NCBI RefSeq assembly: GCF_001610875.1
Contig: NZ_CP011272.1
Span: 694,397-758,396, forward strand
Direction: 5' to 3'
Length of the DNA: 64,000 bases
Origin: Pirellula sp. SH-Sr6A
GTDB taxonomy: Bacteria > Planctomycetota > Planctomycetia > Pirellulales > Pirellulaceae
Shown in pieces: positions 1-64,000 of this stretch. The notes beneath the pieces are model-generated. The model ran no database searches. It was not told the DNA's origin and saw only the letters and a list, made by a program, of their open reading frames with translations. How positions within the stretch are numbered: position 1 is the stretch's first letter; each line of letters begins with the position of its first letter. Made by a program: the position numbers and the translations under genes.

Positions 1-1
1 C

Positions 2-1258
2 CGAACGGAATACGCCGACGCCCTGACTCGGTTGGCCAATGCTCGAGGAGGTGCTCCATATTTCCCCTACATTTCCAGCGGTCTTGGGAATGGTCCCTGG
101 GTGGAATTGGGCGATGGGAGTGTCAAATTGGACTTCATCGTAGGAATTGGAGTCCATGGGTTGGGCCACAGCCATCCTGCGATGTTGAACGCTACGATCG
201 ATGCCGGCCTGGAAGATACTATCATGCAGGGAAACCTGCAGCACGACGCGTACTCTTTGGCAATGTGTGAACGACTGATCGGATTGGCGAAAAAGTTTGA
301 AGCGCCGCTCGATCATTGTTTGCTCAGTACTAGCGGAGCCATGGCCAACGAGAACGCGTTGAAGATCGCATTTCATTCGCGGTTTCCTGCCACGCGGGTG
401 ATTTGTATGGACAATTGCTTTGCAGGCCGGAGCATGGCTCTGGCGCAGCTCACCGATCGCCCTGCCTATCGAATGGGGCTGCCTAAAACCCTCGATGTGG
501 ACTTCATCCCGATGTTCCATCCGTCCGATCCCGATGGCACGACGCGCGGGGCGATGGAAATGCTCCAGAAACATTTGGCTCGGCACCCCGGCGAGTACGC
601 ATGTATCTGGCTTGAGTTGGTCGCCGGTGAGGGGGGCTACTACCCAGGCACGAAAGAGTACTTCGAAGGCCTTTGCCGAGTGTGCCACGACAACAACGTT
701 TTGGTCATCTTCGATGAGGTTCAGACGTTTACCCGATTGAGCCAACCTTTCGCGTTCCAGCACTTTGGACTCGATGCTTATGCCGATCTGGTCACCCTTG
801 GAAAGATCACGCAGGTCTGCGCGACCTTGTACGGAGACCAACTCAAACCGAAGGGACCTATTCTGTCGCAGACGTTCACCGGCGCGACCGCATCCATTCG
901 GGCAGGGCTCGCAGTGCTCGATATCCTGGAAGAAAAGGGTTGCTTCGGCGAAAAAGGTTGGAACATGGAACGCCACGTCTACTTTGCCAAGAAGCTACAG
1001 GCTTTGGCCGAACGAAATCCGGGCAAGCTCTCCGGGCCTTATGGTGAAGGGATGATGATTGCCTTCACGCCGGGCGATGGTTCGGCAGAAACCGCGAAGA
1101 CGATGTTGCAGCGACTGTACGATTTAGGATTGATGGGATTCCTAGCGGGCAGCAACCCTAATAGAATCAGGTTCTTACCCCCTCCGGGAATCACCACCCA
1201 CGAGCATATCGATATCGCTTGCGAGATCATCGAGCGCGCCCTCTCGGAAAGCAATTAA
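2..1258 (+). CDS. Class III PLP-dependent aminotransferase, 5' end outside the window
   Basis: This is a pyridoxal-phosphate aminotransferase of the acetylornithine/4-aminobutyrate (class III) family, which moves an amino group from an omega-amino substrate to a keto acid. The reading frame is open back to the first bases of the window, so the start codon lies outside; a TTG at 32 is probably internal. Visible family features are the SGAMANENALK cofactor-phosphate region, the IFDEVQT aspartate that contacts the pyridine nitrogen, and a lysine in LGKITQ (codon at 803) in the Schiff-base position. The C-terminal small domain is complete. The substrate cannot be told from sequence. The next gene starts 10 nt after the stop behind an AAGGA, so the two are probably co-transcribed. 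Confidence 0.85.
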   Translation, partial: RTEYADALTRLANARGGAPYFPYISSGLGNGPWVELGDGSVKLDFIVGIGVHGLGHSHPAMLNATIDAGLEDTIMQGNLQHDAYSLAMCERLIGLAKKFEAPLDHCLLSTSGAMANENALKIAFHSRFPATRVICMDNCFAGRSMALAQLTDRPAYRMGLPKTLDVDFIPMFHPSDPDGTTRGAMEMLQKHLARHPGEYACIWLELVAGEGGYYPGTKEYFEGLCRVCHDNNVLVIFDEVQTFTRLSQPFAFQHFGLDAYADLVTLGKITQVCATLYGDQLKPKGPILSQTFTGATASIRAGLAVLDILEEKGCFGEKGWNMERHVYFAKKLQALAERNPGKLSGPYGEGMMIAFTPGDGSAETAKTMLQRLYDLGLMGFLAGSNPNRIRFLPPPGITTHEHIDIACEIIERALSESN

Positions 1259-1268
1259 GGAAAACGGC

Positions 1269-1865
1269 ATGTCGAGTCCCGCGAAAACAGGGAAGTCGGA
1301 AACATTGGTCGAGGCGGATGGATGCCAAATCGACCTCAGGAACCCCTACTTGGCTGCGTTGTTGGCGTTCCTAATCCCCGGCGCAGGGCATTTCTATCAA
1401 GGAAGAACGAATAAGGCCTATCTCTACGCTGCCTGTATTCTGGGGCTCTTTTTTCTGGGCTTATTCTTGGGACAGGGCCGAGTGGTCTACGCTTCCTGGT
1501 CTCCCGAGGATTACCGCATTCAGTTTCCCGCTCAAATGTGTGTAGGGCTGCCGGCGTTTCCCGCTTTGGTGCAAGCCATCGTTCAATCGGATGACGAGGA
1601 AGCCGGCTCTGGCCGCGGTCGCCTTAGCCCAGCCCGCCTCAATACGATTCCAACGGAACCGTCGGAGTGGAAATGGTCAGAATTTATGGCGCCCCCACGA
1701 GACTTGAATGTCCTTTCCCAATGGCATTACGAGGGATCTGCCGGATTTGAGCTTGGTACTCTTTTCACAGCGGTTGCTGGCCTCCTGAACTTACTTGCGA
1801 TTTTCGACGCGTTTGCCGGTCCTATGCCTTTACCGCATTCGCCCGAGCGCCGGAAAAAATCGTAA
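1269..1865 (+). CDS. Small multi-pass membrane protein, DUF6677-like
   Basis: A 198-residue membrane protein of unknown function. Residues about 27-67 hold two hydrophobic helices with the motif PGAGHFYQG between them, which resembles TM2-type and DUF6677 proteins common in planctomycetes. A further hydrophobic segment lies near residues 160-182, and the tail is basic (ERRKKS). The middle part is hydrophilic with acidic and proline-rich stretches. The ATG at 1269 follows an AAGGA site placed 7 nt upstream, and the gene sits between the aminotransferase (10 nt gap) and larE (19 nt gap), so it is probably part of one operon. The function is not known to me; the family name is recognition from the helix motif rather than a search result. 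Confidence 0.75.
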   Translation: MSSPAKTGKSETLVEADGCQIDLRNPYLAALLAFLIPGAGHFYQGRTNKAYLYAACILGLFFLGLFLGQGRVVYASWSPEDYRIQFPAQMCVGLPAFPALVQAIVQSDDEEAGSGRGRLSPARLNTIPTEPSEWKWSEFMAPPRDLNVLSQWHYEGSAGFELGTLFTAVAGLLNLLAIFDAFAGPMPLPHSPERRKKS

Positions 1866-1884
1866 TCAATCTGGGAGCGGAGCC

Positions 1885-2742
1885 ATGAACGAAGCGGAGC
1901 TCCATGCCGATGCCGATGCGTTGGCACGACGACTCATCTCTCATGTTGGTTCTTGGAGCGACGCTGTCGTTGCCTTTTCCGGCGGCGTGGATAGCGCGGT
2001 GGTCGCGGCCGCTTGCTACCGCGCGCTCGGTGCTCGCGCCGTCGCCATCACGGGAATCGGACCTGCCGTTTCCACGTCGGAACTCGCCGATGCGAGATCG
2101 GTCGCAGCCCAGATAGGGATTCGGCATGTGGAGCTTCCGACCGAAGAAATCGAGGATCCGCAATATGTTCGCAATGACGCGCGGCGCTGCTTCCATTGCA
2201 AAAAGAACTTGTACGGCGTGCTGAGGGATTGGGCTTGGAGATCCGGTTTCACCACGATCGCTTCCGGCACCAATCGAGAGGACTTGGGTGACTATCGCCC
2301 CGGCCTACAAGCCGCAGCGCAATTCGAGGTTCGATCGCCATTGGCGGATCTGGGAATTGGAAAAGATCAAGTCCGAGGGATCGCGATCCATTGGGGGCTC
2401 CCTATAGCTTCCAAGCCCGCATCCCCCTGTTTGGCAAGTCGCATCGCCTACGGCGAATCGGTAACGCTCGAACGTTTGGGACGCGTTGAAAACGCCGAGT
2501 CTTTTTTGCGGTCCCATGGATTCAGCGATGTCCGAGCACGTATCCATGCGGACGATCTGTTGAGACTGGAGATCCATCGAGAGGATTGGGCTCGCCTCCT
2601 AGATCCCAATACCAGTCGACAAATTGGCGACTTTATGGAGTCGTTAGGATTTCGTTTTGTGACAATGGACCTGATGTCTCGCCAGAGCGGCTCTCTGAAT
2701 CGTGTTCTTCCGATTTTGAGGGGTGTTGACTCCACCACGTAG
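1885..2742 (+). CDS. larE: LarE-type sulfur transferase (nickel-pincer cofactor synthesis)
   Basis: LarE adenylates the pyridinium biscarboxylate precursor and inserts sulfur to build the nickel-pincer nucleotide used by lactate racemase and relatives. The 285-residue protein has the N-type PP-loop FSGGVDSA at 31-38, GTNREDLGDYRPG near 128-140, and the LarE block KPASPCLASRIAYG at 177-190. The start at 1885 is chosen because of the purine-rich GGAGCGGAG just upstream; an upstream extension would overlap the preceding gene. Besides C182 there is a C102-x2-C105 pair, so three cysteines are available (see findings). No larA, larB or larC is present in this window. The 3' end overlaps the convergent transporter gene by 110 nt. 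Confidence 0.88.
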   Translation: MNEAELHADADALARRLISHVGSWSDAVVAFSGGVDSAVVAAACYRALGARAVAITGIGPAVSTSELADARSVAAQIGIRHVELPTEEIEDPQYVRNDARRCFHCKKNLYGVLRDWAWRSGFTTIASGTNREDLGDYRPGLQAAAQFEVRSPLADLGIGKDQVRGIAIHWGLPIASKPASPCLASRIAYGESVTLERLGRVENAESFLRSHGFSDVRARIHADDLLRLEIHREDWARLLDPNTSRQIGDFMESLGFRFVTMDLMSRQSGSLNRVLPILRGVDSTT

Positions 2743-3868
2743 CGAGCAGGGAACCGGTGATGTTCATCACCGGTGCGAAAACAGCCGGCGCAATAGCGGC
2801 GTTCGCATTTTTCAATACGTTGGTCGCCAAGTTCGCTGCCATTCCACCGTTCTGGAGGCCCACCTCGATCGCGATGGTACGCGCGTCCACGACATTCAAT
2901 CCCGCGGCGCGCGCTCCCCAATATCCGAGCGAGTAACCTAAGCAATTGTGCAGCAACACCCCTACCAATAAGAGCCAGCCCATCGACTGAAGTGCTTCGT
3001 GGGAGTTGGCGGCGATGATCGTGCATATCCAACAAATGGCGACAATGGAAACGACGGCAAGCCCCGACTCCAACGCTTTGGTTTGCCAACGCATACGCGT
3101 AAGAAATTGATTCACGATCAACCCAGCCACCACCGGGCCAACAACCGTCAGGGCGATACTTCGCATCATGTCCCAATAATTGACCGGAACTGTTTGCCCT
3201 GCCAGCAAGAACATCATGAGCGGCGTCATCAAGGGTGCCGCCAAGGTCGTGCACGCGGTCATCGTAACCGATAGCGCGACATTCCCACGCGCTAGATAAG
3301 TGACCACGTTCGAGGAAACGCCTCCAGGGCAAGACCCCGTTAGGATCACACCGGCTGCAATTTCAGGAGGGAACCCCAACCACTTTGCAACAGACCAACC
3401 TAAGAGCGGCATGACACTAAACTGCAAAACGAATCCGGTCGCGACACCCTTTGGCATTCTCAGTACGCGCCGAAAATCGTGGAGCGTTAAGGTTGCTCCC
3501 ATCCCGAACATGGCGAGCGAGATCAACCAGCTAATCTGATCGATTCCCCGGATGGGCTCGCTCCAGCCAGGAACGTTCATCAGTAGAAATCGATCGGGAT
3601 AAAAAACTCCGACGACCACCCCCGCAACGACCCAAACGGCGAAAGCATAGATACGTGTGCGGCGTTCGTAGGTAATCGCAATCGCGGAAGCGACCAACGC
3701 AGCGCAGAACCATGCGATGCACCGATTCGAGTCTGTCCGTATAGCGTCGTCGTCGGCGCTCGATGACAACCAGACGACGAGGCTCACGGCATAAAGCAAC
3801 GCCACGATCAAGAAAAGGATTAGCGAAAGAGGAGACAGGACTTTGGAGCGAGAGGGTGGAGAGGACAA
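2633..3868 (-). CDS. Bile acid:sodium symporter (BASS/SBF) family transporter
   Basis: A 411-residue inner-membrane transporter of the bile acid:sodium symporter fold. The typical BASS block GSCPGGVSSNVVTYLARG is present in mid-protein, followed by ALSVTMTACTTLAAPLMTPL, and about ten hydrophobic segments are visible. It probably moves an organic anion with sodium; the substrate is not deducible. The only start available is a TTG at 3868 with no clear ribosome site. The first two hydrophobic segments (residues 10-75) precede the usual BASS core, making the protein longer than many members. About 30 hydrophilic residues follow the last helix, and their codons overlap larE on the other strand by 110 nt. 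It is transcribed in the same direction as the ATP-grasp gene 91 nt upstream. Confidence 0.85.
   Translation of the reverse strand: MSSPPSRSKVLSPLSLILFLIVALLYAVSLVVWLSSSADDDAIRTDSNRCIAWFCAALVASAIAITYERRTRIYAFAVWVVAGVVVGVFYPDRFLLMNVPGWSEPIRGIDQISWLISLAMFGMGATLTLHDFRRVLRMPKGVATGFVLQFSVMPLLGWSVAKWLGFPPEIAAGVILTGSCPGGVSSNVVTYLARGNVALSVTMTACTTLAAPLMTPLMMFLLAGQTVPVNYWDMMRSIALTVVGPVVAGLIVNQFLTRMRWQTKALESGLAVVSIVAICWICTIIAANSHEALQSMGWLLLVGVLLHNCLGYSLGYWGARAAGLNVVDARTIAIEVGLQNGGMAANLATNVLKNANAAIAPAVFAPVMNITGSLLATWWSQHPSKSEEHDSESRSGETSGPLSQNEILTTP
2753..2774. terminator. Perfect hairpin just after larE, inside the antisense gene
   Basis: ACCGGTGAT at 2753-2761 and ATCACCGGT at 2766-2774 form a perfect 9-bp stem with the 4-nt loop GTTC. 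It begins 10 nt after the larE stop codon and lies within the coding sequence of the convergent transporter gene. There is no T-run after it on the plus strand, so it is not a standard intrinsic terminator. It may slow RNA polymerase or protect the larE 3' end. Confidence 0.4.
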
Positions 3869-3959
3869 GGGATCACTCGAGTGGGAAGCGACGCCGAAGC
3901 AGATGCAATGGAGGAAAGGATCGTCCTGCTGCTCTTCGAAAGGTAATGGGCTGGTCTGG

Positions 3960-5138
3960 CTAGCCTTTTAAATTGGGGATGGGAAAGGTTACCTGTTTTT
4001 CGGTTCGCTTGCAGCTAGGCCACCCTGTAGAAATTCCGAAAACACCTTCCGCCAAGGATGGACCGTAAATCTCTCTCCACCCCACATAGCTCGTGGTGAG
4101 TCGAGGGTTGATCTCGATAAGGCTCCAGGGGGCGGAGTCGAGGAATTCCTTTGGGAAATGGCCCGACCTATGCGAAGCGGTCCCGAACGCTACATTCTCT
4201 CGATGCGGTGGAATGATCATATCTAACCCAATCCAACCGCGAACGCCTTCATAAGGTGCGAGAACGGCGCGCGCCCAACTCTGTAGCGACTCGAAGCGAT
4301 CTTCCTCGATGGGGCCAAACCCACCCGAATACTGAACCGATTCCCTGCGTTCGATAGTCTGCCCCATGCAGCCGACCAACCGAGGTGGACTCTCGCCGTC
4401 AGCGATCAACGACAGGCTGGCAGGAGTTCCCGATCGCCATGGCTGAACAATCCACCGATCGACGCTCTCCACGCCAGATTCGGTTCGAAAGTGAGAACCC
4501 GCTTGCGGGCCCTCCAACCAATCTAGCAAGGACCCCGCAGAGGGAAACCACTTCATCTCCGAACAGCCTGCCCCCCACCGATCCTTGCATACCCAGCCAT
4601 CGTCCGAAATGCATTCGAGGTCGTGTCGATTCTCACGCCATTCGGCAACCCAATCGGCCACCGTCCATGTCTTCGGGTGGTGTGCCACGGACGGTAGGGA
4701 CGCTGCCATGGCTAACTTGTCCGCGCCATGCACGAGAAACATGCCCGTCGCGCCCCTAAGCGGGATCCTTTCGCGCTCCATGAATTGCGTGATGCGTTCC
4801 AGCTCTCCCCCGATTTCCGGCGCAATGACAAGCACGCGATCTGCTTTTCGCGCGGCTTCCAACCACTGCATAGAAAAACTAGCCTCGGATCTCGATGATG
4901 CATCCACCAAAGTGACTTCTGCGATGGATCTGAGAACGACGAGCTCGCTCGCGGCAACAGCTCTGGAATCGATCACCGTCGAGACGCGATGCCCGCAAAG
5001 GGCCAGATCTTCCAGCAAACACCGAAGCATCCCGAGCCCTTCCTGAAAAAGGCTTTGAAGCTCCGGGTCAGAAGGGGATTCGGACGAGGTCCCTGCAAGA
5101 CCTCCACCCGATAGAAATTCAAGAACAGCTAGTTGCAC
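3960..5138 (-). CDS. ATP-grasp domain protein, possible amino acid ligase
   Basis: A 392-residue cytosolic protein whose C-terminal half looks like an ATP-grasp ligase: an IGLDMIIPP strand is followed by SLIEINPRLTTSY, the acidic/Asn metal-binding block of that fold. The N-terminus (LEFLSGGGLAG) resembles proteins related to MfnD, the tyramine-glutamate ligase of methanofuran/methylofuran synthesis. Many planctomycetes have tetrahydromethanopterin-linked C1 genes, so a role there is possible but is only inference. The start is GTG at 5138 with GGAG five nt upstream. The upstream gene ends 12 nt before this start, so the two are probably one transcript. What is ligated to what is unknown. Confidence 0.6.
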   Translation of the reverse strand: MQLAVLEFLSGGGLAGTSSESPSDPELQSLFQEGLGMLRCLLEDLALCGHRVSTVIDSRAVAASELVVLRSIAEVTLVDASSRSEASFSMQWLEAARKADRVLVIAPEIGGELERITQFMERERIPLRGATGMFLVHGADKLAMAASLPSVAHHPKTWTVADWVAEWRENRHDLECISDDGWVCKDRWGAGCSEMKWFPSAGSLLDWLEGPQAGSHFRTESGVESVDRWIVQPWRSGTPASLSLIADGESPPRLVGCMGQTIERRESVQYSGGFGPIEEDRFESLQSWARAVLAPYEGVRGWIGLDMIIPPHRENVAFGTASHRSGHFPKEFLDSAPWSLIEINPRLTTSYVGWREIYGPSLAEGVFGISTGWPSCKRTEKQVTFPIPNLKG

Positions 5139-5150
5139 CGATTCTCCAGA

Positions 5151-6383
5151 TCAATCGAACCGGCGCAAATCCAAATTGGAATTCGCATAGTTGAGTGCAT
5201 ACCAGGTCCGCCAAGCTTCTTGATCATACCCAAAAGATTGACCGCTTATGGCGGCCAACGCGGATAAGACTCCTGCTTGATTTTCCGTGATAAGGAACTG
5301 GGAAGTGCCCCCGGTAGATTGAGAGATCCCGCCGGTTGCTTTATCCATCGCCGCTCCCCCTTGATTGACTTTCGTCACCAACGCCGAAGTCTTCAGTCGA
5401 TCTATAAGCATGGGAATGATTCGAACGTCCCCAACGGTTTCTAGATTTCTACCGGCCCGATTGATGTACTCAATATCGGGAGTTTTCGCAGGACGCAAAT
5501 CGGCAACGAAGGCTTGCATGGCAGCGATCCGGGTCCGTTCATTCGAAGCCAACGCATTGAGAACGGGGTCAACGATCACGGGGTAATCCAGTTCGCGTGC
5601 AATCTGAATGAATTGTGCGGTCGCTGAGCCTGGAGGCATACGCATCAACATCCCCAAATAAGGCTGTCCATCGTAATTGGTAATCCTCGCGCGGGCCTTG
5701 AGCTTTGTTTCCTCGATCAGCATCGTTGCCAACGCTTGATTCGCGCGCGGATCGTCGAGGTTCGCGAGAAACTGCTGCGCCTTCACGCCGGCTTGTCCGG
5801 GCTTCGAAACATTCGTAAATGCGATCCGGAGCTCTCGGAGAAAGGCGGCATCTTCTTCGCGAATCTTCTTTTTCGCCTTCTCGAGCTCGGCTGCATGCAA
5901 CGTCGTCCGCTTGCCGTCAATCACGACCAATCCAAGCCTCTTGTTCAGAGTGTCCTTGGGAAGCCATTGTCCGGATCGGCTATCGAAGACGTAACCGAGG
6001 GCTGCCCAAGACTGTCCATCGTTCGGATCCAGCTCGACGACCCGTTCAAAATGCGCCAATGCGAGAGTTCGCTGATCCCGCGCATAACATTCTCTCGCGA
6101 TCTCGCGATTGCTCTCCGCCGTATCGGGACGGGACGCCATGGACTGGATGTAGGCGGCCTCCCGTTCGGAGGTTTTGATCTCTCGGCTTATTTGTGTTTG
6201 GGGTAATTGAATAAGAACCCCTTCTTGCGTTCGAACGATGACCGAACTTTCATCCTTGTATGGGACGGCCGTTCCAGAAAGGACACCGGCGTTTTTCAAA
6301 TTCCAATTATCCGCTCGCGATAGGGATGGGATGGCAACCACTGCTCCGATGAAGAGCACGCGACTAAGCAGAGATGTTGGCAT
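5151..6383 (-). CDS. Secreted TPR-like repeat protein of unknown function
   Basis: A 410-residue protein with an N-terminal signal peptide (hydrophobic residues 4-22, cleavage near SRADN), so probably periplasmic. Residues about 90-155 form a helical pair that looks like a TPR unit (ALAHFERVVELDPNDGQSWAALGYVF). After that come alpha-helical stretches with regularly spaced Leu/Ala that could be HEAT-like (about 185-335). A Gly/Thr/Ser/Gln-rich loop (ATGGISQSTGGTSQ) precedes a conserved-looking end. I do not recognise the family further. It directly precedes the ATP-grasp gene (12 nt) and probably forms an operon with it, but the two have no obvious shared job since one is exported. Confidence 0.65.
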   Translation of the reverse strand: MPTSLLSRVLFIGAVVAIPSLSRADNWNLKNAGVLSGTAVPYKDESSVIVRTQEGVLIQLPQTQISREIKTSEREAAYIQSMASRPDTAESNREIARECYARDQRTLALAHFERVVELDPNDGQSWAALGYVFDSRSGQWLPKDTLNKRLGLVVIDGKRTTLHAAELEKAKKKIREEDAAFLRELRIAFTNVSKPGQAGVKAQQFLANLDDPRANQALATMLIEETKLKARARITNYDGQPYLGMLMRMPPGSATAQFIQIARELDYPVIVDPVLNALASNERTRIAAMQAFVADLRPAKTPDIEYINRAGRNLETVGDVRIIPMLIDRLKTSALVTKVNQGGAAMDKATGGISQSTGGTSQFLITENQAGVLSALAAISGQSFGYDQEAWRTWYALNYANSNLDLRRFD

Positions 6384-6604
6384 AGCAGATCCACGGGACT
6401 GGACGAGCGGGGGCCGGCGGAAATGCGACCGCCGTTCACAACCTCGTTATTATAGTTGCTGCGACGAGATGAAGACGTCTCGATGGAACGACAAAGGTCA
6501 AAAATCGCCTAAGCCCGCCCCGTGGAGGTACCCCAAGACTTTTAGTCACCCCACATTCGCCCCAACACCCCCGTCGGGCCGCTGACATCAGCACGACCTC
6601 GCGA

Positions 6605-7372
6605 CTACTTCCGGATGGCGGCTGCCGCGTGGACGATTGCCAGAAAGGAGTCCGCTTTCAGGGAGGCCCCACCGACAAGTGCGCCATCGATATTGGGTTG
6701 CCCCAGCAACTCCGCTGCGTTGTCAGCCTTCACACTGCCGCCGTATTGAATGACGACTTGATTCGCAACCGCAGCACCGAACTGAGAGGAGAGCAAATCG
6801 CGAATGTCGGCATGCACCTCTTCCGCTTGTGCGGGTGAAGCCGTTTTTCCGGTCCCGATCGCCCAGACAGGTTCATAGGCCAGCACGGTCTTCGCCATCT
6901 GTTCGCCGGTGAGTCCCGCGAGGGAACCTGTGCACTGTTCGCGAACAACCTTTTGCGTTTCACCCGCTTCTCGCTGCGCGAGCGTTTCTCCAACGCAGAC
7001 GATCGGAATCAGCCCAGCCTTCAAAACAGCATGCAGCTTTTCGTTGACCATTGCGTCAGTCTCGCCATACAGCGTGCGGCGTTCGCTATGGCCCAGAATC
7101 ACGTATTGGCATCCAACATCCTTCAACATCCCGCAACTGATCTCGCCAGTGAAAGCACCTTCGGCGGCCGCGGAAACATTTTGGGCCCCCAATCGAAGGC
7201 TGCTGCCTCGCAGCGTATTCCCGACTTCCTGCAAGTAAACACTGGGTGGGCAGACCGCGACGTCGACGCCGGAAACCGATGTCAAAGTCTCCATCAACTG
7301 CCGAACCAGCGATACCGAGGACTCTCGAATCAGATTCATTTTCCAGTTACCGGCAATGAAGAAAGTACGCAC
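6605..7372 (-). CDS. tpiA: Triosephosphate isomerase
   Basis: Interconverts dihydroxyacetone phosphate and glyceraldehyde 3-phosphate in glycolysis and gluconeogenesis. The 255-residue length is typical. Catalytic residues are all present: K11 in GNWKMN, H95 in LGHSERR and E167 in AYEPVWAIGTGKTA, the last beginning the mobile loop. The phosphate-binding end (YGGSVKADN, GALVGGASL) is intact. The start is GTG at 7372, with AAAGGG about ten nt upstream. The gene is divergent from parA across 236 bp, and about 220 bp without an evident gene separate its stop from the next gene on the same strand. Confidence 0.97.
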   Translation of the reverse strand: MRTFFIAGNWKMNLIRESSVSLVRQLMETLTSVSGVDVAVCPPSVYLQEVGNTLRGSSLRLGAQNVSAAAEGAFTGEISCGMLKDVGCQYVILGHSERRTLYGETDAMVNEKLHAVLKAGLIPIVCVGETLAQREAGETQKVVREQCTGSLAGLTGEQMAKTVLAYEPVWAIGTGKTASPAQAEEVHADIRDLLSSQFGAAVANQVVIQYGGSVKADNAAELLGQPNIDGALVGGASLKADSFLAIVHAAAAIRK

Positions 7373-7608
7373 CGAGAAAGCCCTTTGTTAGCGTGGAGTG
7401 AGAAAACAATTCAGGAGCAAAGAATCCCAAAATCCCCCATCTTGTCAACGGAGGAAGATTGATCTGGATTCCTTACAAGCAGGTTTGCTACCGTTCTGGC
7501 TCAAGCCGAGCGCCTTCGCCCGTCAAGGGATCGTTCCCGTCAACGTCCCGGCCCGAAGACCCAACCCAAGCTGCTGGGCTTTCCCCGTACGACGACAAGG
7601 ATGTTGAA

Positions 7609-8466
7609 ATGCGAAAAATTGCGGTGATCAATCAAAAAGGCGGAGTGGGTAAAACGACCACCACCGTCAACCTGGCTGCGGCATTGGCACAGTGTGGAAA
7701 AAAAGTTTGTGTCATCGATTTGGATCCCCAGGCACATGCATCGCTTCATTTGGGCGTTTCGACCGGGGAGCAAGACATCAGTGTCTACGATTTGCTTTGC
7801 GGAGAAGCAATGCTCTGCCACGCCCGTCGATGGGTAACCCCCGATTTGGCAGTCGTTCCCGCGAATTTGGATTTGGCCGCTGCCGAAATGGAGCTGGCAG
7901 GTGAAGTGGGACGCGAGGTGATTCTCAAAGACAAAATGGACCTCGATAACGAAGACTTCGACTTCACCATTATCGATTGCCCCCCATCTCTCGGCGTTCT
8001 CACCCTCAACGCCCTGACGGCGGTGGATGAAGTCTTTTTGCCACTACAACCTCACTTCCTCGCGCTACACGGGTTGAGCAAGCTGCTGCGAACCATCGAA
8101 ATCGTTGCAAAGCGACTGAACCCATCGCTGCACCTCGAAGGAATCGTTCTGTGCATGTACGAATCCAGTACGCGATTGGCAGCGGAAGTGAGTCGCGATG
8201 TAGAGGAATTCCTGCAACGCAATGCATCGCATAGCCCTGTCTGGGCACGCGCAAAGTTCTTCAAGTCGAAGATTCGACGCAACATTCGATTGGCGGAAGC
8301 CCCCAGTTTCGGCCAAAGCATTTTCGACTACGCGCCGAGCAGCCACGGCGCTGAGGACTATTTGTCGTTGGCATACGAAGTCCTCGCATCGGATGACGTC
8401 CGTTCGGAAATGGCGGCGATAGAGGAAACGGAACGCGCTATTGCGCCATCCGGCACGCAACGATAA
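7609..8466 (+). CDS. ParA/Soj-type partition ATPase
   Basis: A 285-residue ATPase of the ParA/MinD superfamily that binds DNA nonspecifically in its ATP dimer and positions chromosomes or other cargo. The deviant Walker A KGGVGKTT is at residues 10-17, the Walker A' aspartate is in CVIDLDPQAH, and the Walker B-like strand is FTIIDCPPSLG. The C-terminal RNIRLAEAPSFGQSIFDYAP is typical of chromosomal Soj-type ParA. ATG 7609 is chosen over an upstream extension because AAGGA lies 8 nt before it and the conserved MRKIAVINQKGG begins there. No parB or parS cluster is seen next to it, so a role in chromosome segregation is likely but not proven; cargo positioning is an alternative. Confidence 0.9.
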   Translation: MRKIAVINQKGGVGKTTTTVNLAAALAQCGKKVCVIDLDPQAHASLHLGVSTGEQDISVYDLLCGEAMLCHARRWVTPDLAVVPANLDLAAAEMELAGEVGREVILKDKMDLDNEDFDFTIIDCPPSLGVLTLNALTAVDEVFLPLQPHFLALHGLSKLLRTIEIVAKRLNPSLHLEGIVLCMYESSTRLAAEVSRDVEEFLQRNASHSPVWARAKFFKSKIRRNIRLAEAPSFGQSIFDYAPSSHGAEDYLSLAYEVLASDDVRSEMAAIEETERAIAPSGTQR

Positions 8467-8606
8467 GCGAAGTCGTTGTTGCCATGTCCCGCCCTGCAAA
8501 GCAACGCGACTTGGCAACCTACGAGGTGAATAGTCTTCTGGAGTGATCGATCGTGAAGCATCTGTACGGAAAACGAAGTATTCGTCATTCGGAAGTGCGA
8601 CGTCAA

Positions 8607-10190
8607 ATGGCGAAGCGTGAATGGCTCCTCGTCTGTTTGGTCGCTTCCTTCGGAACGCTGTCGCTGGGCTGCCAAGGCATCGGAGGACGAGGCCCGGACG
8701 GCATCGCATCCATCCGCAGCGAAGACGACTGGGCCATCCCTAACGAGGGCCCCGTCACGTTCGGTTCTCGAAAAAGCCCCTATATTCAACGGCGTCTCTC
8801 CGACTCCGAACCTGCCGCCAAACAAGCTGCTGCACCGCCCCCCTCCACCCCCAATACCTCGAAAACGCCCGAAACAGCAACGACCGCAACGAAATCCGCA
8901 ACGCCCCCAGCCACCGCTGCGACTGCTGCCAAGCCCCCAGCACATCCAACGCCCGAGACCGCAGTGGGACCGGCAACCGCTGCCGCACCGCCGAATGTAC
9001 AAGAAACAGGAATCGATGATTTGGACATCGATGGTGCACTCGACGAGCTGCCAGCCCCATACCGAGAACTACTGAAACGGCAAATGCTGGCCGCGCGCAA
9101 GCACGCGACGGAGCTCAATCCCGGCCAAGACCTCGAAGGGACCAAAGGGGTTCGCGTTAGTCTTAGCGATACAGAACCGACTGATACACCCAAGGTCGCT
9201 TCCGCTAACTCCACCGAAAAACCGAGCACACCTTCGGATCCTGCCACGGTAAATGCTGTTGCCAAGAGTTCTGACGCATCCGCATCTTCTGTGCTCCCCG
9301 CCTCCGCAAGCTCAACATCCGGTGGCGTCGATACCGCCGTCGCAGCAACGCTCCCCAAAGCTTCCAACACGCCAGATCTCTCGGAGGGAATTCGTTCAAC
9401 TCCATTGCCAACCGCAACCGACCAGTCTTCTCCGGACAAAGCCTCTCAAGAGAAGTCCGCGGGAGATGCGGCAGCAACATCGACGACGTGGAATCAGTCG
9501 TTGGCGCGGACCATCGAGCTGCTCGAGCAGCAAATCCAACAAGAGGCGAACGCGGACGAGAATCTGCGTTACCACCGCGAATTGGCGCTCCGCATGTTGT
9601 ACGTATCAGCGAGGAAATTGGACGAGGCGTTAGAGCCGATCGAGGGCTTGTCCGATCAAGAGAACTTGTACATTCGCCATCAGATGCAAGCGATGTATGA
9701 GGCGAGCAATCCCGATGCGATGCCAGTTCGATCCCGTCACCTGAGCCTCGTGATGAACAGCCAGCGATTGGCAACAAACCACTTGGCATCGGTAAGCAAT
9801 CTCGAAGTTCGCTCGACCTCCTTTTGCACCGAAGTCGAACGGTACGGAGTGATCACCAAATTTCCAAAGTACCAGTTCGCACCCGATCAAGAAGTCCTGC
9901 TGTACTGTGAAATCGAGAACGTGGCAGCCAAAGAAGTTCGAGACGGATTTGAAACCCAGCTGCAGGGAAGTTACGAAATCGTCGATTCCGCAGGCAAAAG
10001 GATCGCCGAACAGATCCTCCCCATGGAGCCCGACGTCTGCCAGAACCATCGCCGCGACTACTTCATCGTGTACAAAATCTACATGCCACAGCAGATTTCA
10101 CCCGGCCAGTACAAGCTGCGTTTGACGGTGGAAGACATGAATGCTCGCAAGTTCGGGCAATCTACCCTTGATTTTCAGATCAAGAAGTGA
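8607..10190 (+). CDS. Predicted lipoprotein with long Ala/Pro/Thr-rich linker
   Basis: A 527-residue predicted lipoprotein. After the basic MAKREW start, a hydrophobic segment leads to the lipobox LSLGC at about residues 18-22. A GTG at 8553 would add 18 residues; 8607 gives the better signal sequence. Residues about 60-320 are of low complexity, rich in Ala, Pro, Thr and Ser, typical of a flexible surface spacer. A helical region near 310-370 (IELLEQQIQQEANADENLRYHRELALRMLY) precedes a C-terminal beta-rich domain of about 130 residues that contains VERYGVITKFPKYQFAPDQE. I recognise this overall plan from planctomycete hypothetical proteins but know no function. It follows parA by 140 nt. Confidence 0.65.
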   Translation: MAKREWLLVCLVASFGTLSLGCQGIGGRGPDGIASIRSEDDWAIPNEGPVTFGSRKSPYIQRRLSDSEPAAKQAAAPPPSTPNTSKTPETATTATKSATPPATAATAAKPPAHPTPETAVGPATAAAPPNVQETGIDDLDIDGALDELPAPYRELLKRQMLAARKHATELNPGQDLEGTKGVRVSLSDTEPTDTPKVASANSTEKPSTPSDPATVNAVAKSSDASASSVLPASASSTSGGVDTAVAATLPKASNTPDLSEGIRSTPLPTATDQSSPDKASQEKSAGDAAATSTTWNQSLARTIELLEQQIQQEANADENLRYHRELALRMLYVSARKLDEALEPIEGLSDQENLYIRHQMQAMYEASNPDAMPVRSRHLSLVMNSQRLATNHLASVSNLEVRSTSFCTEVERYGVITKFPKYQFAPDQEVLLYCEIENVAAKEVRDGFETQLQGSYEIVDSAGKRIAEQILPMEPDVCQNHRRDYFIVYKIYMPQQISPGQYKLRLTVEDMNARKFGQSTLDFQIKK

Positions 10191-10302
10191 ACACTTTCGC
10201 GACCGCACCGGGCAACCTCTCTCGTAGGATATGGATCGAGTTCTCTAGGGAACTTGTCTGCCCAGGTCGCGTCACTGCACTCGCTTCCTTGCTCAGGAAT
10301 AC

Positions 10303-11301
10303 ATGGCAATCACACAAGATTACGCAAGCACTGGTTGGCTTCAAGCTTTCATGGGGGTCCAAGACCCCATTCTTCAGCAACATCGACTCTTCACCAAGAA
10401 GCATCTGGATTGGCTGGACTCACTTAGCAGCCTGACCACGATTCGCGAGAAAGCGGATACCCTCGACGAAGCCTTGAACGGCCTGTGGGCTTACTGCGAA
10501 AAGAACGGAATTCTCTGGTGCTTGAAACAAATCCCCGCGAGCAATACCGATTGGGTTTTGCCTTCCACAGAGGATTTCACCATCCACTGTCACACCGCAC
10601 CAGAGATCGACAGCCCAAACCAATGGGGAGCTGCGTTGGGGATCCGGGACTGGCAGACTCGCGTCACCATGAAGATCCTGCGTAGCGACTTCGCCACGTG
10701 GCAGCGGACATCGGCACGCGTTGGCAGCGGTGCACCGGTTGGTTTTACGATGACAACGTCCGAAGCCAATATGATGGAACTGGATTGCACCGCGTTCTGG
10801 ACGGCCAATCAGTGGGTCGACGGCGCCTGGAAAATTGAAATCGACGGCCAGCCGTATATGAAGTTTGAAGTCGAAGAAGCGATCCAGGTCGTTCGCCCCG
10901 AGGTGGAAGCGAGCCTCGAAGCCATCGTCATGTCCATCGCCGATGCCGATTCCAAACTGCGGTCGAGCAAGACCAGCAGCATCGCATTCCCCACCTCCTT
11001 TCCCGCTTGGATCCCGAGCTCCGATCGCCTCGTTCCTCTCCACGAAGCGGTCTACGGTGGCAAACACGACGTCAGCGTTTCGCGCGCCTTCCAGACGGCT
11101 TGGGATGCGGTCTGGCCTATCCTGTATTGCCGGCGCAAAAAGCTGGTTCGCGGCCATTGCGAGATGAAACTGATCCGCGGGCAGCTCGACCAAGCGCTTC
11201 AGGCCGACCCCGCGCTGACCACTTGGATGTTTGTCTTTGGCGAACTGCTTTGCCAAACCTATCTCGGGGACGGTTTGGGAATCTGCGCCAAATACCAGTA
11301 A
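10303..11301 (+). CDS. Unrecognised 332-residue protein
   Basis: I do not recognise this protein. It has no signal peptide or transmembrane segment, so it is probably cytosolic. It is unusually rich in tryptophan (15 or more), with W in GWLQAF, HLDWLDSL, LWAYCEKNGILWCLKQ, TDWVLPS, QWGAALGIRDWQ, TTWMFVFGELL and others. A repeated Trp/aromatic pattern suggests a compact mixed alpha/beta fold. Codon use resembles the neighbours, there is no frameshift, and the ATG at 10303 is the first good start. It lies 112 nt after the lipoprotein gene and is followed by a hairpin with a T-run at 11356. Function unknown. Confidence 0.6.
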   Translation: MAITQDYASTGWLQAFMGVQDPILQQHRLFTKKHLDWLDSLSSLTTIREKADTLDEALNGLWAYCEKNGILWCLKQIPASNTDWVLPSTEDFTIHCHTAPEIDSPNQWGAALGIRDWQTRVTMKILRSDFATWQRTSARVGSGAPVGFTMTTSEANMMELDCTAFWTANQWVDGAWKIEIDGQPYMKFEVEEAIQVVRPEVEASLEAIVMSIADADSKLRSSKTSSIAFPTSFPAWIPSSDRLVPLHEAVYGGKHDVSVSRAFQTAWDAVWPILYCRRKKLVRGHCEMKLIRGQLDQALQADPALTTWMFVFGELLCQTYLGDGLGICAKYQ

Positions 11302-11355
11302 CCGTTCCGATTGAAAAATCGTCCATCGCTGCGGAATCGTTCCGACTCCCCGAAA

Positions 11356-11388
11356 ACTAATGCGGAGTATTTTGCATTAGTCTTTTTG
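11356..11388 (+). terminator. Probable Rho-independent terminator between the Trp-rich gene and ilvB
   Basis: ACTAATGC (11356-11363) and GCATTAGT (11374-11381) form an 8-bp stem with a 10-nt loop, followed by C and a run of five T. It lies 55 nt after the stop of the upstream gene and about 80 nt before ilvB. It most simply ends the upstream transcript, but its position would also suit an attenuator in an ilvB leader. No leader peptide rich in Ile, Leu or Val is visible. Confidence 0.55.
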
Positions 11389-11468
11389 ATTCGACGAACC
11401 TTCCTCCGCGTGGTAAACTCTGTATCTTCGCTCGTTAGGAAATCTGTTATCACCCTGGAGGAAATCGA

Positions 11469-13247
11469 ATGGCTTCCGTATCTGACCGCCGCGCAACCAC
11501 CGTCATGACTGGCTCCGACATAGTGGTCAAGTCCTTGGTGGACCACGGGGTGGAAGTCATTTTTGCTTATCCAGGCGGCTGTAGCATGCCTCTTCACCAG
11601 TCCCTTACTTTCTATGGGGATAAGATCCGAACGATTCTTCCTCGGCACGAGCAAGGGGGAGCGTTTGCAGCGCAGGGCTATGCTCGCTCGACAGGGAAAA
11701 TCGGCGTGGTGATGGCGACGAGCGGTCCCGGTGCGACGAACTTGGTCACCAGCATCGCCGATGCGAAGATGGATTCGATCCCGTTGCTCGCGATCACCGG
11801 ACAGGTGCCGACGAGTGTGATCGGATCGGACGCGTTTCAAGAGACGCCAATGGTGGAGATCTGCCGGGGGATCACCAAACATCATTACTTGGTTACCAAG
11901 ACGGAAGACCTGCCCCGAGTCATGAAGGAAGCCTTTCACATCGCCACGACCGGCCGTCCAGGCCCGGTTTTGGTCGACATTCCAAAAGACGTTCAGTTAA
12001 CCAGCTGCGAGGTTGACTGGGATGTTCCGATGTATTTGCCCGGATACAAACCTGGCAAGGCACCGGACGCGCAGCCAGAACAGATTCGCCAGGTAGCCGC
12101 CGCTATCAAGCACAGCAAGAGGCCCGTCCTCTACGTCGGTGGTGGCGTCGTTACCGCCGAGGCATCGGAGCAATTGCGAGAGCTGGTGAGCAAGACAGGC
12201 ATCCCCGTCACGATGACCGTCATGGGATTGGGTGTTTATCCCGCCGATGCGGCCCTCTCGATGGATATGCTCGGAATGCACGGCAGTGCGTACGCAAACT
12301 TTGCCGTCAAAGATTGCGATTTGCTCATCGCGCTGGGGGTTCGATTTGACGATCGTGTAACGGGCCATCTCGCCTCGTTCGCGAAGAACGCAAAGATCGT
12401 TCACATCGATGTCGATCCATCCGAATTGAACAAAAACAAGATCGCTCACATCTCGATTCGAAGCGATGTGAAATTCGCCTTGAACGAGCTCAACAAGATC
12501 GTCGAAGCACCGGAAGACATTTCCGCGTGGGTGAAGCATTGCGCCGACCTCAAAGCGAAATTTCCGTTCTCCTATGATCAATCGTTTGACGGCATCCTCC
12601 AGCAGCATGCGATTCGAACCCTTTCCAATTTGACCAAAGACCGCGAAACCTACGTTTCCGTTGGAGTAGGTCAGCACCAAATGTGGGCAGCGCAGTTCTT
12701 CCAATTCCGTCGCCCGAGGACTTGGATGAGCAGCAGCGGATTGGGAACGATGGGCTTTGGGCTTCCCTGTGCAATGGGCATCCAAGCGGCGCATCCAGAC
12801 GCTCTGGTCATCGATATCGACGGGGACGGCTCGTTCCAAATGAACATTCAGGAATTGGCCACGCTGCGTTGCGAGAAGCTCCCCGTGAAGGTTTTGCTCC
12901 TGAACAACCAGCACTTGGGTATGGTGGTTCAGTGGGAAGATCGATTCATGGGGTCCAACCGCGCCCATACCTACTTAGGTCCCATTGATGACGAGGAAGC
13001 AAGCGGCCCTGGCTCCACGGTCGCTCACACCTACGCCTCGAAGCGCTACCCGGACTTTGTCCAAATCGCAAAGGGATATGGACTGGGAGCCGCGACGGTT
13101 CGTAAGAAGGCAGACCTCGAAGGGGCGCTATTGGAGATGATCAACTATCCTGGAGCCTATGTCCTGGATGTCGAAGTCCCCTATCAGGAGCATGTGCTCC
13201 CGATGATTCCGTCCGGCAAAACGGTCGACGACATGATTTTGGCATAG
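11469..13247 (+). CDS. ilvB: Acetolactate synthase large subunit
   Basis: Condenses two pyruvates, or pyruvate and 2-ketobutyrate, in the first common step of valine, leucine and isoleucine synthesis. The 592-residue protein has the expected order of ThDP-binding Pyr domain, FAD-binding middle domain and ThDP-binding PP domain. The catalytic glutamate is E61 in [15 protein letters not shown], and the ThDP/Mg motif starts at GDG 452-454 and ends in LLLNN. The start ATG 11469 has GGAGGAAATCGA directly upstream, one of the best ribosome sites in the window. The regulatory subunit ilvN is not adjacent, so it would have to lie elsewhere. ilvA, which makes the 2-ketobutyrate substrate, is about 43 kb downstream. 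Confidence 0.95.
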
Positions 13248-13281
13248 TGGATTGGCCTAGTGGCACTGCCACAACTCCAGT

Positions 13282-13302
13282 CCCCAACGCCCGACGTTGG
13301 GG
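13282..13302. terminator. GC-rich hairpin after ilvB
   Basis: CCCCAACG (13282-13289) pairs with CGTTGGGG (13295-13302) around a 5-nt loop, 35 nt after the ilvB stop. A shorter GTGGCA/TGCCAC hairpin precedes it near 13260. No T-run follows on either strand, so this is a weak terminator call. It lies in the 198-bp gap between the convergent ilvB and argH, where no other feature is seen. Confidence 0.35.
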
Positions 13303-13445
13303 GGGAGGCACGCACTACACCACTCTGAAGCGCAGACCATCAAATGGTTTGCCTCGCGTTCCATCGGTCCCGCGCCCCACCGATCATCGGCGCACGTTAC
13401 CGATCGGCACATCACCGATCCGCGCGACAACGGTCCGTGAACACC

Positions 13446-14867
13446 TTAGCTGAGCTGCATTTTCCAACGTGCGATTTGCTTGGCAATCTCAACCGGATTG
13501 CTGGAACCGTACGACCGATAAGATGCGACTGCACCATCGACGCTCAGGACGCTTCGGATCGATCCATCCAGATCGGGATCGACCGAGCGGAAGTCTTCGT
13601 CGCTCAAGTCCGCTAGTTTCACTCCGCGTTCTTTCGCGAGAGCAACCAACGCCCCGACCCGATGGTGCGCGGTCCGTTGGGCCAAGCCTCGGAGCATGCA
13701 TGCTTCCATGAGTGCAGTCGCGTCGAGGAAACCTTCATCAAGTCGAGAACGAATCGATGCGACGTTGAGTTCCGATTCGGCCACGATCGGGATGGCGAGC
13801 TCAAGCATGGCAATGACCGTGTCGAAAGCATCGAACAAGGGGGGTTTGTCCTCTTGAAGGTCTCGGTTGTAAGCCAGAGGCAAACCCTTGATCAAAACCA
13901 AGAGGGTTTGCAATGCCCCGATGACTCGGGCGGTTTTACCTCGCGTAAGTTCGAGCGTATCCGGATTGACTTTCTGAGGCATGATCGAGCTACCGGTGCA
14001 GAATTTCTGAGGCAGCTTGATGAAATTGAACTCCGTCGTCGACCAAAGAATCCATTCTTCCGCCCAGCCGCTCAAATGCTCAGCGATCATGGTGAGGACG
14101 AACACCGATTCGACCGCAAAATCGCGATCGCTACTGATATCGATACTATTGGAGGCCACAGCATCGAAGCCCAAGAGTTTCGCCGTATATTCGCGATCGA
14201 TAGGAATGCTCGTTCCCGCTACGGCGGCCCCACCGAGAGGACAATGATTGACCCGTGCACGGCAGTCGGACACTCGGCCGCGATCGCGCTGCAGTTTCTC
14301 GATGTAGGCCAACCAGTAATGAGGGGCCAGGACCGGCTGTGCCCGCTGCATGTGGGTGTAAGCCGGAATGACGACGCTCGCATCGCGATCGCAACGCGAA
14401 AGGAACGATTTTTGGAGCTCCGATAGCAGTGCATCGACCCGTTCCAATTGATCGCGTACCCACAGACGGAGATCCGTCGCAATTTGATCATTCCGCGATC
14501 TCGCGGTGTGCAGCTTTCGGCCAACATCCCCCAAGCGATCGATCAACGCTTGTTCGATATGCATGTGAATATCTTCTAACTCGATGCGAAACGGTATTTC
14601 GCCGCGATCCAGCATTTCGCCGATCGACGTCAACTCAGAGCGGATCGATTGAAACTCGGACTCGGTCAAGACTCCTTGTTTACTAAGCATTTGTGCGTGC
14701 GCGATCGAGCCTCGAATGTCTTGTTTGTAAAGGCGGTGATCAAAGCTGATGCTTTCGCTGAAACGCGCCAAGCGATCGTCCATACTGCCTGCGAATACGC
14801 CGCTGCGAGATAAGGAGGTCAATGCGATATTCCTATGTTGTGAAGCATCGTTGAGATGGGTTATCAT
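13446..14867 (-). CDS. argH: Argininosuccinate lyase
   Basis: Splits argininosuccinate into arginine and fumarate, the last step of arginine synthesis. The fumarase/aspartase superfamily signature GSSIMPQKVNPD, which carries the catalytic serine loop, is intact. So are the N-terminal RFSESISFDHRLYKQDI and the HTARSRNDQIATDLRLW substrate-binding block. The start is uncertain. ATG at 14867 gives 473 residues, while a TTG at 14822 with AGGAA seven nt upstream gives 458, closer to the family norm. It is divergent from the permease gene, so the two 5' ends are close or overlapping depending on the start chosen. Confidence 0.93.
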   Translation of the reverse strand: MITHLNDASQHRNIALTSLSRSGVFAGSMDDRLARFSESISFDHRLYKQDIRGSIAHAQMLSKQGVLTESEFQSIRSELTSIGEMLDRGEIPFRIELEDIHMHIEQALIDRLGDVGRKLHTARSRNDQIATDLRLWVRDQLERVDALLSELQKSFLSRCDRDASVVIPAYTHMQRAQPVLAPHYWLAYIEKLQRDRGRVSDCRARVNHCPLGGAAVAGTSIPIDREYTAKLLGFDAVASNSIDISSDRDFAVESVFVLTMIAEHLSGWAEEWILWSTTEFNFIKLPQKFCTGSSIMPQKVNPDTLELTRGKTARVIGALQTLLVLIKGLPLAYNRDLQEDKPPLFDAFDTVIAMLELAIPIVAESELNVASIRSRLDEGFLDATALMEACMLRGLAQRTAHHRVGALVALAKERGVKLADLSDEDFRSVDPDLDGSIRSVLSVDGAVASYRSYGSSNPVEIAKQIARWKMQLS

Positions 14868-14918
14868 CGAGGTTCCAATTCCAACCCCGAACCGGTGTTT
14901 CTGCAAGGCGAACTTCCC

Positions 14919-16142
14919 TTGGTGAGCTCAGTTTTTCGGCGAACGCCCGTTGCCCTCCTCAATCTTTTGTCGCACCCGGCCCGAGCCGCAGTCAGCCTGG
15001 GCGGGGTGAGTTTCGCCCTTCTGTTGATCTTCATGCAGCTTGGATTCCGCGGTGCGGTTGGGAACACTGCAACGATTGTCTATGGAAAACTGAGCGGGGA
15101 GGTTGTCATTCGATCCTTCGACTATGTTCATCTCTACGAGCCTCGTACAATCGATCGCCATTGGTTGAAGACGCTCGCTTCGCATCCGCTCGTCGATCGG
15201 GTCGACCCGTTCTTCATTATGTTGCAAAAGTGGCAAAACCCACCGCGGAATACCGCCTGCGCGAACGCTCCGCCGGATGGCTCTTTTCGAACCGTAGGGA
15301 TGATGGGGATGGAGGTCGATCGCCCTGTTCTCGAAGTGGAGGATGCCGTTGCCCAATTGGATGCCCTAAAGGATCCCGATGCCATGTTGGTCGACCAAGC
15401 GACACGAGCCGAATACGGTCCTCAGGATTGCAAAGCATTCGGCGAAAGGGATCTTGGACTCCGAGCGGAACTCGGTGGGAGAGCCTCACGAATCGCAGGT
15501 ACATTCCGCTTGGGGACCGGCCTGGCAACGAACGGCGCCGTACTCGTCAGCGATGTGGCATTTAGCCGTCGGGCGCCATTCGATACACGCCAACGCGTCT
15601 CTCTCGGTTTGATCCATCTCAAGCCTGGCATCGAACCGAGCGCCGCCGCGAAAGAGCTCACCAACTGGTTGTCAGAACGTGACCCCAATGCGTCGCAATC
15701 GGTCCAAATCCTTTCGATGAAAGAACAGATGGAATGGGAACGAGGCCGTTGGCTTAACGAAACCCCCATCGGAATGATCTTCACCATGGGGGTGCTCATC
15801 TCATTCATCATCGGAGCCGCGATTGTCTACATGGTTTTGGCGACCGATGTCGCTTCCCGAATCTCCGAGTTCGCCACCATGAAGGCAATGGGCTACTCCG
15901 AATGGTACGTGTCAGGAATCGTGCTCCAGCAAGCTTGGATGTTAGCGTTCGGCGGATATATCGTATCCACGATGATCAGCTTGCTACTGTATCAGCTCAC
16001 TGTAGCCCTATCGGGTATCCCCACCTTCATGACTTGGCCGAGAATGGGAGGCGTTCTTATACTCGCGCTGCTGATGTGCTCCTTCTCTGGGGTCCTAGCG
16101 ATGCGCAAGCTGTGGCGAGCTGATCCAGCATCCCTTTTCTAG
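14919..16142 (+). CDS. DevC-like ABC transporter permease (FtsX fold)
   Basis: A membrane permease of the FtsX/MacB superfamily, closest in layout to cyanobacterial DevC. One N-terminal transmembrane helix (AAVSLGGVSFALLLIFMQLGF) is followed by a roughly 220-residue periplasmic domain, then three C-terminal helices (about residues 285-405). DevC partners with a DevA ATPase and a DevB membrane-fusion protein, often for glycolipid or protein export; neither partner is adjacent here. The start is uncertain: TTG 14919 or GTG 14922 put the conserved SSVFRRTPVALLNLL at the N-terminus, while an in-frame ATG at 14856 would overlap argH. The complete core suggests a working gene whose partners are encoded elsewhere. 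Confidence 0.75.
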   Translation: MVSSVFRRTPVALLNLLSHPARAAVSLGGVSFALLLIFMQLGFRGAVGNTATIVYGKLSGEVVIRSFDYVHLYEPRTIDRHWLKTLASHPLVDRVDPFFIMLQKWQNPPRNTACANAPPDGSFRTVGMMGMEVDRPVLEVEDAVAQLDALKDPDAMLVDQATRAEYGPQDCKAFGERDLGLRAELGGRASRIAGTFRLGTGLATNGAVLVSDVAFSRRAPFDTRQRVSLGLIHLKPGIEPSAAAKELTNWLSERDPNASQSVQILSMKEQMEWERGRWLNETPIGMIFTMGVLISFIIGAAIVYMVLATDVASRISEFATMKAMGYSEWYVSGIVLQQAWMLAFGGYIVSTMISLLLYQLTVALSGIPTFMTWPRMGGVLILALLMCSFSGVLAMRKLWRADPASLF

Positions 16143-16311
16143 TTCGCAACCATCCTCCCTCTCACATCGACAACTCCCGTTTGCACGCCAAGCATCGCGC
16201 CCCGATTCGCACGAAAAAAACTCCATTGAAGGGCACTTTCCGCACCAATGCAGGGATTGAATGCGGTAGGCTTCACTTTTGGTTCTCACTCGCTTTTCTC
16301 CCAAGTGAACA

Positions 16312-18537
16312 ATGCCTATGAAGTTTTGGACCACCATCCGTCAGGATCTGATCGCAGGCCTGGTCGTTTTCTTTGTCGCCCTACCTCTCTGTTTAGGGAT
16401 CGCATTCGCCTCGGGTGCACCACTTATCTCGGGGATCATTTCAGGTATTATCGGCGGCGTGGTCGTCGGTTGGCTTAGCAAGTCGCAAACGAGTGTGAGT
16501 GGACCTGCAGCGGGGCTCTCCACGTTAGTCGCCGCACAGATCCAAGAGCTTGGCTCGCTCGAAACTTTTCTTTTGGCGGTCATTGTTGCTGGGATCGTTC
16601 AAATCGTGTTGGGGATCGTCAAGGCCGGAGCCTTATCCGCCTTCTTCCCCTCTGCCGTGATCAAGGGTCTCTTGGCTGCGATTGGCGTTATTTTGATTCT
16701 GAAGCAGATCCCGCATTTGCTCGGACATGACAACGATCCTGAAGGAGACTTTGCTTTCGTCCAAAAGGACCATGAAAATACGTTCAGTGAGATCTTCAAA
16801 CTCTTTCGAGGCGACTTCCACGACGGTGCCTTGATCGTCGGACTGATCTCCTTAGTTTTCCTTATTGCTTGGGATCGCATTCCCAAGTTGAAAAAAAGTC
16901 TGGTCCCATCCTCGTTGATGGTCGTTCTCCTAGGTCTTGTTCTCGCAGAAATCTTGCGCACAGTGGGCGGGAAGTTTGCAATCGACCAGTCCCACTTGGT
17001 CGATGTTCCCATCGCGTCGGATTGGGCGGCATTTCGCAGTTTCTTCCGTACGCCCGATTGGTCACAGATTCTAAATTCCAGTGTTTATCTTGCTGGTGTG
17101 ACCATTGCGATTGTGGCTTCGCTCGAGACACTATTGAATCTCGAAGCCGTCGACAAACTTGACCCGATGAAACGTCGCTCCCCTCCTAACCGCGAGCTCT
17201 TTGCACAAGGGGTCGGAAACATTCTTTGTGGACTGGTAGGTGGAATCCCTGTGACGTCCGTCGTCGTGCGCAGCTCGGTGAACTTGAATGCCGGGGCTCG
17301 AACCAAGGTTTCAGCAATCGTTCACGGGGTGCTGATCGCCTTGGCTGTCATTGCCATTCCAACGTTGCTGAACCGCATACCGCTGGCCTGTTTGGCCGCG
17401 ATCTTGATCGTGACCGGCTTTAAGCTCGCCAATTGGAAGCTCTTCTCCCAGATGCTGAACGAAGGCCGTTATCAAGCCATTCCTTTCTTTGTCACGTTGC
17501 TTGCCATTGTTTTCAGCGATCTTCTGATCGGTATCGGTATCGGATTGACGATCAGCCTGGCGTTCATTCTCTACAGCAGCTTGAGCAGTCCTGTTCGACG
17601 CGTATTGGAGAAGCAAACGGAGGGGAATGTCCTGCACATTCAATTGGCTAGCCAAGTAAGCTTCCTCAATCGCGCTGCTCTCGAAGACGTGTTGTACAAC
17701 GCCGACGAGGGAACGCATGTATTGATCAACGCGACTGGAACCGAGTACATCGATCCAGACATCATCGCACTCATTCGAGATTTCCGTGATACGACCGCCG
17801 CTGTTCGCGGCGTTACCGTCAGCACCAAAGGATTTCGAAGCAAATTCGGCCTGGAAAACCAAATCAATTACCCCCAGATTACGACGCAAGAACTTCAGAA
17901 ACGATTGGCTCCCAGCGACGTCCTCGATGTTCTCAAATCGGGTAACGAGCGATTCCGATCCGGCAATCGCCTCACACGAGATTTAGGTCTGCAACTCGCT
18001 GGAGCTTCTCAAGGCCAACACCCCTTGGCTGTCATCCTCAGTTGCATCGATTCACGGTCTCCTGCCGAAATCATCTTTGACCTTGGGATCGGCGATATCT
18101 TTACGGTCCGAATCGCCGGCAATGTTGTGCGTGAAAAGGTGATTGGCAGCATCGAGTACGCGTGCGCCGTTGCGGGTGCCAAATTGATTGTTGTACTCGG
18201 GCACACTCAGTGCGGTGCGGTCAATTCGACAATCAAGTTTGTTTCGGAACGCAAATCCGCGCTCGAAGTAACGGGTTGTCAAAATTTGGATATCCTGGTC
18301 CGCGAAATTCAAAAGTCCGTCGATGTACCGAAGTGCCTGCGACTGAACTTGATGACCCAGCAGGAAAAGGATGCATTCCTGGTCGAAGTGACACGAGAAA
18401 ATGTTCTCAATAGCATGCGATTGATCCAGGAGGGAAGCGGTCGACTGCGTGAACTCATCCATTCCGGGCAGATTCAGCTGGTCGGTGCAATCTACGATAT
18501 CGCGTCTGGGGAAGTTCAATTCCTCGAAGAGGCCTAG
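16312..18537 (+). CDS. SulP-family anion transporter fused to beta-carbonic anhydrase
   Basis: A 741-residue fusion. Residues about 1-430 are a SulP (SLC26-type) transporter with the N-terminal QDLIAGLVVFFVALPLCLGI and about a dozen hydrophobic helices. Residues about 440-540 look like a STAS domain (VLINATGTEYIDPDII). Residues about 545-741 are a beta-class carbonic anhydrase with zinc ligands C578 and D580 in CIDSR, H631 and C634 in GHTQCGAV. SulP/carbonic-anhydrase fusions are known and are thought to couple bicarbonate movement to CO2 hydration; that bicarbonate is the substrate here is inference. ATG 16312 is used, with an ATG two codons later as alternative. The gene stands alone in its direction and is convergent with the hpn genes. 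Confidence 0.92.
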   Translation: MPMKFWTTIRQDLIAGLVVFFVALPLCLGIAFASGAPLISGIISGIIGGVVVGWLSKSQTSVSGPAAGLSTLVAAQIQELGSLETFLLAVIVAGIVQIVLGIVKAGALSAFFPSAVIKGLLAAIGVILILKQIPHLLGHDNDPEGDFAFVQKDHENTFSEIFKLFRGDFHDGALIVGLISLVFLIAWDRIPKLKKSLVPSSLMVVLLGLVLAEILRTVGGKFAIDQSHLVDVPIASDWAAFRSFFRTPDWSQILNSSVYLAGVTIAIVASLETLLNLEAVDKLDPMKRRSPPNRELFAQGVGNILCGLVGGIPVTSVVVRSSVNLNAGARTKVSAIVHGVLIALAVIAIPTLLNRIPLACLAAILIVTGFKLANWKLFSQMLNEGRYQAIPFFVTLLAIVFSDLLIGIGIGLTISLAFILYSSLSSPVRRVLEKQTEGNVLHIQLASQVSFLNRAALEDVLYNADEGTHVLINATGTEYIDPDIIALIRDFRDTTAAVRGVTVSTKGFRSKFGLENQINYPQITTQELQKRLAPSDVLDVLKSGNERFRSGNRLTRDLGLQLAGASQGQHPLAVILSCIDSRSPAEIIFDLGIGDIFTVRIAGNVVREKVIGSIEYACAVAGAKLIVVLGHTQCGAVNSTIKFVSERKSALEVTGCQNLDILVREIQKSVDVPKCLRLNLMTQQEKDAFLVEVTRENVLNSMRLIQEGSGRLRELIHSGQIQLVGAIYDIASGEVQFLEEA

Positions 18538-18623
18538 GTCCTCGAGGCCTAGAAACGATGAAGAGTGCGACTTGGGTTTGGCATCCTGTTGGTTCCTTCG
18601 AATTCGGATGCCGATGGGGCCGT

Positions 18624-21080
18624 TCACGAATCGTTTTCAAGTTTCATCGGTACTCCCCAGCGGAGCGCGAACTCCTCTGCAGCACGCACTCCAGAACGAA
18701 GAGCACCCTCCATGGTCGCAGGCCATCCTGTATCGGTCCAATCTCCAGCCAAGAAGATCGCTTTCTCCCCGTAGCGATCGCTAGACCATCGAGCATCGGC
18801 AATCTCTGGGGAAACACTAAAAACAGCATTGGGATCCGTAACCACTTTCCCTCGAAGAAGCGTTGCGTGACGCGCATCGGGGAACAAGGACTGGATCTCC
18901 TGGCGAACCAACTCCAATACATGGGAAGAATCCCCCCGCGGCAATTGCCGAGATGCGCTGATCACGACCTGGTAATACGCTTCGCTCCCCGCCAATCCTC
19001 CCCCTTCGGACTTCGTTTTTGAGCTCGCTACTTGGTTGTGGGCGTCTGGCCCAGGAAAAATCCATTGACAGAATTTACGGACCAAGATCGCGTGTGGAGT
19101 CTTTAACCAGGCCCTATCCCACCACGTATGGATACCGGTGATAGGGGATGACTCCATCGACGAAAGATTCCCGCGGGCTTCCACGGCTTCGGGTAACAAC
19201 GCCCTCAATCGGTTCCACGGAACTGCGATCACAACGCCATCGAAGCTTTCCAATACTCGATCCTGGGTCTTGAGACTCCATTTCCCGTCTGAATCTTGAG
19301 CAAGTCGCTGCACCGCAGTTTGGTCGCATATCTCTACACCGAGAGGCAGCAACGCATGACGCATTCGATCATCGACGAGCTGTGACAGCGGTTGATTGGG
19401 AACCAGAAGATGGAACGCGTCCCGTGTGGATGCAAACCCGTCGATCAATACTTTGCGGGTGGCTCCCAAGCTGACCCGATCGACTTGCTCCCCCAGTGCA
19501 CTAACCAGGATCGTTTCCCAAAAATTCTTGATCGCACGCTCCGTCTGTCCGGAACGAATGAGCCATGGCAACGCCCCTTCTCGATCGTCGGTCTCCTTCG
19601 GAGAGCGCAGCAGTAATTTCACCAGTGCCCATGAGATCACACATCGATCGCGCAAACGAAGATCGGGCCAACGAAGAAGCAAACCCGACAAATGAAAAGG
19701 AGCTGGGAATGGCCAAGCGCGAATCGTGAGTGGCTTTCTTCGACTCGACACAAAGTGAAGCGACGATTGCTCCGTCCAAGCATCCTGCTGATGCGTCAAC
19801 TCGATCCAGCGTCGCAAGGCGCTACAGCATTTCATTCCAACATGTTGACAGTAATCGATCTGCTGCCCCGAAGCTTTATCGAGAAAGGACCCAACTCTTC
19901 CCCCCAATCGCATCCGCGCCTCAACGAGCGTGACCTTCCCCCCATGCCTGGCCAAATGAATCGCTGCATTACACCCAGCGAGCCCACCGCCGATGACCGC
20001 TATCTTCGCATCCGACAGGCTTCGAGACTCGTTCGACTCCAACATGGCACGATCGGGAGCGAGCGAGGCGAACGCCTTCAGATCGAATCGTTGACCTTTC
20101 GTAACCAGGCTGGTGTGTCGGTGATAGAGCGGTGTCCAAAGGTGTTTGGCGAGCAAGACTAACTTGGTGGAACGCGAAACCCGAACGCGTCCGTCAAACA
20201 CAACTGCGGGGTTCTCTGCAATGGCTGTGATGAGGGAGTAATACGTCGACCACATCAAGGAAAACATACGTCTCCCTTCCAAGGAAAGATGTGGGTACAA
20301 CCCCCAAGCGACATCGTAATAACCAAGGGCCCGCTGCAGATACAGGTCGACGATGGTTCGATAGGGATCCGTGCCGTTCGGTGCAGGGAGTTGCTTCCTT
20401 CCAGCCCTCGATGCAACCCGTTGACGGCATTCCGCGATCCAATCTTCGCTGGTCAAACCAAAGCGAGCTAAGTCGTCTGCAGCGAGGTAACAACGATCGC
20501 GATGACTGTCTTCGACAATGTCGCGAAGTATATTGGTAAGCTGAAATGCAAGACCGCATGCGTCCGCAGCCGTCTTCACCTCGGGGCCGATGCGTTCCAT
20601 CGGTTCGTCTAACCAAATTGCCAAACACCCCTCGCCAACACTGCTCGCGACCGATCGGCAATAGCGAACGAGATTCGACCACGTATCGATCCGGACCGGT
20701 GGCCGACGATCGTACTCGATGCCGTCGAGCAATCGCTCCAATGCCTCGCCCGGAATGCTAAAAGTTTGTACCGCATCCGCCAACGCCGGCCGGATCGCTG
20801 ACAATGCGTCAATGGTTACCTTCGGCGTTGTGGCGCCGACAAGATAAAGCTCGCGCACCCACTGGCGCCAGGGATCGACGCTCGACGAAAAATCGCCTGA
20901 TTCCATCGTGGCCGCGGTCGGACTATCCGACCAATCATCTGCCAGTCGCGCGAACGCGTACAGAGCGTACATGGCTTTCCTTCGCGAAGCGGAAAGCAAG
21001 TGAAAGGAGCGATAGAAATTGGAATGGCTGCGACGCGAAATGTCATAGCAAGCACGATAAGACTGCTCCAACGTATCCAT
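18624..21080 (-). CDS. HpnD-HpnE fusion: presqualene synthase plus squalene-forming flavoprotein
   Basis: An 818-residue fusion of two steps in bacterial squalene synthesis. Residues about 1-325 are a trans-isoprenyl-diphosphate synthase with both Asp-rich motifs (DDWSD 48-52 and QLTNILRDIVED 180-191); by elimination against the HpnC neighbour this is HpnD, which joins two farnesyl diphosphates to presqualene diphosphate. Residues about 356-818 are an FAD amine-oxidase-fold protein (Rossmann motif VIGGGLAG starting at 362, C-terminal GDWTDTGWPATMEGA) matching HpnE, which reduces hydroxysqualene to squalene. No stop, start or frameshift lies between the halves. It begins 11 nt after the hpnC stop. 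Assigning the N-terminal half to HpnD rather than HpnC is inference from context and motif style. Confidence 0.88.
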   Translation of the reverse strand: MDTLEQSYRACYDISRRSHSNFYRSFHLLSASRRKAMYALYAFARLADDWSDSPTAATMESGDFSSSVDPWRQWVRELYLVGATTPKVTIDALSAIRPALADAVQTFSIPGEALERLLDGIEYDRRPPVRIDTWSNLVRYCRSVASSVGEGCLAIWLDEPMERIGPEVKTAADACGLAFQLTNILRDIVEDSHRDRCYLAADDLARFGLTSEDWIAECRQRVASRAGRKQLPAPNGTDPYRTIVDLYLQRALGYYDVAWGLYPHLSLEGRRMFSLMWSTYYSLITAIAENPAVVFDGRVRVSRSTKLVLLAKHLWTPLYHRHTSLVTKGQRFDLKAFASLAPDRAMLESNESRSLSDAKIAVIGGGLAGCNAAIHLARHGGKVTLVEARMRLGGRVGSFLDKASGQQIDYCQHVGMKCCSALRRWIELTHQQDAWTEQSSLHFVSSRRKPLTIRAWPFPAPFHLSGLLLRWPDLRLRDRCVISWALVKLLLRSPKETDDREGALPWLIRSGQTERAIKNFWETILVSALGEQVDRVSLGATRKVLIDGFASTRDAFHLLVPNQPLSQLVDDRMRHALLPLGVEICDQTAVQRLAQDSDGKWSLKTQDRVLESFDGVVIAVPWNRLRALLPEAVEARGNLSSMESSPITGIHTWWDRAWLKTPHAILVRKFCQWIFPGPDAHNQVASSKTKSEGGGLAGSEAYYQVVISASRQLPRGDSSHVLELVRQEIQSLFPDARHATLLRGKVVTDPNAVFSVSPEIADARWSSDRYGEKAIFLAGDWTDTGWPATMEGALRSGVRAAEEFALRWGVPMKLENDS

Positions 21081-21091
21081 CCAGATTCAGC

Positions 21092-22201
21092 TTACGCTCC
21101 TCGTAATCGTTTCGCGGATGTGGATCTCGGTTGTAGCCAACCTCGGACAAGCAACCCGATCTTGGTGGAACGCCGCACTTCGATCTCTCGACTCCAAACG
21201 TCAAATTGTGCATCTTCGATCGCGTGCAGGATACTGAGCCCTCCCCGAACAAAAAGTTGCACGTTGCGTGCGAGCCAATAGGGCACCCGCTTCACCAGTG
21301 GTAATCCCTCCACCAGTTTTCCCTCCGCAAAAAAGCACCAGTCTTGAACGGCTCTTCGCAATCGTGAAGACACATTTCCATTGAGGATTTCCTGCTCGGT
21401 CACCCCCTGTCTTGCCCATCGCTGCCTTGGAAAGTAAATGCGGCCACGCATCGCATCCATGCGCATATCCTGGCAGAAATTGGCCAATTGGAGCCCCGTA
21501 CAAATCGCATCGCTCGCACGCTCCGATTCTGGATCTCGCACATTGGCCAATGCGAGAAGGAGTCGACCAACCGGATTAGCGCTCCCCGCGCAGTATCGAT
21601 CCAGTTCTTCATCCGAGTCGTAGCGCGTTTGCGTCTGATCCTGAACAAACGCGTGAATCAAATCCTCAAAAGGCTTGCGGACGAGTCCATGCTTCTCAAT
21701 CGTCGTGCGGAGGGCGACGTAAACAGGATGGATTGCGTCCCCTCGAAAACAATCATCCAACAAGCCCCCCCACCAATCGAGCAGGAATTGTGATTGCTGG
21801 GGCGAATCCATTTCGTCGGCCAAATCATCGGACCAACGGCAATACGCGTAAATGTTGGCAACATCCTGCCTCAACGGCTTGGGAAGCAGTCGACTAACCA
21901 CGGAAAAATTCTCGTAGTGAGCTCCCACCAAATGACGGCAGTAAGATTCTGCCTCCTCAAGCGTGCAGAGAGGGCGAAGCTGCCGGGAGGCAATCTCCGG
22001 CGGCAGAATGCTTTGTACCGGGCAGTGCTGAGGACCAAATCGCAATAAGTCTTCCCGAACCAGCGCGGAACCTTGCCGCAATCCCACCCGTCCCGCCCCG
22101 TTGGAACTCCCCCGCTCGGGATCGGATGGAAGGCTGGGTAGGGGACGGTTCAACGGCGAATTGCTCTCGGTTGGGATAAGATCTTGGGGAGGAGGTGTCA
22201 T
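21092..22201 (-). CDS. hpnC: HpnC, hydroxysqualene synthase
   Basis: In the HpnC/HpnD/HpnE route HpnC converts presqualene diphosphate to hydroxysqualene. The protein has the HpnC hallmark AHYENFSV (94-101), the first Asp-rich motif DDLADE (125-130) and the second QLANFCQDMRMD. ATG 22201 is taken as start because longer versions would overlap ispH. That still leaves about 78 residues of Pro/Ser-rich N-terminal extension before the core, so a later non-ATG start is possible. The gene is divergent from ispH with only 53 bp between the start codons, and co-directional with the hpnD-hpnE fusion 11 nt downstream. Squalene could feed hopanoids, but no squalene-hopene cyclase lies in the window. Confidence 0.88.
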   Translation of the reverse strand: MTPPPQDLIPTESNSPLNRPLPSLPSDPERGSSNGAGRVGLRQGSALVREDLLRFGPQHCPVQSILPPEIASRQLRPLCTLEEAESYCRHLVGAHYENFSVVSRLLPKPLRQDVANIYAYCRWSDDLADEMDSPQQSQFLLDWWGGLLDDCFRGDAIHPVYVALRTTIEKHGLVRKPFEDLIHAFVQDQTQTRYDSDEELDRYCAGSANPVGRLLLALANVRDPESERASDAICTGLQLANFCQDMRMDAMRGRIYFPRQRWARQGVTEQEILNGNVSSRLRRAVQDWCFFAEGKLVEGLPLVKRVPYWLARNVQLFVRGGLSILHAIEDAQFDVWSREIEVRRSTKIGLLVRGWLQPRSTSAKRLRGA

Positions 22202-22254
22202 GCCGGTATGATAGTGGGAAAGCAATATTCGGATGCCCAGCCAACGGAACATTT

Positions 22255-23202
22255 ATGAAGATTATTCTCGCAGCTCCTCGCGGTTTTTGTGCAGGGGTCA
22301 ACATGGCTGTGAAAAGCTTGGAGTTGGCTCTGCAGCATTTCGGTCCTCCGATCTATGTGTACCACGAGATCGTGCACAATCAGTTCGTCGTCCACTCGTT
22401 CAAGGACCGGGGGGCGATCTTTGTGAATTCACTGTCGGAAATCCCGTCAGGCTCAACGGTCCTCTTCTCGGCCCACGGAGTTTCACCCGCTATCCGTACC
22501 GAAGCGAAAAACCGGGACTTGCAGGCCATCGATGCGACATGCCCGCTCGTTACCAAGGTTCACTTGGAAGCGATCAAATTCGCGAAGGAACATTACACGA
22601 TCATCCTAATAGGTCACGATGGTCACGATGAAGTGATCGGGACGATGGGTGAAGCACCCGAGGCGATCCTGTTGGTGGAGGACGTCGCGGACGTCGACCA
22701 ATTGGAGTTCACCACCCAAACCAAGCTGGCCTATCTCACTCAGACCACCCTCAGCGTCGACGATGCCACTCGGATCATTCAGCGCTTGAAGGAGCGATTT
22801 CCCTGGATTGTCGGTCCTCCCAAAGAAGACATCTGTTACGCAACTCAGAATCGACAGGAGGCCGTGCGCGTGCTGGGACAACAGGCTGATATCGTCCTTG
22901 TCCTCGGCAGCCAGAACAGCAGCAACTCGCAACGCCTGCGGGAATTGGCCGCCGAATCAGGCAAAGCGTCTTATTTGGTCGACGGCCCGAAAGATCTGGA
23001 GCGAGAGTGGTTTCGCGGGAGCGAAACGGTTTTGATCACCGCAGGTGCTAGTGCCCCCGAGCAAGTCGTGCAGGAAACGATCGCATGGCTCCAATCGCAC
23101 TTCGATGCATCCATCGAGGAGCAAATTGTCCAAAAAGAGGAGGTCGTCTTCCCGCTGCCCAAAGCGCTGCGAGCCCTTCAAAGTCCCTCCCCTGCCACCT
23201 AG
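22255..23202 (+). CDS. ispH: 4-hydroxy-3-methylbut-2-enyl diphosphate reductase
   Basis: Last enzyme of the MEP pathway: reduces HMBPP to IPP and DMAPP with an iron-sulfur cluster. The 315-residue protein carries the three cluster cysteines in FCAGVNMAVK (C12), DATCPLVTKVH and EDICYATQNRQ. The HEIVHN histidine and the SAHGVSP histidine, which contact the substrate diphosphate, are also present. ATG 22255 is chosen because MKIILAAPRGFCAG is the conserved N-terminus; earlier in-frame starts would run into hpnC. Its position back to back with the squalene genes suggests joint control of isoprenoid supply and use. It ends 13 nt before the convergent gene that follows; a perfect CCACCTAGGTGG palindrome spans its stop codon. 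Confidence 0.96.
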   Translation: MKIILAAPRGFCAGVNMAVKSLELALQHFGPPIYVYHEIVHNQFVVHSFKDRGAIFVNSLSEIPSGSTVLFSAHGVSPAIRTEAKNRDLQAIDATCPLVTKVHLEAIKFAKEHYTIILIGHDGHDEVIGTMGEAPEAILLVEDVADVDQLEFTTQTKLAYLTQTTLSVDDATRIIQRLKERFPWIVGPPKEDICYATQNRQEAVRVLGQQADIVLVLGSQNSSNSQRLRELAAESGKASYLVDGPKDLEREWFRGSETVLITAGASAPEQVVQETIAWLQSHFDASIEEQIVQKEEVVFPLPKALRALQSPSPAT

Positions 23203-23215
23203 GTGGGGAGTTCGA

Positions 23216-24580
23216 TTAGTAAGCGACTTTGATTTGATCCTTGATCGGTACCAAACAAAGCTTGCGGACTAGCTCCAGAATTCTCCGAGCATCTCCCTCC
23301 GAGCTAACCGTCCCCTTCACGACGATCCCTCCCTCGGGTTCCTGTACGAAACCGAGCTTGGCAGTCGGAAAATGCTGAGCGATCATAGTCTTTACTTTAT
23401 CCAACTCCGTCGACGGTGCTGCGTGCAGGCGACCGGTTGGAAGGACCTTCACACCTACCGCCCGAACGCTTTGGTCAGTGCCACGAATCTCGATGGCAGT
23501 CGAGCCCACTTTATTGCCTACCACGGTGATCATTCGACCGTTGTGAAAGACACTGCATGTTTCCGGGTCGCGGGCGATGACGCTTGCAACCGGAGTTGCG
23601 GGGTCGAGCGAATAGGTCCCTAGCACTTCGATGTCGTAGGTCCTCTCGACCGCCATCCCGCTCAGCGGCGACGGTGTAGACACCGGCGCTTGAGTAGACA
23701 CCGGCGTTTGAGTAGCCACCGCCATAGGGGAAGAAGGGGCTTTGGATGCGGCAGGCGACTGGTCAAAAGCAATTCGACTGGGAGTAGACGATGTTGGATT
23801 CGGAAGGGATAGCGACGAAGCAGGCTCTGGGGGCGTTGGAGCTGGAACGAAGTTCGGCAGCGTCGGCGCGACGGGACGACTGACTTCCAAGGTCGCTGTT
23901 TGCGTAGAAGACGATTTGCTCGGCTCCTCGCTGAGGTTCGCGTCAGCGGCAACAGTTACCACTTGGGACACAGAAAACTTCTTTGGACGAACCAGTTCCG
24001 GTGCGCGCTGCACGAGGGTCGGCGGTTGGAGGGTTCGTTGTACACCCAGGTCGACAGCTCCCTCATCCCCAAGACTGAACTTGACGGGGCCCTTCCCCGT
24101 GGATTGGGTCGCGACCGGCGATGCAAGAGTCGATCCAGAGGAAATGGGAGCCTCCGAGCGCAGCTGGACTGGATCGACGGCGATGGAAACGGTCGATGCA
24201 GGCGATCTACCGAGCGTGTGCGAGGGCATTCGCGAAGGTTCTGGAGAATCGCCCGAGCTCGATCCCAATCGAACTTGAACCGCCCCCGTCGGAGGACTAG
24301 CCTGCTCCTGCGGAATTCTTGAAAGCTGCGGGGGCATAGTCGGTAGACTTGGAACCACTGCTGTCTTCGGCACAGACGCGGTCGACGGGAGTGGCGAGGA
24401 TGCTGGCAGCGGTAATGGAACAGGGAGGCCCGACGGGATTGCCATCGGCGGGAGCGTCGCTGGCGTTTGTGCATAGAGCCCCTCGGTGGAGATCGCTCCC
24501 AAGCAGGCGGCTCCGACTATCCAACGCAGAAGACTTCGGTTCGAACGACCTCGGGCTCCGTGGCTTCGCATGGACTTCAT
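23216..24580 (-). CDS. Secreted protein with pilus-assembly N-terminal-type domain
   Basis: A 454-residue exported protein. The start ATG 24580 is well supported: GAGGT lies four nt upstream. An N-terminal basic stretch and hydrophobic helix (LLRWIVGAACLGAIS) form a signal peptide ending near LYAQ. Residues about 30-310 are Pro/Ser/Thr/Val-rich, including imperfect repeats of TPVSTQAPVSTPS. The C-terminal part looks like the N-terminal domain of CpaC/RcpA secretins (EVLGTYSLDPATPVASVIARD, MITVVGNKVGSTAIEI) followed by a BON-like segment (AKLGFVQEPEGGIVVKGTVSSEGDA). No secretin barrel is present, so this is a stand-alone relative of pilus assembly proteins, role unknown. It converges with ispH (13-nt gap). 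Confidence 0.72.
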   Translation of the reverse strand: MKSMRSHGARGRSNRSLLRWIVGAACLGAISTEGLYAQTPATLPPMAIPSGLPVPLPLPASSPLPSTASVPKTAVVPSLPTMPPQLSRIPQEQASPPTGAVQVRLGSSSGDSPEPSRMPSHTLGRSPASTVSIAVDPVQLRSEAPISSGSTLASPVATQSTGKGPVKFSLGDEGAVDLGVQRTLQPPTLVQRAPELVRPKKFSVSQVVTVAADANLSEEPSKSSSTQTATLEVSRPVAPTLPNFVPAPTPPEPASSLSLPNPTSSTPSRIAFDQSPAASKAPSSPMAVATQTPVSTQAPVSTPSPLSGMAVERTYDIEVLGTYSLDPATPVASVIARDPETCSVFHNGRMITVVGNKVGSTAIEIRGTDQSVRAVGVKVLPTGRLHAAPSTELDKVKTMIAQHFPTAKLGFVQEPEGGIVVKGTVSSEGDARRILELVRKLCLVPIKDQIKVAY

Positions 24581-25006
24581 TTTTACCTCGATATGCAAAC
24601 GCTGAACAAGGGGGATCGGTACGGTCCTATCCCTCCCTTCCTCTATCGGATTCTGCACGCCAGGGAGTTGAGCGAAATTACCGTTTGTAACGACTAGCCA
24701 AAGATTGCGTGCTGCGGGGAAGTCGCCGATTGCAGCGATTCTAAGCTCCCACCGCGAATGCCAATCCTCAACATTTCCGCTTGTCCGCGTCGTCCACGCG
24801 GAAAAAAACAGCATGAGATCGGAATTTCCATTCCAAACGGTTGGGGGAAAAAGGGTGTTGGCCTATAATAGACGTCTGCGATGGATGGCCGGCGATTGCT
24901 GGCATGTTATTCCCACCAGGAAACCCATCTTGGGTGCGTGTCAGAATGACGCGCTTTTCTGTCCAGAGCACCTTGCTTTCTTCGATTTATTGGAGTTCAT
25001 AGATAC
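24581..25006. other. Divergent 426-bp spacer
   Basis: This stretch separates the leftward exported protein gene from the rightward small basic protein gene. I see no gene in it. Its left edge holds the GAGGT ribosome site for the leftward gene, and its right part holds the promoter described at 24841-24869. The transcript from that promoter would have a leader of roughly 130 nt before the ATG at 25007. Confidence 0.6.
24841..24869 (+). promoter_or_regulatory. Sigma-70-like promoter for the small basic protein gene
   Basis: A perfect TATAAT is at 24864-24869. TTGGGG, matching TTGACA in its first three bases, is at 24841-24846, leaving an optimal 17-bp spacer. It points toward the gene at 25007, about 135 nt downstream. 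The exact -10 match is unusual for this window and suggests strong expression. Confidence 0.6.
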
Positions 25007-25294
25007 ATGGCAACCGTTGCTAAAACCCCCCGCAAGAAGAAGGCCGCCACGGAAGTCGACCAAACCGGAACTGCAGAAGCAGTAGAAACGCCAGTCGCGA
25101 AGCCAAAGCGTACTCGCAAAGCCGCTGTCGAACCTCGTATCAAGCTTTACTGGGGCGTTTTCAATCAAAACCTCAAACGGGTCGCCGTTTTCGACTACGA
25201 AGATTTGAAAAAAGCAGAGAAGCACTGCAAAGAGCTCAGCAAAACCGCCGGCGATCACTTCCTCCAGAAAATCAAAGAGACCGTAACAGAGTAA
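25007..25294 (+). CDS. Small basic protein, unknown function
   Basis: A 95-residue protein. Residues 1-45 are rich in Lys, Ala, Pro and Thr (TPRKKKAA, KPKRTRKAA), like the disordered tails of histone H1-like or nucleoid proteins. Residues about 46-95 look folded: KLYWGVFNQNLKRVAVFDY suggests two beta strands and DLKKAEKHCKELSKTAGDHF a helix. It has its own TATAAT promoter and a strong Rho-independent terminator, so it is a single-gene transcript that is probably well expressed. DNA or RNA binding through the basic tail is inference. I do not recognise a named family, though small proteins of this type occur in planctomycetes. Confidence 0.72.
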   Translation: MATVAKTPRKKKAATEVDQTGTAEAVETPVAKPKRTRKAAVEPRIKLYWGVFNQNLKRVAVFDYEDLKKAEKHCKELSKTAGDHFLQKIKETVTE

Positions 25295-25352
25295 GGAACG
25301 CCATCGATCTCCGGTCAGGGGATACAAAATGCGGATAACCGAAGACTTTCCC

Positions 25353-25388
25353 ACCTTCGATCGCTTTCATAGCGTCGAAGGTTTTTTA
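25353..25388 (+). terminator. Rho-independent terminator of the small basic protein gene
   Basis: ACCTTCGA (25353-25360) pairs with TCGAAGGT (25375-25382). The stem continues as CGC/GCG after a one-base bulge, with loop TTTCATA, and a run of T follows directly. It is 58 nt after the stop codon. The rest of the spacer up to 25591 shows no complete gene, although a CxxC pair is readable just upstream of the EAL pseudogene. Confidence 0.8.
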
Positions 25389-25591
25389 TTTCCCCCACCG
25401 CACTCGCAGGTTTCATCCGCCGCCGACTGTTTGGCGTTGCCCTCTTCGACCTGCACAAGACCTACAGCTGCTAGAGTTGGAGAGCATTCCGCCCAACCGG
25501 TCCCGGTTTCCTCCGAAAGCTCCCGTCACAGCCTCGCTTTTTGAAGTACGAAAATGCTCCGGCTGTTTGATATCTACGGGAGAAGCGATCG

Positions 25592-26683
25592 ATGGGCTGT
25601 GCTTGTATTTCAGGTGCTCGGCAGGCAAGACTCGAATTCGATGCCATGGAAAACGCTTTGGGAGAAGATCTCTCGTCGCTCCCCCATTGGTCTCGCTGCG
25701 ATGAGAAAACATGGGCCGTCGACGTCGGAGGGAACTCTGGCTACCGTACTCCAGAAGATATCGCCAATTTTTTGACCGCCTTTCTCTCCGATGAGCTTCT
25801 AGAAAATATTGCGTGCTGCTGGGACAACACCATGGATCAAGGGTGTTGCCGGAAAGGGGACAGTTCCTGCAGTTCCGCGATCGCGAACAAAACGACTCTC
25901 GCCGAATTCGCTACCAAAACCTCCTCGCCTCTGCACTAGATTCTAAAGGGAAATCGGATCTATTCGCATTTCCAACCGGTCTTCGAACGAGATGGAACTA
26001 CCGTTTGGGGTTACGAACGTTTGATGCGGGCCGACAATTTCGAAGGTGGCTCGATATCTCCCGCCCAATTGCTCGAGTGGGCTCGGGCGGAGAATCTCTT
26101 GTCCATGCTGGATCGCGTCTGCCGGGAAACGCATTTGCGCAATGCGGCGCACTCCGTTCCAGCGGGTAAGAAAATCCTCATCAACTTCATGCCTACAGCG
26201 ATTTACGAGCCTGCCTTTTGTCTGAGGAGCACATTGCGCGTCGTCGACAAATTGCAGCTGGAGCCATCGGACGTTATTTTCGAAGTGGTCGAAAGCGAAG
26301 AAGTGAAGGACCAAGAACATCTGCGAAAGATTCTCGAATTCTATCGCGATGCCGGTTTCATGACGGCACTGGATGACTTCGGCCAAGGGTCGTCGGGGCT
26401 TGGAATGCTCGCCAGCCTAAACCCAGATTTGGTAAAGCTCGATCGCGGACTGGTCGCGCAAGCCGCGCATTCGAAGAGCCACACAGCGGTCGTCCGTGGA
26501 CTGGTCCAAATTGCCCATGACTGCGACCAGCTGATTCTCGCTGAAGGAATCGAAACAGAGCAGGAGCTGAAACTGATGCGAGACCTTGGCGTCGATCTCT
26601 TCCAAGGCTTCAATTTGGCACGTCCTGGCACACTTGCGACTCGCCAGTATGTCAATTCGCAACAACAACCCGCATCGTGTTAG
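25592..26683 (+). pseudogene. EAL-domain c-di-GMP phosphodiesterase split by an in-frame TAG
   Basis: EAL enzymes hydrolyse the second messenger c-di-GMP. From ATG 25592, preceded by GGGAGA, the frame reads 115 codons to TAG at 25937-25939. The same frame then continues without a gap as ILKGNRIYSHFQPVFERDGT and GYERLMRADN, the start of an EAL domain, and runs to 26683. The catalytic set after the stop is complete: E in YERL, N in ILINFMP, E in IFEVVE, DDFG, K in LVKLDR, EGIE and QGF. The region before TAG (LAEFATKTSSPLH) joins smoothly, so the TAG replaces one sense codon rather than marking a true end. The only standard restarts after it (TTG 26021, ATG 26024) lose the EAL glutamate. A CSGC pair typical of such N-termini lies upstream in another frame, hinting at a second lesion near 25630. 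Confidence 0.75.
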
Positions 26684-26828
26684 AAAATAGTAAGTCAATC
26701 CACTCGTTCTAATCGCTGGATTTCTGAAGCGCTGATACACTGATGGTGTGTATGGACTTGGCTCTCTCTCTTGGTAGACCAAGTCGCATGATACATCTTC
26801 TCCTTCTTGTAAAAAGTGACTTTCTAAC

Positions 26829-27776
26829 GTGCGACGCAACGTGATTCTTGGTTGTGTATTTTGGCTTGTATTTCCAGGCTTGTTCAATCCTGCCCTTTCA
26901 CAGCAACCAAATAACAAAGCAGCTGCGGAATCCGCCAGTGCTGCAACTCCGAAAGGGAGCGAAACGGAGGATTCGATTGCCAAACAAGTCGCTTCCTTTG
27001 CCTCTGCATTTAACAAGCGAGATGCAAAGCAGTTCGCTTTGTTCTGGGTGCCGCAAGGAGAATACATCGACGAGTCAGGAGAGACGGTTGTCGGTCGGGA
27101 GGCGATCGAATCTTTCTTTACCAAAGTCTTCGAGAAGAAACCTGAGGTATCGGTTCAATTGATAACCGAGTCGATTCGAGTTCTTAGCGATTCGGTAGCC
27201 GTCGAAGATGGCAAAGCGATTGTTGCCCCTTCCCCAACGGAAGATCCCGAAGTCAGTCAATACACGACCGTTCACTTAAAAGTGGACGGAAAGTGGCTCA
27301 TCGGATCGTTACGGGATTCTTTTGTTGAGACGGATACGGAACCGAAGGTCCTTTCCGATCTGGAATGGCTCATCGGCGACTGGGGCTCCGAGGAGAACGG
27401 CGTTCGATCCGAGTCCCACTGCCGATGGATAGCGAACAACCGATTCGTCGAACGCGCTTACACCACCACTCAACTCGATGGTTCGACGACGACAGGAGTG
27501 CAGATCATCGGCTGGAACGCGCAGACCAATCAGGTGCAATCATGGAACTTCTCACCCGACGGAGGACACGCGGTTGGAGTTTGGTCCGCTATTGAAGGTG
27601 GTTGGCTTTCCAAAGTGACTGGAACTACAGGCACAGGCGAATCGACGATGGCAGTGAATGTGTTAAAGAAACTTGACGATGCAGCTTATGTTTGGCAATC
27701 GATTCAAAGAACGGTAGGCGATACTCCACTGCCAGACACGGATGAAGTCATTGTCCGCAGAATCCCTTCTCGCTAG
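26829..27776 (+). CDS. Secreted SnoaL-like (NTF2-fold) protein
   Basis: A 315-residue exported protein. Start GTG 26829 gives MRRNVILGCVFWLVFPGLF, a signal peptide cleaved near ALSQQ. Residues about 45-165 match the pattern of SgcJ/EcaC-type SnoaL-like domains (FASAFNKRDAKQFALFWVPQGEYID ... GREAIESFF), a cone-shaped NTF2 fold found in enzymes and in binding proteins. The C-terminal part (LEWLIGDWGSE, NNRFVERAYTT, IIGWNAQTNQVQSWNF) resembles DUF1579-like lipocalin-style domains. No catalytic residues can be assigned. The gene is alone in its direction after the EAL pseudogene and 67 nt before the Gly-rich protein gene. Confidence 0.75.
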   Translation: MRRNVILGCVFWLVFPGLFNPALSQQPNNKAAAESASAATPKGSETEDSIAKQVASFASAFNKRDAKQFALFWVPQGEYIDESGETVVGREAIESFFTKVFEKKPEVSVQLITESIRVLSDSVAVEDGKAIVAPSPTEDPEVSQYTTVHLKVDGKWLIGSLRDSFVETDTEPKVLSDLEWLIGDWGSEENGVRSESHCRWIANNRFVERAYTTTQLDGSTTTGVQIIGWNAQTNQVQSWNFSPDGGHAVGVWSAIEGGWLSKVTGTTGTGESTMAVNVLKKLDDAAYVWQSIQRTVGDTPLPDTDEVIVRRIPSR

Positions 27777-27843
27777 CAGGCAGATCGATCGAGAATCCAA
27801 CCTATCCTCATTCAAAATATTCTAAAGACTTAAGAGCATCAAC

Positions 27844-29370
27844 ATGTTAAAGCGTTTCGTTCTTTCTTGCTTGGTCCCTACCATTCTTGTGCTTACCCCA
27901 GTGGAAAGTTGGGCGCGCGGAGGTGGCGCTCGGGGAGGCGGTGGTGGTGGTGTCCGCGGTGGTGGTGGAGCTGGCATGGGTGGTGGCGGATTCAACGGAG
28001 GAGTCCAACGCGGTGGATACAGCGGTGGGATGAATGCTGCTGCGCGGCCCAGCCCGTCGAGGGGTGGAGCCGGAAACACGTTGGGGGGTGGTAGTAACAT
28101 GGCTCGACCAACGGGCCAAAATCTTGGCAGCCGCCCCGCGACCAACCTGGGTGGTTCTGGTCTTAGCAACGCGCGTCCCAATTCGACTGCCGGATTTCCT
28201 GGTGCTGGACAACGTCCCGGTGCCCCAGCAGGCACCCCGGGGAGCCGTGTCGTTCCGGGACAAAACGCCAACGCAAATCGATACAACGCGCCGAATCGCA
28301 ACGACATCAATGGTTTCTTGGGTCTACCGTCCGATGAGGGCTTCGGACATGCGGCTGTTGCAGGAAGAGAGGGAACGCTCTCGACCCCGTCGACGCTCCC
28401 AACCGGCCAAGGGAAATTCGACGTGAACTACGGTAAAAAGGAGGGGGCTCAAGGCGGACAAGTGGGAGGCGTGACAGTCACCGGACCACAAGGAAATACA
28501 GTCGGTCGCGCGGGCGCCGTGGGACCACAGGGTGGTGCTGCTGTCGTCGGTGGCGTTCAAGGTGCAAACGGTGGAACTGCCGCGCGAGGTGCTGCTGTAG
28601 GACCAAACGGGCAAGTCGTCGCGGGACGAGGGGCCGTCGGACCTGGCGGGTACGGAGGCGGGGGTATCGTCACTGCTGGTCCCGCCGGCGTGGGGGCTGG
28701 TTTTACTCGAGTCACCCCCTCAGGACGCTACTCGGCCGCCGCAGCGGTTCGTGGCAACTACAACAACTGGGGAATTTACGGAGCCTCTTGGTACACCACT
28801 TATCCAGGCGCTTGGTATGCAGCAGGCTGGACAGCCAATTCCGTTTGGAATTATGCGACCTGGGGCACTGCCGCATCCTACTGCGGATATACCGAACAGC
28901 CTCCCGTCTACTACGACTACGGAAACAATGTGACCTACGAAGACAGCAGCGTTTACATCAACGGTGAAAACGCTGGTACCTCCGAAGAGTATTATGAATC
29001 CGCCTCGAACATCGCAGCCAGCGGCGAAGATGCACCTGCAGATAGCGAGTGGCTCCCTCTGGGCGTCTTTGCGTTCACCAAACCAGAATCACCTAATTCC
29101 GATATCACGGTCCAACTTGCTGTCAATAAAAGCGGCGATGTCCGAGGCAATTACACCGATACGGCAACCAAACAGAATCAGGTTGTGAGCGGTGCTGTAG
29201 ACAAACAAACACAACGGGTTGTACTCACCGTTGGCGAAAACAAGACCAACATGATCGAAACGGGTTTGTACAATCTCACCAAGGATGAAGCCCCGTGCTT
29301 ACTCCACGTTGGAAAAGACAAGACGGAGCAGTGGATGCTTGTCCGATTGAAGAATCCGGACACAAACTAA
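27844..29370 (+). CDS. Secreted Gly-rich protein with conserved C-terminal domain
   Basis: A 508-residue secreted protein. A signal peptide (cleavage near SWARG) is followed by about 60 residues of Gly/Arg-rich low complexity. A collagen-like Gly/Val/Ala-rich stretch comes at about 195-290, with many GPQG, GPNG and GPGG units. Then follows an aromatic block rich in Tyr and Trp (GASWYTTYPGAWYAAGW, YYDYGNNVTYEDSSVYING). The end, from about residue 400 (WLPLGVFAFTKPE to QWMLVRLKNPDTN), looks like a compact beta domain. Similar planctomycete proteins have been labelled 'mu-protocadherin putative cell-surface protein'; that is recall, and function is unknown. Its TAA overlaps the stop of the convergent kinase gene by 3 nt. 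Confidence 0.75.
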   Translation: MLKRFVLSCLVPTILVLTPVESWARGGGARGGGGGGVRGGGGAGMGGGGFNGGVQRGGYSGGMNAAARPSPSRGGAGNTLGGGSNMARPTGQNLGSRPATNLGGSGLSNARPNSTAGFPGAGQRPGAPAGTPGSRVVPGQNANANRYNAPNRNDINGFLGLPSDEGFGHAAVAGREGTLSTPSTLPTGQGKFDVNYGKKEGAQGGQVGGVTVTGPQGNTVGRAGAVGPQGGAAVVGGVQGANGGTAARGAAVGPNGQVVAGRGAVGPGGYGGGGIVTAGPAGVGAGFTRVTPSGRYSAAAAVRGNYNNWGIYGASWYTTYPGAWYAAGWTANSVWNYATWGTAASYCGYTEQPPVYYDYGNNVTYEDSSVYINGENAGTSEEYYESASNIAASGEDAPADSEWLPLGVFAFTKPESPNSDITVQLAVNKSGDVRGNYTDTATKQNQVVSGAVDKQTQRVVLTVGENKTNMIETGLYNLTKDEAPCLLHVGKDKTEQWMLVRLKNPDTN

Positions 29371-31037
29371 GCGAAATCCATCGTTGCATCGCCCGTCTTC
29401 TCAATCTCTAAGCGATCGGTTTCCCGATCGCTTCTTTCTTTCCACCAAAACTCCGCGCGATCGCTGTCCCAATCATCTGCTAGCCTTAATGTCTCAAGCG
29501 CCAGAAGTAGCTCATTCATCGACGGATAACGCTGCGACGGAACTTTCGCCATACAGCGATGAACAACGTCATTGACTTCCTCCGGAATGGCGGGATTCAA
29601 CTGTCGTAAATCAGGTAGCTCTCGACTTTGATGAGCGACGATGATTTCGATTGGACTCCGACCCTCGAACGGCGTTCTGCCGGTCAGCAAGTAAAACATG
29701 ACGGCGCCAAGCGAGTAGATGTCCGCACGGCCATCCACCTCGTTATACCTATTGACTTGCTCCGGCGAAATGTAATGAGGAGTTCCGCTAAAGGACGTGT
29801 CGTTTTGTTGATCCACTAAGCGCGATTGCCGTTCATGCACCAGCCCAAAATCAAGTAACTTTGCGACATCAAAACAACCGCCCCGCTCCGATGCAAAGAT
29901 GTTCGCGGGTTTGATATCTCGGTGGATCAACCCTAATGAGTGCGCTTCGCGGAGCGCACAGCAAACCTGCTTCATCAAGTAACGGACACGGCTAGGACTT
30001 ATCGGCCCATAGCGCTCAACGATCTGCTCAAGTGTCATCCCTGGAAGCAACTCCATGACGTAATAAAAAGTCCCGTCCTCTGTCTTTCCGTAATCGAATA
30101 TTTCGACCGTGTTCCAGTGCGTCAACTTCGCTGTCAACTTGACCTCCTTTTCAAACTGCTGCACCGAATCCGAATCCCTCTCTTTGGAGGGACGGATGAT
30201 TTTGATCGCACATGGGCGTTTCAGCATCCGGTGCTCCGCCTTGTAAACTTCTCCCATGCCTCCCGATCCGAGTTTCTCCATCAGCCGATACTGCCCCCAC
30301 TGCTTGGCTTCGAACGCTTCTTCGCGAACGGAGTTGATAACATGCGACGCAAAGGTTGCGACAAAAGCAGCAACAAAAGGTAGAGGAAGAGGGACAGTCG
30401 CTCTGTTGGTGGCTAGCAATTCGGAAAGTTCGTGCAATCGAATCGACGCAAACGCCACAGACGCGTACGGCAAGAGAGCAAGAACAAAAGTGATTGCTGC
30501 GCCACGCCTCCAAGTGTTAGGGATTAAAACCCCATAGGTGAAAATCAGAATGCATATCGCCGCAACAAACTGCTGGATACTGACGTTGGCCGAAACCGCA
30601 TCTTGACTCGCCGCAAATGACGAGAGCCGCGCGATGAGCATTAAATTGAGTTGCAGAGCGATCGAACCGAACAATACAAGCTCTACACAACGCAAAGCAA
30701 TCAGCGAAAGTCGATCCTTGCATAAGTAAAGAAGTGCTCCGTTTCCAAGAATCGCGACTATGACCAGCAATCTTAACCACCACAGATCGTGAATCTGGGC
30801 GACAAGATTACCAATGAACGTAGTGACAAAGATCATCCCCAAAAGGAGAGAGGCACCCAACAATCGCGTTCGGAGAAGCGCGGCAGACTCGTCCGAAAAT
30901 CCATGAACATCGCCCACCAAGAGGCTAAACGGGGAGCGAATCGTCGTAGTGGTATTGGTTGTGGTATCGGTTGTGGTCGTTGGCGAAGCCATTGGCTTGG
31001 ACATCGCGAACTCAATTGTTTGTTCAAGTGGATCCAT
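29367..31037 (-). CDS. Membrane Ser/Thr protein kinase with six N-terminal helices
   Basis: A Hanks-type protein kinase. Before the kinase domain come a Thr-rich stretch (TTTTDTTTNTTTT) and about six hydrophobic helices. The kinase domain, starting at YRLMEKLGSGGMGEVYKAEH, fills the C-terminal 290 residues. Key residues are present: glycine loop GSGGMGEV, lysine in CAIKII, catalytic HRDIKPANI, metal-binding DFG, and GTPHYISPEQ in the activation segment. The membrane part is at the N-terminus with no PASTA or other sensor, the reverse of the common bacterial layout. The start is uncertain: ATG 31037 is used, with ATG 31100 and ATG 31004 as alternatives. Its stop overlaps the convergent gene's stop. 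Substrate and signal are unknown. Confidence 0.87.
   Translation of the reverse strand: MDPLEQTIEFAMSKPMASPTTTTDTTTNTTTTIRSPFSLLVGDVHGFSDESAALLRTRLLGASLLLGMIFVTTFIGNLVAQIHDLWWLRLLVIVAILGNGALLYLCKDRLSLIALRCVELVLFGSIALQLNLMLIARLSSFAASQDAVSANVSIQQFVAAICILIFTYGVLIPNTWRRGAAITFVLALLPYASVAFASIRLHELSELLATNRATVPLPLPFVAAFVATFASHVINSVREEAFEAKQWGQYRLMEKLGSGGMGEVYKAEHRMLKRPCAIKIIRPSKERDSDSVQQFEKEVKLTAKLTHWNTVEIFDYGKTEDGTFYYVMELLPGMTLEQIVERYGPISPSRVRYLMKQVCCALREAHSLGLIHRDIKPANIFASERGGCFDVAKLLDFGLVHERQSRLVDQQNDTSFSGTPHYISPEQVNRYNEVDGRADIYSLGAVMFYLLTGRTPFEGRSPIEIIVAHQSRELPDLRQLNPAIPEEVNDVVHRCMAKVPSQRYPSMNELLLALETLRLADDWDSDRAEFWWKERSDRETDRLEIEKTGDATMDFA
29410..29443 (+). terminator. Strong hairpin with pyrimidine tail inside the kinase gene
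   Basis: AAGCGATCGG (29410-29419) and CCGATCGCTT (29424-29433) form a perfect 10-bp stem with loop TTTC, followed by CTTTCTTTCC. On the plus strand it is 39 nt after the stop of the Gly-rich protein gene, where a terminator would be expected. It lies wholly inside the antisense kinase coding sequence, where it encodes RSDRETDRL. Confidence 0.65.
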
Positions 31038-31308
31038 TTGGCACAGTCGTAAGGAGATTGGGCGGAGAGGTTTGCCATGAAGGAGATTGGAGATCCTCAT
31101 TCAATGCTTGCAAGTTGGAATTGTAACGAGCATCGATTATTTGTTGATAAAATGGAGCCGGAGTGTTGCACGCGATCAAAATCGAGGGCAAGATCGATGG
31201 GTGCATCTCCCAGCCTTGAAGCCATCCGAAAAAGATGGACCGCTCCGGCCCTCGCCGCGGTTCCCTAGGGTCTTCGGATCGGCACTTAGACCTTGGAAAG
31301 GGTAGGAA

Positions 31309-32697
31309 TTGAAAGTTCTTATATTGATGGCGTTGGCCAGTGTGTCGATTCTCTCCACTTCGACTCTTTCTCAAGATCAACCAAACATCGTTCATATTGT
31401 CGCAGACGACTTGGGATGGAAGGATGTTGGATTCCACGGTTCCGATATTCGTACTCCTAACATCGACAATCTCGCGGCCCATGGCGCGGAGTTAACCTCC
31501 TTTTACGCCCAGCCGATGTGCACACCCACCCGAGCTTGTTTGATGACCGGACGCTATCCATTCCGATACGGGCTTCAAACCGCCGTCATCCCTTCGGCTC
31601 ACACGTATGGATTGCCTACGGACGAATGGCTGCTCCCCCAAGCGCTCCAGAAAGTGGGATACACAACGGCTATCATCGGCAAGTGGCACTTAGGCCACGC
31701 GGATGAAAAGTACTGGCCACGTCAGCGCGGATTCGACCATCAATACGGCCCTCTCATCGGTGAAATCGACTACTTCACTCACCAGCAACACGAAGTGTTG
31801 GACTGGTACAGCAACAACCAGAAACTCGAAGAGAATGGTTATTCCACTGAGCTGATCGGCAAGGAGGCTGTACGCTTTATCGGACAGCATCCCAAAGAGA
31901 AACCCTTGTATCTCTATCTCACCTTTAACGCTCCGCACACCCCCTATCAAGCTCCCGAAAAGTACTTGGAAAAGTACAAACACATCCAAGACCCAAACCG
32001 TCGAACCTATTGCGCGATGATCGCGGCGATGGATGAACAGATTGGTCAAGTCGTCAAGGCGATCGACGAAAAGGGAATTCGTGAACGCACGCTCATTCTC
32101 TTTCACAGCGACAATGGCGGAGTCAAAAACAAAATGTTCGCGGGAGAGGGAGACATGTCGAACGTCACGATCCCTTGCGACAATGGTCCCTATCGAGATG
32201 GAAAGGGATCGCTCTACGAAGGTGGAACCCGCGTGTGTGCTCTGGCAAATTGGCCCGGTAAAATTCAGCCCGGTAAAGTCGACGGGTTGATTCACGTTGT
32301 CGATTTGTTTCCCACCATCGCCAAACTTTGCGGCGCATCGGCCACCCCGGAAAAGCCACTCGATGGCCTGGATGTTTGGGGCACCATCAGCCGGGGAACA
32401 GCATCGCCTCGAACCGAAATCGTCTACAACGTAGAGCCTTTCCGAGCAGGCATTCGTCAAGGGGACTGGAAGCTCATTTGGCGCACTCCGTTGCCGGAAT
32501 CCATGGAGCTTTACAACATCAAATACGATCCTGCGGAAGCCAAGGATCTCGCCGGACAGAATCCAGATATTGTTGCGACACTCAAGCAACGGGCGAGTGA
32601 GCTTTCCAAAACGATGGCCAAACCGCTGATGTTGCAAACAGAGTTTCAAGCAGTGCTGGAACGGCTCGCCATGCCCCCTGCATTTCCAAAGCAGTAG
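31309..32697 (+). CDS. Secreted sulfatase (arylsulfatase family S1)
   Basis: A 462-residue formylglycine-dependent sulfatase that cleaves sulfate esters, in planctomycetes usually from algal or animal polysaccharides. A signal peptide covers residues 1-22. The metal-binding VADDLGW and the active-site motif CTPTR, whose cysteine is converted to formylglycine by an FGE-type enzyme, are present, with GKWHLGH and HSDNGG further on. The product resembles arylsulfatase B-like members; the actual substrate is unknown. The start is TTG 31309 with AAAGG seven nt upstream; ATG 31327 is possible but leaves a shorter signal. An intact IS630-type element begins 14 nt after its stop, separating it from a porin gene that may belong to the same uptake system. 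Confidence 0.92.
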   Translation: MKVLILMALASVSILSTSTLSQDQPNIVHIVADDLGWKDVGFHGSDIRTPNIDNLAAHGAELTSFYAQPMCTPTRACLMTGRYPFRYGLQTAVIPSAHTYGLPTDEWLLPQALQKVGYTTAIIGKWHLGHADEKYWPRQRGFDHQYGPLIGEIDYFTHQQHEVLDWYSNNQKLEENGYSTELIGKEAVRFIGQHPKEKPLYLYLTFNAPHTPYQAPEKYLEKYKHIQDPNRRTYCAMIAAMDEQIGQVVKAIDEKGIRERTLILFHSDNGGVKNKMFAGEGDMSNVTIPCDNGPYRDGKGSLYEGGTRVCALANWPGKIQPGKVDGLIHVVDLFPTIAKLCGASATPEKPLDGLDVWGTISRGTASPRTEIVYNVEPFRAGIRQGDWKLIWRTPLPESMELYNIKYDPAEAKDLAGQNPDIVATLKQRASELSKTMAKPLMLQTEFQAVLERLAMPPAFPKQ

Positions 32698-32713
32698 TAC
32701 GAAAGAGTTCCTA

Positions 32714-32735
32714 AGCAGGTGCTCAAAACTACTTC
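32714..32735. repeat. IS630 left terminal inverted repeat
   Basis: Begins AGCAGGTGCTC and ends ACTACTTC. It pairs with the right repeat at 33885-33906 at 21 of 22 positions. TA (32712-32713) precedes it. Confidence 0.88.
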
Positions 32736-32737
32736 CA

Positions 32738-33754
32738 TCAAAGTGATGGCATTGGTTCGAACTCCCGAACGACTCCAAGTCTTTTGAGCGATTCCAATAG
32801 GCATTTCCCGAGCGTCTCAATCGACTCCCAAGCGGTTCGTGGAAGCATCTGATGCTTCACTTTATTCCAAAGATGCTCAATCGCGTTCAATTCTGGACTG
32901 TAGGCAGGAAGATGATAAAGGATTAATCCCTTCCGTGACCAATCGTCAAGATGAGATTTGACCTCATTGCAAGTATGCGGGCTTGCATTGTCAAGAACGA
33001 GAACTGTTTTGCGGCGAATGGTTTTCAGATAGTCATTGATCGCGGCAACAATTGTCTTCCCACAAATATTCGAACGTTGCACATACGTTCGAACTCGTCC
33101 CTTCGACGATTGGAATCCGATTACTTGCATGCCCTTTCGAGTTCTACCGCTTATGGGAATTAACAATCGTTGCCCCTTCTGCTGCCACGCATAGCTCACC
33201 ACACCTGAAGCCGAGAAGTGTGCTTCATCTAGGTAAACAACGTTGACCTCATCGGATTCAATCAATGCTTTCAGGTGCTGTGACGCCTTCTGGAATGCCT
33301 TAGAATCTCTTTGCTTTTTGAGGGAAAGCCGGAGACGTTTCCAACGAAAGCCCATTTTCTTGATGGCCCTGCGAAGGGTCGAACGGCTGAATGCCTTGTC
33401 GGTTTCTTTCAATGCTTCATTGAGAATCACGCTTGGTTCCTGCGGATGCTCTTGAACGATCTTCCGAACTGCATCGAGATCCTTTTGGTCCAGAATGGGA
33501 GGCCTTCCCGGTCTATCCGCATCCAGTATTCCATCCCGTCCCAATTCTTCCCAACGATCTAACCAACTGCTAATCGTCTCGTATGTTACCGCCAAAATCA
33601 GACTGATTTCTACGGTGCTCAAATGCTGTGCGCTAAGGATAATCGCGTGAGCACGACACCGCGTCGTATGAGTTTCGCCGTTCTTCCATTGTCCTCTAAG
33701 CCATTCACGATCATCCTGCGTAACCGTCGCGAATTTGGTCGCATATCGTCCCAT
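32738..33754 (-). CDS. IS630-family transposase
   Basis: A 338-residue DDE transposase for cut-and-paste movement into TA sites. The N-terminal half has helix-turn-helix segments (STVEISLILAVTYETISSWLDRW) that bind the terminal repeats. The catalytic residues are D in VVYLDEAHFS, D in LVLDNASPHT and E in SPELNAIEHLWNKVKH, all in place. ATG 33754 is chosen because GAGGTG lies about 7 nt upstream; a longer frame to 33847 has no ribosome site. No frameshift or stop is present, so the element may be active. The family name rests on the HTH plus DDE layout, the TA duplication and the length. Confidence 0.93.
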   Translation of the reverse strand: MGRYATKFATVTQDDREWLRGQWKNGETHTTRCRAHAIILSAQHLSTVEISLILAVTYETISSWLDRWEELGRDGILDADRPGRPPILDQKDLDAVRKIVQEHPQEPSVILNEALKETDKAFSRSTLRRAIKKMGFRWKRLRLSLKKQRDSKAFQKASQHLKALIESDEVNVVYLDEAHFSASGVVSYAWQQKGQRLLIPISGRTRKGMQVIGFQSSKGRVRTYVQRSNICGKTIVAAINDYLKTIRRKTVLVLDNASPHTCNEVKSHLDDWSRKGLILYHLPAYSPELNAIEHLWNKVKHQMLPRTAWESIETLGKCLLESLKRLGVVREFEPMPSL

Positions 33755-33884
33755 AGTGCACCTCGTAAGTAGGTGGAGAGGCTGGGCGTACCTGATCATT
33801 ATTACGAGTATTTGGAGCAATTGCATCATTGCCCAAGAAGACCGCAAAGCGGTTTGCTAGCACTTGACTGTCCTTCGAATTGCA

Positions 33885-33906
33885 GAAGTAGTTTTGAACA
33901 CCTGCT
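33885..33906. repeat. IS630 right terminal inverted repeat
   Basis: Reads GAAGTAGTTTTGAACACC onward to CTGCT. It is the inverted partner of 32714-32735 with one mismatch, and TA follows at 33907-33908. Confidence 0.88.
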
Positions 33907-33940
33907 TATCCTTCTCCCACCGAATGCCGCCAAACTGGTG

Positions 33941-35353
33941 CTAGAGAATCACGTTCATACGCAGGCCATATACAAATGCCTCATCGGCCAACGCGCCTGC
34001 ATCCGGTTTGATGTACTGCACATCAGGCGTTATGTTCATCCACGGACGGACTTGGAAGTTATAGAACATCTCAACGCCAGTTCCATCTCTGGGGCCAAAA
34101 AGCTGTCTTGGAAGCGGTCCGTATTCGGTACTTGAGCCCACATAGTACCAACCAACTCCCCACTTATCTTTTCGTTCGGCGCGAAGCTTACTGTCTCCGC
34201 CCAAGCCAGCACTTAGAAAGTATCGTAGAGGCGTTGGATTCCCATCGCTGATGGAAGCCCGACCGAAGAGGCCCCACCCCTTTCTCTCTCCTGCTTCGAA
34301 CTGCTTTAGGTATTGATCGAACCCAGAGTAGAGGGTCCAAGAATCGGACTTAGTTTGAAAACCTGGTACAACCGGCTGCGGATAAACACCTGGAGGGGGC
34401 TCATTGAATTGCAGGTCCGTCAAATCGACTTTCTTCCACATCCCTCCTACGTGAACGTCACCTGGCCGATCGAATGCTCCCGTATTGACCTTGACCTCCG
34501 TACCGACAATAACGCCGTTGGCATAAAGATCATCGATATCAAAGAAATCCGTAGTTCGATCCTTGGGGTCGTAAGCGAAGACGTTGACCATCCCCCACGA
34601 TTGGGGCATGGCAGCTCCCACGACAAATCCAGTATATGGAAGCCCCAAGAGAAAAGCGGGATTAGCAATGAACGCTTGGTTCACAAACTGCTCTGTACCA
34701 TCTCCCCCCGCGAACTCATCTTGATCTGCCGCTCCCAAGACATCTTTCTTGCCACCGTATAGGACCAAGCTTTCGGATAGCGGTTGGGTGATGACAAAAT
34801 TGGTAAGGAATAACTCCCCTTGATCGTTCGGAGCGGTCGGGAGTAATGCTGGGAAAACAGCAGGTGGAAGCGATCCGGTGTTCAGCGAAACATTGCCGTA
34901 CTCTCCATACCAGTGTTCAGCTCGAACTAGAAGCGATCCGTAAGGAAGTCCACCAAATTTTTCCAAGTCGAACTTCAGATCGTATTCGCCGCGACCTGTG
35001 TACTCGAAGGTATCTCCAAACTCGAGCGGCAACGGAATCGGCGGTAACCTTTCTATCCCACCCTCGACACCGAATGCGAAGTGAGTTGAATTTCCTGAGA
35101 AAGCTACCCCTCGTTCTTTCATCCCGGACCTGTATCCAAACCAGTCACCGGTGAAGTACTGACGCTCCGCTCCGCATGACGCCAACGGGGAACAAGATGC
35201 TGTCATCGAACTCGTGGGGATGGACTGCACATCGCAGGATTCCATCGCAGACTCGCCAGCAACCTCGGCGTCGCCATGGGATCCGACAGCAGTACCTGAT
35301 AGGGCAAGAGCAATAGCAAAAGCTCTACGGAGTTCCGAACGAGGTCTTCTCAT
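33941..35353 (-). CDS. OprB-family outer-membrane carbohydrate porin
   Basis: A 470-residue outer-membrane beta-barrel of the OprB type, which lets sugars diffuse into the periplasm. An N-terminal signal peptide (RRAFAIALALSGTAVGS) precedes the mature start. The OprB signature region YFTGDWFGYRSGMKERGV is present, followed by alternating strands throughout. It ends in ALADEAFVYGLRMNVIL, a barrel-closing strand with the usual hydrophobic C-terminus. ATG 35353 is used; a TTG four codons upstream is possible. It is convergent with the sulfatase gene beyond the IS, so sulfatase and porin may both serve polysaccharide use, but this is inference. The substrate is unknown. Confidence 0.87.
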   Translation of the reverse strand: MRRPRSELRRAFAIALALSGTAVGSHGDAEVAGESAMESCDVQSIPTSSMTASCSPLASCGAERQYFTGDWFGYRSGMKERGVAFSGNSTHFAFGVEGGIERLPPIPLPLEFGDTFEYTGRGEYDLKFDLEKFGGLPYGSLLVRAEHWYGEYGNVSLNTGSLPPAVFPALLPTAPNDQGELFLTNFVITQPLSESLVLYGGKKDVLGAADQDEFAGGDGTEQFVNQAFIANPAFLLGLPYTGFVVGAAMPQSWGMVNVFAYDPKDRTTDFFDIDDLYANGVIVGTEVKVNTGAFDRPGDVHVGGMWKKVDLTDLQFNEPPPGVYPQPVVPGFQTKSDSWTLYSGFDQYLKQFEAGERKGWGLFGRASISDGNPTPLRYFLSAGLGGDSKLRAERKDKWGVGWYYVGSSTEYGPLPRQLFGPRDGTGVEMFYNFQVRPWMNITPDVQYIKPDAGALADEAFVYGLRMNVIL

Positions 35354-35365
35354 CACGATAAACAA

Positions 35366-35797
35366 TCCCTTGTTTTCGATTCTTCGAGAGACTCTTACTA
35401 CAGCGAGTTGCTCTAATCAACGCTCATCATCAACTTTTCAGTCGCATCAGCCGAGCGAGTAAGTCTCACAAGGCGTTTCCGCCCGATTTGACTATTCTGC
35501 AAGCCGCACGAAAAAGCGTAGAGTAACTCCTTCAAGCCGTCTTTCCGGACTTCTACATCATCACCGAATCCGCACATTCCGCAAAGTCGGACTCCGCCGT
35601 TCAGCGGCCTAGGATTTGCGGAATCCGGGTTCAAGCAAGCCTCAAACCTGGATCGACACGCTGGATTCATTGAAAAACGGGCCACGAAAACGGACAAAAC
35701 GCAAGCCACCAGATAAGATGATGGGGCTCGCGGTCTTCAAGATCGCAAAGTACGTGATCCGAGGTCCTTAATAAGAAAATGCAGAGATAGTCTGAGC
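35366..35797. other. 432-bp spacer with nested inverted repeat
   Basis: No convincing gene is seen. The main feature is a perfect 10-bp inverted repeat, ATTCCGCAAA (35576-35585) with TTTGCGGAAT (35615-35624), enclosing a smaller CCGC/GCGG hairpin. A leftward open frame crosses it but lacks a ribosome site and looks like readthrough of the repeat. No clear promoter for the gene at 35798 was found. Confidence 0.5.
35576..35624. repeat. Nested inverted repeat, possible dispersed element
   Basis: The outer 10-bp arms ATTCCGCAAA and TTTGCGGAAT are exact, and the inner CCGC and GCGG arms form a second stem. It has no T-run, so it is not a simple terminator. The motif is of a kind that could occur in many copies as a REP-like sequence, but only one copy was found here. 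Confidence 0.5.
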
Positions 35798-37228
35798 ATG
35801 AACCCAAAGAAGATCGCCACCTGGAATTCGGGCAAGGCATTCGTTATCAGTACGCTTTTGGCCGCCCTACCAGGGGTAGCACTAGCCGCTCCCCCCTCCA
35901 TGAAGCAGGTGATCCAGTCGAGCCAGAGCCTGCCGAATGCGACGGTCTACATCGACGCGGACTTGTTGCGAAGCGTAGCCAGCGATTCCGCCGCGGCATC
36001 AGAGATGTCCCCCCAAGTGAAGGAAGTTCGGATCGCCAGCGCTCTCGACTTCTCTACGCTCCAAGCAAAGTGGGAAATCGGCTACGCATCGTTGAAGACA
36101 ACCCCACCCAATGAAACCATCGCGTCTCTTTTCAAAGGATACATTGATGAAGTAGCGGGTAAGAAAATCGTTTGGACTCCCAACCAAACTTATTTGATTC
36201 CGCTCCCAGATGATGTGATGGCGATCGTTCGACCAACAGACCGAAAGCTTGTCGGACAATGGCTTCGCAAAGACAGACCCGTTAATCCGACTGGCATTCT
36301 TTTAGAGTTTGCCGACCAACCGACAGTAGACTGCGCCTTGATGATCAGCATCGACGTTGCGGATGTCCTCTCCCCATCGGCCCTGGAAAATCGTCTGTTT
36401 ACATACGAGTCGGTCAGCGAAAAGGAACGCACCTCCTTTTCTCGTGAACTTTCAAAGCTCGTTGGGATCCAGCTGACTTACAATGGCGACGCAAAGTTCA
36501 CCGCGAAATTCCGATTCGAAAACAGTCCGGTCAAGCTCTTTTCAGCGGCAAAGCCGATTTTGAAGGAGATGCTGATCCGAAATGGAATCTTCTTCAAGGA
36601 ATTCGACCAATGGGAAATCTCCGTCGAAGGAAAAGACTTGATCGCATCTGGCAAGATTGCGATGTCTGCGCTCGACGATCTAATCGGCCTGTTCTCGGTG
36701 CATCGAATGGTTTCGAACGCTTCTGAAAAGACTGTCGATGTCAAACAGACCAGCGAAAGCAACATCGCAGAAACGTCCAAAGCCTATCTCTCCAAGGTCA
36801 CCAACATCGTCGCCCGCGTTCGCGATTACTCTGCTTCGAATACAGGGGAACGGGCGCAATGGAACGGCAACATGGCTAGAAAGATCGACGATCTGCCAAC
36901 GCTTAATGTCGACCCGGAATTGGTCGCATTCAGCACCGAAGTATCGAAGTGCCTGCGCAATAATATGCTCACCATGCAAATGGCCAATATCAAGACCGGC
37001 GCCGCATCCGTCGTTAACAACGCCGCTGGAGGTGCTCAGGTTTATGGCTACGAAGGCAGTTACGGTTACGGGTATGGCTACTACTACGATCCGAATGCGT
37101 ACGCCAAGTACAGCACTGTCGGCCAATCAGCGGGAAATGCCAACTTCAAGCAGACCATTGCCGTTATCGAACAAAGCCTGGCTGAAATGCGAAAGAAGAT
37201 GACCGACAAGTACAAGATTCAATTCTAG
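35798..37228 (+). CDS. Secreted protein of unknown function with Tyr/Gly-rich tail
   Basis: A 476-residue exported protein with a signal peptide (ISTLLAALPGVALAAPP). I do not recognise it. The body, about residues 30-410, is a regular mix of alpha and beta without low complexity; the motifs SLPNATVYIDADLLRSV and TYLIPLPDDVMAIVRP suggest beta-rich domains. Residues about 415-435 are a Tyr/Gly block (YGYEGSYGYGYGYYYDP) resembling adhesive or self-associating segments. It ends with a charged helix (VIEQSLAEMRKKMTDKYKIQF). No cysteine pattern, lipobox or sorting signal is evident apart from two isolated cysteines. It is single in its direction and is followed by the IS3 remnant. Confidence 0.62.
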   Translation: MNPKKIATWNSGKAFVISTLLAALPGVALAAPPSMKQVIQSSQSLPNATVYIDADLLRSVASDSAAASEMSPQVKEVRIASALDFSTLQAKWEIGYASLKTTPPNETIASLFKGYIDEVAGKKIVWTPNQTYLIPLPDDVMAIVRPTDRKLVGQWLRKDRPVNPTGILLEFADQPTVDCALMISIDVADVLSPSALENRLFTYESVSEKERTSFSRELSKLVGIQLTYNGDAKFTAKFRFENSPVKLFSAAKPILKEMLIRNGIFFKEFDQWEISVEGKDLIASGKIAMSALDDLIGLFSVHRMVSNASEKTVDVKQTSESNIAETSKAYLSKVTNIVARVRDYSASNTGERAQWNGNMARKIDDLPTLNVDPELVAFSTEVSKCLRNNMLTMQMANIKTGAASVVNNAAGGAQVYGYEGSYGYGYGYYYDPNAYAKYSTVGQSAGNANFKQTIAVIEQSLAEMRKKMTDKYKIQF

Positions 37229-37427
37229 TATTTGATCAACTTCTAGAATTCAATCGAGGAAAGGGTGGTTCCTCTCGGTCCAAGTCCGACCGGAAGCATC
37301 TTCAAAACAACCACCCAATTTCCGATCGAAACCTTTCACAAGCTGTACTACCTTTCCGAGTGCGATCTTAAGAAAGATCCACTCGGTTGGTGGTGCTCCA
37401 CGGCGGTTCGTCGTGACTCGGGGCTGG
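37229..37427. other. Spacer with the 5' scrap of an IS3 orfB
   Basis: No gene is seen. Leftward, just past the orfA stop, the next frame reads KLTSPESRRTAVEH, the beginning of an IS3-type orfB. It then becomes unrelated sequence and stops. This marks the point where the element was cut off. Confidence 0.55.
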
Positions 37428-37705
37428 TCAGTTTCCTCTCGTGATCTCGTTCAGCATCTGGATGTCCAGTGCTTGCTCGGCAACCAGCTTTTTGAGTCGT
37501 TGGTTATCGTCCTCAAGTCGCTTCAGTCGATTGGCTTCTTCGCTCTTCATGCCCCCGTACTGGGCTCTCCAACGCGACAAAGTCGGTTCGCTGATCTCGA
37601 GGGCCCGTAGTATCTCGCCGACACTATTGCCCGGAGCATTGCATCGGCGTCTCGTAGCTTCTTCACAATCTGGTCGGCCGAATGCCGATTTCGCTTACTC
37701 GTCAT
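37428..37705 (-). pseudogene. Degraded IS3-family transposase orfA
   Basis: Leftward remnant of the HTH subunit of an IS3-type transposase. From ATG 37705, behind AGGAGG, it reads MTSKRNRHSADQIVKKLR and DADAML. After a frame change near 37630-37640 it continues as PGNSVGEILRALEIS, LSRWRAQYGGM and the leucine-rich coiled helix NRLKRLEDDNQRLKKLVAEQ to a stop at 37428-37430. The change of frame is explained by a small deletion (four bases would restore the expected reading). The catalytic orfB is missing except for its first 14 codons, so the element cannot move. The inverted-repeat-like end TGGAGTGCTCCCC lies upstream and overlaps the DUF1552 gene's 3' end. Confidence 0.82.
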
Positions 37706-37752
37706 CAAAGTCCTCCTGCCGTTTACGGCGATAGACTTTCATAACTCCTGGA

Positions 37753-39117
37753 TCAACTTTTGGGGAGCACTCCAAGATCTGCAAGGGGAGAATCGGCATC
37801 GCCAAATGCGTTAGCAGAAACCCCCATTCGGTTCATCACCGAGAGGTAGAAACTGCAAAGCTTTCGCTCATTGTCATGGCGCTTTCCGAAGTCTAGAACT
37901 TGACCAGTCTTCATGGTTCCCCCCAGACCACCGACAGTGAGGAGAGGTACCCTCGTTGAGTCGTGCTTGCTACCCGACCACATGTTGTTGACGAACATCA
38001 AGCAGGAATTGTCGAGCACCGTTCCATCTCCTTCTTGCATACTCTCGAGCTTCTGGGCCAAGTATGCCAATTGACTGCTGTAGTACGTTGTCACACGTTC
38101 CCATTCGTCCGATCCATCATCGTGTGAAGCGAGGTGGTGAGGTTTGCGCACATCCAAGAAGGGATAGAAAAGCCCTGAGATGTCGCGGCACAAGAGAAGC
38201 GATGCAACCCGGGTGCGGTTGCTTTGAAACGCGAGGGCGATGATATCGCACATCAACCGCATATGCTCGCGAATGTCCTCTGGCAGTCCGTTGTCAGGGC
38301 GATTCATCTGAAAGACCGATTCCCCGGTTCTCGCGACCTTCTCCTGAACTTTGTCGATGCCGCCGCGCTGCCGCTGAATCCGTTTCTCGACTTCTCGAAT
38401 ACTGGTCAAATACTCATCGAGCTTCGCCTTGTCCCGAGCGCTCGCTCGCATCGCGAGACTGGACGCATCTTCTCGAACTCGGTCCAAAATACTCTTGTTG
38501 CGTTGAGTTCCCCGATTCTCGAATAGGCTATCAAACGCGAGCGACGGATAGACCTCCATAGGGACCGGAGATGTCGCGTTTTGCCAAGAGATATGAGAGC
38601 TATACGCCATGGAGAAGTTGGTCTCGTGGTACCCAGTCGTCGGTTGCTCGCATCCCAAGACCAAACTAGGAACCACATCGTCTTGCCCAATCGCATTCGC
38701 AATCGCTTGATCCACACTTATGCCACCCCGCAATTCCGCACCTTTTTGAAGCGCAGCGCCGGAAAGGATGTTGCCGGTTTGACCAGGGTGGATGCCGACT
38801 CCAGTGGCATTCTTATTGAACAGACCATTGATCACATTCAACTTCGACTTCACGCTCTCCAGCGGATGCAGGCAGCGGCTGAGCTCCATACCTTCCGGAG
38901 TTGTCTTGGCCCACCAATGATCGGGGTGCACGCCGCAAGCCATAAACATGACTCCAAAGCGTTTAGGCAATTCGGAAGCGACGTCGTCGGTAGGAGCCTC
39001 GCCCCCCCACACTTGCAGTGATTCAAGCCAGGGAAGTCCGACGAGAACGCCTGTTCCGTGAAGCCATTTGCGCCGCGAGATAGTTTGAGCACGACGTTCA
39101 GGTTGATTCATTTTCAT
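37753..39117 (-). CDS. DUF1552 protein, Tat-exported
   Basis: A 454-residue DUF1552 protein, a planctomycete/myxobacterial family of unknown activity that is related in style to DUF1501 sulfatase-like proteins. A twin-arginine-type signal (SRRKWLHGTGVLVGLPWLES) directs export of the folded protein. Family landmarks include FGVMFMACGVHPDHWW, HPGQTGNILSG and a C-terminal MNRMGVSANAFGDAD. The gene starts inside the stop of the DUF1592 gene (ATGA, 4-nt overlap), so the two are translated together and probably work together. The last residues, GVLPKS, appear to be coded by the end of the adjacent IS3 remnant, so the native C-terminus may be altered. Confidence 0.9.
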   Translation of the reverse strand: MKMNQPERRAQTISRRKWLHGTGVLVGLPWLESLQVWGGEAPTDDVASELPKRFGVMFMACGVHPDHWWAKTTPEGMELSRCLHPLESVKSKLNVINGLFNKNATGVGIHPGQTGNILSGAALQKGAELRGGISVDQAIANAIGQDDVVPSLVLGCEQPTTGYHETNFSMAYSSHISWQNATSPVPMEVYPSLAFDSLFENRGTQRNKSILDRVREDASSLAMRASARDKAKLDEYLTSIREVEKRIQRQRGGIDKVQEKVARTGESVFQMNRPDNGLPEDIREHMRLMCDIIALAFQSNRTRVASLLLCRDISGLFYPFLDVRKPHHLASHDDGSDEWERVTTYYSSQLAYLAQKLESMQEGDGTVLDNSCLMFVNNMWSGSKHDSTRVPLLTVGGLGGTMKTGQVLDFGKRHDNERKLCSFYLSVMNRMGVSANAFGDADSPLADLGVLPKS

Positions 39118-42100
39118 CGCGAGACTCCTTCGTCCGAGGTAACGGTTTGCAGACGTTTATAGCGAAATGGCTGGCTCAGCACGATTCGTTCAAAAACGGT
39201 ACTGATTCGATCGCCATTGTTTTGGAGGGACTGGACCAGTTCATCGACCTGAACATCATCGGCAAGAATCAACGTTCGCCCGAGCGCGAACGCCAAAAGA
39301 CTTTCGCAGAAATGACGCCTGAAGTCCTTCATCCGATGCTGTTCGATATACGATCGGAGCCCCTCGATACCGATGGCTTCCTCGCCATTAGGAAGGGTGG
39401 CGTCGGTTTGAACAGGACGCCCAACAAGATCTTTGTCCCGTGGCCGTCCGATAGGATCGAATCCTTCCAGGAGCAAGCCTGCTGAATCAAATCGATTGTG
39501 GCAAGCGGCACAACTCGGGTGCTCGCGATGGATGGCGAGCGCTTCACGAAGCGTCTTATCTCCCAATTGTTGATCGGAGTTGGGGAGTTCGGGAACATTG
39601 GGTGGTGGAGGTGGTATCAGCTCACCTAACAGTCTTCGCACAACCCAGTAGCCTCGTTTGACAGGACTGGTACGAAGCCCCGGAGAATTCTGGGTGAGGA
39701 ATACCGCCATCGATAGAATGCCTCCCCGTTGATATGCCTTGGCCTCCGGAAACTTCGACCATTTTCTTTCATAGACCGGTGGAGCATTCTTGACGCCGTA
39801 ATGGGCAGCCAACCGGCCGTCTAGAATCATATAATCCGCATCGAGTATGCCTGCGACGGTACCTTCGTTCTGGATCAAGTAATGGAGGAACTCGATCGGC
39901 TCTTGCCACATCGAGTTTCGCAACTCGTCGTCGAATGACGAAAACTGATTGCGATCCACTGCTTGATGCTGATCGAACCTTCGGAAGTCCAGCCAATTTC
40001 CAAGAAACTCGAGCAACATGCTTTTCGCTCGAGGATCGGCCAGCATGCGTCGGGACTGCGCGACCAATACTTCTGGGTCGCTCAATCGACGTTGTCGCGC
40101 CAGTTCCATCAATTCAGGATCCGGCGTACTGGACCATAGAAAGTAGCTTAACCGAGACGCGAGCTCTTCGTCGCGGAGAGGTACCATCGACTGCCCAGTC
40201 GTCCCTATCGCAGTCGTCTCTATCGGCAGTGCAGAGACTTGTTTTGATTCGCTCCCCTCTTCCCGGACGTCATCCTCGCTCTGCGACGAAACACCTTGCA
40301 AGTCCCAGCGATAGAGATAACTCGGGGATACTAAAATGGTAACGAGGGTATCCTCCATCGCAGCGCGGTGATCACCCGACGATTGTTGCAAACTCTCGTC
40401 GTAATACTGCAAGATTCTCTCTCGGTCTCGGTCGGATAGCGGTCTTCGAAACGCGCGGCCAGCGAACTCGAGCAAGCTCGTTAATTGCTTGGGGCGAGCG
40501 TCTTTCCACTCCGTTTCAAACGCCCGGATCCTGGTATTGCAATCTTTGAAATGGAAAGCGACGGCCTCGCGAAGTGCTGACGAGGATTCCATGCCTTCGA
40601 GTTTATTCAGATAAGCATTAGCAAATCGATCGATCATCTCCTGACTCAAGGCCGATTTGTCTTCAGCGCGAACGAAATGAAAGGCGGGGTCGTTGATAAA
40701 GGATGCTTCGGCTCGCTCGAACCAAATAAAACCGCTGTATTGCCGCGTCGGAACATGGCTGATGAAATTCAGCTCCTCCCACAAACGATCGAGCTGCCGT
40801 TTTTGTTCTTCGTCGAGAATCAATTCGCAGAGCGGTTGATCGTCACGAAAAAAGCCCATCATGCTATGAAAGCCGGCACTGAGCAGCCGTCCCTTTGCTT
40901 CCCTTGCCGCCTCCTCCTCGGAGATATGTGCCCGGCCTCGCTCGAGCACGAGAAACGTGTCCGGGAAGACCGCCCCAAATTTTTCATAGTCTCTTTGAAC
41001 GGCCTCTTTCGCTTCGGTCCTGTCCGACTTCATGATTGCCAATTCGGCTTCGGACAACACACAATCTTTGGTGTCTGGGTTGATCGCGTCATGATGTACG
41101 AGTCGTCGAGAAGCCGCCATCTTGCGATTCTTCCACAAGACCAATGGCTGCGATCCACCGTTCATTCCGCGAGCACCGTTGAGGTTCGCGATTCGGACTC
41201 GCATTGGACGACGCGTCTCCTCGATCCATTTGGCGATCTCTTTGCATTCTCGCTCCACCGTGTCGGACTTTTCGCGGTCACTGGGCAATGCATTCCAACG
41301 GCGCTGCAACTCCTTGGATGGTCCCCACTGAATCGTTACGTCATGCAGATGCTCCCAAATCGTCGTCAGATAGCGCGGACTCAACTTGCGAGCTCGAGCG
41401 AACTCCACCCATCTATCGGCCCCAGGAGACAAGGATTCCCGTTTCCCCTCCCAAGCAGCGAGGAGATACGCATCGAGGGCAGTGGGTTGGGCTCGATAGA
41501 AATCGACGATTCGCTGCACACAATACTTATCGCGATCGGTATCGGTTACCACGGGGTGCGGGGCGAAACGAATTCCATCGGGGGTCAAGAGCATGTGGTC
41601 CGCCACGCTGCGTGCAGCGTCCAAATACTTATTGATAAGCGAAGGGGAAATGGTCAGCGACTCTGCGGAGTTATCGAACCCCGCCGCATTGGCGGCATCG
41701 ATCGGGAAACTCGCTGTCGGTTTGATGTCGACGCCGGTCAAATCGCGGATGGAGTAGTTGTATTCCGAGTTGCTAAGGCGCCGTGTACTGATGGGGCCAG
41801 GATCGCCCGCACGTCTAGCGGCCTCGCTCGTTCGAAAACGGCTCGCCCAATCTGCAAGACGCTTGCGCTCTTCGTCGCTCGGGAGCTCCCCGGCATCGGC
41901 GGGAGGCATCTCTTTCTCATGGACGCGGGAGAGGATCGCTTGCCAACTCCCCCACGCTTGATCGATATCCGACGGGGACCGAAAAATCGACATGTCCAAT
42001 TTCGCTTCGGCCGTCGCAGAGTCGTGGCAATCCATGCAGTATTTGCTGAAGAGCGGAAGGATCTCGGCCTCAAAGGTTCGAGCTAACTCTTGATCGGTCT

Positions 42101-42257
42101 CGCTCGTATCGGCGGCAGAATTGCCTGCAGCCAGGGGAATGGGGAATTCCTCGGCGAAGGTTTTACGTGGAATAGGGATCCCAGCCAGGAGCCCAAAGGC
42201 AATGGCAATGCAAGCGACAGCAACCAAACTTTTTCGGAAGTGGAATCCGACGTGCAT
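39114..42257 (-). CDS. DUF1592/DUF1588-family multi-domain c-type cytochrome protein
   Basis: A 1047-residue exported protein of the planctomycete type that combines a cytochrome c domain with DUF1587, DUF1595, DUF1592, DUF1588 and DUF1585 modules. The signal peptide is MHVGFHFRKSLVAVACIAIAFG. A first heme site CMDCH follows in the N-terminal PSCyt1-like domain, and a second CxxCH (CAACHNRFD) lies in the C-terminal part. RRLSNSEYNYSIRDLTG marks DUF1587, RAFRRPLSDRDRERI DUF1595, and GILSMAVFLTQNSPGLRTSPV DUF1588. ATG 42257 is chosen for its signal sequence; the frame runs further upstream without good support. The family is linked to polymer breakdown or periplasmic redox work, but its reaction is unknown. 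It forms an operon with the DUF1552 gene. Confidence 0.9.
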   Translation of the reverse strand: MHVGFHFRKSLVAVACIAIAFGLLAGIPIPRKTFAEEFPIPLAAGNSAADTSETDQELARTFEAEILPLFSKYCMDCHDSATAEAKLDMSIFRSPSDIDQAWGSWQAILSRVHEKEMPPADAGELPSDEERKRLADWASRFRTSEAARRAGDPGPISTRRLSNSEYNYSIRDLTGVDIKPTASFPIDAANAAGFDNSAESLTISPSLINKYLDAARSVADHMLLTPDGIRFAPHPVVTDTDRDKYCVQRIVDFYRAQPTALDAYLLAAWEGKRESLSPGADRWVEFARARKLSPRYLTTIWEHLHDVTIQWGPSKELQRRWNALPSDREKSDTVERECKEIAKWIEETRRPMRVRIANLNGARGMNGGSQPLVLWKNRKMAASRRLVHHDAINPDTKDCVLSEAELAIMKSDRTEAKEAVQRDYEKFGAVFPDTFLVLERGRAHISEEEAAREAKGRLLSAGFHSMMGFFRDDQPLCELILDEEQKRQLDRLWEELNFISHVPTRQYSGFIWFERAEASFINDPAFHFVRAEDKSALSQEMIDRFANAYLNKLEGMESSSALREAVAFHFKDCNTRIRAFETEWKDARPKQLTSLLEFAGRAFRRPLSDRDRERILQYYDESLQQSSGDHRAAMEDTLVTILVSPSYLYRWDLQGVSSQSEDDVREEGSESKQVSALPIETTAIGTTGQSMVPLRDEELASRLSYFLWSSTPDPELMELARQRRLSDPEVLVAQSRRMLADPRAKSMLLEFLGNWLDFRRFDQHQAVDRNQFSSFDDELRNSMWQEPIEFLHYLIQNEGTVAGILDADYMILDGRLAAHYGVKNAPPVYERKWSKFPEAKAYQRGGILSMAVFLTQNSPGLRTSPVKRGYWVVRRLLGELIPPPPPNVPELPNSDQQLGDKTLREALAIHREHPSCAACHNRFDSAGLLLEGFDPIGRPRDKDLVGRPVQTDATLPNGEEAIGIEGLRSYIEQHRMKDFRRHFCESLLAFALGRTLILADDVQVDELVQSLQNNGDRISTVFERIVLSQPFRYKRLQTVTSDEGVSR

Positions 42258-42568
42258 AAACAGCTCAAGAAGTGTTGGCGGGGAGGGTGCCGGTCCATAA
42301 AACGTACCGGATGGCAGGGATCTCATTCTAAACCATCCCGAAGTCCTTCGCGACATGCAGGAGGAATGATGTGGCTGGGGAATTTAGGAGGCGTATTCCG
42401 AATCGATGAAAGATTCTTGGGAAACGGAGCGGTTTCTAGGGGCCTGCAGATCGGGTAAACTCCAAATCATTGAAGACTCCCGCGGGGAGGGGAAGCATGG
42501 TCTGGACGACAGGCAACAAGCATCTCCCCACGGGTCAAAATCCATCACGCTGCAGGCTTTGAAAACTT
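42258..42568. other. Divergent 311-bp spacer
   Basis: Separates the leftward DUF1592 gene from the rightward DUF3127 gene. No gene is evident. A small CTCCC/GGGAG hairpin lies near 42477-42488. No clear promoter consensus was seen. Confidence 0.45.
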
Positions 42569-42943
42569 ATGTCGAACGCAAAAATCCGTGGCATCGTCCA
42601 CGTCATCGAAGAAACGAAAACCTTTGGACAAAAAGGGTTCCGAAAGCGGACTGTCGTACTGGAACAGCAAAACGGCCGCTTCGCCAACTACATTCCTCTC
42701 GAATTCACCAATGACGGATGCGATTTGGTGGACGATCTTCGGTTGGGGGACGAAGTCGACATCACTTACCGTCTCGGCGGTCGCAAGTGGCAAAAGGATC
42801 CGTCCAGCGAAGTGAAGTATTTCCTCAGCGCTGAGGCGATGGCGTTTACCAAGGTCGGCTCCAAAGGCGAGGACTCGTTCGATGTCGACGACATCAACAA
42901 CGAGTTCTCGCAATCCGGCGCCGACGACGATGCGCCGTTTTAG
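42569..42943 (+). CDS. DUF3127 protein with an SSB-like C-terminal tip
   Basis: A 124-residue protein of the DUF3127 family, small OB-like proteins resembling single-stranded-DNA-binding proteins. Family motifs are visible: FGQKGFRKRTVVLEQ, YIPLEFTNDGCDLVDDL, LGDEVDITYRLGGRKW. After residue about 90 the chain becomes acidic and disordered and ends in DDDAPF, closely matching the SSB tip DDDIPF that docks repair and replication enzymes. The ATG at 42569 begins the conserved core with little extension and no strong ribosome site. It is followed after 134 nt by the S46 peptidase gene, with no obvious link. The nucleic-acid-binding role is inference from family and tail. Confidence 0.82.
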   Translation: MSNAKIRGIVHVIEETKTFGQKGFRKRTVVLEQQNGRFANYIPLEFTNDGCDLVDDLRLGDEVDITYRLGGRKWQKDPSSEVKYFLSAEAMAFTKVGSKGEDSFDVDDINNEFSQSGADDDAPF

Positions 42944-43077
42944 GAACGCCGATTGACGAGCATCCTTCGAACCGGTCGCGTATACTCTTCCACTCCAGTC
43001 GCCCGCGACATCGTCGACGTCGATCAAGGTGAGCCAGTTCTCCACTGATTTGAATCTGCAAAAAGGAAAGATGTGTT

Positions 43078-45141
43078 ATGAGATTACGCACATGGATACG
43101 TATCGGAATCAGTGCCGCGATAGCTTGCTCTGCATGGGGACGGGAGTTTGCATTGGCAGATGAAGGAATGTGGCTCTTTAATGCCGTTCCCAAAACGGAG
43201 TTGAAGAAGAAGTACGGATTTGAGCCAACCCAAGAATGGCTGGACCATCTCATGCTTTCGAGCGTCCGTTTCAACTCGGGCGGTTCCGCATCCTTCGTCT
43301 CTTCCAATGGTTTGGTTCTGACCAATCACCACGTTGCGTCCGACACGCTCTACAAACTCTCTACGGCGGAGCACAATTACAACGAAGACGGATTCTTGGC
43401 GAAGTCACAGGCAGAGGAAATCAAAGCTCCCGATCTGGAACTGAATCAACTGATCTCGATTGAAGATGTTACCGCTCGGGTTAACAGTGCGGTCGCGGCG
43501 GGACTCAGCCCACAGGACGCCGCCAAAGCTCGACAAGCCGCCATGGCCCAGATCGAAAAAGAGTCGTTGGACAAAACCGGTTTGCGCAGCGATGTGGTAA
43601 CCCTATTCGGCGGGGGTAAGTACCATCTGTACCGGTACATGAAATACACCGACGTTAGGTTGGTCTGGGCGCCCGAAGCAGGTAGTGCATTCTTCGGAGG
43701 CGATGCAGACAACTTCGAGTACCCACGCTATTGCCTCGATGTCACCTTGTTTCGCGTTTATGAAAACGGGAAACCGGCAAAGATTGAACACTTCCTCAAA
43801 ATGGATCCCAACGGGGCCAAAGAAAACGATCTCGTTTTCGTATCGGGAAACCCGGGCCGTACACGCCGAATTTTTACCCATTCGGCCATCGAGTTCCAGC
43901 GTGACCACTCGATGCCCCGAACCATGAATTATCTCCGTCGCAAGGAGATTCTCATGCAGCAATATGGTCTGACTGGTCCGGAACAAAAGCGACGCGCGAA
44001 AGACGATCTCTTCGGGATCCAAAACTCCCGAAAAGCAATCGGCGGCATGTTGGCCGGATTGCAAGATCCTGCCTTTGCAACTTCGAAGAAGAAGGAGGAA
44101 TCGGCCCTGCGCGAGAACGTTTCTTCAGACCCCAAGCTCAAGCCATTCGCAGGTGCTTGGCAACAAATCGAACAATCGCAGGCGAAACGAAAGGAATTGC
44201 TCACCCAGTCGGTGAGCCTTCGCACGAAATTGTACGGCGTTGCTGAAACTCTCGTGCTCATGGCGATCGAAGACACCAAAGCCAGCGCGGAACGTTTTCG
44301 TGAATACCGAGACAGCAACCGCGAATCGTTTCTTCAAGAGCTATATTCCGATGCGCCAATGTACGACGATCTAGAACGCATTCAACTCGCAGATGAACTT
44401 GCTCGGTTATCTGAAGATCGAGGAGGAAACGACCCGTTCGTTCGCAAGGCACTTCAAGAAAAGGGGCCAAAAGATCGAGCGTCGGAGCTGATCGGAAAGA
44501 CGGAATTGTTCTCGGTTGAAGGTCGCAAGAAGATTGCAGCTGCTGGACTAGAGGGACTGAAGAAATCAACCGATCCTATGATTCAACTTGCCCTCGCCAT
44601 GGAACCCGAGTACCGACGCGTTCGCGAACTTACCGACAGTATTGATGAGACGGAACGGCAGGCCTATGCCAAGATCACCGAGGCCAAGTTTGCGGTGGCA
44701 GGCGACACTCTCTATCCCGATGCGACCTTCACTCTCCGCCTTTCCTACGGACAAGTAAAAGGATACGAGAGCAACGGCGGGACCGTCCCTGCCGCCACAA
44801 CACTCGCGGGAGCCTTCGATCACGAGTCCAAACACCTTGCCGAAGAGCCTTGGATTCTCCCCAAGAGCTGGAAGTCGGCGAAAGATAACTTCAACGGTTC
44901 GGCTCCCTTCAATTTTGTTTGTACTGCGGACATCATCGGCGGCAATTCGGGATCCCCTGTCGTCTCCAAAGAGGGCGCAATGGTTGGGATCATTTTCGAC
45001 GGCAATATCGAAAGCCTGACCGCAGATTTTTACTACACCGATCAAGTTTCGCGAGCCGTTTCCGTCCACATCGCTGGTGTCCTCGAGGCAATGCGAAAAA
45101 TTTACGATGCGGGACATCTGGCCGACGAAATGGGGAAGTAG
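43078..45141 (+). CDS. S46-family dipeptidyl-peptidase (DPP7/DPP11 type)
   Basis: A 687-residue exported serine peptidase that removes dipeptides from peptide N-termini in the periplasm. The signal peptide covers residues 1-27 (IRIGISAAIACSAWG...ALADEG), and the mature start EGMWLFN matches the family. The trypsin-like triad is present: H85 in GLVLTNHHV, D221 in YPRYCLDVTLF, S624 in GGNSGSPV. The helical S46 insert lies between the last two. The specificity residue that separates DPP7 (hydrophobic) from DPP11 (acidic) could not be assigned by eye. It probably feeds dipeptides from extracellular protein breakdown to the cell. The start is the first ATG, with AAGGAAAG about 5 nt upstream. Confidence 0.92.
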   Translation: MRLRTWIRIGISAAIACSAWGREFALADEGMWLFNAVPKTELKKKYGFEPTQEWLDHLMLSSVRFNSGGSASFVSSNGLVLTNHHVASDTLYKLSTAEHNYNEDGFLAKSQAEEIKAPDLELNQLISIEDVTARVNSAVAAGLSPQDAAKARQAAMAQIEKESLDKTGLRSDVVTLFGGGKYHLYRYMKYTDVRLVWAPEAGSAFFGGDADNFEYPRYCLDVTLFRVYENGKPAKIEHFLKMDPNGAKENDLVFVSGNPGRTRRIFTHSAIEFQRDHSMPRTMNYLRRKEILMQQYGLTGPEQKRRAKDDLFGIQNSRKAIGGMLAGLQDPAFATSKKKEESALRENVSSDPKLKPFAGAWQQIEQSQAKRKELLTQSVSLRTKLYGVAETLVLMAIEDTKASAERFREYRDSNRESFLQELYSDAPMYDDLERIQLADELARLSEDRGGNDPFVRKALQEKGPKDRASELIGKTELFSVEGRKKIAAAGLEGLKKSTDPMIQLALAMEPEYRRVRELTDSIDETERQAYAKITEAKFAVAGDTLYPDATFTLRLSYGQVKGYESNGGTVPAATTLAGAFDHESKHLAEEPWILPKSWKSAKDNFNGSAPFNFVCTADIIGGNSGSPVVSKEGAMVGIIFDGNIESLTADFYYTDQVSRAVSVHIAGVLEAMRKIYDAGHLADEMGK

Positions 45142-45235
45142 TCTAGGGTGTAATTGGACTTGAACGTCCTTCCTTCCGCCACCTAAGCCCTCGTTGCCCC
45201 CAAGCAAAGTCATCTGTAAAACCCCGGAAAACACC

Positions 45236-46240
45236 ATGGTCACAAACCTATTGAGTTATCGCTCGGTCGTGGTGTCGGGGGCCTTGTGCCTTGCCATCTT
45301 GTGGGCAACGGATCCCATGGGTACGAGAAGCAGTCAAACGGTTGCAATCGCGGCCGAGAGCGATGGAGCGGATTCGAATTATCCCAAACGAATCCGACTG
45401 GAGCATGTTCCAAACTGCATTCAAGTGACCGATGGAGTCTACTCAGGGGGACTTCCAGAGGGAGAGAAAGGATTTGAAGAGCTTCAAGCGCTCGGGGTAA
45501 AAACTATCATCAGTGTCGATGGTATGACACCCGACATAGGGACTGCCAAGAAGTTTCAACTCCGTTACGTTCATTTACCGCACGGGTACGACGGGATATC
45601 AACAGGAAGAATGCTGGAAATCGCGAAGGGATTGCACACCCTGCCCAAACCTATATTCATTCATTGCCACCACGGCAAACACCGCAGCCCAGCTGCGACA
45701 GCTGCCGCATGTGTGACTTTAGGATGGATCGACCAATCCACAGCGAACAAAGTACTTCAAGTGGCTGGGACCAATCCCAACTATCGAGGCTTGATTTCAT
45801 CGGTCACCAACGCCAGAGCGATCCCTTCAGCGGACCTCGACAAGGTAGAAGGAAAATTTCAGGAAATTGCAGCGGTTCCACCCTTGATCGAAACCATGGT
45901 CGCCATGGACGAGCACTTCGAGGCCATTGCGAAAATCGATCCCTCGCTATCCCAAGATCACAAATCTCGAACGGTGTTGGCAGATCGAGTGCTGCTAATG
46001 ACGGATCATTACACAGAACTTCAACGAATGGCGGAACAAGAAAATGCCCCGAAGGAATACCAAAACCTTCTCAAAGTAGGGGAGTCCGTTTGCGTCGAAC
46101 TCGAAACCGAACTACGCCAGCCTAGTACCGCAGCCAAGCCGTTAGATGTCAAGCCACTGGTCGAGCGCCTAAAATCGAACTGCACGTCATGTCATCAACT
46201 ATTTCGTGATAACCGAACGCCAGACAAACCGCAACGCTGA
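45236..46240 (+). CDS. Secreted PTP-like phosphatase fused to a cytochrome c'-like domain
   Basis: A 334-residue exported fusion. After a signal anchor (residues 1-40) comes a tyrosine-phosphatase-like domain at about 55-195 with the active-site loop HCHHGKHR (C144 to R150, the HCx5R pattern) and the usual TIISVDGM and YVHLPHGY lead-in. A four-helix-like region follows (about 215-320) that ends in CTSCH (C316, C319, H320), the C-terminal heme-binding pattern of cytochrome c'. So a predicted periplasmic phosphatase would carry a covalent heme. The reaction and the partner are unknown. ATG 45236 is used in preference to an earlier in-frame ATG at 45194. The next gene starts 27 nt downstream. 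Confidence 0.8.
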   Translation: MVTNLLSYRSVVVSGALCLAILWATDPMGTRSSQTVAIAAESDGADSNYPKRIRLEHVPNCIQVTDGVYSGGLPEGEKGFEELQALGVKTIISVDGMTPDIGTAKKFQLRYVHLPHGYDGISTGRMLEIAKGLHTLPKPIFIHCHHGKHRSPAATAAACVTLGWIDQSTANKVLQVAGTNPNYRGLISSVTNARAIPSADLDKVEGKFQEIAAVPPLIETMVAMDEHFEAIAKIDPSLSQDHKSRTVLADRVLLMTDHYTELQRMAEQENAPKEYQNLLKVGESVCVELETELRQPSTAAKPLDVKPLVERLKSNCTSCHQLFRDNRTPDKPQR

Positions 46241-46267
46241 GAGTCGGGAGCGATCCTCCCTAAAGCG

Positions 46268-47428
46268 GTGGTAAAACCTATTTTTGGAACTCGCATGTTG
46301 TTTGCTCTGGTATTCGTTCTGCTCCTCCCACTGGTTGTTCTCCCTGTAGCTCTCTTTCTCAAGAACTTGAAAGAGTTTAGTCCCGCAACTTCGGATCCCG
46401 CGCGGATCCGCGAAGCGGAGCGTGAGGCGATCAGCGTATGCATCCCCGCGCGAAACGAAGAACGCAGTATTGCCAATTCGCTTGAATCGATCCTCCAGTC
46501 GACTCACCCTACCTACGAAGTTTTGGTACTGGACGACCATTCAGAAGATCGCACCCGCGAAATTGTGGAATCCTATTCCAAACAGAGTGAGCGTGTGCGT
46601 CTGGTGACTTCGAATCCATTGCCGCCTGGATGGAACGGAAAACAGCATGCGTGCTGGCAATTGGCACAGCAGGCGAAGCATCCAACACTCCTGTTTCTGG
46701 ACGCAGATGTGCGGCTCGCTCCCGATGCACTGACGCGTTGCATCGCGGAACAACAACTTCGGGGGGCTCCTCTCATTAGCGGCTTTCCGTTGCAAGAAAC
46801 CGGCACGCTTGCAGAGAAAACTCTCATTCCGATGATGCACTACGTGCTGCTATGCTACTTGCCTCTCGATCGCATGCGGTCGACGACCAAGCCCGAGTTT
46901 GCGGCCGGCTGCGGACAGCTATTCGTCGCCCAGCGAGAGCCTTACTTCACGTGCGGTGGCCATCAGGCGATTCAGCAATCTCGTCACGATGGCATTCAAT
47001 TGCCTAGGGCATTTCGCCGCCACGGATTCCGAACGGACCTGTTCGATGGGACAGACATTGCTCGTTGCCGAATGTATGAAACGACATTACAAGTAATGAG
47101 AGGCTTGCTCAAAAATGCAACCGAAGGAATCGCGAATCCAAAGCTCATCGTTCCGTTCACGATTTTGCTTGTCGGCGGCAACTTGCTCCCAATTGGGCTG
47201 CTCGTCTCTGCACGGTATGGCAAATCAAGTATCTTCGTTCTAGTGTTGCTCGGGGCATTGGTCCTCATGACATGGATTCCCAGGGTCCTAGCTGCGATTC
47301 GATTCCGTCAATCGATTGGCGGTGCGCTCCTTCACCCCATTGCAATAGCGATCTTCATCTCTCTTCAGTGGATCGCTTTGATCCAGAGACAGCTGGGGGC
47401 TCAAGTCACTTGGAGAGGAAGGATCTAA
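46268..47428 (+). CDS. Family 2 glycosyltransferase, membrane-bound
   Basis: A 386-residue glycosyltransferase with a GT-A fold. After one hydrophobic N-terminal helix, the nucleotide-sugar site begins at ISVCIPARNEERSIANSL. The DxD metal motif is in LLFLDADVRLAP. Three hydrophobic segments near the C-terminus (about 290-375) anchor it. The layout resembles CrtQ-like or hopanoid-associated HpnB glycosyltransferases, but no lipid acceptor can be inferred. GTG 46268 is the longest start; ATG 46295, behind GGAAC, is equally good and removes nine residues. It lies 27 nt after the phosphatase-cytochrome gene and may share its transcript. It is convergent with the pyruvyl-transferase-like gene, 21 nt apart. 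Confidence 0.85.
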   Translation: MVKPIFGTRMLFALVFVLLLPLVVLPVALFLKNLKEFSPATSDPARIREAEREAISVCIPARNEERSIANSLESILQSTHPTYEVLVLDDHSEDRTREIVESYSKQSERVRLVTSNPLPPGWNGKQHACWQLAQQAKHPTLLFLDADVRLAPDALTRCIAEQQLRGAPLISGFPLQETGTLAEKTLIPMMHYVLLCYLPLDRMRSTTKPEFAAGCGQLFVAQREPYFTCGGHQAIQQSRHDGIQLPRAFRRHGFRTDLFDGTDIARCRMYETTLQVMRGLLKNATEGIANPKLIVPFTILLVGGNLLPIGLLVSARYGKSSIFVLVLLGALVLMTWIPRVLAAIRFRQSIGGALLHPIAIAIFISLQWIALIQRQLGAQVTWRGRI

Positions 47429-47449
47429 GCACGATCCTGCGCTCGTGAC

Positions 47450-48754
47450 CTATGTGTCCGATTTGAGTGCGTTTCGAAGTGTGTCCATCGTTGCTCTTTG
47501 GCGAGACTCGACAAACTCTTTGGCCTTCGTCACGTTTTGCAAGGCCCATTCGCGATCTTGAACCATGCGAAGCGCCGCAGGTGCGACTTGGCGTCGTTCT
47601 GCTTCCACATCGAGATCGAATAGCCAATCGCCAAGCCCAATGTCTTGCCACATGAAGCCCTTCGTGGTCTGCTCAGCCCAGCGGCAGACGATGGCAGGGA
47701 CGCCGTTTCCGACGCACATAATCGGAGAATGCATTTCATTTCCAAAAAGTCCAAGGCTCATGCGATAGGTTGATAATGCTTCGTCGGTGAGCCAATACTC
47801 CTTTCGATGAACAACCCGCGACTGCAAGTTTGCACGGAGTTTGTCCCACAGTAACTCCTTTCCGACTGCCATCTGCGTTTGGTCCTCCGGGCACAGCAGA
47901 ATCTTGTAGGGTGTATTGGCCAGGATCTGCTGAATTGCTTCGAGAAGGGGAGCGTGATCCTGGGCTTTCATCGCTTCATTTCTCGCATGTTTCACAGGGT
48001 CGAGGGGGCGATTCTTGGATTCAATCAACCAATACGGGGTGTATCGCAATCGCGGAATACAGCAAACGAATTCGAAGGGTCGAAGGTCATGTTCGGCAAG
48101 AAACTTTTTCGCTCGATCATCGTTTGCAAGATCGGTTGCAAAAGCACCATCGGGCGCAAACTCCATGACAGGGCAAGTGCACCCTGCGACCTTGGCAAGC
48201 GCTAGCGATCGGGAGTCGCGGAAATACGCGAATTGCGCCTGGCTGAGAAGAGAAACGGTTTTTTGAAATCGTTCGTCGGGTATCTCCTTGGTATCGGTCG
48301 AGCCGATGCGAGAAAGGGTGATCCCATAAACTCCAAACGGCTTCCCTGTTTGTTCCACCCAAGTTCGCACATCTTTTTCTGCGACTAACGATGGGCCTGA
48401 CCCGTGCAACAAAAAATCGCAGCGTCCCATCGCTTCCGATATCTCCGACTTTGTACGAACGAGCTTGAGATTGGGAAAACGGTTCATAAGGAGGGACTCG
48501 ACACCGTCAGCCAGGCTGCTGGGCCATAGTGTCACCTCCGCATTGGGGAGATGCTTTTCCAAGAGCGCCAAGACACCGGGAGTGTGAGCGATATCGCCAA
48601 TATTGACGGTTTGCCACGATGACCTTAGCAGTACTTTGGGGAACTTTGACGACTCTTGGCTAATGGCGGAGCACCATGGGCGCAAGGCGATCGCAGTGGC
48701 TCCAATTCCGGCAAGGATCCGACGTCTTGGCAGCTGCGTATTAGAGAGAGGCAT
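47450..48754 (-). CDS. Tat-exported polysaccharide pyruvyl transferase-like protein
   Basis: A 434-residue protein of the polysaccharide pyruvyl transferase/WcaK family, which adds ketal pyruvate to glycan units. The conserved N-terminal phosphate-binding-like region NIGDIAHTPGVLALLEKH and the C-terminal FGNEMHSPIMCVGNGVPAI are present. Unlike cytosolic members it starts with a twin-arginine-type signal (RRRILAGIGATAIALRP), a version known from planctomycetes, and would act outside the cytoplasm where phosphoenolpyruvate is not expected. So its activity may differ from pyruvylation. ATG 48754 is used; a GTG four codons upstream is possible. It is convergent with the glycosyltransferase gene. 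Confidence 0.82.
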   Translation of the reverse strand: MPLSNTQLPRRRILAGIGATAIALRPWCSAISQESSKFPKVLLRSSWQTVNIGDIAHTPGVLALLEKHLPNAEVTLWPSSLADGVESLLMNRFPNLKLVRTKSEISEAMGRCDFLLHGSGPSLVAEKDVRTWVEQTGKPFGVYGITLSRIGSTDTKEIPDERFQKTVSLLSQAQFAYFRDSRSLALAKVAGCTCPVMEFAPDGAFATDLANDDRAKKFLAEHDLRPFEFVCCIPRLRYTPYWLIESKNRPLDPVKHARNEAMKAQDHAPLLEAIQQILANTPYKILLCPEDQTQMAVGKELLWDKLRANLQSRVVHRKEYWLTDEALSTYRMSLGLFGNEMHSPIMCVGNGVPAIVCRWAEQTTKGFMWQDIGLGDWLFDLDVEAERRQVAPAALRMVQDREWALQNVTKAKEFVESRQRATMDTLRNALKSDT

Positions 48755-48882
48755 GACTGGGCTCACGTGGCAAAGGAATTAAAACCGGTACAAACATCCA
48801 TGTTTTGAAGATCGTCAAGGTTCTTTTGAAGTATCCATTCTACCCCGTCGATTCCATTAACAAAGCGCGGTTATTTAATTCA

Positions 48883-48914
48883 GGACACCCCAATTTTATT
48901 TTTACGTAGTGTCC
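48883..48914. repeat. Inverted repeat in the spacer before the MFS/spermidine-synthase-like gene
   Basis: GGACAC (48883-48888) and GTGTCC (48909-48914) are exact inverted copies around 20 nt of AT-rich sequence. It lies in the 190-bp gap before 48945. This could be part of a REP-like element or a regulatory hairpin; only one copy was found in the window. Confidence 0.4.
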
Positions 48915-48944
48915 CAGGCACGACCATCGGGATGGACGCTGAAA

Positions 48945-51092
48945 ATGACCGACAATTTCATTGATGGCAAACCGACCCAGAAACGCATGGAGGATCACCT
49001 ATGGATCCTCCTCTTCGGCGTAACCATTTTTCTGGGTGCGTTTCTGCTCTTTCAGGTCCAGCCTGTGATCGGCAAACTGATTTTGCCTTGGTTCGGCGGC
49101 AGTCCTGGCGTCTGGACCACTTGCATGCTCGTCTTTCAGTGCTTGCTATTCGCAGGTTACACCTATGCGCATTTCCTGGTCGCACATCTGCGCTTGAAGG
49201 CACAAGTTATCTTGCACTGCGGATTGCTTCTCGTCGCGGTAACGATGCTACCCATTGCACCCGCAGAAACATGGAAGCCACATAGTGGCGAATCCCCGCA
49301 GTGGAACATTATCGTTTTGCTCCTCGCCCATGTCGGCGCACCTTACTTCTTATTATCGGCGACCGGCCCGCTGCTTCAAAGCTGGCTGGCCCAAAGTCGC
49401 TTGATCGATAAACCGTATCGACTCTATTCACTATCTAATATCGGGTCGATGTTGGCATTGCTGAGCTTTCCGTTCGGCGTCGAGATTTGGATGAGTTCGA
49501 GCGAGCAAGCAACGGTTTGGAGTGCCGCTTTTATTATTTATGGATTGCTATGCGGGTTGGGAGCATTCGGGATCGGATTCCTCGCCAAACATCATTCGCC
49601 TTCCACGAGGGAAGTTAGCGAGGGCAACTCAGAGGGTACGTTGACGATCCTACCACGCGAGCATGAAGCAAAAGATACGCGATGGATCTCGTGGTTGCTA
49701 TATGCCATGCTTCCTTCGATGATGTTGCTGGCAACCACCAATCAAGTGTGTCAAGATACGGCTGTCATTCCCTTTCTTTGGATTGCTCCGCTCGCGTTTT
49801 ACCTGCTCTCATTCATCCTGACATTCGAAAGCGAGAGATGGTACCTTCGGCGCCCGACGATACAACTGGCCGCCCTCTGCTACCTAGCATTGTATGGCCT
49901 CAAACTCATGGGTTGGAAGACTCACTTGGCCGTCGAAATCGGGCTGTACTTCGCTGGACTGTTCATGATCTGCATGGTTTGCCACGGGGAACTCTATCGA
50001 TCCCGCCCGGGCACCAGTCGGCTAACCCACTTTTATCTCACCATCTCGCTCGGGGGAGCTTTGGGAGGAGTGTTCGTTGGGTTCATTGCCCCCCTCTTGT
50101 TCCGAGGATTCTACGAGTTTCCCCTCGCGCTGTTGGGAAGCACGATGCTGTTTCTCGAAACCTACCTTCGCTCTTCGACTATATGGAAATTGCGGATTCC
50201 TCAGCACGTCAAAGGTGGTCTCGCGTTTGGCATTCCGATTGCCGCGGTGGTTTGGCTTACCTTCTGGAATGCGACTGCAAATCAACAACTCGTTACCAAA
50301 CGGAATTTCTACGGCGTCCTCAGTGTGACCGACGGACGCGATCTGAGCGGTTCAAAATCGATGCGGAAGCTGGTACATGGTCGCGTGGTGCATGGATCGC
50401 AATTTTTGGAGGAAGGCATGCGGAGTCTCCCCTCGACCTACTACACTCCGACTTCGGGAATCGGCAAGACGTTGAACCTGCTACAAGATCGGACATTGAA
50501 TGTCGGTGTGGTTGGATTAGGTGCGGGTACGCTGGCGACCTATGGAAGAGAGGGTGATCGATACCGATTCTACGAAATCAATCCTGATGTTATTGCATTC
50601 GCCAAGGAGCACTTCACGTTTTTGCGAGACTCCAACGCAAGAGTGGAGTTTGTATTGGGAGATGCTCGACTGGAACTGGAACGCGAGGCGAACCAGAGCT
50701 TTGACATCCTGGTGCTCGACGCGTTTAGTGGCGACGCGATCCCGGTCCACTTGCTCACCGAGCAAGCCATGGATATCTACTGCCGACACCTCAAAGAAGG
50801 TGGCGTTCTGGCAATTCACATCTCGAACCTGTACTTTGATCTTCAAGCTGTGGTGAGTGGACTCGCAGATTCAAAGGGTTTTCAATGGGAAGTCGTCGAG
50901 GGAGCGGCACTAGCAAGCCCCGATGCGTACGATTCCAAATGGGCGATATTGTCCAAGGACTTTCGAATTGTCGAATCGCTCGAAGTGGAGGGTAACGATC
51001 GCGATGCAAAGAATGGTCAGGAAAGAAATCGCACCGTGAAATGGACGGACGATCAAAGCAACTTGTTCCAGGTACTCAAAGGGATTCGGTAG
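48945..51092 (+). CDS. Fused MFS-like/spermidine synthase-like membrane protein
   Basis: A 715-residue protein with an N-terminal half of about ten to twelve transmembrane helices (starting at LWILLFGVTIFLGAFLLFQVQPVIG) and a C-terminal Rossmann methyltransferase-type domain like spermidine synthase. Motifs in the latter are VGVVGLGAGTLATYG (nucleotide/SAM loop), FYEINPDVI, and LVLDAFSGDAIPVHLLTEQAM. This fusion family is widespread and often annotated as 'fused MFS/spermidine synthase', but whether it makes or moves polyamines is unclear. ATG 48945 is preferred; GTG 48909 lies inside the inverted repeat. The CLC gene starts 5 nt after its stop, so the two are co-transcribed. Confidence 0.87.
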   Translation: MTDNFIDGKPTQKRMEDHLWILLFGVTIFLGAFLLFQVQPVIGKLILPWFGGSPGVWTTCMLVFQCLLFAGYTYAHFLVAHLRLKAQVILHCGLLLVAVTMLPIAPAETWKPHSGESPQWNIIVLLLAHVGAPYFLLSATGPLLQSWLAQSRLIDKPYRLYSLSNIGSMLALLSFPFGVEIWMSSSEQATVWSAAFIIYGLLCGLGAFGIGFLAKHHSPSTREVSEGNSEGTLTILPREHEAKDTRWISWLLYAMLPSMMLLATTNQVCQDTAVIPFLWIAPLAFYLLSFILTFESERWYLRRPTIQLAALCYLALYGLKLMGWKTHLAVEIGLYFAGLFMICMVCHGELYRSRPGTSRLTHFYLTISLGGALGGVFVGFIAPLLFRGFYEFPLALLGSTMLFLETYLRSSTIWKLRIPQHVKGGLAFGIPIAAVVWLTFWNATANQQLVTKRNFYGVLSVTDGRDLSGSKSMRKLVHGRVVHGSQFLEEGMRSLPSTYYTPTSGIGKTLNLLQDRTLNVGVVGLGAGTLATYGREGDRYRFYEINPDVIAFAKEHFTFLRDSNARVEFVLGDARLELEREANQSFDILVLDAFSGDAIPVHLLTEQAMDIYCRHLKEGGVLAIHISNLYFDLQAVVSGLADSKGFQWEVVEGAALASPDAYDSKWAILSKDFRIVESLEVEGNDRDAKNGQERNRTVKWTDDQSNLFQVLKGIR

Positions 51093-51097
51093 AAGCG

Positions 51098-52417
51098 ATG
51101 TTGCCCGCAGGGATGGGGAAAAATTGGAAAGACTTCTGGAAACGACAGAATGTAATTCCCAGTATTCGGAAAACGATCCGGTGGTGGGCATTGAGTGCTG
51201 CCGTCGGTGCAACGGTCGGCACGCTTGTCGCGTTGTTTCTCTTCGGCTTGGATCGTGTGACCGAAGTCCATTGGCAATACCCTTGGTTGCTCTATCTCCT
51301 TCCTGTAGCCGGTGCTATCTCGGCTTGGATGTTTACGCTATCAGGACGAGGGGCCGATCGAGGAAACAACCTCATTCTCGAAGAGATTCATGAACAGCGC
51401 AGTGGAGTTCCGATGAGGATGGCTCCGCTAGTGCTGCTTGGGACTTGGCTCACCCACTTGTTCGGCGGTTCCGCTGGGCGCGAAGGGACAGCTGTTCAAA
51501 TGGGCGCCGCAATCGCGGCAGGGGTCGGACGTTGGCTTCGACTCTCACGGGAAGAGACACGATCCCTTTTGTTGTGTGGAGTCGCCGCTGGATTTGGCTC
51601 TGTATTTGGAACACCTGTTGCCGGTGCCATTTTTGCAGTCGAGTTCTTGGTCAATGGAAGACTCGCGAGTCGCCCCATTCTCCCCTGCTTGATCGCATCG
51701 ATTGTTGGAGATCAAGTCACGCTGTTGTGGGGGATCCAACACACTCAGTACGTCATCACTTTAGATCCTTCGATAGCGTTAGGTCTTCCAGTAACCGTTG
51801 GGGCGAAGGTCGTGTTGGCATCCGTTTGTTTTGGGGCAGCAAGCGTCCTGTTTGCCAAAGCTACGCATCTGGTCCAGGACTATTCCAAGAGATGGATTGC
51901 GATGAATTGGCTGCGTCCGTTCATTGGTGGTTTAGCAATCATCGCGTTGGTCCAACTGCTTGGAACGCGTGACTATCTGGGATTGGGAGTATCCGCACCG
52001 CACGGCAACCCAAACGCGGTGACCATCCAATCTGCCTTTCAAGAGGACGGTGCAGAACCCCCAAGCTGGCTATTCAAATTGCTCTTTACCGCGATCACTG
52101 TTGGAAGTGGCTTCAAAGGTGGGGAAGTTACCCCACTCTTTTTCATCGGTGCAACGCTTGGTCATGTTCTCGGGGACGCGTTGGGGCTGCCCACCGGATG
52201 GATGGCCGGATTAGGTTTGGTCGCTGTTTTCTCGGGAGCAACCAAAACACCAGTTGCCAGTACCTTCGTTGCTATAGAGTTGTTCCTTCCGCATGGTGAA
52301 GGACTAACCCAATCTGGATTCGTTGTATATGCCGCGATCGCCTGCTTCGTGGCGTATGCCGTCAGTGGCCCGACGAGTATCTATCACGCTCAACGCCATC
52401 ACTCTGAGGTGGGTTGA
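51098..52417 (+). CDS. CLC-family chloride channel or H+/Cl- exchanger
   Basis: A 439-residue CLC membrane protein with about 18 helical segments. The anion-path motifs are GGSAGREGTAVQMGAAI, with the external gating glutamate in GREGT, and GSGFKGGEVTPLFFIGATLG near the end. The first motif has Thr where most CLCs have Pro (GREGP). Whether it is a channel or an exchanger depends on an internal glutamate I could not place by eye. ATG 51098 is chosen; ATG 51113, after GCAGGG, is also possible. It follows the MFS/spermidine-synthase-like gene by 5 nt and overlaps the convergent metalloprotease gene's 3' end by 19 nt. Confidence 0.9.
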   Translation: MLPAGMGKNWKDFWKRQNVIPSIRKTIRWWALSAAVGATVGTLVALFLFGLDRVTEVHWQYPWLLYLLPVAGAISAWMFTLSGRGADRGNNLILEEIHEQRSGVPMRMAPLVLLGTWLTHLFGGSAGREGTAVQMGAAIAAGVGRWLRLSREETRSLLLCGVAAGFGSVFGTPVAGAIFAVEFLVNGRLASRPILPCLIASIVGDQVTLLWGIQHTQYVITLDPSIALGLPVTVGAKVVLASVCFGAASVLFAKATHLVQDYSKRWIAMNWLRPFIGGLAIIALVQLLGTRDYLGLGVSAPHGNPNAVTIQSAFQEDGAEPPSWLFKLLFTAITVGSGFKGGEVTPLFFIGATLGHVLGDALGLPTGWMAGLGLVAVFSGATKTPVASTFVAIELFLPHGEGLTQSGFVVYAAIACFVAYAVSGPTSIYHAQRHHSEVG

Positions 52418-53280
52418 ACCTTGCTCGTAACTCGCCTTCGAATCCGGCTGGGAACGAGACATAATCCGCCGGCCATTGCAATACAAAGCAAGGAGCCAGG
52501 TTCAGGTACCGCTTGAAAATTCGCTCGGTAGCCGATATCGACGAAAGAGCCCAAGGTCATATTGCTGATAAAAGGAGTCCCTTGCGAATCGTTGTTGAGC
52601 CATCCCGTCATCAACTCGTAACGCATGTCGCGACCGAGCGAGTCCCGAACCCCTGTGACCCCTGCCCCCCCATCGACTTCGTTCCAGTGGCCATTTCGTG
52701 TCCCTCCACCTCCCCCTAGCTCGACATTGGGGGTCCCCGTCTGGCCAAACTCCGATTGCCAGAAACTGGTTGCGGAGGTGCCGGTAAACTCACCACTTCC
52801 AGTCACGTAAACACCGTTGTCCGTCCACAGCGTCCCAAACCCCATGACATGTCCCATCTCGTGGAGAATAACGTCATCAAAGACATTGCTGGCGACTAAG
52901 TTCGATATGTCAGCAATATCGAACCTCATCAGGCCGTCCGAGGCTAGTTCAAAGTTCAGCTGGTCAACGATTGTTGCTGTCGGACCGGCAGACCCCAAAA
53001 CTTGCCCAACGCCGTCGATCGCTTCCACCGATGCATTGATGTTTAGCGTCGTCAGCTGTGTACCAATGGTCGCTGTACTCCCTGAGGACCGCCCCACGAC
53101 GAAGCCATTTTGGTAACCTGAAATCAAGGACTGCCAGCGATTCGCCGCGTCGATAAAGAAGGGTTGGTAAACCTGATTGCCCGAGTAATTCACGTTGATG
53201 ATGAATTCCGCATGACAGGCGGTGCAACTTCCCAGTAGGGCAAGCCACGACAAGACGACCGAAAAACAAACTCGTAACAC
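52399..53280 (-). CDS. Leishmanolysin-like metalloprotease with PEP-CTERM tail
   Basis: A 293-residue secreted zinc protease. A signal peptide (SVVLSWLALLGSCTACHA) precedes the mature protein. The metzincin-type zinc site is H140-E141-x2-H144 in HEMGHVMGFG. A distant third ligand H198 lies in NGHWNEV, and a Met-turn M224 in ELMTG, the spacing of peptidase family M8. At the C-terminus VPEPG (258-262), a hydrophobic helix and RIRRR form a PEP-CTERM sorting signal, removed by an exosortase. A further ten residues follow the basic stretch, and the codons for the last of them overlap the CLC gene. Substrate and exosortase are not in view. Confidence 0.85.
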   Translation of the reverse strand: MLRVCFSVVLSWLALLGSCTACHAEFIINVNYSGNQVYQPFFIDAANRWQSLISGYQNGFVVGRSSGSTATIGTQLTTLNINASVEAIDGVGQVLGSAGPTATIVDQLNFELASDGLMRFDIADISNLVASNVFDDVILHEMGHVMGFGTLWTDNGVYVTGSGEFTGTSATSFWQSEFGQTGTPNVELGGGGGTRNGHWNEVDGGAGVTGVRDSLGRDMRYELMTGWLNNDSQGTPFISNMTLGSFVDIGYRANFQAVPEPGSLLCIAMAGGLCLVPSRIRRRVTSKVQPTSE

Positions 53281-53573
53281 CGAGCAACTCCTTGTGCGAA
53301 CGTTCCCGTAAATCCATGGGGCGTTGGGCGTGCGTGGAGCGTGGTTCGATTTGTCGGACTGAAAGTAGTCTAAAGGTTTGACGAACGAGAGCCAAGCAAT
53401 TTTTCGGAAAAAGGAACGTTGGACCGGGAGACTGAAAATCGCAGGTCGCGAGACGGGTGCAGAACTGAAGAGTCACGTTGCAGATCGAAGGGACTTGGTA
53501 CACACTGTAGGCGGGTCGGTCCGAATCATCGGCCAGCTAAGTTACTCAGCCTCGCTTTGTTCGGAGACTTTTC
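53281..53573. other. Divergent 293-bp spacer
   Basis: No gene is evident between the leftward metalloprotease and the rightward DUF3472 protein. Both 5' leaders, and presumably both promoters, lie here. No good -35/-10 pair was found. Confidence 0.45.
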
Positions 53574-54878
53574 TTGAGCCGTTCCATCGCTTCCTTGTTG
53601 CTTTTGGTTGTATCAACTCTCGCACCGATTTGCGCTTCAGCTGCAGATTGGACCATCCCCGTCGCAGGGAACGCGTTTCGACTTGAGCCAACAGATGAAG
53701 GACGCCGCGGCGGCTTTCAACGCGATGGAAGTCTTCGATTGTCCAAGCCGAGTGACCAGTACGTTGTTTACTTTCGCGTTGACCGCCCAGCCACATTTCA
53801 GCTTTCGGCGCGCGTTCGATCCCATGGAGACGGCGGGAGTGTGCGATGGAAGGTCCGGGATCGTTCTTTCTCGGTGAAAGCGCAGGGCAACGAGTTCGAA
53901 TTGGTACAAGTTGGAGAAATCGTTGCAGAGAAGGCAGGTTACGTACGTATCGAAATCTCCGGTGAGGAAGGGAACGGCCCTGATGGTGTTGAACTACAGG
54001 ACTTACAAGTCTCCTCCCAAACCGAAGGGCTCGTCGTCGACTTTGTTCGGAGCAACGACGGAAACATGTTTTATTGGGGGCGCCGAGGGCCATCGGTGCA
54101 CCTGACTTACGAAACTCCTAAGAATCTTTCCCTCCAGTACGCCTATAGCGAAATCACGGTTCCGGCTGGTATGGACCAGGAAGGTTCATACTTTATGGCC
54201 AATGGTTTTTCCGAAGGATACTTTGGATTCCAGGTTAACGGTCCTCAAGAGCGTCGGGTTCTTTTCTCCGTTTGGAGTCCTTTTCAAACCGATAATCCAA
54301 AAGAGATTCCAGAGGAGCAAAGAATTCAAAAGCTCGCATCGGGTCCCGACGTTCGGATCGGCGAGTTTGGAAACGAAGGATCTGGTGGCCAGAGCTACTT
54401 GATCTACCCTTGGCATGCCGGAACGACCTATCGATTCCTCACCGAAGTGAAACCGGATCCGAATTCGACCGAACACACAATCTATACCTCTTGGTTTGGA
54501 AACAAGGAACAGGATGAATGGCGACTGATCGCCAGTTTTCGCCGTCCGAAGACCAGTACCCACCTGCGCGGTTTTCATTCCTTCCTTGAAAACTTCAATC
54601 CACAATTTGGCCATCTGACGCGAGGGGCAAACTATGGCAACGTTTGGGTAGTCGATACGCAAGGAGAGTGGCACGAGTGCACCCGTGCGAGGCTCTCCGC
54701 GGACGCTACCGCGAAAGGTCGCCATCGGCTGGATTTTGACGGGGGAGCCAAAGGAAACCACTTCTTTATGCAAAACTGTGGCTTCTTTGACCAAACAGGC
54801 CGTGTCGGAGAATTCTTTAGCCGCGAATCCACGGCGCCTGACAAGCCAAAGATCGACTTCGCATCCCTGCCGAAATAA
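53574..54878 (+). CDS. Secreted DUF3472 protein with N-terminal DUF5077-like domain
   Basis: A 434-residue exported protein. TTG 53574, preceded by GGAG at seven nt, gives a signal peptide cleaved near ASAAD. Residues about 25-150 look like DUF5077, a carbohydrate-binding-like beta sandwich (DWTIPVAGNAFRLEP, LRLSKPSDQYVVYFRV). The rest matches DUF3472 (SLQYAYSEITVPAG, YFGFQVNGPQERRVLFSVW). DUF3472 proteins are found in polysaccharide-degrading bacteria, but no activity is established. It is monocistronic, with 162 bp before the antiporter gene. Confidence 0.8.
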   Translation: MSRSIASLLLLVVSTLAPICASAADWTIPVAGNAFRLEPTDEGRRGGFQRDGSLRLSKPSDQYVVYFRVDRPATFQLSARVRSHGDGGSVRWKVRDRSFSVKAQGNEFELVQVGEIVAEKAGYVRIEISGEEGNGPDGVELQDLQVSSQTEGLVVDFVRSNDGNMFYWGRRGPSVHLTYETPKNLSLQYAYSEITVPAGMDQEGSYFMANGFSEGYFGFQVNGPQERRVLFSVWSPFQTDNPKEIPEEQRIQKLASGPDVRIGEFGNEGSGGQSYLIYPWHAGTTYRFLTEVKPDPNSTEHTIYTSWFGNKEQDEWRLIASFRRPKTSTHLRGFHSFLENFNPQFGHLTRGANYGNVWVVDTQGEWHECTRARLSADATAKGRHRLDFDGGAKGNHFFMQNCGFFDQTGRVGEFFSRESTAPDKPKIDFASLPK

Positions 54879-55040
54879 ACAACCCTCTGCACCGAGGCAT
54901 TGTGTCCGTTTGCATGGTCGAACCTAGCTTTTGACGTCCACAAAGATTGGTTTGACGTTACAATCCCGGAACATTTTTGTAGGTCGGAAGTGCCTGCTCG
55001 CATCCGAGAGACTCCAATGGACAGAGTTGAGTGAGGAAAG

Positions 55041-56312
55041 ATGAACCCATCGACGTTAGAAATCGTTGCGACGATCCTTTTTGTTCTGGCAGTTCTCCAC
55101 ACGTTTGCGGTCAAGCAATTCGCCAAGTGGGCTCACAAGTATCCGGCAGGATCCATCCCTGAGAATCTGCTCCACTTTCTCGCCGAAACCGAAGTCGTAT
55201 TCGGGCTTTGGGGGGCAGCCCTGTTTGCTGCTGTGGCGGCGCTCAGAGGCTCAGTCGACGAGGCGGTTCAATACATCGAGGGACTCAACTACACAGAAGC
55301 GAAATTCGTTTTGGTGGTGATGGTGGTCGCCGCTACTCGTCCGATTGTGATGCTGGGTGAAGCGATTCTTAGTGGGTTGGCCAGTCTTCTCCCGCTGCCG
55401 AAGAGCGTTTCGTTCTACTTGGTCGCGCTCTCCGTCGGTCCATTGCTCGGATCCTTCATCACCGAGCCCGCGTCAATGACACTTCTCGCAATTGTTCTCA
55501 AGCGTCGTTATTTCGATAACGGCATATCGTACAAGCTTGCGTATGCCACATTGGGGCTCCTGTTTGTCAATATTTCTATCGGCGGTACGCTTACTCACTT
55601 CGCAGCCCCTCCGGTACTGATGGTCGCCCACACCTGGCACTGGGATACTTGGTTCATGTTATCTCATTTTGGTTGGCGAGCGGTATTGAGCGCCATTGCG
55701 TCTTCCATCGTCGTGGTAGTGATCTTCCGAAAGGAATTGACCGGGTTGGAGGTACTGGAAGACCGACGCGAAACCGTTCCCTACTGGTTGACGGCCTTGC
55801 ATTTGTTTTTCCTCGCTGCTGTCGTGTACTTCGCTCACCATCCGGATGTGTTCTTCGGAGTGTTCATGTTGTTCTTAGGGCTGACCACTGCGACGCGCGA
55901 GTACCAAGACAACTTGAAGTTGCGTGAAGGGCTTCTCGTGGGGTTCTTCCTGGCTGGACTTGTGACTCTCGGTAGTTTGCAGCAATATTGGCTCAAGCCT
56001 CTCATTGAGTCCTTGGATGGATCGATGCTCTATTTTGGAGCCACAGCATTGACGGCGGTAACCGACAACGCCGCTTTGACATATCTAGGCTCATTGGTCG
56101 AAGGCATCAGCGACGATCTAAAGTATGCCTTGGTTGCCGGAGCTGTAACCGGCGGGGGCTTGACTGTGATCGCCAATGCGCCGAACCCAGCAGGAGTTGG
56201 AATCCTCCAAACATCGAAGGCCTTTGGTTCCGAAGGCATCAGTCCGTTGGGGTTGTTAACGGGTGCTATAGGCCCGACCCTCATCGCAATTGTCTTCTTC
56301 TGGTTCATGTGA
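55041..56312 (+). CDS. Putative Na+/H+ antiporter
   Basis: A 423-residue membrane protein with about twelve hydrophobic helices, matching the putative Na+/H+ antiporter family (PF07399 type). Landmarks are the N-terminal LEIVATILFVLAVLHTF, SVGPLLGSFITEPASMTLLAI and ALTAVTDNAALTYLGSLVEG. The last carries Asp and Asn in a half-helix, like the ion site of ArsB/NhaD-type carriers. ATG 55041 is the start, with GAGGAAAG upstream. ilvA begins 6 nt after its stop, so the two are probably an operon, though no functional link is obvious. That sodium is the ion is by family name only. Confidence 0.85.
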   Translation: MNPSTLEIVATILFVLAVLHTFAVKQFAKWAHKYPAGSIPENLLHFLAETEVVFGLWGAALFAAVAALRGSVDEAVQYIEGLNYTEAKFVLVVMVVAATRPIVMLGEAILSGLASLLPLPKSVSFYLVALSVGPLLGSFITEPASMTLLAIVLKRRYFDNGISYKLAYATLGLLFVNISIGGTLTHFAAPPVLMVAHTWHWDTWFMLSHFGWRAVLSAIASSIVVVVIFRKELTGLEVLEDRRETVPYWLTALHLFFLAAVVYFAHHPDVFFGVFMLFLGLTTATREYQDNLKLREGLLVGFFLAGLVTLGSLQQYWLKPLIESLDGSMLYFGATALTAVTDNAALTYLGSLVEGISDDLKYALVAGAVTGGGLTVIANAPNPAGVGILQTSKAFGSEGISPLGLLTGAIGPTLIAIVFFWFM

Positions 56313-56318
56313 CCCATC

Positions 56319-57854
56319 GTGAGAGTCGATCCGTTGGACAGCGACCTTTTGGAGTATTTGCGGAGGATCCTTAATTCCCGCGTGTACGATGTGGCTATCG
56401 AGACCTCCCTCGAGAGGGCGGAGAAGCTTTCGCAGCGTGTGAAGAATCCTGTTTGGCTCAAACGGGAGGACACGCAACCGGTTCACAGTTTCAAGCTGCG
56501 CGGTGCCTACAACAAGATGTCGCGATTGTCCCGCGAAGAACTTGATCGCGGAGTTCTCTGTGCGTCAGCTGGGAATCATGCCCAAGGTGTCGCGTTGAGT
56601 GCGAAGCGCTTGGGATGCCGAGCCGTTGTCGTCATGCCGTTGACAACACCGCGTCTCAAGTCCGATGCAGTACGGTCCCTCGGTGCAGATGTTCGTTTAG
56701 CGGGGGACAGTTACTCAGACGCGTATGCCTACGCCTTGGAACTCCAGCGAGAGGAAGGCTTGATCTTTGTCCATCCCTTCGATGATCCGGACGTGATCGC
56801 GGGGCAAGGTACCATCGGAATGGAGATTCTGAGGCAAGCTCATCATCCAATCCATGCGGTCTTTGTAGCCATTGGTGGTGGCGGTTTGATCGCAGGTGTT
56901 GCGGCCTACATCAAAGCCATACGACCCGAAATCAAAGTGATCGGTGTTCAAATGATCGACTCCGATGGGATGATTCGGTCCGTGGAAGCCGGCGCAATTA
57001 TCCCTCTGCAAGACGTTGGGTTGTTCTCCGATGGCACGGCTGTGAAACAAGTAGGGGAAGAGACCTTTCGATTAACTCGCAATCTGGTCGACGGGTTTGT
57101 TCGAGTCAACACGGACGCTGTCTGCGCTGCGATCAAGGATGCTTTTGAGGATACACGCAGCATCTTAGAGCCTGCCGGGGCTCTGGGTATCGCTGGGTTG
57201 AAACAATACGTTCAGCAAACCGGGATTCGCGATCAGCACCTCGTCGCAGTCACTTGTGGCGCCAACATGAATTTCGATCGACTTCGCTTCGTCGCTGAAC
57301 GAGCCGAGTCCGGGGAAGAAAGAGAAGTCCTGTTAGCCGTCACAATCCCGGAAAAACCAGGGAGTTTTCGAAAACTCTGCGAGTCGATCGGTAGCAGAAA
57401 TATCACTGAGTTCAATTACCGAATGTCGGATACCGATCAAGCCCATGTATTGGTCGGGTTATCGATCCAGGACCACCATGAAATACCCATTCTGTGCAGC
57501 ATGCTCGAAGACGTGGGCTTCCGTACGATTGATCTGGCCGAGAACGAACTCGCGAAAGAGCACCTTCGCCATATGGTTGGAGGAAGGAGTCGAGTGAATG
57601 GTAAGGAACGGGTTTATCGATTTGAGTTCCCCGAGAGATTGGGAGCGTTGTCCAAATTTCTAGTGAACATGCGCCCCAATTGGAACATCAGCTTGTTTCA
57701 TTATCGCAATCAAGGTGCTGATTACGGGCGCGTTCTCGTTGGGATTCAATTCCAAAAGGACGAAGAGCAATCGTTTCAGAAAGCGATGTCCCATCTCGGT
57801 TATCATTTTATCGACGAGACACAAAATCCTGCTTACCAAATGTTTTTGAGATAG
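56319..57854 (+). CDS. ilvA: Biosynthetic threonine ammonia-lyase (threonine deaminase)
   Basis: Converts threonine to 2-ketobutyrate and ammonia, committing carbon to isoleucine. It is a fold-type II PLP enzyme: K59 in HSFKLRGAYNKM is the Schiff-base lysine, and IGGGGLIAG binds the PLP phosphate. Two ACT-like domains at the C-terminus (VTIPEKPGSFRKLCESIG and FEFPERLGALSKFLVNM) mark it as the biosynthetic form inhibited by isoleucine and activated by valine in known members. The 511-residue length fits. Start GTG 56319 lies 6 nt after the antiporter's stop. rtcA follows after 88 nt. Confidence 0.95.
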   Translation: MRVDPLDSDLLEYLRRILNSRVYDVAIETSLERAEKLSQRVKNPVWLKREDTQPVHSFKLRGAYNKMSRLSREELDRGVLCASAGNHAQGVALSAKRLGCRAVVVMPLTTPRLKSDAVRSLGADVRLAGDSYSDAYAYALELQREEGLIFVHPFDDPDVIAGQGTIGMEILRQAHHPIHAVFVAIGGGGLIAGVAAYIKAIRPEIKVIGVQMIDSDGMIRSVEAGAIIPLQDVGLFSDGTAVKQVGEETFRLTRNLVDGFVRVNTDAVCAAIKDAFEDTRSILEPAGALGIAGLKQYVQQTGIRDQHLVAVTCGANMNFDRLRFVAERAESGEEREVLLAVTIPEKPGSFRKLCESIGSRNITEFNYRMSDTDQAHVLVGLSIQDHHEIPILCSMLEDVGFRTIDLAENELAKEHLRHMVGGRSRVNGKERVYRFEFPERLGALSKFLVNMRPNWNISLFHYRNQGADYGRVLVGIQFQKDEEQSFQKAMSHLGYHFIDETQNPAYQMFLR

Positions 57855-57942
57855 CCCCGAGCCTTTTTGGAGAACGTGCTCTCTATCGCCTCGCGGTACC
57901 AATCAAAAACATTGAATTCTTCGACGCAGGTGTACGACGTTT

Positions 57943-58965
57943 ATGCTAGAAATCGATGGATCGCGAGGGGAGGGTGGGGGACAAATTCTCCGCACATCCC
58001 TGTCCCTATCCACCCTCACGCAGACTCCAATCCGTCTGTTCCATATTAGGTCAAATCGATCTCGACCGGGATTGCAAAATCAGCATCTGGTGTCGGTTCT
58101 CGCGGCTGGACGAATCTGCGACGCAGAGATCTCGGGGGCTGTTCTCGGTTCACGGGAGATTTGCTTTCGACCTGGGCCGATCCGAGGGGGCGATTATTCC
58201 TTTTCGATCGGCTCTGCGGGGAGTTGTATGCTGGTTTTGCAAACGATTCTACTACCGCTTGTTTTGGCGGATTCCCCGTCTCGCCTTGTGTTAGAAGGAG
58301 GCACGCACAATCCATTCGCCCCAACCGTACACTTCCTAAACGCATGCTACCTCCCACTGCTAAGAAAGATGGGCATCCAAGTCGAATTGAAACTTGAGAG
58401 GCCCGGCTTTTATCCTGCCGGAGGAGGGCGGTGCACTGTGGACATAAAGCCTTCGGTCGATGGTCTACGACCTATCGAAGTGCTTGAGCGTGGGCAGTTA
58501 CGGTCGCAAAGCGTGCATGCCTTGATCTCCCAATTGCCCGAATCGATCGCGAATCGCGAACTTCAGGTAGCACTCCGTGTCTTGCAATGGTCCAAGAAGT
58601 CCGTGAGGCAGGAACAAGTAGAATCACTTGGGCCAGGTAATGTCTTACTCGTACATTGCGAGTTTGAACACGTATCGGAACTCGTCTCCGGTGTCGGAGA
58701 AAAGGGGAAATCAGCGGAGATCGTTGCGAAAAATGCGGCCCGCGCCATGCAGGCCTACCTAAAAAGCGACGCTCCGATCGGATTGCATTTGGCGGATCAG
58801 CTTCTCTTACCGCTTGCCCTAGCAGGTGGCGGAGAATTGCGATGTCAGGGCATCACGGAACACACCTTGACCAATATCGGGACCATCCAATTATTTCTTC
58901 CGATTTCCATTGCCCATCGAGCGCTCGCCGACGGCACTTATCATGTTGCACTGGCAAAGGAGTAA
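57943..58965 (+). CDS. rtcA: RNA 3'-terminal phosphate cyclase
   Basis: Uses ATP to convert RNA 3'-phosphate ends to 2',3'-cyclic phosphates, with an adenylyl-histidine intermediate. The 340-residue protein has the RtcA N-terminus EIDGSRGEGGGQILRTSL, the central GGTHNPFAPTVHFLN and RPGFYPAGGG, and the catalytic histidine H282 in HLADQLLLPLALAGGGEL. It is closely linked to rtcB (4-nt gap, with the rtcB ribosome site AAGGAG at the end of rtcA), so the two make an RNA repair pair. The sigma-54 activator RtcR, often next to this pair in proteobacteria, is absent here. Start ATG 57943 gives the conserved N-terminus. Confidence 0.93.
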   Translation: MLEIDGSRGEGGGQILRTSLSLSTLTQTPIRLFHIRSNRSRPGLQNQHLVSVLAAGRICDAEISGAVLGSREICFRPGPIRGGDYSFSIGSAGSCMLVLQTILLPLVLADSPSRLVLEGGTHNPFAPTVHFLNACYLPLLRKMGIQVELKLERPGFYPAGGGRCTVDIKPSVDGLRPIEVLERGQLRSQSVHALISQLPESIANRELQVALRVLQWSKKSVRQEQVESLGPGNVLLVHCEFEHVSELVSGVGEKGKSAEIVAKNAARAMQAYLKSDAPIGLHLADQLLLPLALAGGGELRCQGITEHTLTNIGTIQLFLPISIAHRALADGTYHVALAKE

Positions 58966-58969
58966 CACC

Positions 58970-60367
58970 ATGAAAACGCGTGAACTCAACAATCTAGGAA
59001 TCCCAAAAGGCATGGCGATGCAGTCCGCAGTCGCATGTGTTCGCCTCGCCTCCCAAGCGGGTTTGAACCACTCGGAGCTGCGTGAAAAAGTGCAGTCGTT
59101 GGTTGCGAACCCTACGGGGCATCTAACAGATCCCATTTGGAAAGACTTGGCTCAGACGCTGGATCAGGTATTCGCATCGCAAGCTCGATATGTCGGCCGG
59201 GATCAAGCAGCATCGTGGCGACAATGGGGCGACGATATCGATCCAGGTGCCATCGGACAAATGGAAGACGCCTGTCGATTGCCCGTGACTGTGGTTGGAG
59301 CTTTGATGCCAGACGCCCACGTCGGCTACGGATTACCCATCGGAGGCGTACTCGCCACAAAGGACTGCGTGATTCCCTATGCAGTGGGGGTCGATATTGC
59401 ATGTAGGATGAAATTGACAGTTCTCGACATGCCGGTCGAAACGCTGGAAAACGATTCCGAACGACTGAGAAACGCTTTGGAGCGGGAAACGCAATTTGGG
59501 ATTGGCGCCAGCTTCAAACGTCGTCGTCAGCACGATGTGATGGACGCGGATTGGTCCGTGTCGCCGATTACGGCGGAAAACAAGGACAAGGCTTGGAAGC
59601 AGCTTGGGACCAGCGGTAGCGGCAACCACTTCGTTGAATTTGGCGTGCTAACATTGCCTGAATCGGATTTGGGATTGGACTCCGGCAGATACCTTGCCTT
59701 GCTAAGTCATAGCGGCTCTCGGGGTACGGGTGCATCGGTTTGTTCGCATTACAGCGAGATCGCAAAACGAATGCACCCTGAACTTCCTCGCGAACTCAGC
59801 AACCTAGCTTGGCTCGACCTGAATTCGCAGGAGGGGAAAGAGTATTGGGATGCCATGAATTTAATGGGACACTATGCGGCAGCCAATCACGCCTGTATCC
59901 ACCGCGCAATTGCCGAACATTTGGGTGTTGAGGTGATGCTCGACGTCGAGAATCACCACAATTTCGCTTGGCGAGAATCGCACGGCGGGGAGGAGCTCAT
60001 TGTCCATCGGAAGGGAGCGACCCCTGCTGGAAGTGGCGTGCTAGGGATCATCCCCGGATCGATGGGGGCGCCTGGCTACATCGTTCGTGGAAAAGGGGTG
60101 AAAGCCTCTCTCCTGAGCGCTTCGCACGGTGCAGGACGCAAGATGAGCCGGACAGCGGCGATGAAGCAATTTCAATGGAAAGACGTGATGAAATTCCTAG
60201 CAGAACGCCAAGTCACGTTGCTCTCGGCTGGACTGGACGAGGTTCCCATGGCGTACAAGGACATTGAGCAAGTCATGGCGGCTCAATCTGACTTGGTGGA
60301 AAAGGTTGCGAGATTCGACCCCAGACTGGTCAAGATGGCCAAGGCCGGTGAACGACCTGAGGACTAA
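58970..60367 (+). CDS. rtcB: RtcB RNA ligase
   Basis: Joins RNA 2',3'-cyclic phosphate or 3'-phosphate ends to 5'-OH ends using GTP and Mn2+, in RNA repair or tRNA splicing. The 465-residue protein has the metal ligands in GVDIAC (D142, C145), GSGNHF (H220), SHSGSRGTG (H247) and ENHHNF (H329/H330). The guanylylated histidine H346 is in HRKGATPAGSG. ATG 58970 is chosen because AAGGAG lies upstream with a spacing of about 7 nt and the longer frame overlaps rtcA. It forms an operon with rtcA, and a hairpin follows about 10 nt after the stop. Cells without spliced tRNAs use RtcB for damage repair, which is the likely role here. Confidence 0.95.
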   Translation: MKTRELNNLGIPKGMAMQSAVACVRLASQAGLNHSELREKVQSLVANPTGHLTDPIWKDLAQTLDQVFASQARYVGRDQAASWRQWGDDIDPGAIGQMEDACRLPVTVVGALMPDAHVGYGLPIGGVLATKDCVIPYAVGVDIACRMKLTVLDMPVETLENDSERLRNALERETQFGIGASFKRRRQHDVMDADWSVSPITAENKDKAWKQLGTSGSGNHFVEFGVLTLPESDLGLDSGRYLALLSHSGSRGTGASVCSHYSEIAKRMHPELPRELSNLAWLDLNSQEGKEYWDAMNLMGHYAAANHACIHRAIAEHLGVEVMLDVENHHNFAWRESHGGEELIVHRKGATPAGSGVLGIIPGSMGAPGYIVRGKGVKASLLSASHGAGRKMSRTAAMKQFQWKDVMKFLAERQVTLLSAGLDEVPMAYKDIEQVMAAQSDLVEKVARFDPRLVKMAKAGERPED

Positions 60368-60377
60368 CAAAGAACAG

Positions 60378-60397
60378 ACGCTGGCAACCACCAGCGT
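60378..60397. terminator. Bidirectional hairpin between rtcB and the sulfatase gene
   Basis: ACGCTGG (60378-60384) pairs with CCAGCGT (60391-60397) around a 6-nt loop, between two convergent genes. On the plus strand it is followed shortly by TTTT; the minus-strand side has several T in TTCTTTGTT. It could end both transcripts. Confidence 0.6.
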
Positions 60398-60409
60398 CCG
60401 TTCACTTTT

Positions 60410-61981
60410 CTAAAGTCTTGACCTTCCTGCTTGGATAATCTCCGTCAATTTCTGATCGAGCTGTTGTGTTCGATCCGGATGTTGCTCGCTCAGATCCTTC
60501 GACTCTCCTGGATCCGACTCCAGATCGAAAAGTTGCAGTCGCTTCATGTTGCTGGGAACGAGTCGAAGGTGAACATTGGTCGCTTTTCCGGAAGCATGCC
60601 GCATCAGCTTCCATTTTCCGGAACGCAATCCAAAGTTTCCGCTGGATCCATTGTCTTGCTGGAGAACCCAGTCTCGCCCTTTGGCTCCCTCTTTTCCAAG
60701 CAACGCGTCGAGAACGTTTTGGCTGTCGAGACACGCATCGTTTGGTAAAGGTATATCCAGCATTGCGGCAAAGCTCGCGGCAAAATCGGTCGTCGTCACC
60801 AAGGCATCGGAAACAACCCGCTTGGGGACTTGCGATGGCCAGGACACAAGGAACGGTGTTCTCGTTCCGCCTTCGCAGACGTTGTACTTGCCCCCGAGGA
60901 ATGGGCCAGCGGGCTTGTGATCCCCCAACTTCTCGATTGCATCATCCTTGTATCCGTCGTCTAGCACCGGACCGTTGTCGCTGCAGAATATGACGATGGT
61001 GTTGTCTCGCTTATCCAACTTTTCAAGGGTGGAAAGAAGTTGGCCAACGTTCCAGTCCAATTCGAGGATAGCGTCACCGCGCGGGCCCAGCCCGGATTTG
61101 CCTTGGAATCGTTCGTGCACCATTCGCGGCACATGGATGTCATGTGAGGCAAAAAAGAGAAAAAAGGGTTGCTCCCCCACCGAAGCGATCCACTCCTGAT
61201 TCTCTTTCGCCCAAGCGTCTGCGAGATCCTCATCGCGAAAGCGAGCCCTGATGCCTCCTGTGTAAAAACCAATGCGCCCGATTCCGTTGTGGATGGTTTG
61301 ATTGTGACCGTGAGACCAATCCATCCGAAGCGTGGACCGATGCGTGACTCCCGTGGGATGATCCTCCGAGGGCTTCTTCGAACCGATCCATAACGGATCC
61401 TTGGGGTCCAAGTTCACCACATGCGAATTTCGAACGTAGACCTGCGGAACACGGTCGTTCGTCGTTGGAAGGATGAACGAATGATCAAATCCAATATGAT
61501 TGGGACTTGGGTTGATCTCACCATTCCATTGAGGTCCCGGCTCAGCTCCCGCGTTCGGCCCAAGCCCCAAGTGCCATTTACCAATTACCGCGGTCTTGTA
61601 TCCCCCCTTCTGGAATATCGACGGAAGGGTCAGTGCTCCAGGCTGGACAAGAGCCGGACTATCGGGTGGCGCCACCCCAGTTCCCTTCTGACGAAACGCA
61701 AAAGTGCCGGTGAGCAACGAGTAGCGTGTGGGAGTGCATGTCGACGCGGAACAGTAGCCGCTTGTGAAGCGAATACCCGAATGGGCGAGAGAATCGATAT
61801 GAGGAGTCTCGATCGACTTGGCACCGTAGCACGAGAGATCCCCGTATCCAAGGTCGTCCGCCATAATGACCACCACATTTGGACGGCTTACGGCCGGACG
61901 TTGCTCTACTCCGAATCCGACGGTCGAGAGAGCCGAGGTCAAAAGAGCGCCTGTGGCAACTAAAAGAACCAATGGTCGCAT
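60410..61981 (-). CDS. Secreted sulfatase
   Basis: A second formylglycine-dependent sulfatase, 523 residues, with a signal peptide (LLVATGALLTSALSTVG). Motifs are VVVIMADDLGYGDLSCYG (metal-binding Asp pair), STCTPTRYSLLTG, whose CTPTR cysteine becomes formylglycine, GKWHLGLG, and FCSDNGPVLDDG. It is longer than the sulfatase at 31.3 kb and of a different subfamily, so the two probably act on different sulfated glycans. ATG 61981 is the start. A short purine-rich GA repeat (AGAGAAAGAGAGAGAGAG near 62000) lies just upstream. It is convergent with rtcB. Confidence 0.92.
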   Translation of the reverse strand: MRPLVLLVATGALLTSALSTVGFGVEQRPAVSRPNVVVIMADDLGYGDLSCYGAKSIETPHIDSLAHSGIRFTSGYCSASTCTPTRYSLLTGTFAFRQKGTGVAPPDSPALVQPGALTLPSIFQKGGYKTAVIGKWHLGLGPNAGAEPGPQWNGEINPSPNHIGFDHSFILPTTNDRVPQVYVRNSHVVNLDPKDPLWIGSKKPSEDHPTGVTHRSTLRMDWSHGHNQTIHNGIGRIGFYTGGIRARFRDEDLADAWAKENQEWIASVGEQPFFLFFASHDIHVPRMVHERFQGKSGLGPRGDAILELDWNVGQLLSTLEKLDKRDNTIVIFCSDNGPVLDDGYKDDAIEKLGDHKPAGPFLGGKYNVCEGGTRTPFLVSWPSQVPKRVVSDALVTTTDFAASFAAMLDIPLPNDACLDSQNVLDALLGKEGAKGRDWVLQQDNGSSGNFGLRSGKWKLMRHASGKATNVHLRLVPSNMKRLQLFDLESDPGESKDLSEQHPDRTQQLDQKLTEIIQAGRSRL

Positions 61982-62068
61982 GCGATGTCACCCCAAAATA
62001 ACAGAGAAAGAGAGAGAGAGTTCCCTTCGGGCGAGTTCGTTAGTATACACCACACCTCAAGTCGTATT

Positions 62069-62914
62069 TCAGTACTCCGATTGCCAAGAGAATTGCGAAC
62101 GATAAACGCGCACAGAGGCAGCAAACAACAAGGTAACGGTGAAGAGTGCGACAATACCGAGGTGCACCGATGTCGCTTCGGGCGAAACGAGGATCTCGTC
62201 GAGCGGCCGTGGTAACTTTTCGCCGGAGAGAAGCGTGTTGACCAAAACCGAACGGAGTCGGTAACTGATTGTAAAGCGATTGATCAAGGCGGGTATCCAA
62301 GCCAGGATGCCTTCCACCACCACTGTATAAGCAAAAGCGACAACCATTGCCCGCTTCTGAAAAAACGTCCCGATGGCAACAAATAGGGCTCCATGGGCCA
62401 TTGCAGATAACACGCACAAGAGGACGCATACCTTCCACGTAGCGAGAGGGTCTGGTGTCTTGAGCAAGGGAGCGACCAATGAAACTGACACAATGGTGCA
62501 ACTACTTGTCCAGAGCAATGCTGCGAGGTACTTACCCCATAGCATCATCCAGCGGGCGTAGGGCCTGACTACGCTATAGACCCAAGTCTGCCCCTCCAGT
62601 TCCGCATGCACTACGGGAGTCGCCCAAAGCAGCATACTGAGGATCGTAACGATTTCAATTTGAAGAACGAAAACCAGGGCGAGCAAGGTGTACCAGACTT
62701 GCTCCGAGTATCGAATCCCGCCTCTCTCTGCAAGTGTCCTCACGGCGAAAATAATGCCAACCGGAAAAAGCGCAAGGCCGAACCAAGCCGCGATGCGAAT
62801 CGGAGTGAACGAACGCAGGGATTCATATCGCAGCACGCCACAAACTCCTCGGATCAGCGACTGGATCGATTGCTGATTCGGGGGATCTGAGAGCGTCGAG
62901 GTCGGAGCATTCAT
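62069..62914 (-). CDS. ABC transporter permease (ABC-2-like)
   Basis: A 281-residue membrane protein with about six helices, of the ABC-2 type permease layout. The N-terminal 20 residues are hydrophilic. The first helices are at FGLALFPVGIIFAV and WYTLLALVFVLQIEIVTILSML, the last at IVALFTVTLLFAASVRVY. ATG 62914 is taken because it follows the ATPase stop by 25 nt; a longer frame would overlap the ATPase gene. Together with the upstream ATPase and the partial membrane protein it makes an export operon. Substrate unknown. Confidence 0.75.
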   Translation of the reverse strand: MNAPTSTLSDPPNQQSIQSLIRGVCGVLRYESLRSFTPIRIAAWFGLALFPVGIIFAVRTLAERGGIRYSEQVWYTLLALVFVLQIEIVTILSMLLWATPVVHAELEGQTWVYSVVRPYARWMMLWGKYLAALLWTSSCTIVSVSLVAPLLKTPDPLATWKVCVLLCVLSAMAHGALFVAIGTFFQKRAMVVAFAYTVVVEGILAWIPALINRFTISYRLRSVLVNTLLSGEKLPRPLDEILVSPEATSVHLGIVALFTVTLLFAASVRVYRSQFSWQSEY

Positions 62915-62939
62915 AGATAGGATCGCGGTAAAGGTTACG

Positions 62940-63938
62940 TCACGAAAGGCGTTTGATCGGGGAGGAGTGAAACACCTCGCCTCGATGTTTGGAAACGAGA
63001 AGCCGGAATAGTTGGCTGATGTCACCGTCGGCTCCGAGAAGTCTGTCGATTTGCAGGTTGTGGCTCGTGCTCCAGCCGCAAAGAGCGGCATAGAATTCAA
63101 GCGGCTTTTCGATCGCAATACGCAATCGGCCTTGCGCGTCCTCGAGGTCCAACGAGCGAGTCCAGGTTTCCCTCGCTAAAAGGGAAGCGAGGAGCCGCGG
63201 ATCATTGCACTCGATCTCGAACTCTTGCGGGAGGCTGGAAAGTAGACGGTGCAACTCACCTGCTGTACCTGACGCAAGCAGCCGCCCTCCGTAAATCAAC
63301 AAAAAGGAATCCGTGATCTTCTCTGCTTCATGCAGCACATGATTTGCGATGATCAAGCTTCGGCCGGACTCCTTCCACTCGATCAAAAGTTGTGTCAGTT
63401 GATGGCGTGCGACCGGATCCAAACCATTGAACGGTTCGTCGAGAATCAACAATTCGGGGCGGTGAGCAATCGCTTGAGCAAACTTGCAGCGTTGTCGCAT
63501 GCCGAGCGAGTAGGTATGGAGCGGACGATCCGCTGCGCCCACCAAATCGACTTGCTCGAGTAGCTCTTGCACCCGCTGCGACGCATCACGTCTCCTCCAA
63601 CCACTCAACGCCAGTTGCAACTCCAACCACTTTCTAGCGGAAACGTTATGCAACAAAATATCGGTTGCTGGACAAAGGCCTATTCGCCCCAGTACCGAAG
63701 GGGATCGAAAGGGATCGGATCCAAGGACTCGGACATCCCCCAATGTAGGCTTCAACGCCCCGGTTAGAAGACCGATCAATGTAGACTTACCCGCTCCGTT
63801 CGGACCGATCAATGCGTAGGCTCCAGTTGGGAGCGCCACATCGATATCGTTAACACCTATCACGTTTCCGTAAAGCAACGTTGCATGGTTTAAGCGTAGC
63901 AATTCGTTCTCAGACATAGAATTTGTCGTATGCATCAT
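62940..63938 (-). CDS. ABC transporter ATP-binding protein
   Basis: A 332-residue ATPase that powers the neighbouring permeases. Walker A is GPNGAGKS, the signature is the variant YSLGMRQR, Walker B is LLILDEP, and the H-loop is in IIANHVL. The order and spacing are those of ABC-2 exporters. About 110 residues follow the usual nucleotide-binding domain and may interact with the partner permease. ATG 63938 overlaps the stop of the upstream gene (TGA at 63935-63937), so the genes are translationally coupled; ATG 63917 is an alternative. Confidence 0.92.
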   Translation of the reverse strand: MMHTTNSMSENELLRLNHATLLYGNVIGVNDIDVALPTGAYALIGPNGAGKSTLIGLLTGALKPTLGDVRVLGSDPFRSPSVLGRIGLCPATDILLHNVSARKWLELQLALSGWRRRDASQRVQELLEQVDLVGAADRPLHTYSLGMRQRCKFAQAIAHRPELLILDEPFNGLDPVARHQLTQLLIEWKESGRSLIIANHVLHEAEKITDSFLLIYGGRLLASGTAGELHRLLSSLPQEFEIECNDPRLLASLLARETWTRSLDLEDAQGRLRIAIEKPLEFYAALCGWSTSHNLQIDRLLGADGDISQLFRLLVSKHRGEVFHSSPIKRLS

Positions 63939-64000
63939 ACCCGAAGCATCCTCGCAACACGCCAGTAGGCCACGGCATACCCAAGAACGGAGACGAACAG
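63935..64000 (-). CDS. C-terminal end of a membrane protein, cut by the window edge
   Basis: Only the last 21 codons and the stop are present, reading LFVSVLGYAVAYWRVARM and then LRV. This is one hydrophobic helix with a basic end. By position it is probably another permease subunit of the same ABC operon. Its TGA overlaps the ATPase start codon. Confidence 0.6.
   Translation of the reverse strand: MFVSVLGYAVAYWRVARMLRV

Follow-up and report, generated by a model that had tools for sequence, protein, structure and literature searches.

Gene and Domain Organization

The window, that is, the whole stretch of 64,000 nucleotides of Pirellula sp. SH-Sr6A DNA analyzed here, carries on its forward strand an open reading frame for a protein of 334 amino acids (45236-46240; ATG at 45236, stop codon at 46238-46240). 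As judged from sequence and structure models, the single chain has an export-type N-terminus and carries two intact and co-conserved sites, one of a phosphatase and one for a heme. The following parts were distinguished:

45236..46240, + strand: whole gene, predicted exported CX5R phosphatase-class II cytochrome c fusion of 334 amino acids, with full-length relatives
45236..45358, + strand: N-terminal export region, residues 1-41, with the hydrophobic stretch SVVVSGALCLAILWA; disordered and of low confidence in the model
45386..45847, + strand: phosphatase domain of DSP/PTP fold, residues 51-204 (Foldseek and VIA, and a profile match to TpbA)
45590..45592, + strand: D119, candidate general acid (alignment to TpbA Asp105)
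45662..45685, + strand: P-loop H143-C144-H-H-G-K-H-R150, with nucleophile C144 and phosphate-binding R150, both invariant
45848..46210, + strand: four-helix heme domain of class II cytochrome c/b562 type, residues 205-325 (structure models and profiles)
45896..45898, + strand: M221, predicted sixth (distal) heme ligand (116/116 relatives; in register with b562 residue 7)
46004..46027, + strand: conserved polar face of helix B, positions 257/261/264 (D-E-R here, E-E-R in most relatives)
46181..46195, + strand: CTSCH, predicted site of covalent heme c attachment with H320 as the proximal ligand (115/115 non-truncated relatives)

A preliminary description of this DNA had placed an HCx5R motif at C144-R150 and a CTSCH motif at the end of the same chain, and both are present at these positions: residues 143-150 read HCHHGKHR and residues 316-320 read CTSCH. 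The AlphaFold2 model of the whole protein has a mean pLDDT of 84.7. Of 114 relatives, 111 show a hydrophobic stretch at the N-terminus by a crude count, and in 32 this stretch adjoins a lipobox-like motif; the predicted attachment of heme to CxxCH also implies export of the protein.

A gene for an S46 peptidase (window 43078-45141, + strand) lies on the same strand and stops 94 bases before the fusion gene. Upstream of the peptidase gene, on the other strand (window 39114-42356, −), a planctomycete protein of 1080 amino acids is encoded that has PSCyt1, PSD2-PSD5, and PSCyt3 domains and CxxCH sites of its own.

The Phosphatase Domain

In the AlphaFold2 model, residues 51-204 matched the TpbA structure 4r0s with a Z-score of 16.9 and an rmsd of 3.0 over 156 residues (Foldseek and VIA), and a profile match to TpbA 2m3v was obtained with an E value of 8.5e-9. 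Other good fold matches of the same residues were SsoPTP, VHZ, Siw14, and AtPFA-DSP1; a match to YopM looks like noise. Two marks of the PTP/DSP superfamily are present, namely an HCX5R P-loop with its Cys and Arg and the DSP/PTP alpha-beta fold. D119, in the loop before the P-loop, was aligned with TpbA Asp105, which is the proposed general acid of that enzyme (PMC4409338). Judging from sequence and model, the phosphatase fold is of the dual-specificity type and closest to that of the periplasmic TpbA.

AtPFA-DSP1 is an inositol-pyrophosphate phosphatase with the P-loop residues Cys150, Lys151, Arg152, Lys154, His155, and Arg156 (PMC9038691). As the cationic P-loop C-H-H-G-K-H-R has its G-K-H-R in common with the inositol-pyrophosphate phosphatases, the comparison hints, as a fair guess and no more, at a substrate with several phosphates and a strong negative charge, beyond phosphotyrosine alone.

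The Heme Domain and Its Predicted Coordination

The full-length model predicts a four-helix bundle with helices at 216-232, 242-268, 273-294, and 306-324, and the same fold was obtained with a pLDDT of 90.8 when the heme domain was modelled alone with 99 relatives. Sequence profiles of the domain match cytochrome c', c-556, and b562. The best structural match was Kusta0087/0088 (Z 13.8, 106/111 residues, rmsd 2.3), while b562 was matched with a Z-score of about 11 over 96 residues. GPCR structures that also came up were probably matched via their BRIL (b562) fusion partner and are not relatives. A CxxCH motif in the last helix near the C-terminus and a four-helix bundle fold, which together characterize class II cytochromes c, were both found. 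The helical region that had been noted before CTSCH is thus a predicted four-helix bundle, and the C-terminal part has a class II cytochrome c/b562-type fold that is not unlike cytochrome c'. The window protein scored 13.5 bits and its relative L028 25.8 bits against Pfam PF01322, both below the curated cut-off of 26.5, which is a scoring convention and not a biological feature. When E values up to 10 were admitted, 27 of 30 relatives matched this family, the best with 4.3e-6. Another open frame in the window genome, of 338 amino acids and with a hydrophobic N-terminus (L142:1501-2514, region C1:4004963-4005112), has a C-terminus that is recognized above the Pfam cut-off as cytochrome c' (CNKCHESYR), with no family assigned to its N-terminal part.

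Helical bundles reach moderate Z-scores by chance, and the register of the heme ligands was therefore examined as well. The two heme ligands of b562 are Met7 and His102. In the structural alignment, residue 11 of the domain model corresponds to b562 residue 1 and model residue 120 to b562 residue 106, which puts M221 (model residue 17) on Met7 and H320 (model residue 116) on His102 provided that the few residues at either end of the alignment are paired without a gap. An HMM alignment placed Met7 three residues away from M221, whereas the structural alignment placed it on M221; M224 could be dismissed as the Met7 equivalent on the strength of the structural alignment and because position 224 varies between I, L, M, and V across the relatives while M221 never does. 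The invariant methionine at the sixth-ligand position, in the register of b562 Met7, favors the prediction of a six-coordinate heme, and the sequence and the model indicate that its ligation is probably Met/His. Classical cytochrome c', by contrast, has an open five-coordinate heme site with a non-liganding distal residue. Six-coordinate Met/His ligation would be better suited to a role in electron transfer or in redox sensing than to the sensing of NO or CO.

Distribution and Conservation of the Fusion

Strong relatives, taken as profile matches with an E value of 1e-45 or better, were found in 133 of the 392 Planctomycetota genomes sampled, about a third. The match reached the heme site in 130 of these genomes, and in the other three (G200, G250, and G270) it is partial because it is cut by a contig end. 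A protein search in 60 relatives gave matches in 34 genomes, mostly via the C-terminal end, and a scan of named genomes revealed 519 stretches that encode a relative, of which 80 were retained. Isolates with a relative include Rhodopirellula baltica, Rubripirellula obstinata, Neorhodopirellula pilleata, and Thalassoglobus neptunius. Outside the Planctomycetota, copies are rare (1 of 194 genomes of Verrucomicrobiota and 3 of 101 of Abditibacteriota, counts that include the genomes that led to those phyla). The window genome itself has a second copy, 39% identical to the window protein, and the two branch apart in a quick tree.

An alignment of 30 sequences showed H143, C144, G147, R150, M221, E261, R264, C316, C319, H320, and R324 to be invariant. 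C144, R150, and M221 were found in each of 116 distinct relatives, and CxxCH together with R324 in each of the 115 complete ones. Part of this set had been collected by means of the HCHHG pattern; a recount of the 59 relatives that were found without it gave C144 and R150 in 59/59, as in the full set. Three relatives outside the motif filter (L040, L071, and L125) have both motifs and intact loci. D119 is Asp in 106 of the 116, Asn in 8, and Asn, Ser, or Ala in 10 altogether, while on the face of helix B Glu is found at 257 in 104, Glu at 261 in 110, and Arg at 264 in 110 of them. This conservation rules out a chance motif or a frame artefact, and both sites look selected, given that C144, R150, and M221 never change, that no complete copy lacks CxxCH, and that most copies retain D119. 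The search for the domain pair across planctomycetes that the preliminary description had called for thus found strong relatives in 133 of 392 genomes, three of them cut by contig ends, and no complete close homologue without CxxCH was found.

Two apparent exceptions, L027 and L120, proved to be one and the same truncated contig. Matches to the phosphatase part only (L144, L146, L150, and L153-L159) belong to other phosphatase types, mostly with HCxxGxDRT-like loops. A phosphatase with the loop HCHHGKHRGG and without CxxCH (L145:545-1498, G202:C171) is followed by an apparent second, degenerate phosphatase-like repeat.

Split Genes and Further Fusions

In two other Planctomycetota genomes, a related phosphatase and a class II cytochrome are encoded by separate, adjacent genes on the same strand:

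L147:794-1962 (G060:C171): split pair, genes less than 100 bases apart
L148:543-1639 (G191:C283): split pair, genes overlapping by a few bases

The phosphatases are open frames of 218 amino acids with the loops HCHAGRHRAS (L147) and HCKNGKHRSA (L148), each followed by a small cytochrome downstream, and each of the genes carries its own export-type N-terminus. The split phosphatases are related to the fused phosphatase (hhalign E 4.4e-24) and the split cytochromes to the fused heme domain (E 3.5e-7 and, for the CxxCH end only, 1.7e-5). The two parts thus stay together even when they are not fused.

The phosphatase-cytochrome module was also seen in larger proteins, the extra parts of which are real Pfam domains. 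It is fused in frame to a Na-dependent nucleoside transporter in L166:1415-3772 (G422:C186), follows a 3-keto-disaccharide hydrolase and a GDSL domain in L029:1516-3822, and lies behind an NPCBM domain in L028:1-2337. In L149:1482-3473 (G328:C1), it is fused to a Na/Ca exchanger and its P-loop reads TCETGRDR; with the leading His lost from this sequence, catalysis is possibly altered. The frames in L165 and L167-L171 extend far upstream, but these GC-rich extensions are apparently spurious. A conserved gene neighborhood was not found, the commonest cluster of neighbors occurring in 8 of about 79 loci.

A Proposed Redox-Controlled Phosphatase and Its Alternatives

Thiol phosphatases are redox sensitive, and we know of none with a redox cofactor of its own. 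The retention of the pairing in about a third of the sampled Planctomycetota genomes suggests that the heme controls, or works with, the phosphatase outside the cytoplasm. We tentatively favor an exported two-domain redox phosphatase, the activity of which would be set by the redox state of the heme; that one domain controls the other is suggested only by their fusion and by how well it is conserved. Heme would be attached outside the cytoplasm, and the six-coordinate Met/His heme would exchange electrons with redox partners in the periplasm, alternate between Fe(II) and Fe(III), and so set the phosphatase activity. The four-helix bundle could do this by changing shape against the phosphatase domain, or the low-pKa Cys144 could be kept reduced and active, or be switched off, outside the cytoplasm. 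A dedicated interface is suggested by the conserved Glu and Arg residues that the fused domain has on helix B; this Glu/Glu/Arg face may be a contact between the domains or with the heme. The widespread and maintained fusion, the TpbA-like fold, the b562-like ligand register, and the split gene pairs speak for such a redox phosphatase. Against it count the replacement of D119 by Asn, Ser, or Ala in 10 of 116 relatives, by which classical general-acid catalysis is not universal, the finding of no partner gene conserved nearby across the loci, and the consideration that a one-electron heme would offer no obvious thiol-disulfide switch.

The same evidence bears on three other readings. The CX5R domain might be a sulfur or thiol site, as in DUF442/Blh, to or from which the heme gives or takes electrons. 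Such a cysteine redox enzyme would give a direct reason for joining a redox cofactor to a reactive cysteine, and the DUF442 structures 3gxg/3gxh are among the top fold matches of the phosphatase domain. The accompanying sequence similarity is weak, however, with scores below the family cut-offs (13.7 bits against 625 for the window protein with Blh NF040641, E 0.021; 18.9 bits against 26.1 for the relative L031 with BLH_phosphatase PF04273, for which the window protein was not listed). Both in fold and in sequence, the best matches are to true phosphatases such as TpbA, the general-acid Asp is kept in most relatives, and no neighboring gene of any kind recurs, so that we regard a redox enzyme of this type as unlikely. 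The chain might also combine an exported phosphatase and an electron carrier of ordinary kinds, fused for co-localization only, which would fit the tolerant architecture apparent from the unrelated partners of the module in L166, L149, L029, and L028. Such a lack of coupling seems improbable to a similar degree, as no complete close relative has the phosphatase and heme parts apart and the pair persists as adjacent genes in two genomes.

The preliminary description had proposed a heme-gated phosphatase in which a cytochrome c'-like heme binds NO or CO. The cytochrome c'-like domain and the CxxCH motif of that proposal held, the domain being placed within the class II cytochrome superfamily; its best structural match, Kusta0087/0088, is presumably an NO-binding anammox cytochrome complex. 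The binding of NO or CO is weakened by the methionine that all 116 relatives have at the sixth-ligand position, as it predicts a closed six-coordinate site from which the gas would have to displace Met. A phosphatase switched by gas is accordingly rated very unlikely.

No description of the fusion was found in the open-access literature searched, subscription journals being mostly outside this scope, and the view that the arrangement is a new one can be upheld: the domain families were already known, while the fusion and its conservation appear to be new. The redox-controlled phosphatase could possibly be the first heme-controlled cysteine phosphatase, an extracytoplasmic enzyme in which a covalently bound redox heme would directly govern the active-site cysteine, an extension that we put forward with more doubt. 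If true, it would link the state of respiration to the dephosphorylation of exported proteins, inositol phosphates, or surface glycans, and if the domains are coupled, the redox state of the periplasm could act directly on dephosphorylation outside the cytoplasm. As isolates such as Rhodopirellula baltica, Rubripirellula obstinata, and Thalassoglobus neptunius carry copies, the idea is open to experiment.

Comparison with Known Systems

TpbA (PA3885), the periplasmic dual-specificity tyrosine phosphatase of Pseudomonas aeruginosa, resembles the window protein in its DSP fold and Cys/Arg P-loop and probably in its export, and its Asp105 is aligned with the candidate general acid D119. It differs in the P-loop (HCKHGNNRT versus HCHHGKHRS in the window protein), the identity being about 20%, and no heme domain is described for it in the available part of the report (PMC4409338). 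The PFA-DSP/Siw14 inositol-pyrophosphate phosphatases have the same fold and a P-loop that ends in G-K-H-R as in the window protein, but they are eukaryotic and lack the Asp general acid (PMC9038691) as well as a heme. The phosphatase-like domain of the DUF442/Blh sulfur transferases is similar in fold and weakly so in sequence, the scores seen being below the cut-offs; the partner fused to Blh is a dioxygenase and not a cytochrome.

With the class II cytochromes c (c' and c-556) and b562, the heme domain shares the four-helix bundle and the heme-binding His near the C-terminus. The C-terminal pattern CxxCHxx(F/Y)R is common to the class II cytochromes c and the fused domain, and the Met/His register to the latter and b562, which binds its heme non-covalently in contrast to the CxxCH of the c-type. 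Kusta0087/Kusta0088 of the anammox planctomycete Kuenenia, the best fold match, has its position 32 in register with M221, but this position is a Cys, the two cytochromes form a complex, and the matched chain has no phosphatase domain. The class II cytochromes c and b562 are free-standing small proteins, whereas the bundle described here is fused to a phosphatase and has a conserved polar face on helix B.
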